This document shows positions 1 to 59,034 of a stretch of 59,034 bases of DNA, piece after piece. Position 1 is the stretch's first letter; the number at the start of each line of letters is the position of its first letter. Source of the DNA: Planctomycetota bacterium (GTDB lineage Bacteria > Planctomycetota > Phycisphaerae > Tepidisphaerales > Tepidisphaeraceae); contig JBCDCH010000023.1 of assembly GCA_039182125.1 (NCBI GenBank), forward strand, positions 1 through 59,034, in the 5' to 3' direction. The notes beneath the pieces were generated by a model that worked only from the letters and a program-made list of their open reading frames with translations, was not told where the DNA came from and searched no databases. A program made the translations under genes and the position numbers.

Positions 1-12
1 AGTAGGGCCGCG

Positions 13-1797
13 ATGACCCAGCTCACTGCCATTGAACAACGTCAACGCTCGCGCGCCAGCCGTGACGCCGGGATCAAGCGCATCGCCACTCCACTCGGCG
101 TGTTGCTGGTCTCCGCGGGACTGATGTTGGCCGTTGGTTTCCAGGCCGATGGCGGCGGCTTCCTGTCGCACGTCTTCGGCGGCGGCGAACGACCGCTCTC
201 ACGCCTGGCGGGCTTCGCTTTTTCTGCGTTCGTTGGCGGCTGGGCGGTTTACCTGCTCATCAAGCTCCTGCGCATCGCCCTGCGTCCGATCCACCCGGCC
301 GTCGCCGTGGCCCGTCTCACGATCGACGAAGCGCTGCGGAGCAACGTCGTGGTGATCTTCACGACGATCCTGCTCGTGTTGCTCTGCGGGATGCCGCTGG
401 TCCTCAGCGCCGATCAACCGCTGCGCTATCAGATTCAGAGCTACCTCACCTACGGACATGTCGTCGCAAGCGTCGTGCTCGGGCTGCTGACCGTGCTCTT
501 TGCGTGCTGGAACGTCGCGAAGGACATGGAGCAACAACGGGCGTTTGACGTGTTCAGTAAACCGATCGGTCGTGGTGGCTATCTCGTGGGCAAGTTCGCC
601 GGCGTCGCGCTGCTCAACGTCGTGCTGGTCATCGTTGTCGTCGGGGTGCTGTGGTACATCCCGCGCGTCATGTACGGCTCCGAAGCGTCGATCCAGCAAC
701 GCACGTTCCGCGGCGGAGAACCCGACCGCTACGACCGACTCGCCGTCCGCAGCCAGGTACTCACCGCACGCGGAACGACCGACGCGGACCCCGGCATGGA
801 CTTCGCCGAAATCGCCACGCAGCAACTGGAGGCCTATCAGCAAAATGACCCGGAAGGTTTTCAAGACTTCGTCGCGGCATCGGGCGGGATCAACCAAGCG
901 TATACGGCAGCGGTCAACCAGATCCGCAGCGACTGGCTGCAGATCCGCCCGCTCGACCGACGGCTGTACAGCTTCACGGGACTCGAACAGCTCAAGGCCC
1001 AGGCCGACGCCGCCGCTGCGGCAGCCGACGCGATCGAGGACCCCGAAGCCCGCACCGAAGCCTTCGCGCAGCTCCCGACGCTTCAACTTCGCTACCACGT
1101 CGAAATCACGGCATTGAACCGAAGCGATCCGGTCGATCTCACCGTGTTCATCAATGAGATCCCCTACGCGATCACCGCACTGGTCGACCAGAAACAAGTC
1201 TACGAAATCCCGGCGACGCTGATCGACGACAATGGCACGCTCAACGTGATCTTCGCGAACTTCACCGCGACCGACGACGGCCAAATCGCTATCGGCACCG
1301 GCTCACGACCGCGTACGGTCAAGTTCGCCCCCGAGGAAGGGCTGCAGGTGCTCTACGAAGTGGGGGACTTCGGCCCCAACATCATGCGTGCCGGTGCGGT
1401 GCTTTGGTTGCGACTTGCTTTCCTTGCAGCGCTCGGGACGGTGTGCGGTGCGGTATTCAGCTTCGCCGTCGCGTCGATTCTCGCACTCGCGGTAAGCATC
1501 CTCGCGGCCGGCGGGCAAGCCATCGCGACGGTCGTCGCGGCGGGCAATGCCGAGACCGGCATCGGCGCGGTCGATGCCGCCTACACCGGCCTGCTCGGAT
1601 TCACCAGCTTGCTCGCCTCGATCTTGCGCACGTTCAGTCGGCTCGACGTCACCGCCAACCTCGCCGACGGCCAAGTGATTCTCTTCTCCGAGCTTGGCGA
1701 AACCGTGCTGTGGGTCAGCCTCGGCTGGACCGGCATCACGCTGCTCATCGGCTGGTACCTGTTCAGCCGCCGCGAGATCGCCCGCGTCCAAGTGTGA
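13..1797 (+). CDS. ABC-2-type transport permease, large extracytoplasmic domain
   Basis: A 594-residue multi-pass membrane protein. Hydrophobic segments lie near residues 28-46, 66-88, 112-132, 147-168 and 193-217. A long polar stretch (about 220-455) follows, then three or four more helices, the last ending just before the C-terminal SRREIARVQV. The block around KDMEQQRAFDVFSKPIGRGGYLVGKF is typical of ABC-2 permeases, which commonly carry a 'type of export, then polar loop, then helices' layout. The loop (YHVEITALNRSDP, then a beta-rich stretch) probably faces the periplasm. An AGGG five bases before the ATG is a plausible ribosome-binding site. The partner ATPase would lie left of the window and is not visible, so the substrate is unknown. 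Family-level assignment is good; function is inference. Confidence 0.7.
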   Translation: MTQLTAIEQRQRSRASRDAGIKRIATPLGVLLVSAGLMLAVGFQADGGGFLSHVFGGGERPLSRLAGFAFSAFVGGWAVYLLIKLLRIALRPIHPAVAVARLTIDEALRSNVVVIFTTILLVLLCGMPLVLSADQPLRYQIQSYLTYGHVVASVVLGLLTVLFACWNVAKDMEQQRAFDVFSKPIGRGGYLVGKFAGVALLNVVLVIVVVGVLWYIPRVMYGSEASIQQRTFRGGEPDRYDRLAVRSQVLTARGTTDADPGMDFAEIATQQLEAYQQNDPEGFQDFVAASGGINQAYTAAVNQIRSDWLQIRPLDRRLYSFTGLEQLKAQADAAAAAADAIEDPEARTEAFAQLPTLQLRYHVEITALNRSDPVDLTVFINEIPYAITALVDQKQVYEIPATLIDDNGTLNVIFANFTATDDGQIAIGTGSRPRTVKFAPEEGLQVLYEVGDFGPNIMRAGAVLWLRLAFLAALGTVCGAVFSFAVASILALAVSILAAGGQAIATVVAAGNAETGIGAVDAAYTGLLGFTSLLASILRTFSRLDVTANLADGQVILFSELGETVLWVSLGWTGITLLIGWYLFSRREIARVQV

Positions 1798-1881
1798 GGT
1801 TTCGCCCGCCAACCTGCCAACGCCAATCGGCCGGAAGGGGCAACCCTCCCGGCCGATCGTCGTCGAACCGGCTCACTCCGG

Positions 1882-4224
1882 TCAGATCAGTTCGTCGATC
1901 CGAGCGTTGACGAACGCGTCGGCGTCTTCGGCCGTGGCGAAGAGAGACGGCGTGTCGCCGCCGCTGTTAATCCCGCCGTTCTCGAAGAACGCCTGATCGG
2001 TGCCCGGCCGGTAGTTGCTGCCGCCGGTGCCGAACGGGCTGTCGAAGTCGATGACCGAGCCCGGGTTGTAGTTGCCGGTGAGAACGATCACATCGTCGCC
2101 GTCACGCTTGTTGCGCTTGTCGAGTTCGTCGAGTTTGATGTTGTAGAAGATCGGCGATCCCTCGGTGTGGACGCGGACCATGTCATCGCCGTACCCAGCG
2201 ATGATGCGGCCATCACTGCGGCGTTGGTCACTGGTGGGTGACTTGGTCCAGCCGGCCGCGAAGGTCAGATCGACGACGTCATCGCCCTTACCGGAGTATG
2301 CCGAGAGAACACCATCGCTGTCGAGGAGCAGGTCCTGGCCGTTGTCGCCATAGAGCCGGTCGAAGAAGCCGACGCCACCGTCGACGATGTCGTTGCCTCC
2401 ACCGCCGATGAGCGTGTCGTCGCCGTCGTTGCCTTGGAGGTCGTCATCATCTCGGCCGCCCTTGAGCGAGTCGTCGCCCGCTTCGCCGATGAGTGTGTCC
2501 TCACCCTTGTTCCCGAAGAGCGAATCGTCGCCGTCGCCGCCAAGGATGAAGTCGTTGCCGTCCTGGCCGCGGAGCTTGTCGTTGCCGCCGAAGCCGAGCA
2601 GGTCGTCGTCACCTTCGTTGCCGCGAAGCGTGTCGTTGCCGTCGGAGCCGATGAGCGTGTCATTGCCTAGCCCGCCGTCGACGCGTGGCTTGAAATCACC
2701 AGGCGTGAGGTTGATGAGACTGACGTTGTCGTTCCCGTCACCAGCCTCGATGAAGAACCGACGCTTGCTCGAGAGCACGCTGCTGAACGTGACGCCGTTG
2801 ACGGTGACGTCGAGCGTCGCGCCCGAGCCGCTGACTTCGATGATGTCGTCGCCGGCGGTGCCGGAGATCACAAGCCGACCGTTCTCGTCGTAGCTGATCG
2901 GATCGACCGGCTGCTCGATCGTCGTGTCGGTGAACGACACCACGAGCGAGTCGATGGCCGGGCCGGTCTGGTCGTTGCCGACCGCGACGAAGCCCTCTTC
3001 CGTCGCCACGGTCGCCGCGAGCACGTCGAAGTCGGTGGCGGTACCGGGGAAGCGATACACGCCGGGCGTGGCGGCGTCACCGAAGGTGAGGTCCGGCGTG
3101 CCCGCGGAGTCGAACGCGACCGCCGTGGCGTTGAGCGTGTCGACGATGAAGTTCGACGTACCCGCCCCGACGATCGCGAGGCCGCCGTCGGGCGTGAGTG
3201 TCGTGCCGAAGGCGAAGGCGTTCGCACCGGTCGCTCCGCTGTAGAACGGTTGCGTCGCGATGCCGCCGATGCCGTAAGTCGTGTCGATCACGAGTGACGG
3301 CGTCACGCGGATCGCGGCAAACGTGTCAGCCCCGAGCGCAAGGCCCGAGAGCGTGGTTCCACCGATGAGGAAGTTGCCGGCGGCATCGGTTTCGAAACCG
3401 GCGGTGGACGCAAAGTTGACCGTAAACGTCGACGCACCCGCATTGCCGCCAGCGGCCGTGAGCAGCTGAATCGTCGGAGCACCGCCGGCGCTGATCAGCG
3501 CGGTGAGACTGCCGTCGTCATTACCGATGAGATCGACAATCGCGTCGGGAACGCCGGGCGTGCCGGCGAAGATCGCCCCGCCGTTGCCCCACGCGGTGTC
3601 GAGCGTGCCGGTGCTGGTGTACTTGATGGCCGCCCACTGGTCGTCGCCGCCGAGGTTGATCGAGCCGGCCGCGACGAAACCGCCGTCGGGCGTGGCGACG
3701 ACGGTGCGGCCTTCCGCGGATGCGCCAATGAACGCCCCGAACGGCGTCGTCACCGACCCCGTCGCGCCGAAGCTCGCGCTGAGCGAACCATCTTCGTTGA
3801 CGCGGCCGATGAGCATTTCGTTGCTGGCCGTGGACCGGTCGGTCCCGATGACGACGATCGAGCCGTCGTTGAGCACGTCGACCTCGGCCACGTCGCCATC
3901 GACCGTGAACAGGTTGAGCGCCGAGATGCCGTCGCCGTCGAAAGTCGTGTCGAGCGTGCCGTCGGTGTTGTAGCGGACGAGGTACGGGACGCTGGCGGTG
4001 CCGCCGCCGTTGTCGGCGTTGACCGCGGCAACGATCTTACCGTCGGGCGCGACATCCACTGCGGTGGCCGAGTCGATGAGCGTGCCCGTGGGCGAGGTGG
4101 TCGGCAAAACCGCCTCCTGCCAGTCAAGGCCGGCAAGCAGGCGGCGCGATTCAAGGGACTCGAGTGCGGAAATGGCCACCGTGCAGGCGGCCGACGTCAG
4201 GGAACGACGTGGGTCTTTACGCAT
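1882..4224 (-). CDS. Secreted RTX / delta-60 repeat surface protein
   Basis: A 780-residue exported protein. Residues 1-33 hold a short basic and hydrophobic leader ending in LESLESRRLLAG, the planctomycete extracellular signal motif. Residues of about 35-430 contain degenerate delta-60-type repeats (YNTDGTLDTTFDGDGI, GTLDTAWGNGG, PDLTFGD), expected to form a beta-propeller. Residues of about 510-620 are roughly a dozen nine-residue RTX nonapeptides (GNDTLIGSD, GDDSLFGNK, GNDIVDGG) that bind calcium in a parallel beta-roll. The C-terminal 150 residues resemble nothing recognised. No catalytic motif is visible; a structural or adhesive surface role is inferred. A small GGGGCG/CGCCCC hairpin lies in the leader at 4249-4263. 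Confidence 0.85.
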   Translation of the reverse strand: MRKDPRRSLTSAACTVAISALESLESRRLLAGLDWQEAVLPTTSPTGTLIDSATAVDVAPDGKIVAAVNADNGGGTASVPYLVRYNTDGTLDTTFDGDGISALNLFTVDGDVAEVDVLNDGSIVVIGTDRSTASNEMLIGRVNEDGSLSASFGATGSVTTPFGAFIGASAEGRTVVATPDGGFVAAGSINLGGDDQWAAIKYTSTGTLDTAWGNGGAIFAGTPGVPDAIVDLIGNDDGSLTALISAGGAPTIQLLTAAGGNAGASTFTVNFASTAGFETDAAGNFLIGGTTLSGLALGADTFAAIRVTPSLVIDTTYGIGGIATQPFYSGATGANAFAFGTTLTPDGGLAIVGAGTSNFIVDTLNATAVAFDSAGTPDLTFGDAATPGVYRFPGTATDFDVLAATVATEEGFVAVGNDQTGPAIDSLVVSFTDTTIEQPVDPISYDENGRLVISGTAGDDIIEVSGSGATLDVTVNGVTFSSVLSSKRRFFIEAGDGNDNVSLINLTPGDFKPRVDGGLGNDTLIGSDGNDTLRGNEGDDDLLGFGGNDKLRGQDGNDFILGGDGDDSLFGNKGEDTLIGEAGDDSLKGGRDDDDLQGNDGDDTLIGGGGNDIVDGGVGFFDRLYGDNGQDLLLDSDGVLSAYSGKGDDVVDLTFAAGWTKSPTSDQRRSDGRIIAGYGDDMVRVHTEGSPIFYNIKLDELDKRNKRDGDDVIVLTGNYNPGSVIDFDSPFGTGGSNYRPGTDQAFFENGGINSGGDTPSLFATAEDADAFVNARIDELI
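2370..2690 (-). repeat. RTX calcium-binding nonapeptide repeat tract
   Basis: About eleven or twelve 27-base units inside the preceding secreted-protein gene. Each encodes a G-G-x-G-(N/D)-D-x-L-x pattern. Base-level similarity between units is only moderate, as expected for codon drift in an old repeat. The tract is coding, not a CRISPR array. Confidence 0.85.
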
Positions 4225-4466
4225 GATTGAATACTCCGGACATCCGATGGGGCGTTTCGCCCCGTTGCAACGAGTGTTCCGACGATGGCGAACGCCAGCA
4301 CGCCGGCCCCCTTTTCAACAACAGCGTAAACGCGCATCGGAATCCGCCAAGGTCTCGCGACACCGAAACCTTGCGAAACCCCTAATTAGGTCGGTCTGCG
4401 TCACCGGCGAACTCTGCCAACCGTGCTCTCCGGTGTAAACGGGCCACGATTACCGGACGGCGATGC

Positions 4467-4781
4467 TTAGACGAGGTTGATCAGGTCGCGAACCTTGCGA
4501 TGGGCCTCGACCGGGTGACGTAGTGGCTTTCTGCCGTGAATCGTGTAGCGGTTACGTCGACCTTCTCGGACGGCGGTGATAATTCCCTCGGCCTGCAGGT
4601 CGGCGAGAATGTTCTGCACCGCCCGCTCGGTAATGCCGACATCCACCGCCAAGTCCCGGATGCGAGCATCGGGCGTTTGCGCGAGGCATAGCAGCACATG
4701 CGCGTGATTGGTCAGGAACGTCCAGGACGCCTTCTCAGCGGCCTTCTCAACATTTTTCGGCTTCTTGGTTGACGTCGACAT
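4467..4781 (-). CDS. Small winged helix-turn-helix regulator
   Basis: A 104-residue protein. After a Lys-rich N-terminus (STSTKKPKNVEKAAEKA), residues of about 20-85 form a MarR/ArsR-like winged helix: TNHAHVLLCLAQTPDARIRDLA, recognition-helix region ITERAVQNILADLQAEGII, and wing VREGRRNRYTIHG. No ligand-binding or dimerisation domain remains, so it is a minimal DNA-binding protein. The ATG at 4781 was preferred over a GTG at 4787; neither has a convincing ribosome-binding site. The gene is divergent from isocitrate dehydrogenase with about 68 bases between starts, so it could act on that promoter; this is inference. Confidence 0.7.
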   Translation of the reverse strand: MSTSTKKPKNVEKAAEKASWTFLTNHAHVLLCLAQTPDARIRDLAVDVGITERAVQNILADLQAEGIITAVREGRRNRYTIHGRKPLRHPVEAHRKVRDLINLV

Positions 4782-4849
4782 GGCCACGGCTTAAAACATG
4801 AAACAAAGTTCGTGCTTTCAACTTCCTGAAACAGCATACCCTCCCCTCC

Positions 4850-6373
4850 ATGCAAAACAACTCCTCCGCCGTGCAACTCGAAGATTCCATCCCATCCAAT
4901 ACCGATCCGATCCGCACCGCGATCACAGTCGCCCGAGGCGATGGGATCGGGCCCGAGATCATGGACGCCACCCTCCGCATCCTCGAAGCCGCCGGGGCCG
5001 AGCTCGAGATCGAGGAAGTGGCCATCGGCGAGGCCGTTTACAAGTCCGGCATCACCTCCGGCATCGGCGAGGAAGTCTGGGCCTCCCTCGAGCGGACCGG
5101 CGTCTTCCTCAAGGCGCCGATCACCACGCCCCAAGGCGGCGGGTACAAGTCCCTCAACGTCACGACCCGAAAGACGCTCGGCCTCTACGCCAACGTCCGA
5201 CCGTGTGTCGCATACGCCCCGTTCGTCCGTACCAAGCACGCGGGCATGGACGTGGTGATCGTGCGCGAGAACGAAGAGGACACCTACGCCGGCATCGAGC
5301 ACCAGCAGACCGACGAGGTCGTGCAGTGCCTGAAGCTCGTCAGCCGCCCTGGTTGCGAGCGGGTCATTCGGTACGCCTTCGACTACGCGGTCCGCAATGG
5401 TCGAAAGAAGGTCACCTGCATGACCAAGGACAACATCATGAAGTTGACCGACGGCATGTTCCGCAAGGTGTTCGACGAAGTCGCCGCCGAGTACCCGGAC
5501 ATCCAGAGCGATCACTTCATCATCGATATCGGCGCGGCCCGCATGGCTGACACGCCCGAACAGTTTGACGTCGTCGTCACGATGAACCTCTACGGCGACA
5601 TCCTCAGCGACATCGCGGCACAGGTCGCCGGCAGCGTCGGCCTCGCACCCTCGGCCAACATCGGCAAGACCTGCGCGATGTTCGAAGCGATTCATGGCTC
5701 GGCTCCCGACATCGCCGGCCAGGACATCGCCAACCCGAGCGGCCTGCTCCTGGCGGGCGTGATGATGCTTCGTCACCTCGGCCAGCACGATGCCGCCGCC
5801 CGCGTCCACAACGCCTGGCTCGCCGCCGTCGAGGGCGGCATCCACACCTCCGACATGCGGGGCGAGCACCATAACGAGCCGGCCATCGGCACCGTCGCCT
5901 TCGCCGACGCGGTCATCGCCCGCCTCGGCCAAGCCCCGAAGCAGCTACCGGCCACGAGCGATGCCGCACCGGCCATCGACTCCGATCCGGGCCAAGCCGC
6001 CGACGATGCGGTCCGCCCCACCGAGCCTGCGGCGAAGACGCTCGTTGGCGTTGACGTGTTCCTCCACTGGAACGCCGACGACCGTAATCCCGACACGCTC
6101 GCTGAAAAGCTCCGCGCCGCGTCGGCGAAGCTTCCGATCGAGCTGACGATGATCACCAACCGTGGCGTGAAGGTCTGGCCCGCCGGCCGCAGCGAAACCT
6201 TCTGCACCGATCACTGGCGTTGCCGCTTCAAAGCCGGCGGCGAGTCCTTCGACAACGGCCGCGTGATCGCCCTACTCGCCGCGCTGAACGTCGCCGGCCT
6301 CGACGCGGTAAAGACCGAGAACCTCTACGAGCTCGACGGCAAGCCGGCGTACTCGATGGGGCAAGGGGAGTAG
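4850..6373 (+). CDS. icd: Isocitrate dehydrogenase (NADP-type, long form)
   Basis: Converts isocitrate to 2-oxoglutarate in the TCA cycle. The 507-residue length and C-terminal extension of about 140 residues after the catalytic core match the Thermus thermophilus-type enzyme rather than the shorter E. coli form. Visible landmarks are the N-terminal GDGIGPEIMDATL, the substrate loop SLNVTTRKTLGLYANVRP, VRENEEDTYAGIEH, the lysine region TKDNIMKLTDGMF, the metal-binding Asp region MNLYGDILSDIAAQVAGS, and the nucleotide-binding EAIHGSAPDIAGQDIANPSG. The distal domain (VDVFLHWNADDRNPDTLAEKL) belongs to this subclass. The gene is monocistronic and closed by a terminator at 6394-6428. Cofactor preference is inferred from the subclass. 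Confidence 0.93.
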   Translation: MQNNSSAVQLEDSIPSNTDPIRTAITVARGDGIGPEIMDATLRILEAAGAELEIEEVAIGEAVYKSGITSGIGEEVWASLERTGVFLKAPITTPQGGGYKSLNVTTRKTLGLYANVRPCVAYAPFVRTKHAGMDVVIVRENEEDTYAGIEHQQTDEVVQCLKLVSRPGCERVIRYAFDYAVRNGRKKVTCMTKDNIMKLTDGMFRKVFDEVAAEYPDIQSDHFIIDIGAARMADTPEQFDVVVTMNLYGDILSDIAAQVAGSVGLAPSANIGKTCAMFEAIHGSAPDIAGQDIANPSGLLLAGVMMLRHLGQHDAAARVHNAWLAAVEGGIHTSDMRGEHHNEPAIGTVAFADAVIARLGQAPKQLPATSDAAPAIDSDPGQAADDAVRPTEPAAKTLVGVDVFLHWNADDRNPDTLAEKLRAASAKLPIELTMITNRGVKVWPAGRSETFCTDHWRCRFKAGGESFDNGRVIALLAALNVAGLDAVKTENLYELDGKPAYSMGQGE

Positions 6374-6393
6374 TCCCAACTTCATGCGACAAG

Positions 6394-6428
6394 ACGCCGA
6401 AGGCCGCGTGTGACGTGGCCTTCGGCGT
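6394..6428 (+). terminator. Stem-loop terminator after icd
   Basis: A perfect 12-base inverted repeat (ACGCCGAAGGCC / GGCCTTCGGCGT) with an 11-base loop, beginning about 20 bases after the icd stop. The following bases (TGAGCTTTC) hold only a weak U-tract, so it is a plausible rather than textbook intrinsic terminator. Confidence 0.65.
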
Positions 6429-6456
6429 TGAGCTTTCAACGCGTTAAGCTCTTGGC

Positions 6457-7389
6457 ATGTCAATCGCCTCTTGGGTTTGGGCCATGCTTTTGTCGGCGGG
6501 CGTGGGCGATACCGTGAACATCACGCCACGGTTGGCCGTCAACGAAAATGGCTGCCCAACCATTTTCGTCCTGCATGTTCCGCCAAGCGACGTCGACCGA
6601 TTCGTGTTGATCGAGCCGACCGGCAACGCGCTCAACGGGGTGGATCGGATCATGCCGCTGGGTGCCGTGGAGGTCCCCGCCGGGTCGAGCGTGTTGCCGG
6701 TCCTTCTTCCGATCATCGATGACAGGTTTGGCGAGATCGATGAGACAACGGTCGTCGTACCGCGATATCACCCGGAGCAGGAGTTAGCTGTAAAGGCCGC
6801 CGAGTCGGTCCTTGCCGACTTCGACGAGAGTTTTGCTCAACGCGTCAATGCCCTTCCGGCACTCTACCGCGTGCCACTGTTAGCAATGGGCGGCGAAAAC
6901 CTCCGAATCTGGAGTGCGCCGATCACCTGGCACGAGTTAGTGGACGCGAGACGTGATGAGGCGTGCGTGCCGGTACTGCGGATCACCCCACCGCCGCGCG
7001 TGCTGGCCGCCCACGGTGATGCCCTCGACGCGGGCCAGCCGCTGCTCTTCGACATCAAGCAGGTGCCCAATCACGCGCGCGAAGTCTGGGCGCTACGCAA
7101 AACCTCGGGCTGGCGGCTCGGTGGCGACTTCCCAACGTGGGAACTCACACGCTTCTATCGCGACAGCCACACGGGGCAAAACGCGCGGATCACGCTCACC
7201 GCACCCCGCGATCCGTCGGCCGGCGAGGCATTTGTCATCTTCCGCGATCAACCCGAGCCATTCATCGCTGGCACGAAAACACCTAACGATGTCATCGACT
7301 TCATCGTCGAGGACGACGATGAAGCCACGACACGAGTACTTGGGGCGATGCACGAGCAATGGCCGCCACCGATGGATCGGCGGATCTGA
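6457..7389 (+). CDS. Calx-beta-like secreted protein, upstream half of a split gene
   Basis: A 310-residue ORF that begins with a hydrophobic segment (SIASWVWAMLLSAGVG), a probable short signal. Residues of about 45-100 resemble a Calx-beta domain: GNALNGVDRIMPLGAVEVPAG, then IIDDRFGEIDETTVVV, matching the family's 'GTAxxGxDY...VTIPAG...I.DD...EGDET' layout. The rest is not recognised. The frame ends at TGA 7387-7389 but stays open beyond it with protein-like content (FGRVGPWTTAYNDLADDY), running directly into the next ORF in the same frame. The full product was probably about 520 residues, interrupted by a nonsense change. Function unknown. Confidence 0.55.
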   Translation: MSIASWVWAMLLSAGVGDTVNITPRLAVNENGCPTIFVLHVPPSDVDRFVLIEPTGNALNGVDRIMPLGAVEVPAGSSVLPVLLPIIDDRFGEIDETTVVVPRYHPEQELAVKAAESVLADFDESFAQRVNALPALYRVPLLAMGGENLRIWSAPITWHELVDARRDEACVPVLRITPPPRVLAAHGDALDAGQPLLFDIKQVPNHAREVWALRKTSGWRLGGDFPTWELTRFYRDSHTGQNARITLTAPRDPSAGEAFVIFRDQPEPFIAGTKTPNDVIDFIVEDDDEATTRVLGAMHEQWPPPMDRRI

Positions 7390-7428
7390 TTCGGGCGCGT
7401 CGGGCCATGGACCACGGCATACAACGAC

Positions 7429-8019
7429 TTGGCCGACGATTACCCGGCGAACATGCCTCCGGTCCTGTTCTTCAGCGGCTATCTCGACGGCGACGCCGTG
7501 GGTGACGTGCTACGCGGCCACACGATCGATCGGCTGGTGCATGATCCGGTTGTCTCGTCATTTGGCACACTCCATCCGCCCACGCCAATGCTGCTCCCCG
7601 ACGAGACGCGTGGGATGTTGCAACGGCTTCTCTTCGACGCCGGCCTGTGGCCGAACTTGGTCGAACTGGTAAGCGTGCTGCCACACGAACAGAGTGCGCT
7701 GCTCAACGCGTTGGTGCTCGACTCGATCGATCAGGTGGCAGTCGGCCGGCTGATCGAAAAGTTGGACTCCCACGACTTCATTACCCGCCGTGCGGCCGTA
7801 AGACGCTTGATCGACCTCGGCGTTGCCGGAGAGATACTTGTTGGTCGACTCGACCCGAAAACACTCACGGCCGAACAGGCGGCACTGCTTCGCAACATCG
7901 CCGTCCAACGCCGATCTTGGCTCGCGTTATCCAGAGACCTGTCGCCGCAGGAACGAGAGACGTTCATGCGCTATCACGCCGATCCACGCGTTCGCACTGC
8001 CGACCGGCCGGAGCGCTGA
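7429..8019 (+). CDS. Downstream half of the split gene; helical-repeat region
   Basis: In frame with the upstream ORF after its TGA. The first usable start is TTG 7429, which has no recognisable ribosome-binding site, so independent translation is doubtful. Residues of about 100-170 are helical: LIEKLDSHDFITRRAAVRRLIDLG followed by EQAALLRNI. This resembles the 'LDSDDFxxREKATxELxxLG' helical repeat common in planctomycete proteins (from memory of the family, not searched). It ends 8 bases before the convergent methyltransferase stop. It could be a remnant or the C-terminal half of one readthrough product. Confidence 0.5.
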   Translation: MADDYPANMPPVLFFSGYLDGDAVGDVLRGHTIDRLVHDPVVSSFGTLHPPTPMLLPDETRGMLQRLLFDAGLWPNLVELVSVLPHEQSALLNALVLDSIDQVAVGRLIEKLDSHDFITRRAAVRRLIDLGVAGEILVGRLDPKTLTAEQAALLRNIAVQRRSWLALSRDLSPQERETFMRYHADPRVRTADRPER

Positions 8020-8027
8020 TTCGCGGC

Positions 8028-9092
8028 TCAGCCGGCAACCTTCGCCTTGCGGCGGGGGACGCGCTTGCGGCCCAGGGCGTCGGTTTCGGTTTCGACTTTG
8101 CTCGCGCGGCCGGTCGGGGCGGCTTTGCTGATGTCGATGCTGTCGTTGCCTTCGCCGTGCTCTTCGAGGGCGGCGGCGAGGCGGCGGCGGGCGAAGCCGA
8201 CGTATTCCTCGTTCTGCTCAAGGCCGACGTACTTGCGACCGAGCAGGGCCGACGCGACGACGGTGGTGCCCGAGCCGTTGAACGGGTCGAGCACGACATC
8301 ACCGGGGTTGGAGCTGACCTTCACGATCCGCTCGAGCACGGCCAGCGGCATCTGGCAGCCGTGCCAGCCCTCACGCTCCTTGAACGTCCCGCACAACCGC
8401 GACTCGAACCAGACGTCGTCGTCCTGGTTGAACAAGTCACCCTGCGCTTCTTGCGGACGCAGGTACCAGGTGTCGTCTGGGATCTTGCCCTTCTTGGACG
8501 CCCGCTTGTCGTTGTAGATCAGCTGCCGGGCCGACGGCACGCGGATGGCGTCGGCGTTGAAGGTGAAGTTCTTCTCGTCCTTGACGAAGTAAAGGATGTG
8601 CGTGTGGCTGCGGGCGAACTTCTGCTTGGGCTGTTGGCCGAACGTGTAGTGCCAGACGATCCAGTTGCGGAGGTTGAAGCCGACGCTCTTGGCCGCGACG
8701 CACAGCTCCGCTGCGTACTCGTCGCCGATGGCGAGGTAGAAGCTGCCGTTGTCCTTGAGCGCACGATGCACGGCCTTCATCCAGTCGGTCGACCAGTGCA
8801 CGTACTGCTCGGCGGGTTTCTCGTCCTCGTAGCCGTTGTAGAGGTAGCCGATGTTGAACGGCGGGTCGGCGAAGCACAGGTCGGCCCACCCCGGCTTGGC
8901 CGCGTTGAGCAGTTCGAGGCTGTCGCCGGGGATGATCTGGTCGGGCTTCACGTTACCGGACGGATCATACAGTTCGGGAACGATTCGGCCCACCACATCC
9001 GGTGAACTTTCCTTGAGCTTCCGCAAGCCCTTGTTGAAGGCTTGCTTGCGGTCGGCCGGGACGATCGGGGCTTTCTTCGTGGAACGAACCAT
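8028..9092 (-). CDS. Site-specific DNA methyltransferase, beta class (N6-A/N4-C), orphan
   Basis: Transfers a methyl group from S-adenosylmethionine to adenine or cytosine amino groups. Catalytic motif IV DPPF (ADPPFNIGYLYNGYEDE, near residue 76 from this start) precedes the AdoMet-binding motif I region DPFNGSGTT near the C-terminus. That order defines the beta class (CcrM/HinfI-like). The tail is basic (GRKRVPRRKAKVAG). ATG 9092 (MVRSTKKAP) was chosen; an ATG at 9152 in the same frame adds 20 residues of weak character, and neither has a clear ribosome-binding site. No restriction endonuclease is adjacent, so it is an orphan or a partner of the divergent LRR-Roc/TIR operon, whose start is only about 80 bases away. 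The recognition site cannot be predicted. Confidence 0.88.
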   Translation of the reverse strand: MVRSTKKAPIVPADRKQAFNKGLRKLKESSPDVVGRIVPELYDPSGNVKPDQIIPGDSLELLNAAKPGWADLCFADPPFNIGYLYNGYEDEKPAEQYVHWSTDWMKAVHRALKDNGSFYLAIGDEYAAELCVAAKSVGFNLRNWIVWHYTFGQQPKQKFARSHTHILYFVKDEKNFTFNADAIRVPSARQLIYNDKRASKKGKIPDDTWYLRPQEAQGDLFNQDDDVWFESRLCGTFKEREGWHGCQMPLAVLERIVKVSSNPGDVVLDPFNGSGTTVVASALLGRKYVGLEQNEEYVGFARRRLAAALEEHGEGNDSIDISKAAPTGRASKVETETDALGRKRVPRRKAKVAG

Positions 9093-9174
9093 GATCGGTG
9101 CATCGTCCGATAAGCCGCAGGTGCTTGATTGAAACCGGAAACCATATCGCACGTCTGCAGCCCATCATACAGTC

Positions 9175-11472
9175 ATGTCGATGAGTGAGAGCGGACGGCA
9201 TCTAGGTACAGACAAGGCTCGGCGACGAATCACGGCTGCGAAACGTGAACGATTAGCCAAGTTAGACCTAGCGGGTCTGGGGCTCGCTACGGTGCCGCCG
9301 GGAATTGAAGAGCTCCCATGGCTAAGGCGACTTGATCTGGGTAACAACCAACTCACCGCCCTTCCGGAAGAGATCGAGTCACTCACCGAGCTGCAGGAGC
9401 TGGTCCTCAGCCGCAACCGTCTCGCCACACTGCCGCCAGAAATCACGAAACTCACCACACTAGAAAGCCTGGACCTCCGCCACAACCAACTCGACACGCT
9501 GCCGCCAGAGATCGCAAAGCTCACCACGCTCCAGCACTTGGACCTCGCCGTAAATCATCTCAACACGCTGCCGCCAGAGATCACGAAACTCACCGCACTA
9601 CACACGCTGTTCCTCGGCGGCAACCAGCTCGCCAAGCTACCGCCAGAAGTTGCCAAACTCTCCGCTTTGCGAACGCTCGCCCTCGATTTCAATCAGCTCA
9701 CCAAGCTACCACCAGAAGTTGCCAAACTCTCCGCTTTGCGATCGCTGTTCCTCAATAGCAATCTGCTCACCAGTCTGCCGGCCGACATCTCTAGACTCCA
9801 TGGCCTCAGAAACTTAAGTGCCTCGGACAATCGCCTCCTGTCACTGCCAAAGACGCTGCTTGAGCTAGGTGAGCTAGAATGGCTCTTTTTGCAGGAGAAT
9901 CCGGGTCTCGGCGTTCCAAACGAGGTTCTTGGTCCGGATTACTACGACGTTGCAATCAGCAATGTGATTGCGAAATCTCCCCGTCACATTCTGCAATACT
10001 ACTTCGATGTCGTACATCACGGTGAGCCGTTGCAGGAGTGCAAGCTCATCGTTGTAGGGCGTGGCGGTGCGGGTAAGACGACGTTGATCAAGCGGCTCAA
10101 CCGAGAACCTTACAACCCAGACGAGCCGGAGACGCATGGTATCACCATCTCGGATCTCGCGTTCAAGGGCGAGACGGGCGAAGTCACATCACGGGTCTGG
10201 GACTTCGGCGGGCAGGTCATCCTTCACTCGATGCACGAGTTCTTTATGACCGCGAGGAGCTTGTACCTGCTCGTGCTTGGAGAGCGAGACGACATGCTGG
10301 AACGGGATGCAACATATTGGCTGCAACTCATCCGGAGCTATGCGGACGATGCGCCGGTGATCGTTGTGCTCAACAAGAGCGATGGGCGCGAGCGGTTCTT
10401 CGACCGCAAGAGCATTGAGAAGGAGTACGGGCCGATTCTCGGCTGGATGAGCACCGAATGCTCGGCAGACGATGAGGAGAAAGCCGGGATCGAACAGCTC
10501 CGCAAGGCGATCACACAAGCCATCGACGGCCCGACGATGGATAGCGTCCGGCGAAAGTTCCCTACCAAATGGGCGGAGATCAAACGCTATCTCGAGGACA
10601 TGCCCGACAGCTTCGTCGACTATGCCCGCTATCGAGAGATTTGCAGCGAACGCGGCGAGAAGGATGAGCAGCAACAGCAATGGCTTTCCCAGGACCTGCA
10701 CGACCTCGGCGTCGCGCTCAACTACCAAAACGACCCCCGGCTGCGTGACACCAGCGTGCTCCGACCCGACTGGCTCGCCAACGGCATCTATGCGGTACTC
10801 CGTGCCAACGACAAGGACGAGAAACTCCCCGCCGAGTACAACAAGCCCCTCGCGCCAGACGGCCAAGTCAGTCTTGCTTCGCTGGAGGACATCTACGCCA
10901 AAGCGGAGTCTTGGAAGATGCTCCGAGCGGCGGACTACCCGCTTGAAAAGCGAGAGTTTCTGCTTCGGCTCATGGACACGTTCCACCTGAGCTACCCGCT
11001 CGACTCCGAAACGCACACGCACCTTGTCCCGTCACTCCTGCCGGTCCATCCGCCGGACGAGGCGCAGGACCCAACGGGCGAAAACCAGTCCAAGCTGCGG
11101 TACGAGTTCCAGGTCGTCCCCGCCCCGCTGATCCCGTGGTTCATCGCGAAGACATTCACGCTGATCCCTGGTCATCTTCACTGGCGCCGCGGCGCGATGC
11201 TTCGGTACGCCGGGGCCAAGGGGAAAATCTGGACCACCCCGGAAGAGCGCTACGTCTACGTCACGGTCGTCGGCGAAACGGACGACGCCAAGCAACTTCT
11301 CTCGATGGTGCGCGGCACGTTGCAGGGACTTTTCGAGGTGTACGAAGGTCTCAAAGTCGTCGAGCAACACGACTACGACGGGGCATGGGTGCCACGCCCA
11401 ACGCTTGAGAAGATCGGCGTTCTCGAACCCCAATCCCGCGACGACGAGTTCGAGTTCGGGGGTGACGAATGA
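9175..11472 (+). CDS. LRR-Roc-COR (Roco family) GTPase
   Basis: A 765-residue bacterial Roco protein. Residues of about 27-260 are ten leucine-rich repeats of 23 residues (for example LESLDLRHNQLDTLPPEIAKLTT). A Ras-like Roc domain follows: P-loop GRGGAGKT at 295-302, switch II DFGGQ at 343-347, and NKSD at 400-403. COR-like sequence covers roughly 430-760 (LSQDLHDLGVALNYQNDP, LRPDWLANGIYAVL, RYEFQVVPAPLIPWFI). Known Roco proteins cycle through GTP-dependent dimer/monomer states. No kinase or transmembrane segment is present. Its stop overlaps the start of the TIR gene (ATGA), so the two are translationally coupled. The LRRs as a sensor, Roc-COR as a switch and the TIR protein as the output is inference. 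Confidence 0.92.
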   Translation: MSMSESGRHLGTDKARRRITAAKRERLAKLDLAGLGLATVPPGIEELPWLRRLDLGNNQLTALPEEIESLTELQELVLSRNRLATLPPEITKLTTLESLDLRHNQLDTLPPEIAKLTTLQHLDLAVNHLNTLPPEITKLTALHTLFLGGNQLAKLPPEVAKLSALRTLALDFNQLTKLPPEVAKLSALRSLFLNSNLLTSLPADISRLHGLRNLSASDNRLLSLPKTLLELGELEWLFLQENPGLGVPNEVLGPDYYDVAISNVIAKSPRHILQYYFDVVHHGEPLQECKLIVVGRGGAGKTTLIKRLNREPYNPDEPETHGITISDLAFKGETGEVTSRVWDFGGQVILHSMHEFFMTARSLYLLVLGERDDMLERDATYWLQLIRSYADDAPVIVVLNKSDGRERFFDRKSIEKEYGPILGWMSTECSADDEEKAGIEQLRKAITQAIDGPTMDSVRRKFPTKWAEIKRYLEDMPDSFVDYARYREICSERGEKDEQQQQWLSQDLHDLGVALNYQNDPRLRDTSVLRPDWLANGIYAVLRANDKDEKLPAEYNKPLAPDGQVSLASLEDIYAKAESWKMLRAADYPLEKREFLLRLMDTFHLSYPLDSETHTHLVPSLLPVHPPDEAQDPTGENQSKLRYEFQVVPAPLIPWFIAKTFTLIPGHLHWRRGAMLRYAGAKGKIWTTPEERYVYVTVVGETDDAKQLLSMVRGTLQGLFEVYEGLKVVEQHDYDGAWVPRPTLEKIGVLEPQSRDDEFEFGGDE
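9633..9770 (+). repeat. Near-identical tandem 69-base LRR units
   Basis: Two adjacent 69-base units (9633-9701 and 9702-9770) inside the LRR region. Their first 40 bases differ at one position, while the variable, solvent-exposed LRR positions in the second half differ more. This indicates recent unit duplication with divergence concentrated in the exposed face. Confidence 0.8.
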
Positions 11473-11972
11473 AACGCGGAAGGAAACATGCCCGCATCTT
11501 CGTGAGCTACTCGCACCGTGACCGCGATTGGTTTCAGCGGCTTCGTCCGCTTCTGGAGTTTGACCAACTCCCCACCAGAACCGTCCATGCCTGGCACGAC
11601 AATGAACTGCATGCGGGAGATCGCTGGGACGACGAGATTCGGACCGAGCTCGAAGCGATGGACGTGTTCGTTTGCCTGTTGAGTTACAACTTCAAATCAT
11701 CAACGTATATCAAGACCGTTGAGCAACCGGCGGCATTCAAACGCGAAAAACTCAAGAAGACCATCATCATCCCGCTGCTACTGATCAAGATGGATGACCG
11801 CGACATTCAGGATTACAAGCCGTTCAATCCGTTGCCGGCGTGGGGCAAGAGTTGGCTTTGCTACAAGGAGGAAGGCGGCGAGTTGGACATGGCACTCAAG
11901 CCGATCCGGACCGGGCTGCTCGATGCCGTCGAACGCGTTCTCCGACCATCCCGGAGAAAATCAGTCACATAG
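11469..11972 (+). CDS. Stand-alone TIR-domain protein
   Basis: A 167-residue protein that is almost entirely a TIR domain. Strand A and box 1 are ARIFVSYSHRDRDWFQ (residues 8-23). WHDNELHAGDRWDDEIRTELEAMDVFVCLLS covers the BB-loop and central core. SSTYIKTVEQ follows, with E85 at the position of the catalytic glutamate of NAD-cleaving TIRs, and then IIIPLLLIKMDD. Bacterial TIR domains in defence systems (for example Thoeris) cleave NAD or make NAD-derived signals. The ATG lies inside the stop of the LRR-Roc-COR gene (4-base overlap), so it is coupled to it. No second domain, signal peptide or membrane anchor is present. NADase activity is inference from E85 and family precedent. Confidence 0.88.
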   Translation: MKRGRKHARIFVSYSHRDRDWFQRLRPLLEFDQLPTRTVHAWHDNELHAGDRWDDEIRTELEAMDVFVCLLSYNFKSSTYIKTVEQPAAFKREKLKKTIIIPLLLIKMDDRDIQDYKPFNPLPAWGKSWLCYKEEGGELDMALKPIRTGLLDAVERVLRPSRRKSVT

Positions 11973-12025
11973 ATGGACAGCAACGCAGCCTGATGCCATC
12001 GACTGACGGCGGATAGACTCCCGCC

Positions 12026-13075
12026 GTGAATGCCACGCTTCGCATGCTTGATGCCAATCTTAACCGGGCGCGGGAGGGGTTGCGGGTCGTGGAGGATTGG
12101 GCGCGGTTCGTGCGGGATGATGCGGGGGTGGCGTCTGACGTGCGGGCGATTCGGCGGGAGCTTTCGACGCTGCACACCACGGAGATGATCGCGGCACGGG
12201 ATGCGTCGGCGGACGTGGGCATGGGCACGCCGCAGCGCGACGCCGGGACGACGGCCGAGATGGTCACGGCCAACAGCAAGCGTGTCACCGAAGCGCTCCG
12301 CGTCATCGAAGAGGGTCTGAAAACCACCGGCGGCAACGCCCGACTCGCCGAGCAGCTGAGGCACCGGTTCTACGCCATCGAGCAACGCGTCACCGCCCTG
12401 CTCACCCGGCCGACCTTTGGTGATGTGCGGGTGTACGTGCTCATCACCGAGGCGATCTGCAGGCGGCCGTGGCGGGACGTGGCACAAGCGGCGATCGACG
12501 TGGGGACTGGGTGTTTGCAGTTGCGTGAGCCGGAGCTGCCGACGCGGGAGCTAGCCGAGCGGGCGGCATGGCTGACCGAGCGATGCGCGGCGGCCAAGGT
12601 ACACTTCGTCGTGAACGATCGCGCCGATGTGGCCCGCTTCGTTCCCGGCGCCGGCGTGCATGTCGGGCAGAGCGATCTGCCGGTGACCAACGTCCGCGCC
12701 ATCGTCGGCCCCGACCGGCTGGTCGGCCTGAGCACGCACAACGTCGAGCAGATTCAACACGCGATCGACAGCGGTGCGGACTATGTCGGCGTCGGTCCGG
12801 TGTATCCGAGCGCGACAAAGCCGCGCGACTTTCTGCCGGGATTGGATTTTGCATGCGAGGCCGCGAAGCTGCCGATCCCGACGGTGGCGATCGGGGGGAT
12901 CACGCTCGAGAACGCGGCAGACGTGTTCGAGACGGGCGTGGATACGATCGCGGTGACGGCGGCGGTGTGCGCAGCGGATGATCCGGGCGAAGCGGTCACG
13001 TCGCTACTCGACACGGCCAACCGCGTTGGGGAGCAACGCAGCTACAAGACACGTGACGCAATCAAGGACGCGTAG
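12026..13075 (+). CDS. thiE: ThiD2-ThiE fusion, thiamine phosphate synthase
   Basis: A bifunctional thiamine-pathway protein of 349 residues. Residues 5-130 match the ThiD2 domain (LDANLNRAREGLRVVEDWARF, RRELSTLHTTEMIAARD, SKRVTEALRVIEEGLK), a non-orthologous hydroxymethylpyrimidine-phosphate kinase. Residues of about 137-335 are ThiE, a TIM barrel joining HMP-PP and thiazole phosphate. ThiE landmarks are LQLREPELPTREL, FVVNDRADVARFV, GVHVGQSDLP, GLSTHN, DYVGVGPVYPSATK and TVAIGGITLENAADV. GTG 12026 is chosen; it lies in the arm of a small hairpin (ACGGCGG/CCGCCGT, 12006-12027) that might affect initiation. No TPP riboswitch was recognised. The 3' end is tandemly duplicated beyond the stop. 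Confidence 0.9.
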   Translation: MNATLRMLDANLNRAREGLRVVEDWARFVRDDAGVASDVRAIRRELSTLHTTEMIAARDASADVGMGTPQRDAGTTAEMVTANSKRVTEALRVIEEGLKTTGGNARLAEQLRHRFYAIEQRVTALLTRPTFGDVRVYVLITEAICRRPWRDVAQAAIDVGTGCLQLREPELPTRELAERAAWLTERCAAAKVHFVVNDRADVARFVPGAGVHVGQSDLPVTNVRAIVGPDRLVGLSTHNVEQIQHAIDSGADYVGVGPVYPSATKPRDFLPGLDFACEAAKLPIPTVAIGGITLENAADVFETGVDTIAVTAAVCAADDPGEAVTSLLDTANRVGEQRSYKTRDAIKDA

Positions 13076-13139
13076 CCGCGGTGCGGAGCAGTACAGCTCA
13101 AAGACACACGACTCAATCGAGAACGCTTAGCTGCGTTGC
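13030..13139 (+). repeat. Imperfect 55-base tandem duplication at the end of thiE
   Basis: Units 13030-13084 and 13085-13139 align end to end at about three quarters of positions. Copy 1 contains the thiE stop (TAG 13073-13075); copy 2 carries the equivalent TAG at 13128-13130. The second copy's end forms a perfect 9-base hairpin with the following bases (CTGCGTTGC/GCAACGCAG, 13131-13151), which may serve as a terminator although it lacks a U-tract. Confidence 0.6.
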
Positions 13140-13172
13140 TCCGCAACGCAGTTCTGCAGTACGGTCGGTCCC

Positions 13173-14951
13173 ATGCAGCCGCTCGATTACACGATCCTTG
13201 TCGGCTATCTGCTGGGCCTTCTGCTGATCGGCGCTACCCTCGCCAAGCGAGCCGCGGCCGGCGGTGATTCGTACTTCCTCGCGAACCGCAAAACCCCGTG
13301 GTGGGCACTCGGCGCGTCCGGCATGTCGAGCAACCTCGACGTCGCCGGCACCGTCGTCATCATCACGCTGATCTACACGTACGGGCTGCAGGGGTTCTGG
13401 ATCGAGACGCGCGGCGGGGTCGTGCTGCCGATCGCGGTGTGGCTCGCGTTCATGGGCAAGTGGCACCGCCGCTCGAAGGTGACCACGACCGCGGAGTGGA
13501 TGGAGCTGCGCTTCGGCGACGGGGCGGCGGGCAAGGCGGCGCGCATCACGGCGGCGCTGACGTACCTGGTCATCACCGTCGCGATGGTGACGTTCTTCCT
13601 CTCGGCCGCGGCGAAGTTCATCGCGCAGTTCACGCCGCTCACGCCGGAGTGGGCCGCCGTGCTCATGGCGCTTGTCGCACTCGCCTACACGCTCGCGGCG
13701 GGTTTGTACGGCGTGATCTGGACCGACGTGTTCCAGGCGTTCCTCATCGGCGGGGCGGCGATCTTCATCAGTGTCAAAGCCTTCGGCGTCGTCACGCCCG
13801 AGCTGCTCGAAAGCTGGCCCGGGGCCGCGACCAACACCGCCTGGCCACAGCTGTCGCTCGACGACGAAACGTTCGGCAGCATGTTCTGGCTGTTCCTGAT
13901 CTTCTTCATCGGCAAGGGTCTGCTCGAAGGCCTCGGCGGCTCCGGTGGGTCGGCGTATATGGCCCAGCGCTACTACGCGGCGGGCAGTGACAAAGACACG
14001 GTGAAGATGTCGGCGCTGTGGGTGATTTTGTTTTCGTTCCGTTGGCCGATGGTGCTCGGGCTCGCGGTGCTGGCGCTCAACGCCGGCATCGGCGAGGACG
14101 ACCCGGAGAACATTCTCGCGGCATTGCTCACGGGCGACGAGGTGTTCCCCACCGGCATCCGCGGCTTGATCATCGCGGCGTTGTTCGCGGCGTCGATGAG
14201 CACGTTCGACTCGACGATCAACGCAGGGGCGAGTTACGTGGTGAAGGACGTGTGGAACCCGCTGCGCGGCTCGGGCCTGCGCAACGACCGCATCGGCTAC
14301 GGCGGGCACGGTGGTTCCTTCGGCCGCAAGAACGCCAAGGAAGAGGTCTACGTCGGCTACGCCGCGAGTGCGGGGATCGTCGTGCTCGGCCTTGTCATCT
14401 ACTTCGCCATCGCACGGCAGTCCGACATCCTCGCGGTGTGGACCAACATCGTCGTCGCGCTGTTCCCGGCCTTCCTCGTGCCGTTCGCGCTGCGGTGGTT
14501 CTGGGCGCGTTTCAACGGCGTCGGCTTCGTGCTCGGCATCATCGGCGGCTTCGGCGCGACGCTCGTCACCTTCTACCAGGAGGCGTTCAGTCTCACGCTC
14601 AACGACTGGCAGACCATCGCGTTCATCGCCGGCATCTCCGTCGCCTTCAGCATCCTCGGTACGCTGATCACCGAGCCGGTCGCCAAAAGCACGCTGCGCA
14701 GCTTCCACCGCCAGATCCGCCCGTGGGGCCTGTGGCCGCGCGAGTTCGCCAAGCCCGGCGACGACACGATGGCCGTCCGCGACATCGTCCGCCTGATCGT
14801 CGCGGTGCTCTGGCAGCTCTCGACGTTCCTGCTACCGATGCTCGCGGTGATTCATCAGTGGGAACAGCTCATCGCCGTCGCGATCGTGTGGTCGGTGCTG
14901 AGCGTGTACCTGATCTGGGACATCGCGACGATGCGCGACTTGGTGGATTGA
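13173..14951 (+). CDS. Sodium:solute symporter family transporter
   Basis: A 592-residue integral membrane protein of the SSS (LeuT-fold) family. It has about thirteen or fourteen hydrophobic helices, starting with YTILVGYLLGLLLIGATLA. Family landmarks are FLANRKTPWWALGASGMSSNLD near the first helices, LAAGLYGVIWTDVFQAFLI, and FAASMSTFDSTINAGASYVVKDVW, the TM8 region where the sodium-site serine/threonine residues sit. It imports an organic solute with sodium; sugars, amino acids or urea-like compounds are all possible and the sequence does not decide. Two genes follow on the same strand after a 41-base gap, so a three-gene unit is possible. Confidence 0.88.
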   Translation: MQPLDYTILVGYLLGLLLIGATLAKRAAAGGDSYFLANRKTPWWALGASGMSSNLDVAGTVVIITLIYTYGLQGFWIETRGGVVLPIAVWLAFMGKWHRRSKVTTTAEWMELRFGDGAAGKAARITAALTYLVITVAMVTFFLSAAAKFIAQFTPLTPEWAAVLMALVALAYTLAAGLYGVIWTDVFQAFLIGGAAIFISVKAFGVVTPELLESWPGAATNTAWPQLSLDDETFGSMFWLFLIFFIGKGLLEGLGGSGGSAYMAQRYYAAGSDKDTVKMSALWVILFSFRWPMVLGLAVLALNAGIGEDDPENILAALLTGDEVFPTGIRGLIIAALFAASMSTFDSTINAGASYVVKDVWNPLRGSGLRNDRIGYGGHGGSFGRKNAKEEVYVGYAASAGIVVLGLVIYFAIARQSDILAVWTNIVVALFPAFLVPFALRWFWARFNGVGFVLGIIGGFGATLVTFYQEAFSLTLNDWQTIAFIAGISVAFSILGTLITEPVAKSTLRSFHRQIRPWGLWPREFAKPGDDTMAVRDIVRLIVAVLWQLSTFLLPMLAVIHQWEQLIAVAIVWSVLSVYLIWDIATMRDLVD

Positions 14952-14992
14952 TTTCACTTCACATTTCACACGACCCACTTCAAACTTCGCCG

Positions 14993-15391
14993 ATGCCAAC
15001 GCTCACCGTCCGTGACGAGACCGCCACCGGGGACACGACCCACGAGCTCACGCTCGACCTGCTCGACGAAACGCTCACCGTCCGCGAGTTGATCCGCAGC
15101 CGCGTGTACCAAGAGGTCGACGACCACAACCGCAACAAGCGCACCGACGCCCACGGCAAGTTCAACGGTCTGGTCACCCCGACCCCGCACGAGAAAACGC
15201 TCAACGGCGCAAAACCGTCGCGCGAGATCGACTGGAAGAAACAGTTCGACGCCGCGTGTGAAGCCTTCGACCGCAACGGCTTCTTCATCCTCATCGATGA
15301 TCGACAAGCGGAGAGCCTCGACGAGCAGCTCACGCTGCGTCACGACACGACGGTGAGCTTCGTACGCCTCACGCCGTTGATGGGCGGGTGA
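14993..15391 (+). CDS. Conserved hypothetical protein upstream of DUF4132 gene
   Basis: A 132-residue soluble protein starting MPTLTVRDETATGDTTHEL; the reading frame opens far upstream but this ATG is the first sensible start. Residues 15-35 read like a small beta-grasp-like start (LTLDLLDETLTVRELIRSRVYQEV). The middle is polar and Lys-rich, and the end (RNGFFILIDDRQAESLDEQLTLR) ends in VSFVRLTPLMGG. No known domain is recognised. Its stop is only 3 bases before the DUF4132 start, so the two are almost certainly co-translated and probably interact. Confidence 0.7.
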   Translation: MPTLTVRDETATGDTTHELTLDLLDETLTVRELIRSRVYQEVDDHNRNKRTDAHGKFNGLVTPTPHEKTLNGAKPSREIDWKKQFDAACEAFDRNGFFILIDDRQAESLDEQLTLRHDTTVSFVRLTPLMGG

Positions 15392-15394
15392 ACC

Positions 15395-17929
15395 ATGGCA
15401 CGACAGACTTTGCCGCCGCTGCAACCGACGAACGCGCGCGACCTCGCCCAATCGCTTTTTGAACAATCGTTATCGACCCAGCGGCTCGCGCAGTTGTCAT
15501 GGGTCACCAAGCTCGCGACTGACAAGCCGCAGGACATGATGGACGCGATCCTCCGCGTGCTGACCGAGCCGGAGACGATCAGCTTCCCCCGCCCCGAGGC
15601 CATCGCCGAGGCCGAGTCGCGCGGCTACTACATCAAACGCTCGAACATGTTCCCCAACGGCATGGAGATCATGCACGGCAACGATCGAATCCGAACCACC
15701 ACGTACAACCCGCTCGAGCAGTTCGTCGCCAACGCCGACGTGCAACTGTTGAAGATCGACGTGCCGTGGAGCGGGGATCGCCTCACCCGTTTGATGGACT
15801 GGTCGACGAAACAGAACTGGGGCCGATACGAGATCGAGATTGATCCGATCGTGAAGATCATCGACCGACACTGCATCGAAAACGGCAACCGCGCGCCCGC
15901 GTCGATGATCGGTGCCGTCCGGAGCCTGCGCGACGACTTGCAGCATCACCGCTCCAAGAAGGAGTGGAAGATCGTCGAGCGGCTCGATCTCTACCTCGGC
16001 GAAGTGCCCGATTGGCCGATCGATCCACGAGACGCGTGGGCGGAGCTGGCGTTGTCGGAGATTTCGAAGATGCCCAACGATCGGCAGCGTGTCTGGCACG
16101 CGTTGCTCGTGCATGCCGCAAGCGGAAACGGCGACAAACCCACCAAAGCTTGGACCAAACATGCCAAGCCTTTGCTCGACGCGGTTGGCGTTGACGAGTT
16201 CACGAAACGAGCAACGACGTGGCTGCCGGCATTGGCACTCAGTCGCGAGGGAGGCAAGCCGATCGTCATCCAGGTGAAAAACGGCGAAGCCCTCCGCGGC
16301 CTCGCATGGTTCGCGGCAGCCATTGCCGAAGGTGACGCGTTGCCGCCGGCACTTCAGTTATTGGCCGAAGCGGCGCACGCGAAAGTGCCGGGCATCGGTC
16401 GGCGTTGCGTGCAAGCCGGCAACGGCGCGATCCATGCGTTGATGCAATGGCCCGCCGAGGTCGCCGCCGGTCGATTGCGTGCGATCGCCGACAACGTCAA
16501 GCACCGCCAGACCACCGCCTACATCGAGCCGCGGCTCGACAAGATCGCCGCCGACGTCGGCGTCAGCCGCGACACGCTCGAGGAAGCGTCACTCGCCGAC
16601 CATGGCTTCGTCGATGCGGTCCGCAGCATCGAGCTCGGCTCGTGCAACGTGACCCTGCACGCGAGCGAGCCGCGCTGCACCGATGTCGCACTGCGCTTCC
16701 GCAACGACAAGGGCAAACTCACCAAGACCGCACCCGCCGCGCTGCGCAAGAAACACGCCGGCGAGCTCAAGACGCTCAAAGCCGAAGCGAAGGAAGTCGC
16801 GCGACTGCTCGGCGCGGTGAAGCGTCGGCTCGAAGCCGCCCCGCTGGAACAACGAAGCTGGACGCTCGCGGAGTTCCGCGATCGCTACCTGAATCACGGA
16901 TTGGCGTGTCGGCTCGCGCGGTCGTTGATCTGGGACGTTGACGGCTTGGCTGTCATGTTCGACGCGAAGAACATCGCGCACGATGTCGCCGGCAAGACCG
17001 TCAAGCCCAAGGCACGCAGCGAAGTCACGCTCTCGCATCCGATCGGCCGACCGATGCGGGACGTGGTCGCGTGGCGTGAACAGATCGAACAGCAGCAAAT
17101 CACCCAGCCGTTCAAGCAGGCACACCGCGAGGTGTACGAGCTGACCGACGCGGAACGTGAAACCGCGACCTACTCCAACCGATTCGCCTCGCACCTGATC
17201 CGCCAGACGCAGTTCCGCGCCCTCGCCGAACAGCGTGGGTGGAAGGCCGACTACCTCGGTTTCTGGGACAACTGCGGCGCGGTCCATCCGCATCGGATTA
17301 TCCCTAGTTTCGGGCTACGCGCCGAGTGGTGGACCGACGTCGCCAACATCGAGAACGCACCGACCACGGCGTACGGCGGCGGTGCGGCGATCCTCACGAC
17401 CGACCAGGTGCGGTTCTACGAGATCACCGAACGCGAACCGATGGCGCTGGATGCGGTGCCGCCGGTCGTGTTCAGCGAGGTGATGCGCGACGTCGATCTG
17501 TTCGTCGGGGTGTCGTCGGTCGGCAATGATCCGGAATGGCTCGACCACGGCACTGCCGAGGGGTACGCCGGGTACTGGCACAGTTACTCCTTTGGCGATC
17601 TCGGTGCCACGGCCCAGACCCGCAAAGCGGTGCTCGAGAAGCTCGTGCCCCGGCTCAAGATCCGCGACGTCGCCGAGGTCACCGACAAATGGCTGCGCGT
17701 CACCGGCACCAAGCGGACCTACAAGATCCACCTCGGCAGCGGTAACATCCTCATGGAGCCCAACGACCAGTACCTCTGCATCGTCCCCGGCGGCAAGGCC
17801 GACACCGGCACCGACTTCCTCCCCTTCGAGGGCGACCGGACGCTGTCGATCATCCTGAGTAAAGCCCTGATGCTCGCGGCCGACGACAAGATTAAGGATC
17901 GCACGATTCTCAGTCAGATTGGACGGTGA
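15395..17929 (+). CDS. DUF4132 (MolR/YehI-like) large protein
   Basis: An 844-residue soluble protein. The C-terminal half carries the DUF4132-type region: RLEAAPLEQRSWTLAEFRDRYLNHGLACRLARSLIWD (residues of about 470-510), SNRFASHLIRQTQFRALAEQRGW, and the conserved end KIHLGSGNILMEPNDQYLCIVPG. The N-terminal half is helical and repeat-like. E. coli YehI and MolR belong to the same group; the biochemical function is unknown. The WGR domain present in MolR is not visible. It forms a tight pair with the preceding 132-residue gene. The family assignment rests on remembered C-terminal motifs. Confidence 0.75.
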   Translation: MARQTLPPLQPTNARDLAQSLFEQSLSTQRLAQLSWVTKLATDKPQDMMDAILRVLTEPETISFPRPEAIAEAESRGYYIKRSNMFPNGMEIMHGNDRIRTTTYNPLEQFVANADVQLLKIDVPWSGDRLTRLMDWSTKQNWGRYEIEIDPIVKIIDRHCIENGNRAPASMIGAVRSLRDDLQHHRSKKEWKIVERLDLYLGEVPDWPIDPRDAWAELALSEISKMPNDRQRVWHALLVHAASGNGDKPTKAWTKHAKPLLDAVGVDEFTKRATTWLPALALSREGGKPIVIQVKNGEALRGLAWFAAAIAEGDALPPALQLLAEAAHAKVPGIGRRCVQAGNGAIHALMQWPAEVAAGRLRAIADNVKHRQTTAYIEPRLDKIAADVGVSRDTLEEASLADHGFVDAVRSIELGSCNVTLHASEPRCTDVALRFRNDKGKLTKTAPAALRKKHAGELKTLKAEAKEVARLLGAVKRRLEAAPLEQRSWTLAEFRDRYLNHGLACRLARSLIWDVDGLAVMFDAKNIAHDVAGKTVKPKARSEVTLSHPIGRPMRDVVAWREQIEQQQITQPFKQAHREVYELTDAERETATYSNRFASHLIRQTQFRALAEQRGWKADYLGFWDNCGAVHPHRIIPSFGLRAEWWTDVANIENAPTTAYGGGAAILTTDQVRFYEITEREPMALDAVPPVVFSEVMRDVDLFVGVSSVGNDPEWLDHGTAEGYAGYWHSYSFGDLGATAQTRKAVLEKLVPRLKIRDVAEVTDKWLRVTGTKRTYKIHLGSGNILMEPNDQYLCIVPGGKADTGTDFLPFEGDRTLSIILSKALMLAADDKIKDRTILSQIGR

Positions 17930-18155
17930 ATCCCGGAAACGCCACGTGAATCCGTTTCACACGAAAACGCATTCACGAAATTGCGAAATCGCTTCAGGTG
18001 GCACTGATTCGGTACTCGATTTGCACCGTATTTTCGACACAGTCGTACACACGTTTCTGTCGCATGAGCACACTGGGTGCTCGTCAATCTCTCGCTAACG
18101 GCGGTCGGCTTGGGTGTCCTGATTGACACGGCCTCCGCCATGACCCTCGATTCCG

Positions 18156-18731
18156 ATGAACCACAAGAAATCTCTCGTCGTTGCTGCCGCCGCCACCGTG
18201 CTCCTCGGCGCCGGCTATGTCAGCCAAGTCTCCGCCCACGATCACGGCAAGGCCCATTCGCACGAAGCGAAGACCATCTCCAAGGAAGCCGTGCTCGAAG
18301 CCCAGAAGGAGTGGGGCCAAGGCATCGTCGCGATCTCCGCAGTCCACACCGGGGGCGGCGACTACGAAGCTCGCGCCCGCCAGCACATCGAAGAGCTTTA
18401 CGCTTACGGCGAGACCGCCGTCATGTTTAAGCCGACCCTCGCCGCCGAGGATCAGTTTCGCGAAACCTTCGATGAGGCCTTGAGCTACTTCATCGGTGCC
18501 AAGGGCACCGAGGACAAGGGCTTCGCGATCTCCGGCTGGACCAACGTCCGTTGGGAAAGCAACGGCGTCTGGACCGGCACCGACGGCGCCACCGCCATGG
18601 GCAACTACTACTTCAAGAAGGCCGACGGCTCCGAAACCAAGGTCGAGTACAGCTTCGGCTACGTCCTTGACGAGGACGGCGAGTTGCTCATCAACCTGCA
18701 CCACTCATCGCTGCCGTTCTCGGCCGAGTAA
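18156..18731 (+). CDS. Secreted NTF2-like (SnoaL-fold) protein
   Basis: A 191-residue protein with a clear signal peptide (KKSLVVAAAATVLLGAGYVSQVSA, cleavage near residue 27) followed by a His-rich stretch (HDHGKAHSHEAK) that could bind metal. The mature part reads EAQKEWGQGIVAISAVHTGGGDYEARARQHI ... FKPTLAAEDQFR ... FAISGWTNVRWE ... AMGNYYF ... VEYSFGYVLDEDGELLINLHHSSLP. That is a cone-shaped NTF2-like fold. Relatives are often labelled 'phosphoribosyl-AMP cyclohydrolase' in databases, but none of that enzyme's motifs are present. Ligand and role are unknown. Confidence 0.65.
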   Translation: MNHKKSLVVAAAATVLLGAGYVSQVSAHDHGKAHSHEAKTISKEAVLEAQKEWGQGIVAISAVHTGGGDYEARARQHIEELYAYGETAVMFKPTLAAEDQFRETFDEALSYFIGAKGTEDKGFAISGWTNVRWESNGVWTGTDGATAMGNYYFKKADGSETKVEYSFGYVLDEDGELLINLHHSSLPFSAE

Positions 18732-18799
18732 TCAGGCGACAACGCAGTTTGAACATCCAAGATCGCCGCAGACATGTGCGGGACGTTGATTGAAACCGG

Positions 18800-20416
18800 T
18801 CATCGACCGGAATCACCCAGCCCCTCCGCACACAACTCCGCGGCGATCTTTCCGCTCATGGCGACCAAGGGGATGCCGCCGCCGGGGTGAGTGGCGGTGC
18901 CGGCGAGAAATAGGCCTTTGATCTTCGGGTCGCGGTTGGGGGGACGGAGGAAAGACTGGCGACGGCTGGTGACACCGATGCCGTAAATGCTGCCGGCGTT
19001 GGCGGCGTACTCGCTTTCAAGCCGGGGCGGGGTGAAGCGGTCTTCGACCACGACGCTGTCGGCCAAACCGGTCATGCCAAACTGTTCGAGTCGGGCAACG
19101 AGTCGGTCGCGATAGGCTTGGCCGTTGTTGGACCAGTCGACCTGCTCGCCGCCGCCCCAGAGGCTCGGGGCACTGCTGAGCACAAACAGATTCTCACAGC
19201 CGGTGGGGGCCTGCGTGGGATCGCTACGGGTGGAAGCACAGACGTAGATGCACGGGTCGCCGGGGATGCGTTTCGCGTCGAACATCGCCCGCAGCTCCGC
19301 CTCGTAGTCGTCGGGCATGAACTTGGTGTGGTGCTCGAGCACGCCGAATCGGCGGTCGGTGCCAAGCAGGCAGGCCATGCCGCTGCCACCGGGGTTGAAG
19401 CTGGCCAACTGCTGATCGGTGCGATGGGGTCGATCGGCAGGGGCGATCAGATTGCGGTAAGCGGTGACGGCGTCGGCATTGACGATGACCGCGTCGGCGA
19501 TGTGCTCTTTGCCATCGACCACGACTCCCCGGGAGGCCGCGTCGCTCACAATCACTTTCTCGACGGCAGCCGACGTTCGCACCTCGACCCCGAGCCGCTC
19601 TGCCAGCCCGAGCAACGCTTCGGCGATTCGATACATCCCGCCCTTGACGTAAAACCCGCCGAGCCCGAGTTCGACGTGTGGAACACTCAGCAGGGCCGCC
19701 GGTGCCCCCCACGGCGAGCCGCCGCCATAGGTCGCGTACTGGTAGAGCATCGCGCGCAACCGTGGGTGCTTCACAAACTTATCCACAACCGGGCCGAGCC
19801 GGCGGTGCATGCCGATGCGTAACGGGACCGATAACAGGGAAAGCCCTTTCCAGGGCGGCCCGGGGCGTTTGAGCAGTTGCTCGGGGGCGTGGCCGAGGAA
19901 ATCCTCGCCGGCGATCTCCCAGATCCCCCGGCCCTTGTTCATGAGTTTGCACCAACCGTCCACATCCTCCGGGGCGAGCCGTCGCACCTGTTCGACCATC
20001 ACGTCCGGATCGCCGTGGGTGGTGAGCGTCTGCCCGTCGGGCCACACGAACTTGCTGATCGGGTCCAGCCGGATCAGGTCAATGTGATCCCGCACGTCCT
20101 CCCGGGCAGCGAAAAACAAGTCCGCGAGCACGAGAGGCAGCGTCAGCAACGATGGGCCGGTGTCGAAGCGGAAAGGCGAGTCGTCCCGCCGGTCGGGGTG
20201 GACCACGACGCGTTGGTTGAGCTTGCCCCCGACCCGTGGTTGCTGCTCGAAAAGCGTGACCCTGGCCCCCCGGCACGCCAACCGGACCGCCGCCGCAAGG
20301 CCACCCACACCTCCCCCGACGACCACGACCGACCGGTCGCGCAGGGTGTCGCGTAGGGCATTTTGTCTGTACGTCATGGCCCCGATGTGTGATGATAGCT
20401 CCCGCAGGGGCTTCAC
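18800..20416 (-). CDS. crtI: CrtI-family phytoene desaturase / FAD-dependent carotenoid oxidoreductase
   Basis: A flavoenzyme that introduces double bases or otherwise oxidises carotenoid backbones. The Rossmann FAD-binding motif VVVGGGVGGLAAAVRLA with acidic end ARVTLFEQ lies near residues 30-58. RFDTGPSLLTLP is the CrtI hallmark after the dinucleotide-binding region. The C-terminal bacterial-type signature is GLFLAGTATHPGGGIPLVAMSGKIAAE. The 538-residue length is usual for the family. An ATG 13 codons in (20377) is an alternative start. No crtB or crtE gene is adjacent, so the exact substrate (phytoene, diapophytoene or another carotenoid) is not known. It stands alone and is divergent from the first prepilin module. 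Confidence 0.85.
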   Translation of the reverse strand: MKPLRELSSHIGAMTYRQNALRDTLRDRSVVVVGGGVGGLAAAVRLACRGARVTLFEQQPRVGGKLNQRVVVHPDRRDDSPFRFDTGPSLLTLPLVLADLFFAAREDVRDHIDLIRLDPISKFVWPDGQTLTTHGDPDVMVEQVRRLAPEDVDGWCKLMNKGRGIWEIAGEDFLGHAPEQLLKRPGPPWKGLSLLSVPLRIGMHRRLGPVVDKFVKHPRLRAMLYQYATYGGGSPWGAPAALLSVPHVELGLGGFYVKGGMYRIAEALLGLAERLGVEVRTSAAVEKVIVSDAASRGVVVDGKEHIADAVIVNADAVTAYRNLIAPADRPHRTDQQLASFNPGGSGMACLLGTDRRFGVLEHHTKFMPDDYEAELRAMFDAKRIPGDPCIYVCASTRSDPTQAPTGCENLFVLSSAPSLWGGGEQVDWSNNGQAYRDRLVARLEQFGMTGLADSVVVEDRFTPPRLESEYAANAGSIYGIGVTSRRQSFLRPPNRDPKIKGLFLAGTATHPGGGIPLVAMSGKIAAELCAEGLGDSGR

Positions 20417-20581
20417 ACGCTCACCGGACTTGATCCGTTAATGGAACATTCACACTTGCCATTGCTGGGGCAACCTACGCTGCTGCGTCCCGCATCTGGG
20501 ACATCATTTGGTGGTAGCCAACATGATCATCTCGATCACGTCTGCCGTAAGTCCGTTTGAATCCGACACCGGAGATTCGAG

Positions 20582-21019
20582 ATGGAAAAAGTCCGAGAGC
20601 TCCTGCAATCCCCTGCGGGCAAAATCGCCGCGACGGTGCTGGTGATCGGTGCCATCGGCTACCTCGCCTGGTCGATCACTGGGTTCACTGGCAACAGTGC
20701 CGCAGCCGCAGCGAATGGCCGCATCTTCATTGACAGCCAGACTGGCGAAACGTTTCGCCACACGCTTCAGGCCGGCGACAGGGTCCCGCTTGAGAGTCCT
20801 TTCACCGGCGAGCGCACCGCGTATAAAGCCGAACTCTGCTACTGGACCAGCAGTGGCGAGATCAAGGAAGACCCCACCCCCGTGTTGCTCAACGAGGATA
20901 TCGGCATTACAGACCCAACTTTCTGCACCGATTGCGACCGACTCGTCCTGCGGCACAACCCACGGCCCAACGTCGACTCCAATGCTCCTCCGACTCGCGA
21001 ACAATTTGAAAACCGCTGA
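20582..21019 (+). CDS. Small membrane-anchored protein with Cys pair, module A
   Basis: A 145-residue protein with one N-terminal transmembrane helix (IAATVLVIGAIGYLAWSITGF, residues 14-34) and a soluble domain. The domain reads IFIDSQTGETFRHTLQAGDRVPLESPFTGERTAYKAELCYW, with a later FCTDCDRLV. The isolated Cys and the CxxC suggest a small metal- or disulfide-stabilised fold. A clear paralogue lies at 23129-23584, and each is followed by a prepilin-like gene, so a role with the pseudopilin is inferred. No characterised family is recognised. Confidence 0.75.
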   Translation: MEKVRELLQSPAGKIAATVLVIGAIGYLAWSITGFTGNSAAAAANGRIFIDSQTGETFRHTLQAGDRVPLESPFTGERTAYKAELCYWTSSGEIKEDPTPVLLNEDIGITDPTFCTDCDRLVLRHNPRPNVDSNAPPTREQFENR

Positions 21020-21096
21020 TCGTCACTGGCGACAATAACGGGCCAACCACCACGAAGATTTCACCTCAATCCACCCTGTCACCACTGGGAGTTACT

Positions 21097-22167
21097 GTGA
21101 ACACCACCAAACGTAAATCGGCATTCACACTCGTCGAGCTACTCGTCGTTATCGGCATTATCGCGCTGCTAATTAGCATTCTCCTGCCGTCGCTTCAATC
21201 GGCCCGCAGATCGGCTAACACGGTCAAGTGCTCCAGCAACATCCGCAGCATCTTGCAGGGAATGCAACTTTACGCCGCCGAGAACAATGGGTTCTTCCCG
21301 GGGGGGCCCAACACTTCCGCTCGCTTCAGCTACGTGGACCCACAAGCCACGCCGATTTCCGTCGGCTCCGATGCCAACGGAGAATACGGCGACGACAACT
21401 ACCCCAATCTCGTGGGGATGTTCGACTATATCTCCCCAATTGCCAGTGTACTGGGCATTGAGTTCAACCGTGGTGCGACCGTTGCTGATCGCTCGGAGCG
21501 ATTCCAGCAACTGCGCGACGTGTCAATCTTCAACTGCCCCGAAAACGAGTTCCTCGCCGTGCCGTTCGGTGGCGGTGCAGCTGACTTCGAGGTTGGCGCG
21601 TTGGTCAGTTACAACACTTCGATGGTTTTCCATCTCAAGCACAACGACACCGGCGGCAACAGTGGCGGCAATGGCGTAGGTCGAAGCAAGTCCCGCACCG
21701 ATTGGAACGTTCCGCAGGGTTACAGCCCACAAATCGCCCGTATCGGCGGTGCCAGCGATAAGATGTACTTGGCCGATGGTGCCCGCTACTCCCGCTCTAC
21801 CATTGAACCAGACTTCTCCACGAGCCCGTACAGCAGCTACGGCGGTGCATTCTCCGATCAGGGTGCGCCTTTCCGTTTTTCCAACGCTTGGGACCGGGAG
21901 AACGCTCCGGGTTCAGGCGGTGGTGACGACGGAGTCGATGCCCGCGTCTATGCCTACCGCCACGGCGGCGATCCCGGCGATCGCGTCATGAAGGCCAACT
22001 TTGGCTTCTTCGACGGGCACGTCGAAACGCTCGGCGACCTCGAAGGTGCAGATCCCAATATGTGGGTTCCTGAAGGTACAAGCCTCAACGTCGCTGGGAA
22101 CCAGATGTGGCAAGATGTCATCGACACCTACTACGATGGCGTAGAGGGCGTTTACATCGCGAAATAA
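21097..22167 (+). CDS. Prepilin-like protein with H-x9-DG-type tail, module A
   Basis: A 356-residue protein with a type IV prepilin/pseudopilin leader: basic [26 protein letters not shown], where cleavage is expected before F and E is at +5. The helix continues as RSANTVKCSSNIRSILQGMQLYAAENNGFFP. The C-terminus carries the planctomycete 'FFDGHVETL' motif preceded by HGGDPGDRVMKANF. Such proteins are very abundant in planctomycetes and are thought to be processed by a prepilin peptidase, but their function is unknown. GTG 21097 gives the best leader. A strong hairpin terminator follows at 22213-22243. Confidence 0.85.
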   Translation: MNTTKRKSAFTLVELLVVIGIIALLISILLPSLQSARRSANTVKCSSNIRSILQGMQLYAAENNGFFPGGPNTSARFSYVDPQATPISVGSDANGEYGDDNYPNLVGMFDYISPIASVLGIEFNRGATVADRSERFQQLRDVSIFNCPENEFLAVPFGGGAADFEVGALVSYNTSMVFHLKHNDTGGNSGGNGVGRSKSRTDWNVPQGYSPQIARIGGASDKMYLADGARYSRSTIEPDFSTSPYSSYGGAFSDQGAPFRFSNAWDRENAPGSGGGDDGVDARVYAYRHGGDPGDRVMKANFGFFDGHVETLGDLEGADPNMWVPEGTSLNVAGNQMWQDVIDTYYDGVEGVYIAK

Positions 22168-22212
22168 ATCGGCTTTTAAAGTCCGATTATCACAGGCGAT
22201 TGCTAGACTGTA

Positions 22213-22243
22213 GCACGTTGCGATGAAGGTCATCGCAACGTGC
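22213..22243 (+). terminator. Perfect 14-base stem-loop
   Basis: GCACGTTGCGATGA and its exact reverse complement are separated by AGG, about 46 bases after the preceding stop. The following bases (TTCTTCATCT) are T/C-rich. It fits an intrinsic terminator for the prepilin-like gene. It also argues against starting the next gene at GTG 22240, which lies in the right arm. Confidence 0.75.
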
Positions 22244-22272
22244 TTCTTCATCTACTCGCCGAGAGGATAGTC

Positions 22273-22962
22273 GTGTTCCAGCCAAAACCCGCGCTTGCTG
22301 TTATCCTGACTTGCACTGCCGGTTCGATTCCCGTTCTAGGCACCCAAATCACCCAGTCTCGAGACATCGAATTCACCATACAGGATGGGCTCGGTGGCGT
22401 TTACGATGACGATACTGCCAACTTCGGCTACCAAACCATTACTTTCGATAGGTACAGTTGGAAAAGAGGTGCACCAGATGCAGTTGTTTTGAGCATTGAC
22501 CTAAGTTCCAATGCTAATTTCACTTGGAACTTTGGTGGTAACCCGACTGGGTATGTCGATGGCATCTACGGCGAGGTAAGGCAGTCGTGGTCAATTGGAA
22601 ATGCAACAGGATCAGGAAATCCAGACGGCTTAGACGAGGTCGATTTGTTCGTTGGCACGCAGCCAACCATCGACCCATTTGTGACAGATTTTGCTTGGGA
22701 CTACACACCTTCCGAAACATGGACAGATGGCATCTCCCAGTTCGCTACGGATACTTCGTTCCAAATCCGCCTTGAAACCGAGCAGACTGTGGCCGGAATG
22801 ATGCTTACCAATCTCACGAATACAGCATCAACCTCTGGCAATGTCACGCTGACATATGTATATGGTATAGGCTCGTCATTCGTCACTTTGATTCCGGAGC
22901 CGTCCATTGGTTTAACCGGTGCAGCGATGGCACTCACAATGCTGAGACGGAGAAGGAAGTAG
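22273..22962 (+). CDS. PEP-CTERM exosortase-sorted protein
   Basis: A 229-residue secreted protein. GTG 22273 is preceded by GAGAGGA at good spacing; an upstream GTG at 22240 lies inside a terminator. A signal peptide (PALAVILTCTAGSIPVLG) is followed by a beta-rich domain (DIEFTIQDGLGG ... TITFDRYSWKRGAPDAVVLSIDL). The C-terminus is a PEP-CTERM sorting signal: IPEPSIGLTGAAMALTMLRRRRK, with the PEP motif, a hydrophobic helix and a basic tail. PEP-CTERM proteins are processed by exosortase; no exosortase gene is in the window. Codon use is less GC-rich than in the flanking genes. Confidence 0.8.
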   Translation: MFQPKPALAVILTCTAGSIPVLGTQITQSRDIEFTIQDGLGGVYDDDTANFGYQTITFDRYSWKRGAPDAVVLSIDLSSNANFTWNFGGNPTGYVDGIYGEVRQSWSIGNATGSGNPDGLDEVDLFVGTQPTIDPFVTDFAWDYTPSETWTDGISQFATDTSFQIRLETEQTVAGMMLTNLTNTASTSGNVTLTYVYGIGSSFVTLIPEPSIGLTGAAMALTMLRRRRK

Positions 22963-23010
22963 CGAAATAGTAATGTTGTAAAACTCACACGGTCTGGCAA
23001 ATCCAACTCG

Positions 23011-23045
23011 CCCCGCGGTGCTCCTCCGAGCGTCGCGGGGATTTT
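23011..23045 (+). terminator. Terminator after PEP-CTERM gene
   Basis: CCCCGCG and CGCGGGG (7 base pairs) enclose a second small GCTC/GAGC stem and are followed by ATTTTGC. It begins about 48 bases after the PEP-CTERM stop. Confidence 0.65.
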
Positions 23046-23128
23046 GCAATGGAGTCTTTATACGGTCGTCACACACCTGAAACAAACCGCTCACGTCATG
23101 CAAACGGTCATCGGCTACATACTTGCGG

Positions 23129-23584
23129 ATGTTCGAGCAGTTCAGAGAGCGGTTGAAATCGACTCCCGGCATGATGGCGCTGGCCGGCCTGTTGGGCGTC
23201 TCACTCGTCGTCATGGCTTGGAACGCCTGGGGCATGATCGCCAGCGGCTCCGAAATCGGCGACATGTCACGACACCGCCTGATGATCTGTGCCGAGACGG
23301 GCGAGACGTTCCATCACGAGCTTCAACTCGGGGACCGCTTCCCCGTCTCCTCGCCCCATAGCGGCCGCAACACCGGCTACGAGGCGGAGCTTTGCTATTG
23401 GACGGCCGACGGCGGCATCGCCGACGAGCCGAGCTACGTCTTCGTCAAGCAAAAGGCCGGCATTGATGAGCCGACCTTCTGCGGCGACTGCGACCGACTC
23501 GTCCGCAACCTCAACCTCCGCGCGGTCGCCGGCCAGTCGCCCCCGCCGACCCGGACCGAGTTCGAGTCCAACCGCGCTCCATGA
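23129..23584 (+). CDS. Small membrane-anchored protein with Cys pair, module B
   Basis: A 151-residue paralogue of the protein at 20582. A transmembrane helix ([23 protein letters not shown]) is followed by the shared domain [42 protein letters not shown] and [16 protein letters not shown] 23129 was chosen; a TTG two codons earlier is possible. It probably overlaps or abuts the second prepilin-like gene (ATGA at 23581), which points to co-translation. Conserved between the copies are the ELCYW and FCxDCDRLV blocks, so these are the likely functional core. The C-terminus ([14 protein letters not shown]) also matches module A (APPTREQFENR). Confidence 0.75.
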
Positions 23585-23637
23585 CACATAAGACCCAACT
23601 CCTATTCCATCCACCGCATTCTTCAAATCCAAATTTC

Positions 23638-24702
23638 ATGTCCAACACCAAAACCACCCGCTCCGGGTTCACCCTCGTCGAGCTTCTGGTCGTCATCGGG
23701 ATCATCGCGCTGTTGATCTCGATCCTGCTGCCATCGCTTCAATCGGCCCGCGAGTCGGCCAACTCGGTGAAGTGCCTGAGTAACCTTCGCCAGTCGGCGC
23801 AGGCGATGCAGATCTACGCCTCGGAGAACGATGATTTCATCGCCGGCAGTGCCGCGGTCACCGGGGCACGACTGCTCCTGGACCCCGACGCGAGCCAGGA
23901 TCTGACCTGGGATCTGATTCAGTCGTTCGACTACATGTCGCCGTTGGCCCGCGTTATGGGCCACCAGTTCAAGGACGATCGGCTCGACACCTTCGACAAA
24001 CGGCGCGACCGCTACAACGAAATGATGACCGAGATCGAGGTCTTCCAATGCCCGAGCTACGGCGAAGTGCTCGCGACGGCGTTCACCGGGGCCGGCGGTG
24101 AAGACTTCGGTGCGGTCCAGCACATGTCCTACTCGACGATCATCCACTTCCTGCTCTACCCCGAAGGCGAGAGCCCAATCGACGTGTTCGGTGCCAGCGA
24201 TTTCGGCAAGGTCATTCCATACAGCTACGACGGCGTGATCCTCCCCTCGGGCTACTCACCCAAGACCGCCAAGGTTGGCTCCGGCTCCGAGAAGACGTAC
24301 ATCGGCGAAGGGGCCCGTTTCTACCGCTCGGATCGCCCGCAGCCGACTTACAACCTCGACTACAACGGCGGCGGCGGCGGTGCGATGGCCGGCCGTGGCG
24401 CGTTCCACCGCTCCAGTTCGGCCCGACCCCGCGGTGATGCCCCGGGCAACCGCTTCTTCGGGAGCGAGTTCGACGGCCGACGCATGTGGGCCCGCCACGG
24501 CGGCGGCGAGCGCGGCAGTGCCGCGGGCACCTACCGGGCCAACTTCGCTTTCTTCGACGGCCATGCCGAAACGCTGAACGACATCGAGGCAGCCAACCCG
24601 ACTTTCGGCCTGCCCAAGGGCTCGACGTTCTTCGCCAGCGATGCCAACGCCGACGTCATCGAACGTTACTTCGGCGGCGAGACTGAAATCACCATCCGCT
24701 GA
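23638..24702 (+). CDS. Prepilin-like protein with H-x9-DG-type tail, module B
   Basis: A 354-residue paralogue of the protein at 21097. The leader is [26 protein letters not shown] and the middle [29 protein letters not shown]. The C-terminal motif is [30 protein letters not shown] 23638 gives a standard short prepilin leader. An ATG at 23581 in the same frame overlaps the stop of the upstream small membrane protein and would give a leader 19 residues longer, so the start is uncertain. A Gly/Arg-rich stretch ([13 protein letters not shown]) precedes the C-terminal motif. The gene is closed by a 13-base-pair terminator. Confidence 0.85.
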
Positions 24703-24728
24703 GTCGCTTGGGCACCTCGGACCAACCC

Positions 24729-24767
24729 AAACGCCGTCGCGATCCTCGGACCGCGACGGCGTTTTCT
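24729..24767 (+). terminator. Strong intrinsic terminator after module B
   Basis: A perfect 13-base-pair stem (AAACGCCGTCGCG / CGCGACGGCGTTT) with a 10-base loop, followed by TTCTC. It lies 27 bases past the prepilin-like gene stop. The remainder of the gap up to 25139 holds a possible small ORF and a second structured terminator, listed separately; nothing else is seen there. Confidence 0.8.
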
Positions 24768-24972
24768 CGTCGGCCCGTGCTGCGTAAACACTGTGCGGCC
24801 GATCGGGGTGGTGCTCGTCGGGCGCGCATTGCCGAGCTTTTGTGCAGCGGGCGCAGGAATCGGACGTCAAAAACTCTCCAGGAATTTTCGCCATTTCCAC
24901 GCTCTCATGAACGATCTTCGGTGAAAATTCACAAACCTGGCCGGAATAATTTGCTTCGGCACATCACTTGCC

Positions 24973-25068
24973 ATGGTGGTTTTTGTCATCGCCATGTTGG
25001 CGACGATGGGTGGCCGGAGCGGCCACTCGGAAATCATGGAGCGCGGTTGGTTCCCCCGGGTCTTGTGA
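24973..25068 (+). CDS. Possible 31-residue small membrane peptide ORF
   Basis: ATG 24973 to TGA 25066-25068 encodes a peptide with a hydrophobic N-terminus (MVVFVIAMLATMGG) and a polar end (HSEIMERGWFPRVL). No clear ribosome-binding site is visible. The TGA lies just inside the left part of a strong multi-stem terminator, so the ORF and terminator could together be a short stand-alone transcript. No homologue is known to me; this could equally be chance. Confidence 0.2.
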   Translation: MVVFVIAMLATMGGRSGHSEIMERGWFPRVL

Positions 25069-25114
25069 CCCTGACTCCTCGGAGTTAGGTCTCGCAACGA
25101 CCCGGGGATTTTTT
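25054..25114 (+). terminator. Compound stem-loop with U-tract
   Basis: An outer stem CCCCGGGTC/GACCCGGGG (25054-25062 with 25099-25107) encloses an inner hairpin CCTGACTCC/GGAGTTAGG with one G-U pair, and is followed by ATTTTTTATG. It is a textbook intrinsic terminator for + strand transcription, yet the nearest upstream + gene already has its own terminator 300 bases earlier. This implies an extra transcript in the gap. Confidence 0.7.
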
Positions 25115-25139
25115 ATGCGCCCGCCCAACGCCCACGGGT

Positions 25140-25631
25140 TCACCCCTGGGTCCGGCCGAGCTCGCGCAACAATGCCGACCGACGTCGCACCGCCGAAATC
25201 AACACGCCGCCGCCCATCAGGCAAAGCACCAGCCCCGCGAGCCCGGCGGCCAAGCCCGCCGCGACGCCGCGCGTCGTGAAGCCGATCGGCGTTGCCACAG
25301 CGGTGAACACCATCGCGAACGCCAGCCCCATCGACCCGGCCGTCACGCGGTCCGACGCAAACAGCGGCTCTCGCCGCGTGAGCACCCAGACACTCAGCCC
25401 CGACCAGCCGAGGTTGATCGCGATCAGCATGGCGAACGCCGCCTGTGTTCTGGCCGGCAAGCGGTCCGGCTCGGTCGCCCAAAGCAACGTCAACCCGGTC
25501 GCGGCGAGCGTCGTCACGCACAGGATTGCCGTGTAGACCAATCGCCGGCGGAGTGACAGCGTGTTGCCGAGGCCGTTCAGGACGTCGGTCGACGAGAGGG
25601 TGGGGGAAGGGTCGTTCGTGAGATCGTTCAT
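25140..25631 (-). CDS. Four-helix membrane protein coupled to an ECF sigma factor
   Basis: A 163-residue protein with a short cytoplasmic N-terminus ([21 protein letters not shown]) and four transmembrane helices: LVYTAILCVTTLAATGLTLLW, AAFAMLIAINLGWSGLSVWVL, MGLAFAMVFTAVATPIGF and AAGLAAGLAGLVLCLMGGGVLI. Its start overlaps the sigma factor stop by 4 bases (ATGA), so the pair is translationally coupled. That is the usual arrangement of an anti-sigma factor, but the classic zinc-binding anti-sigma domain (HxxxCxxC) is absent. It may be a membrane regulator or sensor of the sigma factor. Confidence 0.7.
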   Translation of the reverse strand: MNDLTNDPSPTLSSTDVLNGLGNTLSLRRRLVYTAILCVTTLAATGLTLLWATEPDRLPARTQAAFAMLIAINLGWSGLSVWVLTRREPLFASDRVTAGSMGLAFAMVFTAVATPIGFTTRGVAAGLAAGLAGLVLCLMGGGVLISAVRRRSALLRELGRTQG

Positions 25632-26185
25632 GGCGTGGTTCCTTGTTGTTCGAGTGCGTGACGCAGGGCCGATCGGCCGCGATGCAGGCGGGACTTGACC
25701 GTGCCGACGGGAACGCCGAGCGCGTCGGCGACTTCCCGAATATCGAACCCTTCGAGGTAGAACAGCCCCAGTGCTTCGCGGTGGGCCGGCTCGAGGTCGG
25801 CCAGTGCGGCGTGCAGGTGTTCGACCTCGTCGGGTTCAAGCGTGGCCGGCACGTCGACGGTGACATCGGTCGGCTCGGCGGAGGCGAGGTGAGCCGCAGC
25901 CCGGTACTGCCGCCGTAGTCGATCGGTCATGCTCCCGTGGGCAATGCGAAAGAGCCAACCGGGGAACGCCCCCGGCTCACGCAACCGCATGATCGTCCGC
26001 ACCACCCGAAGCCAGACTTCCTGAGACACCTCGTCGGCCGCGTCGGTCGAACCGAGCGTGCGGTGCAGGTGTCGCCAGAGCCGCGGGTGCCAGGCGTCGA
26101 CCAGTTCGGCAAACGCCTCCCGCTCGCCAAGCTGACACCGCAGCACAAGCCGGCGCGTGTGTTTCGGATCGTGCAGTTCGGTCAC
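25628..26185 (-). CDS. ECF-type RNA polymerase sigma factor
   Basis: A 185-residue sigma factor with region 2 ([41 protein letters not shown], then [22 protein letters not shown]) and region 4 ([48 protein letters not shown], containing the helix-turn-helix). GTG 26185 is preceded by AAGGAAA at 7-base spacing and gives the usual ECF length. Longer in-frame starts at 26224 and 26284 have no such site. It forms an operon with the membrane protein downstream. Which promoters it recognises is unknown. Confidence 0.88.
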
Positions 26186-26273
26186 GACGGTTTCCTTCGC
26201 ATCACACCCCCACAGTCGCGGCATGGGGCAATCTGGTTCCCTACGCTTGGCCAACATCCGACAAGGAGTTCCC

Positions 26274-26505
26274 ATGCGACGCAAAATCGACCACGACGAC
26301 TTCTGCTTTCGAGCGGACTAGTAAACGCCGACGCGGCTACCCGAGCGAGACACAGGTCCGCCGGACACGCAACGACGAGTACCGCCGGATCGAAACCGAT
26401 GCCGGCGAGAAGGAACTGCTCGAGAAGCTCGGCCGCAGTGATCCCTGCCCGTGCAACAGCGGGAAGATCTTCAAGAACTGCTGCCTGCGAACCGGCCGCT
26501 TTTGA
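26274..26505 (+). pseudogene. SEC-C zinc-binding mini-gene, frame-interrupted
   Basis: A strong ribosome-binding site (AAGGAG) precedes ATG 26274, but this frame ([15 protein letters not shown]) stops after 15 codons at tandem TAG TAA (26319-26324). The +1 frame from that point encodes [23 protein letters not shown] and ends with a SEC-C motif, [20 protein letters not shown], before TGA 26503-26505. The +1 frame contains no ATG, GTG or TTG start. A single +1 shift at the TAG joins the two into a 76-residue protein with a Cys-x-Cys-...-Cys-Cys zinc site. It is a one-base insertion, an assembly error, or programmed +1 frameshifting. Confidence 0.7.
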
Positions 26506-26555
26506 CGGTGTCGAACGCCACTGCTTTCAACCGTGATCGCGGCTAACCTCCAGCC

Positions 26556-26999
26556 GTGGCCGACGAGACGCCCAACACGATCCGCCTCGCGCCCCGGGTG
26601 ACCGTGGCCGAAGCGGACGTGCGCTGGCAGTTCTCGCGGTCCAGCGGGCCGGGCGGGCAGAACGTCAACAAGCTCAACACCGCCGCGGAGCTGTGGGTCG
26701 CGGTGGAGTCGTTGCTAGGCATGAGCGGGGCGGCGAAAACGCGTCTGCGTGGTTTGGCCGGTAGCCAACTCACGGCCGACGACGAGATCCACCTCCGCGA
26801 CGAGTCCACCCGCAGCCAGGGGGCCAACAAGGATGCGGCCCTGGAGAAGCTCCGCGACCTGGTTCGGCGTGCCTTGGTCGCCCCCAAGCCTCGCAAGCCG
26901 ACCAAGCCCAGCCGAGCCAGCAAACGCCGCCGCCTGGAAGCGAAGAAGCGGGTCGGGGAAAAGAAGGCCCTGCGCAGCCGGGTAGGCAGGGACGGGTGA
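26556..26999 (+). CDS. arfB: ArfB-type peptidyl-tRNA hydrolase (ribosome rescue)
   Basis: Releases stalled peptides from ribosomes lacking a stop codon. The class I release-factor catalytic loop is SSGPGGQNVNKLNT (GGQ at residues of about 32-34). The C-terminus is a long Lys/Arg-rich tail (KPRKPTKPSRASKRRRLEAKKRVGEKKALRSR), which in ArfB enters the mRNA channel. The 147-residue size and the absence of a codon-recognition domain distinguish it from RF1 and RF2. GTG start at 26556; the gene is preceded by the SEC-C mini-gene. Confidence 0.9.
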   Translation: MADETPNTIRLAPRVTVAEADVRWQFSRSSGPGGQNVNKLNTAAELWVAVESLLGMSGAAKTRLRGLAGSQLTADDEIHLRDESTRSQGANKDAALEKLRDLVRRALVAPKPRKPTKPSRASKRRRLEAKKRVGEKKALRSRVGRDG

Positions 27000-27160
27000 T
27001 CGCTCGTCCAAGCGACAAAGCGACCCGAATCGCCGAAAAGTGCCGTTTCAACGCTTTCCAGCCAATTCCGATTTAACACAAACCGTCGCTCGGGCCGATG
27101 GTCCATGTCTATACTGCCGCCGATTCCCTATCCCAAAGCTTTACCCGAAACACCCGACTC

Positions 27161-27430
27161 ATGGCCCACGTCATCGCTGAACCGTGCATTGGTACCAAGG
27201 ACACCTCCTGCGTGCAGGTGTGCCCCGTGGATTGCATTCACCCGACCGATCAGGCTGACGACTTCGAGTCGGCCGATCAGTTGTTCATCGACCCGGACGT
27301 CTGCATCGACTGCGGCCTGTGCGTCGACGAGTGCCCGGTAACGGCGATCTTCCCCGCCGAAGACCTGCCCGAGGAATGGAGCGACTTCATCGAGAAGAAC
27401 GCGAAGTACTTCCGGGATCAAGAGGGGTAG
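27161..27430 (+). CDS. fdxA: Seven-iron (3Fe-4S / 4Fe-4S) ferredoxin
   Basis: An 89-residue electron carrier. The first cluster motif is C-x7-C-x3-C-P (CIGTKDTSCVQVCP), typical of bacterial FdxA. The second is CIDCGLCVDECP, a standard 4Fe-4S motif. The rest is acidic (ADQLFIDPD, EEWSDFIEKNAKYF). ATG 27161 (MAHVIAEPC) is the family-typical start; the frame opens earlier with unlikely sequence. The redox partner is unknown. Confidence 0.92.
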   Translation: MAHVIAEPCIGTKDTSCVQVCPVDCIHPTDQADDFESADQLFIDPDVCIDCGLCVDECPVTAIFPAEDLPEEWSDFIEKNAKYFRDQEG

Positions 27431-27449
27431 GTTTTGGTACGATGGTGCC

Positions 27450-27686
27450 ATGGTGCTGGAACTGACCAAAGAGCAAGCCGAAGCCTTGCGAGCTGCGGGG
27501 GATGAGCCCGTGCGTGTGGTGGATGATCAGGGCCAAACGGTTTTCCGCATCTCCCGTGCCAGCCGTCGACTAGGCCGACCAGCCACGCTCGCGGATTGGA
27601 ACGACACGCCGGAGAAGGACGCTGCGCTCGGCGATGCCGGCACCCGTCTCACCGGTGAGACGCTCGCCGATGAGCCTTGGGAGTAG
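27450..27686 (+). CDS. Putative antitoxin of a MazEF-like pair
   Basis: A 78-residue protein: MVLELTKEQAEALRAAGDEPVRVVDDQGQTVFRISRASR, with an acidic and disordered-looking C-terminus (DWNDTPEKDAALGDAGTRLTGETLADEPWE). No DNA-binding domain is obvious. The N-terminal half resembles the short antitoxins that precede PemK/MazF toxins. The next gene, 3 bases away, is a MazF/PemK relative, so an antitoxin role is inferred from context and size. Confidence 0.6.
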   Translation: MVLELTKEQAEALRAAGDEPVRVVDDQGQTVFRISRASRRLGRPATLADWNDTPEKDAALGDAGTRLTGETLADEPWE

Positions 27687-27689
27687 CCG

Positions 27690-28033
27690 GTGTTCGAGCA
27701 GGGTGAGATTTACATCTGCGACTTCGAGGCTGCAGGAATCCGACCAGCGGTCGTCGTTTCATGTGAGCCATTGAACCGTGGTGATGAGCTGGTGGTCGTG
27801 CCGTTCACTACACAGGGCGTCGAACTCGCCGGAGCTTTCCGAACAACGTGAGCTTCCGTGCTGGGGAGTTCGGCTTAGATCGTGAATGTGTGGCCAAGTG
27901 CGAATCGATCACAACCATCTCACTCGACCGAATTCTTTCAGCATCCATCGGTCGCCTCGACGATCTCACCCTCCGCTCGGTCATCAACGCCATCGGCGAT
28001 GCCATCGCGGCCGAGTGTGAGCCGGTCGGATAA
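27690..28033 (+). pseudogene. MazF/PemK-type endoribonuclease toxin, frameshifted
   Basis: Starts at GTG 27690 (FEQGEIYICDFEAAGIRPAVVVS ... GDELVVVPFTTQ), the MazF/PemK N-terminal half. Near 27807-27833 the reading frame breaks: the original frame ends at TGA 27849-27851. The -1 frame carries the family's expected continuation: RRTRRSFPNNVSFRAGEFGL, then AKCESITTISLDRI and IGRLDDLTLRSVINAI, ending at TAA 28031-28033. One missing base restores a single protein of about 115 residues. The toxin therefore looks inactivated while the antitoxin frame is intact, unless this is an assembly error. Confidence 0.75.
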
Positions 28034-28042
28034 ACTTCTTGC

Positions 28043-30238
28043 ATGCCCGAAGCTGCGCTTTCGGTTGAAGGAATGACCTGTGCGTCATGCGTCGCCCACG
28101 TCGACAAGGCGGCGCGGATCGAAGGCGTGCGGTCGGTGCAGGTGAACCTGGCGGCAGGGCGGGCGGAGCTGGACGTGGCCGACCCGGCAATCGCCGAGCG
28201 GGTGGCCGAGGCGATCCGGGCCGCAGGGTTCGGGGCGAGCGTCGAGGACACCGCGAGCCGATCGGCCAACGAAGCCGACCGGCTTCAACGCCAACTCCGT
28301 CACGCCAACGGCTGGCGTAACCGTGCGATCCTCGGCCTGTGCCTCTGGGCACCCGCCGAAACCTTCCACTGGATCGCCCACTTCAACCATTACCACCCGG
28401 CGTGGATGCCCTGGCTCATGTTCGCCGTCGGCACCACCGCGATCGTGCTCATCGGCTCGGCGTTCTACCGCAACGCCTTCGCCGCACTACGTCGTGGCAC
28501 GACCGACATGGACGTGCTCATCGCGATGGGTGCCAGCGTCGCCTACGGCTACAGCGTCATCGGGCTGTTCGTCGACACGCCCCACCTGTACTTCACGGAA
28601 GCGGCGGGGTTGCTGGCGTTGATCTCGCTGGGGCATTGGCTCGAAGCCCGCGCTCGGCTCAAGGCCGGCGACGCGATCCGCGAGCTGCTCCAACTCACGC
28701 CCGACATCGCTCATCGTGCTGATGGGAACGATGTACCAGTCCATGAACTGCTCCGCGGCGATCTCGTGATCGTCCGCCCCGGCGAGCGCGTCCCTGCCGA
28801 CGGCAAAGTCACCGACGGCCGCAGCGGCATCGACGAATCGCTCGTCACCGGCGAGTCCGTTCCCGTCCTGCGGCAAAAGGGCGACAACGTCCTGGGCGGC
28901 ACGCTCGCCACCGACGGCGCGCTCACCGTCCGCCTCACCCGCGTCGGTGCCGAGACGGCACTGTCGAACATCGTCAAGCTCGTCGAGAAGGCCCAGGCGT
29001 CCAAGCCGCCGGTGCAACGGCTGGCCGATCGGATCTCGGCGATCTTCGTGCCGGTGGTGATCGGCATCGCGTTGGTGACGGGGGTCGTGTGGGTGAGCGT
29101 CGGCTACGCATCAGGCTGGGAGCCGGGAGTGACGTGGGCCCGGACGGCCAACGCCGTCTGCTCGGTGCTGATCATCGCGTGTCCGTGTGCGTTGGGCTTG
29201 GCGATCCCCGCGGCGCTCATGGTCGGCACTGGCCTCGGGGCGAAGCGCGGCATCCTCCTGCGCGACATCGATTCGCTGCAACGTGCCGAGAAGCTCGGGA
29301 CGGTCGTCCTCGACAAGACCGGCACGCTCACCGCAGGCAAGCCCGCCGTGACCGATGTCTCGTTGAGCGGCGATCGAAGGGAGCTTTCCGCAGAAGCTCC
29401 CTTCGGTCGCCGCTCAACAGAAGACTTGCTCCAACTCGCCGCGTCCGCCGAGCAGTTCTCCGCACATCCGTTGGCGAAAGCGATCGTTGCCGAGGCGAAA
29501 CAGCGTCGGCTTTCGCTCGCGTCACCTGACAAGTTCGAGGACGTGCCCGGCCTCGGCGTGCGCGCGACGATCGCTGGCACGGCCGTGCTCGTCGGCTCGG
29601 CCGAGCTGTTGCGGGAAAGCGGCATCGACGCCCCCGACACCGACGGCACCGCCGTGCATGTCGCGGTCGATGGCGTGCATCTCGGCCACATCGAACTCGC
29701 CGACCCGATCAAACCCGACAGTCCCACCGCCATCGCCCGGCTCCACGCGATGGGCCTGCGGACAGTGTTGCTCACCGGCGACTGGCAAAGGGTTGCCGAG
29801 GCGATCGCCGCAGAGGCCGGCATTGATGACGTCCGCGCCGGCGTCCGGCCCGACGGCAAGGCAGCCGCCGTCGAAGCCTTCAAGCGCGACCACCCCGTCG
29901 CCATGGTCGGCGACGGCGTCAACGACGCCCCGGCCCTGGCCGCGGCCGACCTGGGCATCGCGATGGGCGGCGGGGCCGACGTGGCCGCCGAGGCCGGGGG
30001 CGTGGTGCTCATGGGCGAGTCGCTGCTGGGCGTCCCGCGCGCGATCCGGTTGAGCAAAGCGACGATGCGTTGCATCCGCCAAAACCTGTTCTTCGCGTTC
30101 GTTTACAACGTCGCCGCGATCCCGCTCGCCGCGGCGGGGTTGCTCAACCCACTGATCGCCGCGACGTGCATGGCGCTGAGCGATCTGTGCGTGATCGGCA
30201 ATGCGTTGCGGTTGCGGCGAAAGGACTTGGACCGGTGA
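28043..30238 (+). CDS. copA: Copper-translocating P1B-type ATPase
   Basis: Pumps Cu(I) across the inner membrane using ATP. Residues 4-65 form one heavy-metal-associated domain with GMTCASCV. The ion-path motif is IIACPCALGLAIP with CPC at 380-382. The phosphorylation site is DKTGTLT at 424. The nucleotide-binding His-Pro dipeptide is SAHPLAKAI, and the hinge motif is GDGVNDAPAL. The CPC and tail (YNVAAIPLAAAGLLNP, MALSDLCVIGNALRLR) fit the copper subgroup. The 731-residue length is usual for one HMA domain. A 57-base palindromic element sits in frame inside the gene (29362-29418), between the phosphorylation and nucleotide-binding regions. The frame remains open. The gene is followed by a REP-like pair. 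Confidence 0.92.
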   Translation: MPEAALSVEGMTCASCVAHVDKAARIEGVRSVQVNLAAGRAELDVADPAIAERVAEAIRAAGFGASVEDTASRSANEADRLQRQLRHANGWRNRAILGLCLWAPAETFHWIAHFNHYHPAWMPWLMFAVGTTAIVLIGSAFYRNAFAALRRGTTDMDVLIAMGASVAYGYSVIGLFVDTPHLYFTEAAGLLALISLGHWLEARARLKAGDAIRELLQLTPDIAHRADGNDVPVHELLRGDLVIVRPGERVPADGKVTDGRSGIDESLVTGESVPVLRQKGDNVLGGTLATDGALTVRLTRVGAETALSNIVKLVEKAQASKPPVQRLADRISAIFVPVVIGIALVTGVVWVSVGYASGWEPGVTWARTANAVCSVLIIACPCALGLAIPAALMVGTGLGAKRGILLRDIDSLQRAEKLGTVVLDKTGTLTAGKPAVTDVSLSGDRRELSAEAPFGRRSTEDLLQLAASAEQFSAHPLAKAIVAEAKQRRLSLASPDKFEDVPGLGVRATIAGTAVLVGSAELLRESGIDAPDTDGTAVHVAVDGVHLGHIELADPIKPDSPTAIARLHAMGLRTVLLTGDWQRVAEAIAAEAGIDDVRAGVRPDGKAAAVEAFKRDHPVAMVGDGVNDAPALAAADLGIAMGGGADVAAEAGGVVLMGESLLGVPRAIRLSKATMRCIRQNLFFAFVYNVAAIPLAAAGLLNPLIAATCMALSDLCVIGNALRLRRKDLDR
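29362..29418 (+). repeat. In-frame palindromic insertion in copA (19 codons)
   Basis: Two 25-base arms (29362-29386 and 29394-29418) are reverse complements with one mismatch that is a G-U wobble in RNA, separated by a 7-base loop. The total is 57 bases, exactly 19 codons. Removing precisely these bases rejoins the codons as TDV-SEDLLQLAASAEQ, the expected ATPase sequence. The element encodes LSGDRRELSAEAPFGRRST plus part of a serine codon. It is a palindromic element inserted into a coding region and tolerated in a surface loop of the nucleotide-binding domain. Confidence 0.85.
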
Positions 30239-30249
30239 TCATGCCGTTG

Positions 30250-30323
30250 AAAGCCCACGCCTTCAGCCGTGGGCCGGCAAGAACGTTCGACCCGGCGGAC
30301 CCACGCCTGAAGGCGTGGGCTTT
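30250..30323. repeat. REP-like inverted pair of palindromic units
   Basis: Outer 17-base arms AAAGCCCACGCCTTCAG and its exact complement occupy 30250-30266 and 30307-30323. Each arm is the start of its own small palindrome (GCCCACG/CGTGGGC on the left, CCCACGCC/GGCGTGGG on the right). The layout matches bacterial interspersed mosaic elements built from two REP units. It begins 12 bases after the copA stop. No RAYT transposase is in the window. Confidence 0.75.
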
Positions 30324-30374
30324 CCCCGGGCGGCGCGACAACCCCCGTTCGCGCCCGGTGGAAACCGCCCCGCA

Positions 30375-30493
30375 AACCTGTCGCGCCGATGTCGCGCCCG
30401 ATAACTCGGCGTGACAACCGGACCCACGCCCGACACTGCCGAGGCGTCCGGTCACGATGCCACGATGTTGCGCGACACCCAGCGCGACAGGTT
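30375..30493. repeat. 119-base imperfect inverted-repeat element upstream of dnaN
   Basis: Left arm 30375-30397 and right arm 30470-30493 are near-perfect complements (AACCTGTCGCGC.. / ..GCGCGACAGGTT), each holding two TGTCGCGC words. A second inner pair (CGTGAC..CCGGAC / GTCCGGTCACG) lies inside. The whole could fold into one long stem. Together with the REP pair it fills most of the 455-base gap between copA and dnaN. The rest of the gap (30494-30693) shows no gene; one near-match to a DnaA box (TTTATCCACC on the minus strand at about 30661-30670) is seen. Confidence 0.6.
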
Positions 30494-30693
30494 GTACACG
30501 GCCAGGCTCCGATAATCCCGCTCGCAAACCCCTCACCTGCAGGCACTTGCCGAGCGCGCGCAAAGTTGTTCCACATCGCGCCAGCGCCTACTACTGCTGA
30601 GGCCTTTCTAATTTTGGGAGAGAGGCAAAGAACACCTAGGATGCCCAACCCACCTTCCGGGGTGGATAAACCGAAAACGAAGCAGGAATCCCC

Positions 30694-31815
30694 ATGAAGG
30701 TCATTTGCAATCGCGGAGCGTTGGTCGAAGCCCTGGGCGTGGTCGGGACGGCGGTGGTCGCTCGGACGCCCAAGCCCGTGCTCCAGTGTATCCGTCTCGA
30801 CGCCGACAACGAAGGCGGCAACGCGTACCTTACCCTCAGCGCCACCGATCTCGAGATCGCCGTCCGCTACACCAACACGCACGTCGATGTCCAGACGCCC
30901 GGCTCCACGCTCCTGCCAGCCGACAAGCTCCAGGCCATCGTCCGCGAGTCCGTCGATGACACGCTGAGCATCGAGTTGGTCGACAAACAGGCGGTGATCA
31001 AGGGGGCCGACAGTGAGTTCAAGATCTTCACGCAGGATCCGAAGGACTTCCCCGAGGTGCCGACGTTCGAGGGCGATCCGGACTTTTCCGTCGCCGGCGG
31101 GCCGCTTCGGCAGCTGATCCACCAGACGCTGTTCGCCGCGGCGCGCGAGGGCACCCGTTACGCCTTCAACGGCACGCTCGTGCTCATCGACAACGGCGAT
31201 CTGACCTTCGTCACCACCGACGGCCGACGCCTCGCCTTGGCCCGAACGCCTGTCTCCGGCGATGCAAAGGCGAAGAAGGACAAGGCCCCCGACCCGATCG
31301 TCCCGACCAAGGCGATGAGCCTGGTCGATAAGCTCGTGGGCGATCCCGAGGAGATGGTCGGCATCCAGCTCCGCGACAACCGCATTCTCGTCCACACCGC
31401 CGACGCGACGCTCACGTCCAACCTCGTCGAGGGCACCTTCCCACCGTTCCGCGACGTGATCCCCAAGGACAACGACAAGGCGATGACCGCCGCGACCGCC
31501 GACTTCCTCTCGGCAGTGCGGCGCGCCTCGCTGCTGACCAACGAGGAGTCCAAGGGCGTGCGGATGCACTTCAAGGACGGCGGCCTCGAGCTCTCGTCCC
31601 GCAACCCCGACTCCGGCGAGGCCAAGGTCAACTTCGCCTGCAACTACGAGGGCGACGAGGTCGAGATCGGCTTCAACCCCCAGTTCCTCGAAAGCGCGCT
31701 CAAGGTCGTCGACACCGACGAAGTCCGCTTCGAGCTCAGCGCCGCCAACCGCCCCGGCCTGCTCAAGGCGGGCGAGGGGTTCCTGTACGTGATCATGCCG
31801 GTTAATCTGCAGTGA
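30694..31815 (+). CDS. dnaN: DNA polymerase III beta subunit (sliding clamp)
   Basis: A ring-shaped clamp that tethers polymerase to DNA. The 373-residue length is standard. N-terminal VICNRGALVEALGVVGTAVV, then LSATDLEIAVRYTNTHVDVQTPGSTLLPADKLQAIVRE matches domain I. The middle RQLIHQTLFAAAREGTRYAFNGTLV and TTDGRRLALA are clamp hallmarks. The C-terminal NPQFLESALKVVDTDEVRFEL ... EGFLYVIMPVNLQ carries the peptide-binding groove region and the terminal P-V-N/R-L motif. A purine-rich AAGCAGGAA precedes the ATG. dnaA is not adjacent. A DciA-like gene follows 70 bases later, making a replication pair. Confidence 0.95.
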   Translation: MKVICNRGALVEALGVVGTAVVARTPKPVLQCIRLDADNEGGNAYLTLSATDLEIAVRYTNTHVDVQTPGSTLLPADKLQAIVRESVDDTLSIELVDKQAVIKGADSEFKIFTQDPKDFPEVPTFEGDPDFSVAGGPLRQLIHQTLFAAAREGTRYAFNGTLVLIDNGDLTFVTTDGRRLALARTPVSGDAKAKKDKAPDPIVPTKAMSLVDKLVGDPEEMVGIQLRDNRILVHTADATLTSNLVEGTFPPFRDVIPKDNDKAMTAATADFLSAVRRASLLTNEESKGVRMHFKDGGLELSSRNPDSGEAKVNFACNYEGDEVEIGFNPQFLESALKVVDTDEVRFELSAANRPGLLKAGEGFLYVIMPVNLQ

Positions 31816-31885
31816 GCCACGTTGACGAGGCGGAAGGAATCCCCTCACGGCTCTAGCTCAATCTAACGGGAACGGACTCCCACCG

Positions 31886-32299
31886 ATGCGTCAAACAACC
31901 ATGTTCAACGACCGCGCCACCGAAGTTGCCGAACTGACCCGCTTGCACAAGGCGAAAGCGGACGCGGGACGCGCCGAGGAGACCGACAAGCTCGGGGCCG
32001 AGGTCGTGGCGTTGTTCAACAGGCAGATCCGTCCGCGGCACAACAAGTTCGGCAAGCTCTCGGCCGCGTGGGAAGCCCTGCTGCCCCCCGAACTCGCCGA
32101 GCACTGCGCCCTCGAATCCCTGACCCGCGGCACGCTTACGGTCCTGGTCGACAGCTCCCCGCACCTCTACGAACTGCGGCAACTGATGCTCGCCGGCGTG
32201 GAGCAGGAACTGAAGACGGCGGTCCCGTCAGCGAAGCTGAGAAAGATCACCCTCAAGCCCGGCCGCTGGTACGGCGGCAACGGCGAAGCGCGGTTCTAA
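31886..32299 (+). CDS. dciA: DciA-like (DUF721) replicative helicase loader
   Basis: A 137-residue protein. The C-terminal half carries the DUF721/DciA pattern: WEALLPPELAEHCALESLTRGTLTVLVDSSPHLYELRQLML. A Lys/Arg-rich helical N-terminus precedes it. DciA is the ancestral loader of DnaB in bacteria lacking DnaC/DnaI. Its position right after dnaN supports a replication role. ATG 31886 is used; ATG 31901 is possible. Function is inferred from family and context. Confidence 0.8.
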   Translation: MRQTTMFNDRATEVAELTRLHKAKADAGRAEETDKLGAEVVALFNRQIRPRHNKFGKLSAAWEALLPPELAEHCALESLTRGTLTVLVDSSPHLYELRQLMLAGVEQELKTAVPSAKLRKITLKPGRWYGGNGEARF

Positions 32300-32359
32300 A
32301 TTCTTCGGGTTATCGAGCATCATCTTGTTGGCGGATTCTCTCTCGGATAGATTCCGGGT

Positions 32360-32977
32360 ATGAAGCAACCGTATTGGCTGCTGGCGTGTTTCATGTTGAC
32401 GCTGAGCCTTCTCGGTTGCGAGCCCGAGCCACGCCGTTCGTCGGACTCCAGTGGCGATCACACCGAGGACTTCGATGAAGAGTTCGATTGGAAGTTCTAC
32501 GACGAGCCATTCGGGGACGAGAGTAGTCTCACTTGGTTCTTCGATCCGGACGAACCGTCTTCGGGAAATGAAGTGGCAGTGACAGTGAGGTCTGGGAGCA
32601 TCTATGGACCGCTTCCGGCCGTGATTTGGATACGCGTCGGTTCGGCCGACTCCGCCGTGAGCTACAGCAACCCATTACCCAACGGTGTGACGGATCCTGC
32701 CGAGGCTGGCTGGGTCCTGATGACCGACGAAGGGCTGTTCCAAGAGCATTATGACGACCAGGGCAATGAGCTTGCCCCGAAACCTGTCGGCCAAGAAGCA
32801 TTCCAAGAGGAACACCCTGGTTTCAGCCAACATACGGCGAACGTCTCATTGCCGCCCGGCGGCACGCCCACGATTGAGGTTGTCATCGAGTACGAGAGCA
32901 TTGATCGAAACTTCAATCCGATCATGGTGAAGCGTGGCTTTGTACTCTGGCCCAAAGAAGTCGAGATGACCGAATGA
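32360..32977 (+). CDS. Putative lipoprotein of unknown function
   Basis: A 205-residue protein with a lipoprotein signal (YWLLACFMLTLSLLGC, lipobox LLGC, Cys near residue 20). An acidic linker follows (SSDSSGDHTEDFDEEFDWKFYDE). A beta-rich domain follows: EVAVTVRSGSIYGPLPAVIWIRVGSADS, VSLPPGGTPTIEVVIEYESID and MVKRGFVLWP. It is probably anchored in a membrane facing the periplasm. No family is recognised and the neighbours give no clue. Confidence 0.65.
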   Translation: MKQPYWLLACFMLTLSLLGCEPEPRRSSDSSGDHTEDFDEEFDWKFYDEPFGDESSLTWFFDPDEPSSGNEVAVTVRSGSIYGPLPAVIWIRVGSADSAVSYSNPLPNGVTDPAEAGWVLMTDEGLFQEHYDDQGNELAPKPVGQEAFQEEHPGFSQHTANVSLPPGGTPTIEVVIEYESIDRNFNPIMVKRGFVLWPKEVEMTE

Positions 32978-33102
32978 TCGTCATCCAATGGCGACAGGGT
33001 TCCAGAATATTTTCACTTTCGCGCGCATCCGTCGGTGCACGTTGTTAGGTTCGCTGCCGTGGGTGTTCCCTTGCAGCGCGTGTCGTTGCGCCCACGTGCC
33101 CC

Positions 33103-35109
33103 ATGCTCCGCCAACTCCGCTCGCTCACCGCACCGCCACGCCGTGAGCAGTACATGCGCCGATTCTTTGCGTACGCCCTGCGCTACAAGGCGTTGCTCGC
33201 CGTCGCGCTGGGCTTTGCGGTCTTCAAGTTCGTCCTGATCTACGCCTTCCCGTGGATCATCGGCACGGCCACGGACGTGCTGGCGGCGACCGGTGCGTTC
33301 GAGGCCGCGAGCATGGATCGTCGCAATCGCTGGCTCTTCTGGCTCGTCGTCGCCGGGGTGATCATTTCGGTCCTCCACGGCGTGACCTGGTATGGGCGCG
33401 GGTTCTACGCCCAGATGCTCGGCGTTCGCGTGATCCGCGACGTCCGTCAAGATTTGTTCAACCACCTGCACCGGTTGAGTCTGTATTTCTATTCCAAGGA
33501 ACGCTCCGGCAGCATCGCCTCGCGCCTGCTCGGCGACATCTCCAACGCGTCTCAGATCATCAACGGCGGCGTCATCAACGTCGCGATGGACACCGCGTCG
33601 ATCTTCGTGGGCTTGGGGTTCATGCTCTACATCGACTGGCGGCTGACGCTGGCGTCGATGCTGGCGATCCCGCCGTACATCCTGCTGTTCAAGTTTCTCA
33701 ACCCGCGCGTCCGTCGCGCGTCATGGCTGGTGCAGAGTTCGTTCAGCCGGATCAGCGGCAACGTTCAGGAGCGGCTCGCGGGCATCGCGCTGGTCAAGAC
33801 CTCGGCGGCGGAAGACCGCGAGCAGTCCGCCTTCGCGGTCGACGCCGAGATCCACTACGGCCGCAACGTCCGCGTGCAAAAGCTCAGCCAGTTCGTTGCC
33901 AGCTGTGCCGAACTGCTCGTGCATCTGAACCAGATCGTCGTCATCGGGTACGGCGGCTACCTCGCACTCCGCGGCGATATCACGCCCGGCGACGTGGTGA
34001 AGTTCATCGGCTACCTCGCGGTGATCTACATGCCCGTGCGCCGGTTCGCGGACGTGAACCTCGTTTGGCAACAGTCCGCCGCGAGCATCGAGCGGGTGTT
34101 CCAGGTGTTCGACATCACGCCGCGGATCACCGAGCGGCCCGACGCCGTTGCGACCGAGCCGACGCGCGGGGAGCTGCGTTTTGAAAACGTTTTCTTCGAC
34201 TACCACGACGAGTCCGACGAAAGCAAAGGCCTGCCCGAGCGGCACAACCCACGTGACTTGCGCGGCGAAGCGGTCCATGACGCGCGTCGGCAGAAACGGC
34301 GTGAGTTCGTCGACAAAGGTCGGCTGCGACAACGCAGGCGTGGCACCGATGTGTACGCCGAGCGGAAACGTGCCGCACAGGATCGTTACTTCAACCGAAA
34401 CACCGAACGGGACTGGGTTCTGGACAACCTCGACTTCACCGTCGCGCCGGGTGAGAAGGTCGCGCTGGTCGGGCCGTCGGGTGCGGGGAAGACGACGCTC
34501 GTCTCGCTGCTGCCCAGGCTGTACGACGTCGATCACGGTGCGATCAAGATCGACGACGTCGACATCCGCGACTACCGCTTGGACGTGCTCCGCCGCGCGA
34601 TCGGCATCGTGCAGCAGGATTCGTTCCTCTTTTCCGGCAGCGTCCGCGACAACCTCAAGTACGGAAAGCCCAACGCGACCGACGACGAGATGATCGCCGC
34701 CGCCCGGGCCGCCAACGCCCACGACTTCATCAGCAAGCTCGACGACGGTTACGACTCCCGCGTCGGCGAGCGTGGCGTCTCACTATCAGGTGGACAGAAG
34801 CAGCGCCTCTCCATCGCCCGTGCCATCCTCAAGGACCCGCGCATTCTCATCCTCGACGAAGCCACGAGCGCCCTCGATACCGAGAGCGAGCGGCTCGTGC
34901 AGGAAGCGCTCGAACGGCTCATGGAAAACCGTACCAGCCTGATCATCGCCCACCGCCTGAGCACGGTTCGCAACGCCGACCGGATCCTCGTGCTCAAGGA
35001 AGGCCGGGTTGTGGAGAGCGGCTGCCATGACGGGCTTGTTGCCGAGGGCGGGCTGTACGCCCGATTGGTCCGTCAGCAGTTCGGACCCGACGCGTCGGTC
35101 AACGAATGA
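33103..35109 (+). CDS. MsbA-type ABC exporter with an inserted basic segment
   Basis: A 668-residue fused ABC half-transporter with an N-terminal six-helix domain (about residues 30-330: YKALLAVALGFAVFKFVLIYAF, NVAMDTASIFVGLGFMLYI) and a C-terminal ATPase. The ATPase has Walker A GPSGAGKTT, Q-loop QQDSFLF, signature LSGGQKQRLS, Walker B ILILDEATSALD and the switch His in IAHRLST. Between RFENVFFDYHDE (about residue 368) and WVLDNLDFTV (about 437) lie roughly 65 extra residues rich in Arg/Lys/Glu, in a place where relatives have only a few. Such exporters move lipids, peptides or drugs; the substrate is not determined here. Confidence 0.88.
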   Translation: MLRQLRSLTAPPRREQYMRRFFAYALRYKALLAVALGFAVFKFVLIYAFPWIIGTATDVLAATGAFEAASMDRRNRWLFWLVVAGVIISVLHGVTWYGRGFYAQMLGVRVIRDVRQDLFNHLHRLSLYFYSKERSGSIASRLLGDISNASQIINGGVINVAMDTASIFVGLGFMLYIDWRLTLASMLAIPPYILLFKFLNPRVRRASWLVQSSFSRISGNVQERLAGIALVKTSAAEDREQSAFAVDAEIHYGRNVRVQKLSQFVASCAELLVHLNQIVVIGYGGYLALRGDITPGDVVKFIGYLAVIYMPVRRFADVNLVWQQSAASIERVFQVFDITPRITERPDAVATEPTRGELRFENVFFDYHDESDESKGLPERHNPRDLRGEAVHDARRQKRREFVDKGRLRQRRRGTDVYAERKRAAQDRYFNRNTERDWVLDNLDFTVAPGEKVALVGPSGAGKTTLVSLLPRLYDVDHGAIKIDDVDIRDYRLDVLRRAIGIVQQDSFLFSGSVRDNLKYGKPNATDDEMIAAARAANAHDFISKLDDGYDSRVGERGVSLSGGQKQRLSIARAILKDPRILILDEATSALDTESERLVQEALERLMENRTSLIIAHRLSTVRNADRILVLKEGRVVESGCHDGLVAEGGLYARLVRQQFGPDASVNE

Positions 35110-35209
35110 TTCGCACAGTCGTGTCATCGACCTCACCAACGCCGGACGGACATTCCAAACTCGCAGGCAATCGCGTCGATCGTGCGGTCAAATGTGGTAC
35201 GCTCGGACG

Positions 35210-37498
35210 ATGCGCAGTCTGATCGAAACCCTCGAAAACCGTCGGTTGTTGGCGGCTTACACGGAATTCTTCGCCGACGGATCGTCGCTCCGCGTGAGCG
35301 ATGGCAGCGATGCCGGGCTCGACGCATTCTTGAATAGCCAGGGTTTCGACGGGCTCGGCGGGTTGCTCGATTCGCTCGGGTCACCGACGGAGTTCGTGAA
35401 TCGTGCCGCCGGTAAGCCGACCGTCGGCGGCGAGATGCCGGGCTTCGATCCGACCGGCACCGCGGCCGAGGAGTACTTCACGCCCCGTTCGGTGCAGAGC
35501 CCCGACGATCGCGTCCGTGTGACCAACACGACCGACTTCCCGTTCAGTGCGGTCGGCCGGACCAACATCGGCTGCAGCGGGGCGATGATCAGCCCGTTCC
35601 ACTTTCTCACGGCCGGCCATTGCGTGACGTCCGGCGGACAGTTGCGTGACTTGGGCGCGATGGGCGTTTCGCTCGGGCAGAACGGCAGCGCTCGACCGTT
35701 CGGCACCGCCGAGGCCGTGAGCGTCCGGGTGTACGACTCGTGGCTCAATCAAGGCGCATGGGAGGACGACTGGGCACTGATCACGCTCGATCGCTCGGTC
35801 GGTGATTTCGCCGGGTACTTCGGTTATCGCCATTACGAGGGCGTATCCGACCTCAACGGTCGGCAGGTCACCATCCTCCAGTACCCCGGCGATAAACCGT
35901 TCGGCACGCAATGGACCGCGTCCGGACCCATCGGCTTCGCGGACGAAACCAAGGTCTACTACAACGGCACGCTCGACACTGCCGGCGGCTCCTCCGGCTC
36001 GGGCGTTTGGGAATGGCTGCCAGGTGACGAGACACCGATGATCCTGGCCGTCCACGGCTACGGCGGGGCGGGGCCGAGCGGGGGTTTCAACTCCGGCGCA
36101 CGCATCGATGCCGAGAAGTTCAACGACCTCAACAACTGGATCGCGACGGACACCGCCAACGCCCAACCGACCGAGCGGGCCGACGTCGTGGACCACGACA
36201 ACCAACTCGCCACGTCGACCTCCACGCTATCGACCTACGCCGCCGATGCTGGCGACACGCTCACCGCCGACTTCAAGCTACGCAACGTCGGTACGCTTCC
36301 GACCGGCAGCATGAGCGTTGGCATCTACGCCTCGACCAACACGACGATCTCACGCGGCGACGTTTTCATCGGCTCGCTCGTTGTCGACAGCATCGACCCT
36401 TACACCTCGGCGGACATCCAGTGGACCGGCACCATCCCGGCAACACTCGCCGACGGCAACTACACCATCGGCTGGATCGCCGACGATGGCGAAACGGTCG
36501 CCGAGTTCCGCGAGGACAACAACACCGGCTTCGTCAATGACATCCTCGTCATCGGGGAGGGTGAGCCGTCGCCGAACGTGCCCGACCGATTCGAGAGCAA
36601 TGAATCCCGGGCCACCGCGACCGACCTCGGTACACTCGGCACCGCCGTCGAGGCCAACCTCACCATCCACAACGGCACGGACGATGACTACTTCAAGTTC
36701 GTCGCCGCCGAGTCCGGGCAGGTCGTGGTTGATCTGTTCTTCGACGGCAACGTTGGCGACATCGACGCCGCCATTCAGAACGCCGACGGCAACGACCTCG
36801 ACACCGGTCTCAGCGGCAACTCCAACGAGCGCATGACCGCCAACGTCATTGCCGGCGAGACCTACTACGTCCATGTGTACGGCTGGAACGGTGCGGTCAA
36901 CACCTACGACATGCAGATCGTCGCGCCGCAAGACACGGTCGCTCCCTTCGCCACGCAGTCGTTCTTCACGTTCGAGTTCGCTCACACCGCCCAGTTCTTC
37001 TTCTCCGAACCGATCAGTCCGACCATCGACCCGGATGCGTTGACGCTCGTGGATCTGGCCAGCGGCGATGCGATCGAGGCCGAGTTTGAACTCAACTACG
37101 GCGGTGATAGCTCGTTCTGGTTGCTCTGGTTCGAACCATTGCCCGACGGTGATTACGTCCTGACCGTCGATGATGCCGGGGTTACCGATCTTGCGGGCAA
37201 TCCGCTGTCGGCCGACGCGACGCTGTCGTTCTTCGTCCTTGCCGGCGACACCGACCGCGACCGCGACGTCGATCTGTTCGACGCGCTCAACCTCCAACGC
37301 AACTTCGGCCGCACGGACGCTCCGGTCTTTTCCGACGGCGATCTGGACTACGACGGCGACGTGGACCTGTTCGATGCCCTGATCCTCCAACGCAACTTCG
37401 GTGCGAACCTGCCGGGCGGCGGCGAGGCGGAGTCGCTCTTCGCCGGTGGTCGTGGCGGTTCGCGTGCGGAAGGGCGATTGGCTGCCGGACTGCTGTGA
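35210..37498 (+). CDS. Secreted V8-like serine protease with CARDB, PPC and dockerin-like tail
   Basis: A 762-residue exported protein starting MRSLIETLENRRLLAA; the frame opens earlier but this start carries the leader. The protease domain has a chymotrypsin-fold triad: H137 in LTAGHCV, D187 in EDDWALI and S262 in GGSSGSG, most like the V8/glutamyl endopeptidase group. A CARDB-type domain (LTADFKLRNVGTLPTGSMSVGI), a pre-peptidase C-terminal domain (DDYFKFVAAESGQVVVDLFF) and a bacterial Ig-like domain (FFFSEPISPTIDPDALTLVD) follow. The end has two EF-hand-like dockerin motifs (DTDRDRDVDLFDALNLQRNF and DLDYDGDVDLFDALILQRNF). A bidirectional terminator separates it from the next gene. Confidence 0.88.
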   Translation: MRSLIETLENRRLLAAYTEFFADGSSLRVSDGSDAGLDAFLNSQGFDGLGGLLDSLGSPTEFVNRAAGKPTVGGEMPGFDPTGTAAEEYFTPRSVQSPDDRVRVTNTTDFPFSAVGRTNIGCSGAMISPFHFLTAGHCVTSGGQLRDLGAMGVSLGQNGSARPFGTAEAVSVRVYDSWLNQGAWEDDWALITLDRSVGDFAGYFGYRHYEGVSDLNGRQVTILQYPGDKPFGTQWTASGPIGFADETKVYYNGTLDTAGGSSGSGVWEWLPGDETPMILAVHGYGGAGPSGGFNSGARIDAEKFNDLNNWIATDTANAQPTERADVVDHDNQLATSTSTLSTYAADAGDTLTADFKLRNVGTLPTGSMSVGIYASTNTTISRGDVFIGSLVVDSIDPYTSADIQWTGTIPATLADGNYTIGWIADDGETVAEFREDNNTGFVNDILVIGEGEPSPNVPDRFESNESRATATDLGTLGTAVEANLTIHNGTDDDYFKFVAAESGQVVVDLFFDGNVGDIDAAIQNADGNDLDTGLSGNSNERMTANVIAGETYYVHVYGWNGAVNTYDMQIVAPQDTVAPFATQSFFTFEFAHTAQFFFSEPISPTIDPDALTLVDLASGDAIEAEFELNYGGDSSFWLLWFEPLPDGDYVLTVDDAGVTDLAGNPLSADATLSFFVLAGDTDRDRDVDLFDALNLQRNFGRTDAPVFSDGDLDYDGDVDLFDALILQRNFGANLPGGGEAESLFAGGRGGSRAEGRLAAGLL

Positions 37499-37534
37499 TG
37501 CCCGATTGGTGAGGCGTCCATGGCATCACACGAA

Positions 37535-37571
37535 AACACCGGCCGCGGAAGTTACTTCCGCGGCCGGTGTT
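37535..37571. terminator. Bidirectional terminator between convergent protease genes
   Basis: A perfect 17-base-pair stem (AACACCGGCCGCGGAAG and its complement) with loop TTA. It is flanked by A-rich bases on the left (CGAAAA) and TGTG on the right. It lies between two stop codons of convergent genes, so it can act on both. Confidence 0.8.
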
Positions 37572-37596
37572 GTGCGTTACAACTCTTGGTTGTCGA

Positions 37597-40098
37597 TCAG
37601 ATCAACTCGCGGGCCAGGCCACGGCTCTCGGAGCGCCCGCTATTGCCGAACAGGCTGTTACTCGGTGACGCGCCTGCGAAGACATTGCCGCCGTTGAACG
37701 TACCGAACCGAGCGTCGTTACCACCCAAGGCGAATCGCGCTCCGCCCGTGCCGAACCCGGCAGGCTCCGGAAGATTCTCACCGAAGTTGCGGACGAGGAT
37801 CAGGGCGTCGAACAGGTCCACGTCGTTGTCGTAGTCGAGATCACCGTCGCTGTATAGTGGGTTGTCGGTGTCACCGAAGCTGCGTTGGAGGTTGAGCGCG
37901 TCGAACAGATCCACGTCGCGGTCACCGTCGGTGTCGCCATTGAGGAAGTAGAAGTTCGACGTGACCGGATCGGCAACCACGCTGGTGTCATCGGCCGCCG
38001 CGACGCCGCTGAGTGTGGCGATGTAGTTGCCGTTGGGCAGTGCATCGAGCACACCGTCGGGGGCGTACGTCGCGGTCACCAGGCCACCCGAGAAGTTCAG
38101 GGCAAAGTCGCTCGCATTGGGTGTCTCACCCCCCGAGGTGTTGATGATTTCAAACACCGCGTTGTCGATGTTGACGTTGGCGTCGAACTCGAACAACGAC
38201 TGGGCGGACTGCCCGCGACGGAAGGACGATTCGGTCAGCACCGGCGCGGAAACTTCCGACGGTTGGGTGCCGAAGAGATTCAGGCTCCAGTTCTGGAACG
38301 TACCGACGTCACCGTTGAACCGGTCGCGGACGTTGAGCGTCCAGACACCATCGGACTCCTCGCCCCAGTGGAGCGTCGAGTTGTACGTCCAGTCGGTATA
38401 GTTGTCGCTGTCGAAGCTGGTGCGGTGCAGGAACGACTCGGTACCGTCGGGGCTGGTGAGGATCAGTTCGAGGTCGCCGGTGAAGGAGTGGGAAGCGTCG
38501 AAGTAGACTTCGACATGCTCGACCACGAGGCCGGCTTCGACGTTGACCTGGGCGGTGATGCCGCCGGAATTGTTGTCGGGGATGGTCTGGTTGACCACGA
38601 GGTTGCCGGTGGTGTAACCGACTTCGGGGCCGACGTTGGTCCAGGTCTGAGCCGCTTGTACGGCGGCTAGGGCGTCGATGTTGCCGTGGCCATACGCCTC
38701 GCTGACGGTAAAGCCGGCACCGTTGGTCTGCCAGGTGCTGTCGGACGGGTCGACGGTTTCGGCGGTCTGTACAAGAATGTGCTGAACGTCGCGGTAGGTC
38801 AGGTTGGGATTAGCCGAGAGCATCAAGGCGATCACACCCGAGGCTAGCGGGGTGGCTGCCGAAGTACCGCCAAAGCTGCTGGTGTAGCCGGAGTTGATCG
38901 CGGTGGTGACGATGTCGCGGCTACCGCCATCGGACGGGGCGACCACGAGTAGATTGGACCCGCGCTCGGAGTAGGAGGCCCGATCGCCGAAGTTGTTGAT
39001 CGCCCCGACGGCGATGGTGTGTCGGCTGTTGGCGTAGCCGTCGTAGTTGGAGTTGTCGGAGTTGCCGCCGTTGCCGCCGGCCCAGGTGATGATGCCGCCG
39101 AGGCCGTCACGACCGGTGGTCGCGGTGCTGGCCAGCGCGGCCGCCGTCAGGGGGCCGGGTCCCTCGAGGTGGGCAAAGTCTGCAGGCCCCCAGCTGTTGG
39201 AGAAGATGTCGATGTCGTCGTTGTTCCAGGTCAGGGCCTGTGCTTCGACCGAGTCGGGCTCGAAGTCGGAGATCAGACGCAGGCCGGCGAGTTGGGCCTG
39301 GGGTGCGGCACCCGAGACGCCGACGCCGTTGCCACCCCGGGCCGCAGCGATGCCGGCGACGGGCGTGCCGTGGAAGTCGAAGCTGCCTTGCGGCGAGGGG
39401 TTGTTGTCGTTGTCGTTGAAGTCGCGGTCGAGGTCCGTGCGGTAGTTCGGGCTGATGTCAGGGTGGGTCAGTTGCACGCCATCGTCGACGATGCCGATGA
39501 CCACGCCGGCGCCCTGCGTGATGTCCCACGCGCCGGTGACGTTGGCATCGATGCCGGCCACGCCGCCGCCTTGGCCGGTGTTACGCAGGTGCCATTGCTG
39601 GCCAAACTGTGGATCGTTCGGGATCAGTCGCTTGGAACGTTCCTGAACGACCGACGGGTAGAACTGACTCACACCCGCCGCACCGTCAAGTCGCTCGACG
39701 GCGACGGTCGGGTCGGCGAATGTCACGTAGAACGCGTCGTTGAGAATGCCGCTGCGTTCGATGGCCGCGTCGGGGATGGCCCGACCGAGTTGAGCGAGCG
39801 TGCTGTCGGATCGGATGACCCAATCGTTGGTGCCATTGAGCGTGACTTGGTCGTATTGGGTCAGGTCACTTACGTCGTTCCATGCGCGGTCAATGACGTC
39901 GTCAAAGGGATTGGTGTCGCGACCGGCGTCGGGCGTAACGACCGGCAGGATCGTGGCCGGCACATCGCGGAGGTCTGAGAATTTCTCCAAGTCGACCGCG
40001 TCAACCGCAGGGGAGACGGAAAGGAGGCGGCGATCTTCAAGCCGCTCAAACGGTTCAACGACGCGGGCAGCAGCACGGGAAATCAATTTGGAAACCAT
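37597..40098 (-). CDS. Kexin-like subtilisin protease with P domain and dockerin-like tail
   Basis: An 833-residue secreted protease. The leader ends FERLEDRRLLS. A propeptide-like region precedes the subtilase domain, whose triad is D205 (GIVDDGVQLTHPD), H243 (HGTPVAG) and S413 (GGTSAATP). A proprotein-convertase P domain follows at about 510-630 (VVEHVEVYFDASHSFTGDLELIL, DGVWTLNVRDRFNGDVGTFQNWSL). An Ig-like stretch leads to the dockerin-like tail GDTDGDRDVDLFDALNLQRSFG and DLDYDNDVDLFDALILVRNFG, near-identical to the neighbours' tails. A final Gly/Arg/Asn-rich extension of about 50 residues is unusual. It acts outside the cytoplasm; the substrate is unknown. Confidence 0.88.
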   Translation of the reverse strand: MVSKLISRAAARVVEPFERLEDRRLLSVSPAVDAVDLEKFSDLRDVPATILPVVTPDAGRDTNPFDDVIDRAWNDVSDLTQYDQVTLNGTNDWVIRSDSTLAQLGRAIPDAAIERSGILNDAFYVTFADPTVAVERLDGAAGVSQFYPSVVQERSKRLIPNDPQFGQQWHLRNTGQGGGVAGIDANVTGAWDITQGAGVVIGIVDDGVQLTHPDISPNYRTDLDRDFNDNDNNPSPQGSFDFHGTPVAGIAAARGGNGVGVSGAAPQAQLAGLRLISDFEPDSVEAQALTWNNDDIDIFSNSWGPADFAHLEGPGPLTAAALASTATTGRDGLGGIITWAGGNGGNSDNSNYDGYANSRHTIAVGAINNFGDRASYSERGSNLLVVAPSDGGSRDIVTTAINSGYTSSFGGTSAATPLASGVIALMLSANPNLTYRDVQHILVQTAETVDPSDSTWQTNGAGFTVSEAYGHGNIDALAAVQAAQTWTNVGPEVGYTTGNLVVNQTIPDNNSGGITAQVNVEAGLVVEHVEVYFDASHSFTGDLELILTSPDGTESFLHRTSFDSDNYTDWTYNSTLHWGEESDGVWTLNVRDRFNGDVGTFQNWSLNLFGTQPSEVSAPVLTESSFRRGQSAQSLFEFDANVNIDNAVFEIINTSGGETPNASDFALNFSGGLVTATYAPDGVLDALPNGNYIATLSGVAAADDTSVVADPVTSNFYFLNGDTDGDRDVDLFDALNLQRSFGDTDNPLYSDGDLDYDNDVDLFDALILVRNFGENLPEPAGFGTGGARFALGGNDARFGTFNGGNVFAGASPSNSLFGNSGRSESRGLARELI

Positions 40099-40220
40099 AA
40101 GAGTCGATCCTGGAAAAAGCGGTGAGGTACATTTGCTCCGTCAAGCCTGCCGGGCCGGCGGCCATCATGGGATACAGACCGGAAAGTGTACCTCAAATAC
40201 GCCGTCGGAGAGGTGGAGGA

Positions 40221-43200
40221 TCACCGCGAAAAATCAAAAAGCGTGATTTTGAAATGCGGTAAACCGTCGTCATCGGCTTCCGAGAGGTCGTCAATCCTCG
40301 GCTCCTCCTTCGCGAACAGCGAAACCAGCGGTACTCCACCGCGTCGTTCTGTGCCGTCTGGGAGGGTCGAACCGAAGTTTCGCTGGAGAATGAGCGCGTC
40401 GAAGAGATCGACATCGCCGTCGTAATCAAGGTCGCCCTCGGAGAACAGCGGATCGTCGGTGCGGCCGAAGTTGCGCACCAGATCGATCGCGTCAAAGAGA
40501 TCGACATCACGGTCGCGATCGAGGTCGCCGGCGAGGACGAAGAAGCCGAAGCTCAGATCTTCCTGCAAGAGATTGCCCACTGCGTCCTCGACGCTTCCCG
40601 CAGCGAGAGACACGCTGTAGTTCCCGTCGGGCAAGGGGGTCAGTTCGCCACCGGCGTTGATGCCGCCGATGAAGCCAAACGATGCCGTCTGGGTCGTCTC
40701 GTCGTAGATCAACTCGATGTCATTGGTGCTGACGACCAGGTTGAAATCGAGATTCCGAATCGTGACGTCGCCGACATCGACCGAGTCCGCGACCGATTCG
40801 CTGAAGGCGATTTCGACTCTGTGTGGCAGCGCGTCGAAGTTGAAGCTGCTTCGGACAATCGTCGGTGCCGTGGCGACAAGGACCGATGGACCCTCAGTGG
40901 CATAGGTGCCATCCTCATCGGTCAGGCTTGCGGTGATTTGGAACGCCTCTTCGGATTGGTAGGTGTGGGTTGCCGATGTCGCGTTGCCGGGGAGCGTGTC
41001 GATGCTTCCGTCGCCCCAGTCAATGGTCCAATTTACGGGCGTGTCGTCAGCGACGTCGGTGCTTGATAGCGCGAGGGTGTAGGTCTCGAAGTGGCCGACG
41101 TTGGCCGGCCCGGTGACCGACAACACTGGTGCAACATTGATGATGTCAACGGTAGCCTCGGCGATACTGACCGAACCGGCAGCATCGGTCACACGCAAAG
41201 CGACCGTGCGGGTAGCGGGACCGTCGATGTTTTCTGCGGAGAAGATTGCTGACGATCCGACGACATCCGTATCAAACCCGGTCCCGTCGTAGTCCAAGTC
41301 CCAGGCGTATTCACTCACGGCGAGCCCTGGGGCCACTACGGCGTTTCCGATAAGTGTCGCGCTGCCGCCCTCCTGTACGACTGCGTCGGGCGCGATGGCT
41401 CGCGTACTGAATGTGACTTGGCGGACGCCTGTGGGCGTATTGATGAAGATCAACCCGCCGTCCCGCGCGACCTCCATCATGCCATCGTCAAACTGGAGCG
41501 ATGACGAGAAGCTCTCACCCAAGCTGACACTGTCGACCACGGTCCACGTAGCGGTTTCATAAGCGAAGATCGTGCCGCCCTCGTGGACGTAGAGCAAGTC
41601 GGCGGCAGGATCGAACGCCAGGCCGGCGTCACGGCCTGGAAGGTTCGTGATGACGTTCATCTCACGGTCGAAGACTCGAATGCCCCCGCCGAGTTCGGCC
41701 GCGACGTATGCGCCGTTACGGCTCACGGCAGTGAGGACGCTGCTGAGAAACGTGCCGGTGTTGACTGAGCCGACCAGTTCATCAACGACGGGGTCGTAGG
41801 TGAAGATCGGCCCACTGGAAATGTTGCTTTCACTGAAGGCGATGAGCGTCCCATCAGCGCTGCGACTCATACCCGTGCGTTGCCGGACCTCACCAAACCC
41901 GGAACCGATGTCGAGGATTTGGAAGCTTCCGGTGACGGGATCGATTTCACGGACGGGCACCCAACCGCTGCCACGATACTCACCATCGGCAAGCACCTTA
42001 CCGTCGGCGGTGGCTGCGAAATCCCAGATGCCGCCCTCACCGAAGTCATAGGTGTAACTGATCTCGTCAAACGACTGCTCGATATCGCCACCGGTGGTCT
42101 CCAGCACATCGAGTTGGTCTAAGTCAACGGTGTAGAACAACCCGCTGCCGCCCACGTAATCCGCTTCGCCCGTGACCAGGTAGTTGCCATCGAGCGTCAC
42201 ATCCAGCCCGAGCAGCCGGGCCCCGAGTTCCAGCGGTTCGAGAAGGGTTTCGGTAGCAAGGTCGTAGCGTTTGACGACACCGCGATTCGTGCTGACATAC
42301 AACCGCTGGCGCTGGGCATCGAAAGCCAATCCGTTGCGATCGTCGATCGGCAGCAGTGAAACATCGCCGGGGACGTGCACAGAAATGCCCCCAACCGTTG
42401 CTACAACGTTGCTGTTCTCGTCGAGCAGCGAGATCGCGTGAGTACCAGGTGTCTGGAAGCTCACGGAGAACTCGGCCGTTCCATTGTCGTCGCCGTCGAA
42501 CGTGTAAGGCAATGGCAGATCAGCGTTGGGATCGGTGCTGGCGAACGAAACGGTGCCGGCGAAGTTGATCGCCGGTTCACCCGCAGCGTCGAATACGCTC
42601 ACCCGGAATTTGTCTTCCACGCCGGTCCGGATAAACCGACTGTTGCCCTCGACCACAAACGATGCGGCTTGTCCGTCGGAGACCGGAAGTTCGACCGACA
42701 CGAACCCGTTGCCGTCGCTGACGAACACCCGTCCATCGCCGACCACCATCTCGCCACGGTCGAACCGTGCGCTTCCGTTGATGGTGCGTCCGATCGGAAC
42801 GCGGTACTTCTCTTGCCAGGTCAGTGTGTCGAACGCCGCCAGTTCGTTGCCGAACGTGACGTACAGCCGATTGATCTGCGGGTCGAACGCGAAGCCGCCA
42901 AGGCTCTGGCCCGGGGACGTAAGTGATGTGACGCCGCCAAGTTGGTCATCGAAAATCGAAAGCCCGCTGCCGACGGGCATGGCAAAGTACTCGCCATCCC
43001 GGCTCATCTCGTGCAATCGACTGCTGAGAAACTGGCCGGTACTGATCGAGGCGTCCCAATCGTTTGCGGCGGCGTTGTAAAGGTGGAGCGGGCCGCTGGA
43101 GATGTTGCTTTCCGAGAGGCCCGCAGCGCTGTAGTCGGCCGACCGGCTCAGACCGCTGTTTTGTCGAACACTCGACAGGCCGCGGCTGCTTACCGTGATC

Positions 43201-43679
43201 TGGTTCGTGGCCAGGTCGATCTCGCGTAGAGGCACCCACCCGCTGCCCGCGAACTGACTTGTCGTAAACACCACGCCGTCACTGATCGCCACGTCGTACG
43301 CATCGCTTTCGATCGATGATGGCGTGTAGCCGATGTCGATCGTCGCGCCGGTTTCGAGATCCATCCGGTGGTAGAGCCTCTCGTCGCCGTTGGCGACAAA
43401 GATCGACCCATCGTCGGGCGTGATGTCAAGACCCAGAAGCTGACCAGGTTCGGAGAACGGCGTGAGGACCTGGCCGCTCTGAACGTCGTACCGCACGACC
43501 TCGCCACCGTCGGTCGTTGCGTAAAGCCTGTCGCGCGACGCGTCGTATGCCAAATCATTGATGCCCGGGACGGCCGTGTACGTTGCCGACAGGAGTCGAC
43601 GGGATTCGAGCCGCTCGATGCCACAATGGGCCGACGTGTCGGTGCGAAAACGGAACGACTGCTGAACAATGTGTTGCAA
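40221..43679 (-). CDS. Large secreted propeller/PKD protein with dockerin-like tail
   Basis: A 1152-residue exported protein. The leader has IERLESRRLLSA. Two tandem homologous regions of about 300 residues (near 35-345 and 440-740) share blocks such as SGWVPLREID/SGWVPVREID, SESNISSGP and GTFLSS, and look like WD40/YVTN-type propellers; a short beta-sandwich (FAGTVSFASTDPNADLPL) sits between them. A PKD-like domain follows (AVSEYAWDLDYDGTGFDTD, then VTGPANVGHFETYTLALSSTDVADDTPVNWTIDWGDG). The end is a dockerin-like tail matching the two protease neighbours. No enzyme motif is seen; a binding or structural role is inferred. It is separated by 122 bases from the subtilase gene. Confidence 0.85.
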   Translation of the reverse strand: MQHIVQQSFRFRTDTSAHCGIERLESRRLLSATYTAVPGINDLAYDASRDRLYATTDGGEVVRYDVQSGQVLTPFSEPGQLLGLDITPDDGSIFVANGDERLYHRMDLETGATIDIGYTPSSIESDAYDVAISDGVVFTTSQFAGSGWVPLREIDLATNQITVSSRGLSSVRQNSGLSRSADYSAAGLSESNISSGPLHLYNAAANDWDASISTGQFLSSRLHEMSRDGEYFAMPVGSGLSIFDDQLGGVTSLTSPGQSLGGFAFDPQINRLYVTFGNELAAFDTLTWQEKYRVPIGRTINGSARFDRGEMVVGDGRVFVSDGNGFVSVELPVSDGQAASFVVEGNSRFIRTGVEDKFRVSVFDAAGEPAINFAGTVSFASTDPNADLPLPYTFDGDDNGTAEFSVSFQTPGTHAISLLDENSNVVATVGGISVHVPGDVSLLPIDDRNGLAFDAQRQRLYVSTNRGVVKRYDLATETLLEPLELGARLLGLDVTLDGNYLVTGEADYVGGSGLFYTVDLDQLDVLETTGGDIEQSFDEISYTYDFGEGGIWDFAATADGKVLADGEYRGSGWVPVREIDPVTGSFQILDIGSGFGEVRQRTGMSRSADGTLIAFSESNISSGPIFTYDPVVDELVGSVNTGTFLSSVLTAVSRNGAYVAAELGGGIRVFDREMNVITNLPGRDAGLAFDPAADLLYVHEGGTIFAYETATWTVVDSVSLGESFSSSLQFDDGMMEVARDGGLIFINTPTGVRQVTFSTRAIAPDAVVQEGGSATLIGNAVVAPGLAVSEYAWDLDYDGTGFDTDVVGSSAIFSAENIDGPATRTVALRVTDAAGSVSIAEATVDIINVAPVLSVTGPANVGHFETYTLALSSTDVADDTPVNWTIDWGDGSIDTLPGNATSATHTYQSEEAFQITASLTDEDGTYATEGPSVLVATAPTIVRSSFNFDALPHRVEIAFSESVADSVDVGDVTIRNLDFNLVVSTNDIELIYDETTQTASFGFIGGINAGGELTPLPDGNYSVSLAAGSVEDAVGNLLQEDLSFGFFVLAGDLDRDRDVDLFDAIDLVRNFGRTDDPLFSEGDLDYDGDVDLFDALILQRNFGSTLPDGTERRGGVPLVSLFAKEEPRIDDLSEADDDGLPHFKITLFDFSR

Positions 43680-43784
43680 GATGACCCCTAGTTAAAGTGG
43701 AAGAGACCGCAAGTCCAACGTAGCGGCTTTTCCAACCCCTACAAGCTTTTGTCGGAGCATCGATTCGCGACTTAACGCCACACA

Positions 43785-43817
43785 AAAAAGACCGGCGTCG
43801 ATGTGACGCCGGTCTTG
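43785..43817 (-). terminator. Intrinsic terminator after atpD
   Basis: On the minus strand a perfect 12-base-pair stem (AAGACCGGCGTC / GACGCCGGTCTT) with a 5-base loop is followed by a U-run (complement of AAAAAA at 43785-43790). It lies 24 bases past the atpD stop. It shows that transcription ends directly after atpD, with no atpC in the same transcript. Confidence 0.85.
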
Positions 43818-43840
43818 GTTTCACTTTGGTTGACGGAGTT

Positions 43841-46544
<2,704 letters not shown>

Positions 46545-46636
46545 TCCGACTCGTAAGCAGGCTCCATTTCGTTGAGAAGATTCGCCCACCTATCTTCGTT
46601 GATTGCAAAATAGCCTGTACACAGTATCGTAAGGGA

Positions 46637-47356
46637 ATGGTGTGTAATCGATTGGCGGTTTTGTTAATCATCTGTAGCTTTATCCTGATTGGCTGCGATC
46701 AAGAAGCAAGCTCGCCATCGACGAGAACTCTTGCAGGGCAATCTGTTCTGGTTACGGTCGACGGCCCAAGGGCTAACGATCTTGAGTTCATACCGCATGA
46801 AATCGAGTACGGGCAAATCACTGGGGGTGCCCGGGTCTATCGCACTGTGACACTTACAAATCGCAGAAAATCAGAAGTCACCGTATTGAGTGCTGCTTCA
46901 GATTGCAGCTGTATTGCCACGACAACGACAATTTTTCCGATTACGATTTCTCCAGGATCCAGTGCCAGTATTGATGTGTTATCACGGCCGAGTCGATCGC
47001 AATCGGGTGCGGAGTCTAAATCATTGCGGCTGGCTGTTGTCGGGAATGGCACATCCGAGACATTCGTGTTGCCAATCAGTCTGACAGTTTTGCCTCCCGC
47101 GTACACCTTGATCCCCGACGCGTTGGTCGTACCAGCAGGCTCTGAGTTCGTTACTCTCACGGTTGTTTGCGGCCCGTCGTTAGCGCGAGGTCTGCCTTCG
47201 GAACTCCGCTGGGACAAAGGTATCGGTCACATCCCGGTAGTCGACGACGATGGCGAAGGCCTCGTGACTGTCGGGATCAAAGTTAACGTTGTCGGGATAC
47301 CAAAAGGGATACACCAAATGCCGTTCGGTGATGGTGTCGTCAACATTTCGCGATAA
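46637..47356 (+). CDS. DUF1573-type lipoprotein
   Basis: A 239-residue protein with a lipoprotein signal (NRLAVLLIICSFILIGC, lipobox LIGC). The following domain matches DUF1573, an immunoglobulin-like domain frequent in planctomycetes and Bacteroidetes: FIPHEIEYGQITGGARVYRTVTLTNRRKSEVTVLSAASDCSC. The DCSC motif is typical. ATG 46637 was chosen because it begins the signal peptide; the frame opens earlier. It is the first gene of a lower-GC trio; base composition is clearly less GC-rich than in the genes on either side. Confidence 0.75.
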   Translation: MVCNRLAVLLIICSFILIGCDQEASSPSTRTLAGQSVLVTVDGPRANDLEFIPHEIEYGQITGGARVYRTVTLTNRRKSEVTVLSAASDCSCIATTTTIFPITISPGSSASIDVLSRPSRSQSGAESKSLRLAVVGNGTSETFVLPISLTVLPPAYTLIPDALVVPAGSEFVTLTVVCGPSLARGLPSELRWDKGIGHIPVVDDDGEGLVTVGIKVNVVGIPKGIHQMPFGDGVVNISR

Positions 47357-47377
47357 CCCATTGAAAGGAAGTCATTC

Positions 47378-47836
47378 GTGAACTTACCCATCTCAGCAAG
47401 CGTCTGTGTCGCGGTTGTAGCATCAGTTACGGTAGTGACCGTCGCTTTGTCCCAAGGTGTTCCGCCCAGATTTGATGAGCCGCTTCCGGATCTAAATTTT
47501 AGATGTCAGGATGGCCAACATTGTGCCACCGAGGGATGCTACGAGCTTGACTACTTGGATACCGATCACGCGAAGGATACACCGGTAACCTATTACGGGT
47601 GTACCCAAAACAAGATCGCGGACGATGGCTGTTCCCATGCGGTGGCGGGCCAAGACGCATTGGCCGTTTGTGCTTTGGTTCAACGTTATGCCAGCCAGGG
47701 CGAAAATGGGTGCGCGACATTGGTGGGTAATCCAATTACAAGAGGTTCTGGATCCCTGTGTTTCAGCAATTGCCCAATAAGCCATGAACTTGTCAATCCA
47801 CGCTTTACTTTTATTGGTGGCCGCTGTAAGTACTGA
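47378..47836 (+). CDS. Secreted Cys-rich small protein
   Basis: A 152-residue protein with a signal peptide (SASVCVAVVASVTVVTVALSQG). The mature part has ten cysteines (FRCQDGQHCATEGCYELDY, YYGCTQNKIADDGCSHAV, AVCALVQ, GCATL, LCFSNCPIS, GRCKY), which suggests a disulfide-knotted extracellular domain. GTG 47378 has GAAAGGAAG upstream. Its last 53 bases overlap the next gene, so the two are probably co-translated. No family is recognised. Confidence 0.7.
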   Translation: MNLPISASVCVAVVASVTVVTVALSQGVPPRFDEPLPDLNFRCQDGQHCATEGCYELDYLDTDHAKDTPVTYYGCTQNKIADDGCSHAVAGQDALAVCALVQRYASQGENGCATLVGNPITRGSGSLCFSNCPISHELVNPRFTFIGGRCKY

Positions 47837-48695
47837 TTTGGTCAGGTCAAATGACTTGAGTACCTCTCTTTCGAGACTTGTCGAGAATGCCGTGGAAGTT
47901 GACGCGGTAGTGGCAGTGCTTTACGGCGATCTTCCTCAGGCAAGCGCTAATGCGGAAACGGTCAAACAGCTTGACCGGTACTCCGGCGACTGGAAAACAA
48001 TTATTGGGCAAGGCGGTGGCGACAGATGTATACAGTCTTCGACGCCGATTAGTTGGCTCGTATCCGGCACAAACAACGATCTCCTCGGACAACGCGAAGG
48101 CGATGACCGACCAAGTTCGTGGGGTACTTGCTTTACCGGCGAGCGAGCCGAGCTGAAAATGGAATGGGCCCAGTCCGGACGATCCTCATTTGTCATCAGT
48201 GACAGGGACAATTTCGTCCAGCCGCACGGCTTCTTTCTCCCGATGTTTCTGAATCACCCGTTGGATTACCCAAGGTATGAAGAGTGGGAGTTTGTTGATT
48301 TTGGTGACAACCATTTCGAGATTCAAAACACTTTTGGGGAGACAGTCGTTTCGGTTGAAGGTGCGATCGTCGATGGCCGCTGTCGGATTGCGTCGTTGGA
48401 AGTGACCACGCCAAAAGTTAAGGTGAAAACCGAAGCCTTGGAATTTCATACAGACGAGTTTGACAGTATCCCAAGGGTTATTCGACAAACAATTCGTACC
48501 ATCGACGGCAACGCTCTTCGACAGGTCGTTGTCGTTGAGACCTCATCGCCACGCAAAGTAGAGCGTCAGCGATTTTTAGAAGTACCCGAAGGCGTTGTTA
48601 TAGTATCTGATCGGCGCCTGAACGTGACCAAGCAGGTGGAAGACGGGCCGCGCCGCGTGACGGATGAAGAAATGATCCTGTTACTGACAGAATGA
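47784..48695 (+). CDS. Secreted protein of unknown function
   Basis: A 303-residue protein with a hydrophobic N-terminus (SIHALLLLVAAVSTDLV), probably a signal peptide. The remainder is mixed alpha/beta (DLPQASANAETVKQLDRYSGDWKTII, PRYEEWEFVDFGDNHFEIQNTFGETVVSVEGAIVDGR). No motif is recognised. It overlaps the Cys-rich gene by 53 bases in another frame and completes the lower-GC trio. The N-terminal overlap means the true start could be slightly different. Confidence 0.6.
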   Translation: MNLSIHALLLLVAAVSTDLVRSNDLSTSLSRLVENAVEVDAVVAVLYGDLPQASANAETVKQLDRYSGDWKTIIGQGGGDRCIQSSTPISWLVSGTNNDLLGQREGDDRPSSWGTCFTGERAELKMEWAQSGRSSFVISDRDNFVQPHGFFLPMFLNHPLDYPRYEEWEFVDFGDNHFEIQNTFGETVVSVEGAIVDGRCRIASLEVTTPKVKVKTEALEFHTDEFDSIPRVIRQTIRTIDGNALRQVVVVETSSPRKVERQRFLEVPEGVVIVSDRRLNVTKQVEDGPRRVTDEEMILLLTE

Positions 48696-48830
48696 TTTGG
48701 AATGCGTAAATCGCGTGTAGCTGGCTTCGCGTGCGTGGTCGGGGTTACGACCAAGTACGATTTGACAATGGGTTTGTGTCAACGTGGGTTACCCGCGACC
48801 ACGGAGAGATCTTGCCTCATTGGCGCTTGA

Positions 48831-49208
48831 TCAAATGCACTCCGCACAGCGGCCCCAGAGGGTGAGTTCGTGGCCGGTGAGTTGGAAGCCGGGGGGGAGC
48901 ATGCGGTCGAGGCCGCCGGGGCAGGCGTCGACGTCGAAGACGCGGTCGCACTGTTCGCAGCGGAAGTGATGATGGTGCCTGGCGGCGACCTCGGCCGGTT
49001 CGTAGCGGTCGGGCTGGCCGGGGACGACGACCGGCGCGATCACGCCGTCGTCGAGCAGGCGGTTCACGACGCGGTAGACGGTGCGCAGGCCGAGCGTCGG
49101 TACGTCTTCGGCCGCGAACTCGTGGATCTCATTGACCGAGAGCGGACGCCCCGCCGCGTCCATCGTGGCTCGGATCGCACGTTGCTGGGAGGTGTCGCGC
49201 CGTTTCAT
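48831..49208 (-). CDS. Fur-family metalloregulator
   Basis: A 125-residue repressor. Residues 1-75 form the winged helix (SQQRAIRATMDAAGRPLSVNEIH, then RTVYRVVNRLLDDGVI). Residues of about 78-100 carry ARHHHHFRCEQCDRVFDVD, with the His-rich regulatory metal site and the first structural zinc CxxC, and CAEC near the end gives the second. Which metal (Fe, Zn, Mn or peroxide sensing) is not decided. It is the last gene of a five-gene operon and overlaps the upstream lipoprotein gene by 4 bases, so it may autoregulate that operon. Confidence 0.88.
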   Translation of the reverse strand: MKRRDTSQQRAIRATMDAAGRPLSVNEIHEFAAEDVPTLGLRTVYRVVNRLLDDGVIAPVVVPGQPDRYEPAEVAARHHHHFRCEQCDRVFDVDACPGGLDRMLPPGFQLTGHELTLWGRCAECI

Positions 49209-50062
49209 CGGGAGGCTCCATCGACGACCACGGCGGCGTCGAAACGCTCGTTAAGTCGCCGCAGTTCCGTCAGTGCGTTTCGCACGTCGGTCATCCGTGT
49301 ACGGCGTTGCGTGTATGCCTCGAGAATCCAACGTGCCTGGTCGGCGAGCGCCTTGTCGGCGTCGGTCAGGACGTGCTCGAGCGGCACCGCGTAGGTGAAA
49401 CGGCCTTGGGCTTCGGCGTAAGTCCGAATGTGGATGAAGCGGCGGTCCTTACCGGGGCCGACGTCACCGCCTTGGTCCGCGGCGATGCCCGCCTCGACGA
49501 AGAAGTCGACGGCATCGGCTGGGTAGCCGAAAAGGTAGCCGTAGCCGCGCCAGCGGTCGGCTTTGGGCATTCGATCGACGACGGCGACGACCTCGGCCGG
49601 GTGCGTGTCGGGGGTGATGCCCCAAGGACTCCAGAACGATTCGTACCGCTCGATCATGCCGGCAAGGGCGGCGCGATGAACGACGTACGCATCGGCGAAC
49701 CGCTCGCCGTCGTACGGCTCGTCGTACACCTGAACATCCGCGTACCAGACGTCATTGCGAAGCGGCGCGAGCGCGGCTCGAACTTCGCGGACTTCGCTCA
49801 GATCCGGATCGTCGACGAGGAATGTCCCTCGCCAGATGCCGCTGCTCATCGGCTTGAGGCCGCCGGCGAGGGTGAACAACGCTTCGTGATCCGCGGCTTC
49901 ACGCAACAACGACAGCGTGTCGATCGCCGGCGCGTCGAGCGTGGTGCCGTCCGTGTTCGCAATGCCGGGCGGAGGTACGGTGCAGCCGCCGAGCACAAAC
50001 GCGATGAACAGGCACATGCGGGCGGCGATGCGGTGCGTTCTCGTTGTTCCGAAGGTGTCCAT
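49205..50062 (-). CDS. Putative lipoprotein, Fur-operon gene 4
   Basis: A 285-residue protein. The lipoprotein signal ends FIAFVLGGCTVPPPG. The mature part includes LLREAADHEALFTLAGGLKPMSSGIWRGTF, then DVQVYDEPYDGERFADAYVVHRAAL and a tail ILEAYTQRRTRMTDVRNALTELRRL. ATG 50062 overlaps the preceding stop by one base (TGATG), and its own end overlaps the Fur gene (ATGA), so the tight coupling defines the start. No domain is recognised; it could act as a periplasmic partner of the operon's flavoprotein. Confidence 0.7.
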   Translation of the reverse strand: MDTFGTTRTHRIAARMCLFIAFVLGGCTVPPPGIANTDGTTLDAPAIDTLSLLREAADHEALFTLAGGLKPMSSGIWRGTFLVDDPDLSEVREVRAALAPLRNDVWYADVQVYDEPYDGERFADAYVVHRAALAGMIERYESFWSPWGITPDTHPAEVVAVVDRMPKADRWRGYGYLFGYPADAVDFFVEAGIAADQGGDVGPGKDRRFIHIRTYAEAQGRFTYAVPLEHVLTDADKALADQARWILEAYTQRRTRMTDVRNALTELRRLNERFDAAVVVDGASR

Positions 50063-50649
50063 CAGTCCGACCTCCAACGTAGATCATCCGCCATGAGAAC
50101 ACTGAGCTTACGCCAAGCCGGCACCATCGCTTCGGCCGCCATGACCGGTCGCTTGTCGTTGTCCCAGTTGGCCAGCGTCGATCGGCGGTACGTAAGGCCC
50201 AGACGCTCGATGACGTCCGCTTCGTACGACCGCATCCAATCAATCGCATCGACCGTCAACGACGCACAAACTGTCCGTCGGCACGCGGTCGGTGCCCGCA
50301 ACCCCCGCACGTCCGCGACGGTCCACGGCATGCGCTTGAGCGTGGCATGGGGCGTGAATCTCGGGGCAAACTCGTAGCGCTGAAGGAAGACGACGCCGCG
50401 CTGCGGATCGCCGTAGAAGATACCGAACCCGCGCAGCACGACACACCGACCTTCCGGCAAGTTCAGCATGTAAATGCTCGGGCAGCCTTCGAGCTTGGCG
50501 GGCGGTTCGAAGCGTTCGAAGCCGAGCTCGATGAGCCAGTTCCCCTCGGGACGCATGATGTCACGCCCGAAGCACCAAATCTGTTGATTCAACAAGCAGG
50601 CGGCCTGCTTTTGGGCGTTACGGCGTGTGTGCCGGCGGGGCTTGATCAT
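50062..50649 (-). CDS. Hypothetical protein, Fur-operon gene 3
   Basis: A 195-residue soluble protein: MIKPRRHTRRNAQKQAACLL, then an alpha/beta region WLIELGFERFEPPAKLEGCPSIYMLNLPEGRCVVLRGFGIFYGD with YEFAPRFTPHATLKRMPWTVADVRGL. The C-terminal part is helical. The frame opens 37 codons earlier, but that part overlaps the upstream small gene and looks non-coding; ATG 50649 follows that gene's stop by one base. No family is recognised. Confidence 0.65.
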   Translation of the reverse strand: MIKPRRHTRRNAQKQAACLLNQQIWCFGRDIMRPEGNWLIELGFERFEPPAKLEGCPSIYMLNLPEGRCVVLRGFGIFYGDPQRGVVFLQRYEFAPRFTPHATLKRMPWTVADVRGLRAPTACRRTVCASLTVDAIDWMRSYEADVIERLGLTYRRSTLANWDNDKRPVMAAEAMVPAWRKLSVLMADDLRWRSD

Positions 50650-50650
50650 C

Positions 50651-50887
50651 TCATCCGTCCCGAGCGGTCGCGACCGCGGCGATGTTGGCCAGCAGCCACG
50701 CCGACGCCGCGCACAGTTGCAGCACGTCGCCGGCCGAGCTGATGCCGTAGACGAACACACTCACGATCCAGCAAAGGCTGGCCGTGGTCTGCCCGAGCCA
50801 TTCGATCCGCAGCACCCGGCCCACCCATGCCGGGGACGTCGAAACGGTCGGTGAAGCGGTGATGGCAGCCGATTCGTCGCTCAACAC
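50651..50887 (-). CDS. Small two-helix membrane protein, Fur-operon gene 2
   Basis: A 78-residue protein: LSDESAAITASPTVSTSPAW, then helix ASLCWIVSVFVYGISSAGDVL and helix LCAASAWLLANIAAVATA. GTG 50887 has AGAGGAG five bases upstream and overlaps the end of the flavoprotein gene (GTGTTGA), which supports this start over the longer frame. Two helices may anchor a redox complex in the membrane. No family is recognised. Confidence 0.6.
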   Translation of the reverse strand: MLSDESAAITASPTVSTSPAWVGRVLRIEWLGQTTASLCWIVSVFVYGISSAGDVLQLCAASAWLLANIAAVATARDG

Positions 50888-52002
50888 ACACACTCCTCTC
50901 CGCAGCAGGACAGGTCGTCGAGGTACATGCCCCACTTGCGATACTCTTCCAGATGTTCGGCGGGCAGCCCGAGCGACGTCGCGATCGTCTTGGCGACCAC
51001 GGCGAAACGTTGGCGAAACTTGTAGATGAAACAGAAAACGTGGTTGTCGTGCCGCACCATCGGGCCCGACAGAAACAGGCCCGGCGTGCGTGTCGATTCG
51101 TCCTGCTCATTCAGCAATGGGAACCCGTCCTCGCGGAACTCGAAGAGATCGGCCACGAGCTTGAGACTTCCCTTGAATCCGTTCGCAAGCAGGGGCGGCT
51201 GGGGTGTGTGAAACACGCGCTCGTCCAACGTGGTCACTTCATACGCGTCACCAACTTGTGCGACCGACGCCACCGGCGAGTTCGGCAGCAGCTCGACCAT
51301 CTCCTCGAAGAAGTCGTAGCGCATCCGCTCCAGCGAAAACGTCGAGAGTGCGACGCTCGGATCCGAGCTTTCGCCCTTCCACGGGGAGCCCTTGTCGAAC
51401 AGGCGGACGCGCTTGTCGTCATACGCCAGGTGGTACGCCGCATCGACGCCGCTCTCGTAGCCGCCGATGACGATGAAGTTGTCGCCTTCAAGCTTCTCGT
51501 AGCTGGCGACCCGTGCGGTGTGCATGCACAGCTCGGCCCCTGGGAAGCCGTTGAGCCGGGGGGACTGAAACTCACCGCCTGCCCAGATGACATGCTTCGC
51601 ACGCAGCGTCGAGTCCTCGGTGTCGATGATAAATGCGTCGCCGTCCTTCTCGACACGCGTCACCTTGGTTCGTTCGCGAACGGGCAGCTCGAAGTGCTTC
51701 ACGACCGAGTGGAGGTGCGCCGCGTAGGCCTTGCCGGTGGGGTGCTCGACTTCGAGGCTGAACGCCGGCGAGACGCCCAGCGCGATCGAATTCAGGTCCA
51801 GCATGCCGATCGAGTTGGTCGGGAACGACGGCGTGATGAACTGCGTTTCCTTCGGCCACGCTACGAACGACGCCCCGACGACCAGCCGTTCGAGCACGAC
51901 GAAGTTGGTCAGCCCCGCATCCCTGAGCGCGACCGCCATCCCCACCCCGGCCGCACCGCCGCCGATGACCACCGCGTCATACACGTCCTGACTTATTGGC
52001 AT
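50881..52002 (-). CDS. FAD/NAD(P)-dependent oxidoreductase with Cys-rich C-terminus
   Basis: A 373-residue flavoprotein. The FAD-binding Rossmann motif is DAVVIGGGAAGVGMAVALRDAG, and a second dinucleotide site is NFIVIGGYESGVDAAYHLA. The layout resembles CzcO/flavin monooxygenase-like and thioredoxin-reductase-like proteins, though a CxxC active-site pair of thioredoxin reductase is absent. The protein ends in SCCGEECVC, a compact five-cysteine tail probably binding a metal or cluster. It is the first gene of an overlapping operon ending with a Fur-family repressor, so metal-dependent regulation is likely. ATG 52002 is used; a GTG one codon earlier is possible. Confidence 0.75.
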   Translation of the reverse strand: MPISQDVYDAVVIGGGAAGVGMAVALRDAGLTNFVVLERLVVGASFVAWPKETQFITPSFPTNSIGMLDLNSIALGVSPAFSLEVEHPTGKAYAAHLHSVVKHFELPVRERTKVTRVEKDGDAFIIDTEDSTLRAKHVIWAGGEFQSPRLNGFPGAELCMHTARVASYEKLEGDNFIVIGGYESGVDAAYHLAYDDKRVRLFDKGSPWKGESSDPSVALSTFSLERMRYDFFEEMVELLPNSPVASVAQVGDAYEVTTLDERVFHTPQPPLLANGFKGSLKLVADLFEFREDGFPLLNEQDESTRTPGLFLSGPMVRHDNHVFCFIYKFRQRFAVVAKTIATSLGLPAEHLEEYRKWGMYLDDLSCCGEECVC

Positions 52003-52011
52003 CACGTTGCC

Positions 52012-52031
52012 AACACGGTAGTGACCGTGTT
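52012..52031. promoter_or_regulatory. Candidate operator dyad upstream of the flavoprotein-Fur operon
   Basis: AACACGGT and ACCGTGTT are exact complements around a 4-base centre. The dyad starts 10 bases upstream of the first ATG of the operon, where a repressor would block transcription or initiation. It is not AT-rich like canonical Fur or Zur boxes, so binding by the operon's Fur-family protein is only a proposal. Confidence 0.4.
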
Positions 52032-52059
52032 CCGCCGGTCAACGCGGAGCGCACCGGTC

Positions 52060-52152
52060 CAAAGGGGAAATTCCTGTTTCTTCGCCATCTCCACCCGCAG
52101 GCGACGACGCCGGCGCGGGAATGAAGGCGGAGAAATAGGAATGCCCCCTTTG
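52060..52152. repeat. 93-base imperfect inverted-repeat element
   Basis: Outer arms CAAAGGGGAAATTCCT (52060-52075) and AGGAATGCCCCCTTTG (52137-52152) pair at 14 of 16 positions. Inner arms TTTCTTCGCC and GGCGGAGAAA pair at 9 of 10, and a CCCGC/GCGGG stem sits inside. The element fills the middle of the gap between the flavoprotein operon and the next gene. The remaining gap, 52153-52351, is AT-richer and shows no gene; it presumably holds the promoter of the surface-protein gene. Confidence 0.55.
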
Positions 52153-52351
52153 CCGCCCCTTGGTGATAACTCCTGCAAACCATGCACATCAATCATCGTT
52201 TGACAAATAGTTGGCAAGAACTGGGAAGTAACCAAATCTCGCTGATCGCCGAAACATCACTGTAAGTGCGGCGTCAAAAATGTAACGTCAAAGAATCGAG
52301 GACTCGCGAACCGCTCGTGGGCGATTCCAGACACACTACTTCGGAGTCGTT

Positions 52352-54301
52352 ATGAAGACTAATGATCAGTTAGTTTCGGGGTTGTCGTTTGTTGAAAAAC
52401 TCGAAGAACGTAGGTTGCTGTCTTCAGGCGGCCGGGATCCTTCATGGGGAGTAAACGGCCGAGTCGAAGATAGTTCAAATGGAGAAATTCTGATTGACAC
52501 CGAACTGCAACGTAGTAATGACGTTGTTCTTCTAACTCAAAAGTCTAATGGCTTTCAGCTTGAAAGATTGACTGGTGCTGGGGTGCCGGCCGGTGGCAAT
52601 GATTCAAGCTTCGGTGATGGATCGGGAACTACATTCGTTGAATGGGAAGGAGCACCCAATGCCGTTCGTTTGGCTGGACTTGAGGTTGCGCCAGACAACT
52701 CCCTCATAATCGGTGCTGCTATTCAAGAGTTTAGAAATGGCAGATGGGCTATGAGTATGTCACGTGTGTCGCCGGATGGTGAAAGCTCCGTCTTTGGGGA
52801 ACGCCAGTTTGGTGCCGGGCAAATTAATCCCGAGGAACTTGTACTTCAACGTACTAACGGTGAACTGCAGGTTGTAGTGATTGGGCAAAGTAGCAGTTTT
52901 GGTCCTGGTATAACCTTGGGATCATCAACAGGACTAGCATCATTTGACTTTGAAACTGGTGCGGCCATTCAAAGCCATATCGTACCAGGTGGTGGAACCA
53001 ACATTCGAAGAATTTTCGATGCCACGGTATTGTCAGATCCTGTGAATCCAAATAGTGACATCATATATGCGATCGGAGATATCGATTTTTCCGCGATAAC
53101 TCCCGGTGATGCTCCACGGACGTTTATCCAGAGATTTGGAACCGATTTGAAGCCCATCCCGTTTGGCTCTGAAGAGTTTATCGAGGTTCAAAATTTACGA
53201 ATGCCGTCGATCGCAACACTTCCAGATGGGAGCATTGTTGTCGCCGGGGTTGGGGATTCGCAGGCGATCCAATCGACGCTTGTTGTACAAAAATTTTCCG
53301 CTGACGGTATCCGGGACGAAACCTTTGGTGGCTTTGTGCTGGAAAATCACAGCGCTACACTTGGTAATCTTAGCGGAGAAGTGGATATTGCGGTTACCGA
53401 TGATAATATCTATATTTCAGTTGGTAATGCTGGAGTTGGGAATCGACTCATTACTGTGAAATTAGATGGTGCCACGGGAATCATCGACTCGAGTTATTTA
53501 GATGATGTAACACCAAGCTTCAACATTGCCGGGGTCGTTGCCGAAGCTGATAGCGGGAGTCTCGAATCTCGTATCCTGACGGATGCTTTTGATAGGGTCA
53601 TCGTTTCAACTGGAGGCGCACCTGTGTTTAATGGGCCAGGTGAAAAGGTGCTGTTCCGTTACAGGGCGGCGCAGCCGCCTCTCGAAACGATTACCGTTGA
53701 GTTTAGTTCTTATACGGAGCAACTTGAGACATATGAGGAAGATGGATTCACCTTTCTGAGTTTTGATGGTTCGCCCACTAATGTAGATGAGGATCTCCTT
53801 ATCTTAGGCGAAGCGGATGGCTACGCGAGTGGTAATCAGGTCTTACATCCTATTAACTTTGGTCGCGGCATTCGTATCACGCGACCTGATGATGTTCCTT
53901 TCATACTTGAATCATTTGATTTGCTCGGTAATCGGTACAATCCCAACGCATATGCTGATGCCGTTATTACAATCTTTCCTGTCGGGGGGCAGCCAGTATC
54001 GTTGGACGCTCTTGCAGTTGCACCGAATAGTAAGCTTGATCCCCAGTTGTATTTGATTCCGCCAGCATCTCAGATTTTAGTAGATAAGATTGAAGTCAAC
54101 TTCCAGCAAGGTGATAACCCTTTACCCGGCGGGTATGGCGTGTATGCTGCTTTAGATAACTTCAAATTTCGATTTGAAGGAACAGAAGCAGCGGCGTTCG
54201 TCTCTCAAACCCCATTTTTGCCTAGCCCATCGCCAGTTGAGATCAGCTTGTTTTCTGATGATCAACTCGAAGCCGAAGAGCTTGTTGACTTTCTATCTTA
54301 A
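52352..54301 (+). CDS. Secreted delta-60-like surface protein, lower-GC gene
   Basis: A 649-residue exported protein. The leader ends VEKLEERRLLSS. Delta-60-like repeat phrases follow: DPSWGVNGRVEDSSNGEILIDTE, SFGDGSGTTFVEWEG, LEVAPDNSLIIGAAIQ and LPDGSIVVAGVGD, expected to form a beta-propeller. The C-terminal 200 residues (ETITVEFSSYTEQLETYEEDGFTFLSFDG, then a beta-sandwich-like region) are unrecognised and lack a dockerin-like tail. Codon use is AT-richer than in the neighbours, which suggests transfer or weaker codon selection. No enzyme motif is visible. Confidence 0.75.
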   Translation: MKTNDQLVSGLSFVEKLEERRLLSSGGRDPSWGVNGRVEDSSNGEILIDTELQRSNDVVLLTQKSNGFQLERLTGAGVPAGGNDSSFGDGSGTTFVEWEGAPNAVRLAGLEVAPDNSLIIGAAIQEFRNGRWAMSMSRVSPDGESSVFGERQFGAGQINPEELVLQRTNGELQVVVIGQSSSFGPGITLGSSTGLASFDFETGAAIQSHIVPGGGTNIRRIFDATVLSDPVNPNSDIIYAIGDIDFSAITPGDAPRTFIQRFGTDLKPIPFGSEEFIEVQNLRMPSIATLPDGSIVVAGVGDSQAIQSTLVVQKFSADGIRDETFGGFVLENHSATLGNLSGEVDIAVTDDNIYISVGNAGVGNRLITVKLDGATGIIDSSYLDDVTPSFNIAGVVAEADSGSLESRILTDAFDRVIVSTGGAPVFNGPGEKVLFRYRAAQPPLETITVEFSSYTEQLETYEEDGFTFLSFDGSPTNVDEDLLILGEADGYASGNQVLHPINFGRGIRITRPDDVPFILESFDLLGNRYNPNAYADAVITIFPVGGQPVSLDALAVAPNSKLDPQLYLIPPASQILVDKIEVNFQQGDNPLPGGYGVYAALDNFKFRFEGTEAAAFVSQTPFLPSPSPVEISLFSDDQLEAEELVDFLS

Positions 54302-54400
54302 CGGCGTCGCGGAAAATCTCTGATCAGGTCCATCGGATTTGATACGCACGGTCGCATGACCAGATGGACCGCACAACTTTCGTTGTGCTATTGTTTGGGC

Positions 54401-55810
54401 ATGCGATTGTGCGTTAATCAAGGGAGTCACTTTTTGTGCGATGGTGGCTCCCCGTTTTTCTACCTTGCTGACACGGCGTGGTTGTTGTTCAACAAGCTTA
54501 CCGAGGACGATGCACGCAAGCTCTTTGTCGACCGAAGTTCGAAGGGTTTCACCGTCGTACAGGCGTGTGTGTTTCGGGATCTCTTCAAGCCGAACACGGC
54601 GAACGTCGCGGGGGTTAAGCCGTTCGCGAGCGATGACGACATGCGGGCGGTTCGGCTCAATCCGGACTGGGTCGCGCATGTCGTGCGCGTGACCAAGATC
54701 GCCGCGGAGTACGGGCTGACGATGGGGCTCTTGCCGACGTGGGGGGACAAGTGGAACGAGCACTCGAACTCGGCCGGGCCGGTGATCATGGACCGAGCAT
54801 CGGCGCGTGAGTACTGCTGCGGCTTGTCGGACGCGCTGGGCGAGTGCGAGAACGTCATCTGGATTCTCGGCGGCGACAGCCCGGTCCGCACGCAGGCCGA
54901 GGCCGACACGATCCGCGCGATGGCCGACGGCATCCGCAGCGGGCGTAGCGCCGATCACCTGATCAGTTTCCACCCCGAAGGACAAAGCTCATCGGCGATC
55001 TTCCACAGCGAGCCGTGGCTCGACTTCAACGCGATCCAGTCGAGCCACTTCAAGCCGAACTTCCCCAACTACCTGCACATCGAGCGGCTGCATGCCGAGC
55101 GGCCGACCAAGCCGGTGATCGACCTCGAGGCAAACTACGAACGCATCCCGATGTTCCTGACTGCATGGCACGGGTTGCAGCCGAAGATGGACGTGGTCTT
55201 CAGCGCGTACGACGTGCGCAAGGCGTACTACCGAAGCGTGCTGGCCGGGGCGGCGGGGCACACCTACGGCTGCGAGCCGATACGGCAGGTGCATCGCAAG
55301 GGTGACAAGGTGCACGGCGCCGAGGGGGAGTCGATGATGACGTGGGACGTCGCGCTCGGCGAGCCGGGCAGCGGACAGTTGAAGCTGCTCAAGGACACGT
55401 TGCTTTCGCGCAGCTACTTCACACGCACACCGGCGCAGGAACTGCTGCGGAGTTACACCCAGCAACCCGCCTGGGCCGACCCAATGGGCGTGGGCATCCC
55501 GTTCGCCGCGCAGGAAAACACCGACCCGGTCAGCCACATCCGCGTCGCGAGGTGTACGAACGGTTCGTACCTCTACGTCTACATGCCCGTGCGGCAGCTG
55601 CTCTACCTCGACGTCTCCGGCCTCGCGTCGAAGCACCTACGCCTCACCGCCCATGACCCCGCCAGCGGCGACGTTGTCGACACGTTCGACTTCGACATGC
55701 CCAGGGTCGAAGACACCGGCGCGACCTATGCGACGCGGGTTGAAGATGGCATGCTGTTCTACGTGCCGCGGACCGACCTCGACAGCTTCATCATCATCGA
55801 CGCGATCTGA
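54401..55810 (+). CDS. DUF4038/GH140-like glycosidase (apiosidase-like)
   Basis: A 469-residue TIM-barrel protein. FLCDGGSPFFYLADTAWLLFNKLTEDDARKLFVDRSSKGFTVVQA is the family's N-terminal signature. VIWILGGDSPVRTQAEADTIRAM and KPVIDLEANYERIP carry likely active-site acids (D and E). The C-terminal beta-rich region (YLYVYMPVRQLLYLDVSG) matches a putative collagen-binding domain seen in these proteins. No signal peptide is evident from ATG 54401, so it may act in the cytoplasm; the longer frame from 54356 adds 15 weak residues. It forms an operon with an SDR gene 3 bases downstream. A cleaved apiose-containing or related glycan is inferred from the family. Confidence 0.8.
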   Translation: MRLCVNQGSHFLCDGGSPFFYLADTAWLLFNKLTEDDARKLFVDRSSKGFTVVQACVFRDLFKPNTANVAGVKPFASDDDMRAVRLNPDWVAHVVRVTKIAAEYGLTMGLLPTWGDKWNEHSNSAGPVIMDRASAREYCCGLSDALGECENVIWILGGDSPVRTQAEADTIRAMADGIRSGRSADHLISFHPEGQSSSAIFHSEPWLDFNAIQSSHFKPNFPNYLHIERLHAERPTKPVIDLEANYERIPMFLTAWHGLQPKMDVVFSAYDVRKAYYRSVLAGAAGHTYGCEPIRQVHRKGDKVHGAEGESMMTWDVALGEPGSGQLKLLKDTLLSRSYFTRTPAQELLRSYTQQPAWADPMGVGIPFAAQENTDPVSHIRVARCTNGSYLYVYMPVRQLLYLDVSGLASKHLRLTAHDPASGDVVDTFDFDMPRVEDTGATYATRVEDGMLFYVPRTDLDSFIIIDAI

Positions 55811-55812
55811 CC

Positions 55813-56556
55813 ATGAGCGAAACGAACAGCCAACGCATCGCGATTGTCACCGGTGCCGCGTCCGGGATCGGGCGAGCGATCGCCGAAGACCTGCGCGACC
55901 GGGGCATGACCGTCGGCGCGCTCGACGTCGGCGCGGATGTGCCCGACGGATGCGCGCCGCTCATTGCGGACGTGCGTGACGGCGAACAGGTCCGCGCCGC
56001 GATCGACGCTTTCGCCAAGCAACACGGCCGACTCGACCTGCTCGTCGGCAACGCTGGCGTGAGCCTCGTCGGCACCATCGAGGACAACGACGAGGCCGAC
56101 TGGCAACGTACGTTCGATGTGAATGTCTTCGGCCAGTTCCGCGTGGTCCGCGCCGCGCTGCCGTGGCTGCGCGAGTCCGACGCGGCGTCGATCGTGCTGA
56201 TGAGTTCCTGCAGCGCGACCAACGGCATCCCACAACGCGCCGTCTACTCCGCCAGCAAGGGCGCGGTGCAATCCCTCACCGCGGCACTCGCGGTCGACCT
56301 GCTTCCCGAGAACATCCGCGTCAACGCGGTCAGCCCCGCGACGGTCGACACGCCGTTCATGGCCGAGCTGATCGCCCGCGTCGACGACCCGGCCGCCCAC
56401 CGCCGAAGCCTCGAAGCCCGCCAACCGACCGGCCGCATGATCACCCCCACCGAGATCGCCACTGCGGTGGCCTACCTCGCCGATCCCAACAACCGCAACG
56501 TCACCGGAACCACCCTCATCATCGACGGCGGCATGGCGACGCTGCGGCCCGTGTAA
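55813..56556 (+). CDS. SDR-family oxidoreductase
   Basis: A 247-residue short-chain dehydrogenase/reductase. The cofactor motif is TGAASGIGRAIAEDL at residues 14-20 and onward. NAGVSLVG matches the NNAG-type strand, MSSCSA is the catalytic serine region, and YSASKGAV holds the Tyr-x3-Lys pair. The C-terminus reads NVTGTTLIIDGGMATLRP. It probably oxidises a sugar or its alcohol released by the preceding glycosidase. The substrate is not determined. Confidence 0.9.
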   Translation: MSETNSQRIAIVTGAASGIGRAIAEDLRDRGMTVGALDVGADVPDGCAPLIADVRDGEQVRAAIDAFAKQHGRLDLLVGNAGVSLVGTIEDNDEADWQRTFDVNVFGQFRVVRAALPWLRESDAASIVLMSSCSATNGIPQRAVYSASKGAVQSLTAALAVDLLPENIRVNAVSPATVDTPFMAELIARVDDPAAHRRSLEARQPTGRMITPTEIATAVAYLADPNNRNVTGTTLIIDGGMATLRPV

Positions 56557-56589
56557 AGATAGCGGAAATCAACTTGTGCCGCGGTCCCT

Positions 56590-57108
56590 TCAAACACCAA
56601 CCAACGAACGGGCATATCCGAGTATCTTTTCTTTTGCTAACGACAGGCACCACACCTGTGTTACCTTGATAGAGCCATCGGGATTAGCTCTGATCATTTG
56701 TGTTGTTCCACGGCCCATCGGTTCTTGGTCCGGGAAAGCCGGGAGACGTAAGTATGCGATGTTGCCAGCGCTAATGTTGTGAACACCAGTTAGCTCACCG
56801 GTTGCTCGCAGGTCAATCGCATTAAGAAATTCAACATCTTCGGAGCAATAGTAGAAAGCTATCGTTGTAAGACCATGAACTGATCGGCCTTCGATGGGTG
56901 GCTTGTTCTGATGTTGTCTTAATAATTTTGAGCTTGGATGGGGTGAACGACGGACATCGCCAAATACGCACACAGTGTCATCTTTGTTGGGGTGTGCGTA
57001 ATTTAGGATCAACACGTGAATGAGAGGCCTTGGACCGGAGGTTTCAAAAGATATCACCACATCAGAGGGCGTACACAAACTTATTGCTAAGAACAACAGG
57101 TTGATCAT
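56590..57108 (-). CDS. Secreted hypothetical protein
   Basis: A 172-residue protein starting MINLLFLAISLCTPSDVV, a short probable signal peptide. ATG 57108 with GAGGA upstream was preferred to a TTG start at 57141 that abuts the previous stop. The body (LIHVLILNYAHPNKDDTVCVFGDVR ... IAFYYCSEDVEFLNAIDLRATGELTGVHNI ... DGSIKVTQVWCLSLA) is beta-rich. It lies directly downstream of the fibronectin/Calx-beta protein and is probably in its operon. The family is unknown; composition is AT-richer than average here. Confidence 0.5.
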   Translation of the reverse strand: MINLLFLAISLCTPSDVVISFETSGPRPLIHVLILNYAHPNKDDTVCVFGDVRRSPHPSSKLLRQHQNKPPIEGRSVHGLTTIAFYYCSEDVEFLNAIDLRATGELTGVHNISAGNIAYLRLPAFPDQEPMGRGTTQMIRANPDGSIKVTQVWCLSLAKEKILGYARSLVGV

Positions 57109-57141
57109 TAGATTGGTCCTCGCGCTTCTGCGAAAATGCAA

Positions 57142-58533
57142 TTAGGGCCAGTTCTGGACACCTTGAACATTTACAATTTTCCCGGGGCCTTTCAACGAGA
57201 TCGCGGCTTTAGCGATGTGCTCAGGTCTGGGTGGATCGTCGTTGACCAGCCATTCTGAATCGAAGTTGCTGAATCTGTACTGCCAAGAGTGCTCGGTGAA
57301 TTTTCCATCAACAAACTCTTCGGTGGCAGGATCCCATTTGCCAGCGGTAAACACCATTTTTCGTGTCACAGCTGCAAGATTAGCGTACACAGCTTGTACG
57401 CCACCCGCAAACAGGGCTTGAACAAAAGGAACACCGAATCGGTGGGTGTCCACAACTCGTCCTCGGCTTCCATCTTGCCGTATTGTGGCAGTGGGTCTAT
57501 CTGCTGTTCGAATCGGATCCCAACCAGTGTCAATTTCCGGTCCATCGCTCCACACCGAAACAGGATCGAAATCAGGTTGGTTTAGGAAGAAATCTTGTTG
57601 GAGGGCATCATCGCGGCCAAGCTGTTCACCTGTGGCCATATCGAAAAAATCTAAGGTGCTATCAATTGTTTGCATAGACCATGCATCACCAACTCGTTCA
57701 CCTTCCATGACGATGAAAAAAAGCTGCTCAAAACCATTAACCGCAATATCCAGTCCGAGAAATGGTTCGACAGTGATTTTCTGAACATTTATATCATCGT
57801 CTATATTTAATTGCGCCACCCCTGTTCTTGCCAGAACGAAACCGGGCCCGTCGGTCGGGCGGAGGCGGATGCTTTCTTCGCCCTCGGCATCTGGATCGTC
57901 CTTTTCGCCGACGATGCGTTCGGGCGAATGCGTTTGGCCTACTGGCACCGTGGCCGATGGTGGGATTGTGTAGTCCTTGCCTGGTGTTGCCGTTCCGCCC
58001 GCGGGGCGGAAGCCGGTGTTGATGGCGGTGAGTTGGTTATCGCCGGATCGGTTGAGCCGGACCGAACCGTCGTCTTCGTCTTCGGTCAGTTCGCCGTCGA
58101 CCGTCTCTGCACCGACGATCGGTGTCCAGATCGTCACGCTTACGCCGCCGACCATGATGCTGCCTCCGCCGGTCGCTTCATTGTTGGTGATGGTGATGGT
58201 CACCTCTCGACCGCTGTGGACGACGGGTTGTGTTCCGAAGCCGCGTTGTATGGTCTGGCCGAGTGCTGAAAACTCGAAATCGTGGTCGACGAAGTAGATG
58301 ATGGCGCTAGCTTGAGCTTCGCGGTGCTCGGGCAGGCCGGAAATGGTGAAGGTCTTGGCTTGGCCCGGCTCGATCGAGTGTCCGGAGGCTGGTGGATGGT
58401 CGGGCGGTCCGGGTTCGGGTGCTGGCGAGACGCTCACACCGTTCATATCTCCAGGATCACCGCCGGGGATGTAGCTCCACGAAAAGCTTTGCATACCCCC
58501 GGTCGCCTTCTTGAACTTCGGCCCCCCGGCCAT
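57142..58533 (-). CDS. Fibronectin/Calx-beta secreted protein, C-terminal part after frameshift
   Basis: A 463-residue frame starting at an internal ATG (58533). In the same frame the protein-like sequence continues upstream (TSYTFGSDYDSVVELSVAAG to GAISGSRTMAGG), so the true N-terminus lies upstream and is separated by a frameshift from the next entry. A Calx-beta-like domain covers roughly residues 125-230 (GGTATPGKDYTIPPSATVPVG, DAEGEESIRLRP). The C-terminal half (LFFIVMEGERVGDAWSMQTIDSTLDFFDMATG) is unrecognised. Most likely an extracellular structural protein. Confidence 0.7.
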   Translation of the reverse strand: MAGGPKFKKATGGMQSFSWSYIPGGDPGDMNGVSVSPAPEPGPPDHPPASGHSIEPGQAKTFTISGLPEHREAQASAIIYFVDHDFEFSALGQTIQRGFGTQPVVHSGREVTITITNNEATGGGSIMVGGVSVTIWTPIVGAETVDGELTEDEDDGSVRLNRSGDNQLTAINTGFRPAGGTATPGKDYTIPPSATVPVGQTHSPERIVGEKDDPDAEGEESIRLRPTDGPGFVLARTGVAQLNIDDDINVQKITVEPFLGLDIAVNGFEQLFFIVMEGERVGDAWSMQTIDSTLDFFDMATGEQLGRDDALQQDFFLNQPDFDPVSVWSDGPEIDTGWDPIRTADRPTATIRQDGSRGRVVDTHRFGVPFVQALFAGGVQAVYANLAAVTRKMVFTAGKWDPATEEFVDGKFTEHSWQYRFSNFDSEWLVNDDPPRPEHIAKAAISLKGPGKIVNVQGVQNWP

Positions 58534-58577
58534 CGTGCGTGAGCCTGAGATGGCTCCTGAGTCATCCCGCCCGGCAG

Positions 58578-59034
58578 CTACCGAGAGTTCGACAACGCTG
58601 TCGTAGTCGCTCCCAAACGTGTAGCTTGTTTCGGAAGCGTCCAGACTTCGGGGGCCGCTCCGTCGAAGCTGGCATGGATCACGACATGGTCGGCATTGGG
58701 ATGCACCGGATCCCAGGTGAGGTCAAGCTCGTAATCGTTCGGTTCACTCACCTGCACGTTCGTCGGCGTGGGCATTGTCGCGACGGCCCAGTTCTTGTTG
58801 GTCGTGTGCGAGTAACCGGCCAACGGGTTGTAGCCCCGGATGCGGTACCAATACTTCTTGCCCGATTCGACGGTCGTATCCACCCACGTTGCCGGGCCGA
58901 CTTCGGTGCCGAGGCCGGCTTCGGATACCGAGACGTTGCCCAGCACGTCGAAGTCCACACCGTCGGTCGAGCGGTAGATGCGGAAGTGAACGTGTTCGCT
59001 CGGATCGCCGATCCAGTTCAGGCGGATCGCATCC
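58578..59034 (-). CDS. Fibronectin type III region of the same gene, partial at window edge
   Basis: Open to the right edge of the window, so N-terminally incomplete. Sequence such as HVHFRIYRSTDGVDFDVLGNVSV, then GKKYWYRIRGYNPLAG and PTNVQVSEPNDYELDLTWDP, is typical of consecutive fibronectin type III domains. The frame ends at TAG 58578-58580 after nonsense-looking residues (ATRLGATTTALSNSR). Adding one C in the C5 run at 58650-58654 (minus strand) redirects the frame into the downstream part without interruption. The two entries are therefore one gene. Confidence 0.75.
   Translation of the reverse strand, partial: DAIRLNWIGDPSEHVHFRIYRSTDGVDFDVLGNVSVSEAGLGTEVGPATWVDTTVESGKKYWYRIRGYNPLAGYSHTTNKNWAVATMPTPTNVQVSEPNDYELDLTWDPVHPNADHVVIHASFDGAAPEVWTLPKQATRLGATTTALSNSR

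What the first reader, a model, noticed from the sequence alone, without database searches (positions are those of the whole stretch)
8028..11972. LRR-Roc-COR GTPase coupled to a TIR protein beside an orphan DNA methyltransferase: candidate bacterial NLR-like defence system
Seen: the LRR-Roc-COR stop and the TIR start overlap by 4 bases, the Roc motifs are intact (GRGGAGKT, DFGGQ, NKSD), and the TIR has a glutamate at the catalytic position (E85). A beta-class methyltransferase is divergent and its start is about 80 bases away. Known: TIR domains in bacterial defence cleave NAD or make NAD-derived signals; plant NLRs join LRR, a nucleotide switch and TIR. Inference: here the same three functions are split over two coupled proteins with a GTPase (not a STAND ATPase) as the switch, and methylation might mark self DNA or be unrelated. 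I do not know a described system with this composition.
Basis: partly seen in the sequence, partly recalled or inferred. Interest (0 to 1): 0.85.

Follow-up and report, generated by a model that had tools for sequence, protein, structure and literature searches.

The report
Split Roco GTPase–TIR candidate immunity pair
A planctomycete carries a mobile two-gene unit that couples a bacterial relative of the Parkinson's-disease GTPase LRRK2 to a separate, apparently NAD-cutting TIR protein; it is a two-gene version of an already predicted bacterial immune system, and the DNA methyltransferase beside it is only an old neighbour.

Summary
In detail: an intact LRR-Roc-COR (Roco) gene (9175-11472) overlaps a TIR gene (11469-11972) by ATGA, with all Roc motifs and the TIR catalytic glutamate E85. 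The pair is real. A homologous two-gene operon (61%/56% amino-acid identity, TAATG overlap, perfect Shine-Dalgarno) occurs in another class of the phylum, and 4-fold sites are only about 30% identical, so both proteins are under purifying selection. In a Roc-COR tree the two split pairs are sister to a clade of fused LRR-Roc-COR-TIR proteins (97/96 support). The methyltransferase part of the finding fails. In 20 of 25 family relatives this methyltransferase and the thiamine gene thiE are immediate divergent neighbours (gap <300 bp), and the low-GC Roco-TIR cassette is inserted between them. The kind is already predicted: Kaur et al. 2021 (PMC8195603) described LRR-AP-GTPase-COR 'counter-invader' proteins with C-terminal effectors including TIR. 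No experimental test was found. What is new is the two-gene architecture, in which the TIR acts in trans. Best mechanism (inferred, about 0.55): LRR sensing, Roc GTP switch, TIR assembly, NAD+ hydrolysis or cyclisation, abortive defence. Novelty: new variant of a known kind; interest about 0.42.

The parts
9175..11472 (+). LRR-Roc-COR (Roco / AP-GTPase) protein, 765 aa
   Evidence: phmmer match to CtRoco (6hlu/8r4b 'Rab family protein') E 4e-67, residues 47-718
9250..9924 (+). Leucine-rich repeats: about ten 23-residue repeats, putative sensor
   Evidence: Pfam LRR; AlphaFold LRR region mostly pLDDT 82-93 with strands every 23 residues
10042..10482 (+). Roc GTPase domain with GRGGAGKT, WDFGGQ, NKSD
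10561..11412 (+). COR-A and COR-B dimerisation/relay domains
11413..11469 (+). Short acidic C-terminal tail of the Roco; a linker and TIR follow here in the fused relatives
   Evidence: alignment with fused relatives; net charge of last 20 residues -5, and -7 in the homologue
11458..11472 (+). Shine-Dalgarno-like GGGGGTGA and ATGA stop/start overlap
   Evidence: sequence
11469..11972 (+). Stand-alone TIR domain protein, 167 aa, F11 and E85 conserved (E85 codon 11721-11723)
8028..9152 (-). Beta-class DNA N6/N4 methyltransferase; NOT part of the system: core gene flanking the insertion site
12026..13075 (+). ThiD2-ThiE thiamine phosphate synthase; NOT part of the system: other flank of the insertion site

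Best explanation
A horizontally acquired two-gene conflict cassette: the two-gene form of the predicted LRR-AP-GTPase(Roc)-COR-TIR immune proteins. The Roco protein is the sensor and switch (LRRs contact an invader molecule; the Roc domain swaps GDP for GTP and COR relays the change), and the TIR, made by translational coupling, is its effector in trans. On activation the Roco gathers TIR subunits, whose E85 active site hydrolyses or cyclises NAD+, and the infected cell stops growing or dies. Shown: genes, motifs, conserved operon, relation to fused proteins, insertion next to an unrelated core methyltransferase. Inferred: ligand, GTP gating, TIR recruitment, NAD+ use, defence.
For: Homologous operon in another class, G553/L108, with purifying selection on both genes (aa identity 0.61/0.56 against 4-fold-site identity 0.32/0.29). 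Split Rocos are sister to a clade of four TIR-fused Rocos, 97/96; TIR is fused C-terminally in eight Rocos surveyed, so the same partner occurs in cis and in trans. TIR fold by AlphaFold (pLDDT 78.5), with AbTIR NADase, plant RPP TIR and SPARTA TIR-APAZ among the nearest solved structures. F11 and E85, corresponding to the active-site pair described for ThsB2 (F6/E81, PMC11312562), are conserved. Patchy distribution (COR-A in 4 of 26 family genomes and 26 of 397 class genomes), lower GC (0.59/0.55 against 0.62-0.67) and nearest relative in another class: typical of a mobile conflict gene. Prior prediction: PMC8195603. GTP-driven conformational switching is known for CtRoco: PMC11052575.
Against: No phage-defence or NADase experiment on any bacterial Roco-TIR was found in the library searched. 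The locus is not in a defence island: flanks are core metabolism and ten other window proteins gave no informative PADLOC match. Only two split pairs were found in 392 phylum genomes plus the genome-contig scan. The TIR tree does not show that split and fused TIRs share one origin. CtRoco becomes monomeric with GTP, which does not by itself explain TIR clustering.
Confidence: 0.55

Rival explanations
1. The pair is a signalling module of normal physiology (a GTP-dependent switch with TIR as scaffold or producer of an NAD+-derived signal), not immunity; the effector of the signal lies elsewhere.
For: No defence island around it; no effector gene such as ThsA beside it; the function of most bacterial Rocos is unknown (general knowledge).
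Against: Patchy, horizontally moved distribution, catalytic residues kept, swapping of C-terminal effectors in the family (PMC8195603).
Confidence: 0.25
2. Three-gene defence system with the methyltransferase marking self DNA.
For: Divergent adjacency, 23-82 bp between starts.
Against: Methyltransferase homologues in all 26 family genomes, clear long orthologues in most; adjacent to thiE, without Roco, in 20 of 25 relatives; Roco and MTase on different contigs in the other three Roco-bearing relatives; no divergent MTase beside the second split operon.
Confidence: 0.03
3. TIR acts only as a protein-interaction adaptor or inhibitor of the Roco (like animal adaptor TIRs), not as an enzyme.
For: Small single-domain TIR with a basic N-terminus beside an acidic Roco tail; animal TLR and adaptor TIRs match about as well as NADase TIRs.
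Against: E85 and F11 conserved across a 56%-identical homologue and the fused relatives, which an adaptor would not need.
Confidence: 0.12
4. The split is a decayed or mis-assembled fused Roco-TIR gene.
For: Sister to fused proteins; the two frames differ by one base shift.
Against: Second split operon with a different junction (TAATG), its own Shine-Dalgarno, and purifying selection on both reading frames.
Confidence: 0.02

Closest known systems
Prokaryotic AP-GTPase (LRR-Roc-COR) counter-invader systems (Kaur, Iyer, Burroughs, Aravind 2021, PMC8195603)
   Same: LRR + AP-GTPase/Roc + COR with a TIR effector on the C-terminal side; patchy distribution in bacteria; predicted immunity role
   Different: There the effector is fused in one polypeptide; here TIR is a separate, translationally coupled protein, and the pair recurs as such in two classes
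Chlorobaculum tepidum Roco (CtRoco; PDB 6hlu, 8r4b-d; PMC11052575)
   Same: LRR-Roc-COR order, alignable over residues 47-718 (E 4e-67)
   Different: No TIR partner described for CtRoco; GTP cycle of the window protein not measured
Thoeris (ThsB TIR + ThsA effector; ThsB1/ThsB2 pair in S. aureus, PMC11312562)
   Same: Stand-alone bacterial TIR with F/E active-site pair, best PADLOC hit ThsB (8e-13); in S. aureus a sensor recruits a separate catalytic TIR
   Different: No ThsA gene beside it; the sensor here is a Roco GTPase
Plant TIR-NB-ARC-LRR receptors and bacterial TIR-STAND proteins
   Same: Same three functions: repeats, nucleotide switch, TIR enzyme
   Different: Switch is a Ras-like GTPase of the Roco family, not a STAND ATPase; effector in trans; resemblance is of logic, not descent
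Short pAgo SPARTA (TIR-APAZ + pAgo)
   Same: Two-gene operon in which a sensor protein activates a TIR NADase by assembly; among the Foldseek matches
   Different: Sensor is an Argonaute with guide RNA; no sequence relation outside TIR

Membership tests
Roco (LRR-Roc-COR) GTPases | Tandem Roc and COR domains in one protein | tested here: met
   PF08477, PF16095, PF25497 above cut-off
Roco (LRR-Roc-COR) GTPases | Intact G1, G3, G4 nucleotide-binding motifs | tested here: met
   GRGGAGKT, DFGGQ, NKSD
Roco (LRR-Roc-COR) GTPases | GTPase activity and GTP-dependent dimer-monomer cycle | not testable with these tools
   AlphaFold model of Roc-COR too poor (mostly pLDDT <50) to judge
AP-GTPase counter-invader systems (PMC8195603) | N-terminal LRRs + AP-GTPase/Roc + COR | tested here: met
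AP-GTPase counter-invader systems (PMC8195603) | Variable effector fused at the C-terminus | tested here: not met
   Effector (TIR) is a separate overlapping gene here and in L108, although the nearest clade is TIR-fused
AP-GTPase counter-invader systems (PMC8195603) | Action against invaders | not testable with these tools
   prediction only, in the source paper too
Catalytic TIR NADases | TIR fold | tested here: met
   Pfam; AlphaFold + Foldseek: AbTIR, RPP TIR, SPARTA
Catalytic TIR NADases | Catalytic glutamate and opposing aromatic residue | tested here: met
   E85 and F11 (compare E81/F6 of ThsB2)
Catalytic TIR NADases | NAD+ cleavage or cyclisation | not testable with these tools
   needs an assay
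Thoeris | ThsA effector gene beside thsB | tested here: not met
   neighbours are MTase and thiE
STAND NLR-like proteins (bNACHT, Avs, TIR-NB-ARC) | STAND ATPase domain | tested here: not met
   Pfam finds Roc/Ras GTPase, no NACHT or NB-ARC
Modification-based defence system including the MTase | MTase co-inherited with the cassette | tested here: not met

The most novel reading that the evidence does not exclude
A bacterial Roco acts as a true GTP-gated switch on a trans effector: GTP-bound LRR-Roc-COR recruits and assembles a separate TIR NADase (perhaps through its acidic tail and the TIR's basic N-terminus), making this the first bacterial Roco with a known partner enzyme outside its own chain and a simple immune read-out for LRRK2-type switching.
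Probability: 0.4. Interest if true: 0.65.

Novelty: new variant of a known kind. Interest (0 to 1): 0.42.

Why it matters
What bacterial Roco proteins do is unknown, although CtRoco is a standard structural model for LRRK2. A pair in which the GTPase and its likely effector are separate proteins makes the switch directly testable: mix Roco, nucleotide and TIR and read NAD+. It would give a GTPase-based counterpart to the ATPase-based NLR receptors, with sensor and enzyme separable. It also shows that a neighbouring methyltransferase should be tested for synteny before being called part of a defence system.

Tried and rejected
Methyltransferase as a partner: rejected by synteny. Frameshifted fused gene: rejected by the second split operon and selection. 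Defence island: no informative PADLOC match among ten other window proteins. Prophage or plasmid origin: no homologue in IMG/VR with the split Roc-COR alignment; in the phage collection only LRR matches; plasmid Rocos are at most 34% identical over full length, and the five opened have no annotated separate TIR gene beside them, in a gene table that is incomplete. RNA element at the site: no Rfam match. The first genome-contig scan, with one sequence, found nothing; the second found the G553 locus again and two distant Firmicute Rocos without TIR. More members in the class of G553: none in 20 genomes. AlphaFold of the whole Roco: LRR good, Roc-COR unusable. My own TIR profile missed three TIR fusions later found by Pfam, so TIR fusion is not confined to one Roco clade. 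TIR tree unresolved as to whether split TIRs descend from fused TIRs. In one search a placeholder letter was aligned by mistake; that alignment (A1) was not used.

Full report
What is there. The window is G000:C23, a whole contig of a 4.13 Mb genome; the record holding the best relative is titled 'Planctomycetota bacterium', and G553 is of the same phylum as the window. The ORF at 9175-11472 encodes LRR, Roc, COR-A and COR-B, all above Pfam cut-offs, with GRGGAGKT, DFGGQ and NKSD. It is the only COR-A protein found in the genome. Its stop codon overlaps the ATG of a 167-aa TIR protein (11469-11972) as ATGA, with GGGGGTGA three bases upstream of the ATG. The TIR matches PF13676 (5.3e-15) and, in PADLOC, ThsB (8e-13). 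Its AlphaFold model (mean pLDDT 78.5) finds TIR structures: RPP-type plant TIR, AbTIR, SPARTA TIR-APAZ, TLR TIRs. E85 is the catalytic-glutamate column and F11 the opposing aromatic (active-site pair as described for ThsB2 E81/F6 in PMC11312562). The methyltransferase starts at GTG 9152 or ATG 9093, i.e. 23 or 82 bp from the Roco start.

Is the pair more than chance? Yes. A search of 392 genomes of the phylum found one other genome, G553, in a different class, with both proteins, at 63% (Roco) and 57% (TIR) local identity, in the same order. There the stop and start overlap as TAATG, after a perfect AGGAGG. Between the two loci the aligned proteins are 61% and 56% identical while 4-fold degenerate sites in conserved codons are only 32% and 29% identical. 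Synonymous sites are thus near saturation and both frames have been kept by selection as separate proteins. This excludes an assembly error or decayed fusion.

Relation to fused proteins. Among 38 Roco proteins collected from the phylum and from two Firmicute MAGs (L108 included), eight carry a C-terminal TIR in the same chain (L044, L045, L046, L051, L110 by my profile; L117, L118, L061 by Pfam). In a maximum-likelihood tree of Roc-COR, the two split Rocos (together 100/100) are sister to four of these TIR-fused Rocos with 97/96 support. The tree was midpoint-rooted; L117, L118 and L061 lie elsewhere, so TIR was probably joined to Rocos more than once; L051 was too short to include. The same partner in cis and in trans is the classical gene-fusion argument for functional linkage. 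The TIR tree places the split TIRs on a long, unresolved branch, so whether the split arose by fission or by fresh recruitment is open.

The methyltransferase. Homologues are found in all 26 family genomes, clear long orthologues at about 60-70% identity in most, whereas COR-A is found in 4 of 26 and in 26 of 397 genomes of the class. In 20 of 25 relatives the methyltransferase and thiE are immediate divergent neighbours with 47-295 bp between the matched regions; in the window 2.9 kb holding the Roco-TIR pair separates them. A further relative, G002, has 5.8 kb of unrelated genes in the same gap. In the three other Roco-bearing relatives the Roco and the methyltransferase are on different contigs, and beside the second split operon there is no divergent methyltransferase. 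Roco and TIR have GC 0.588 and 0.550, against 0.62-0.67 for the flanking genes. The cassette is thus a foreign insertion beside a resident gene, and self-marking by this enzyme has no support.

How it most likely works. Shown: architecture, motifs, conserved operon, insertion. From known biology: CtRoco passes from a compact dimer to an open GTP-bound monomer with a large swing of the LRR domain (PMC11052575), and bacterial TIR enzymes act on NAD+ when assembled by a sensor (ThsB1 recruiting ThsB2: PMC11312562; SPARTA, general knowledge). Inference: LRRs bind an invader molecule, GTP loading exposes a TIR-binding surface, gathered TIRs open E85 sites to NAD+, and the cell is arrested. In both split pairs the last 20 residues of the Roco are acidic (-5, -7) and the first ten of the TIR basic (+5, +5), a possible docking contact; with two examples this is only a lead.

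Comparison with the known. Kaur et al. [quoted passage not shown] That is the same kind, as a prediction. Searches of the library found no experimental test and no description of a detached TIR; subscription papers are largely absent from that library, so an unseen report is possible. The difference is the two-gene form. It is not Thoeris (no ThsA beside it) and not a STAND NLR (no NB-ARC or NACHT).

Limits. Only two split pairs are known here. Defence, NADase activity and GTP gating are untested. The Roc-COR part of the structural model was too poor to use, and no complex could be predicted.

Noticed in passing
L112 4705-11234 and L113 4126-10911 (G442): Twice in one genome a TIR-NB-ARC-TPR (NLR-like) gene lies upstream of an LRR-Roco gene on the same strand (in L112 with one LRR ORF between): a STAND receptor and a Roco side by side.
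   Followed up: partly
L150 3-3828 (G350:C215): A fused Roco-TIR of another lineage also lies about 1.2 kb upstream of thiE in the same orientation as in the window; coincidence or a favoured insertion site.
   Followed up: partly
L149 2158-7706 (G002:C41): The methyltransferase-thiE gap holds unrelated genes there (among them a LacI-type regulator by sequence appearance), so the gap accepts different cargo.
   Followed up: partly
L163 1287-5818 (Nostoc sp. UHCC 0926 plasmid pn3): MoxR ATPase followed by a SAV_2336-N protein that also carries a Roc-COR match, with a NACHT gene nearby.
   Followed up: no
L108 282-1598 (G553:C176): A C5-cytosine DNA methyltransferase lies over two separate frames, 5 kb from the second split operon, followed by an ORF with no Pfam match.
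   Followed up: partly
G000:C1:82359-82706: A second TIR protein (877-aa open frame) elsewhere in the window's genome.
   Followed up: no
L105 1501-1767: A TIR with lysine in place of the catalytic glutamate, the only one of 40 aligned.
   Followed up: no
window 6457-8019: Two adjacent ORFs between isocitrate dehydrogenase and the methyltransferase have no Pfam, NCBIfam or PADLOC match.
   Followed up: no
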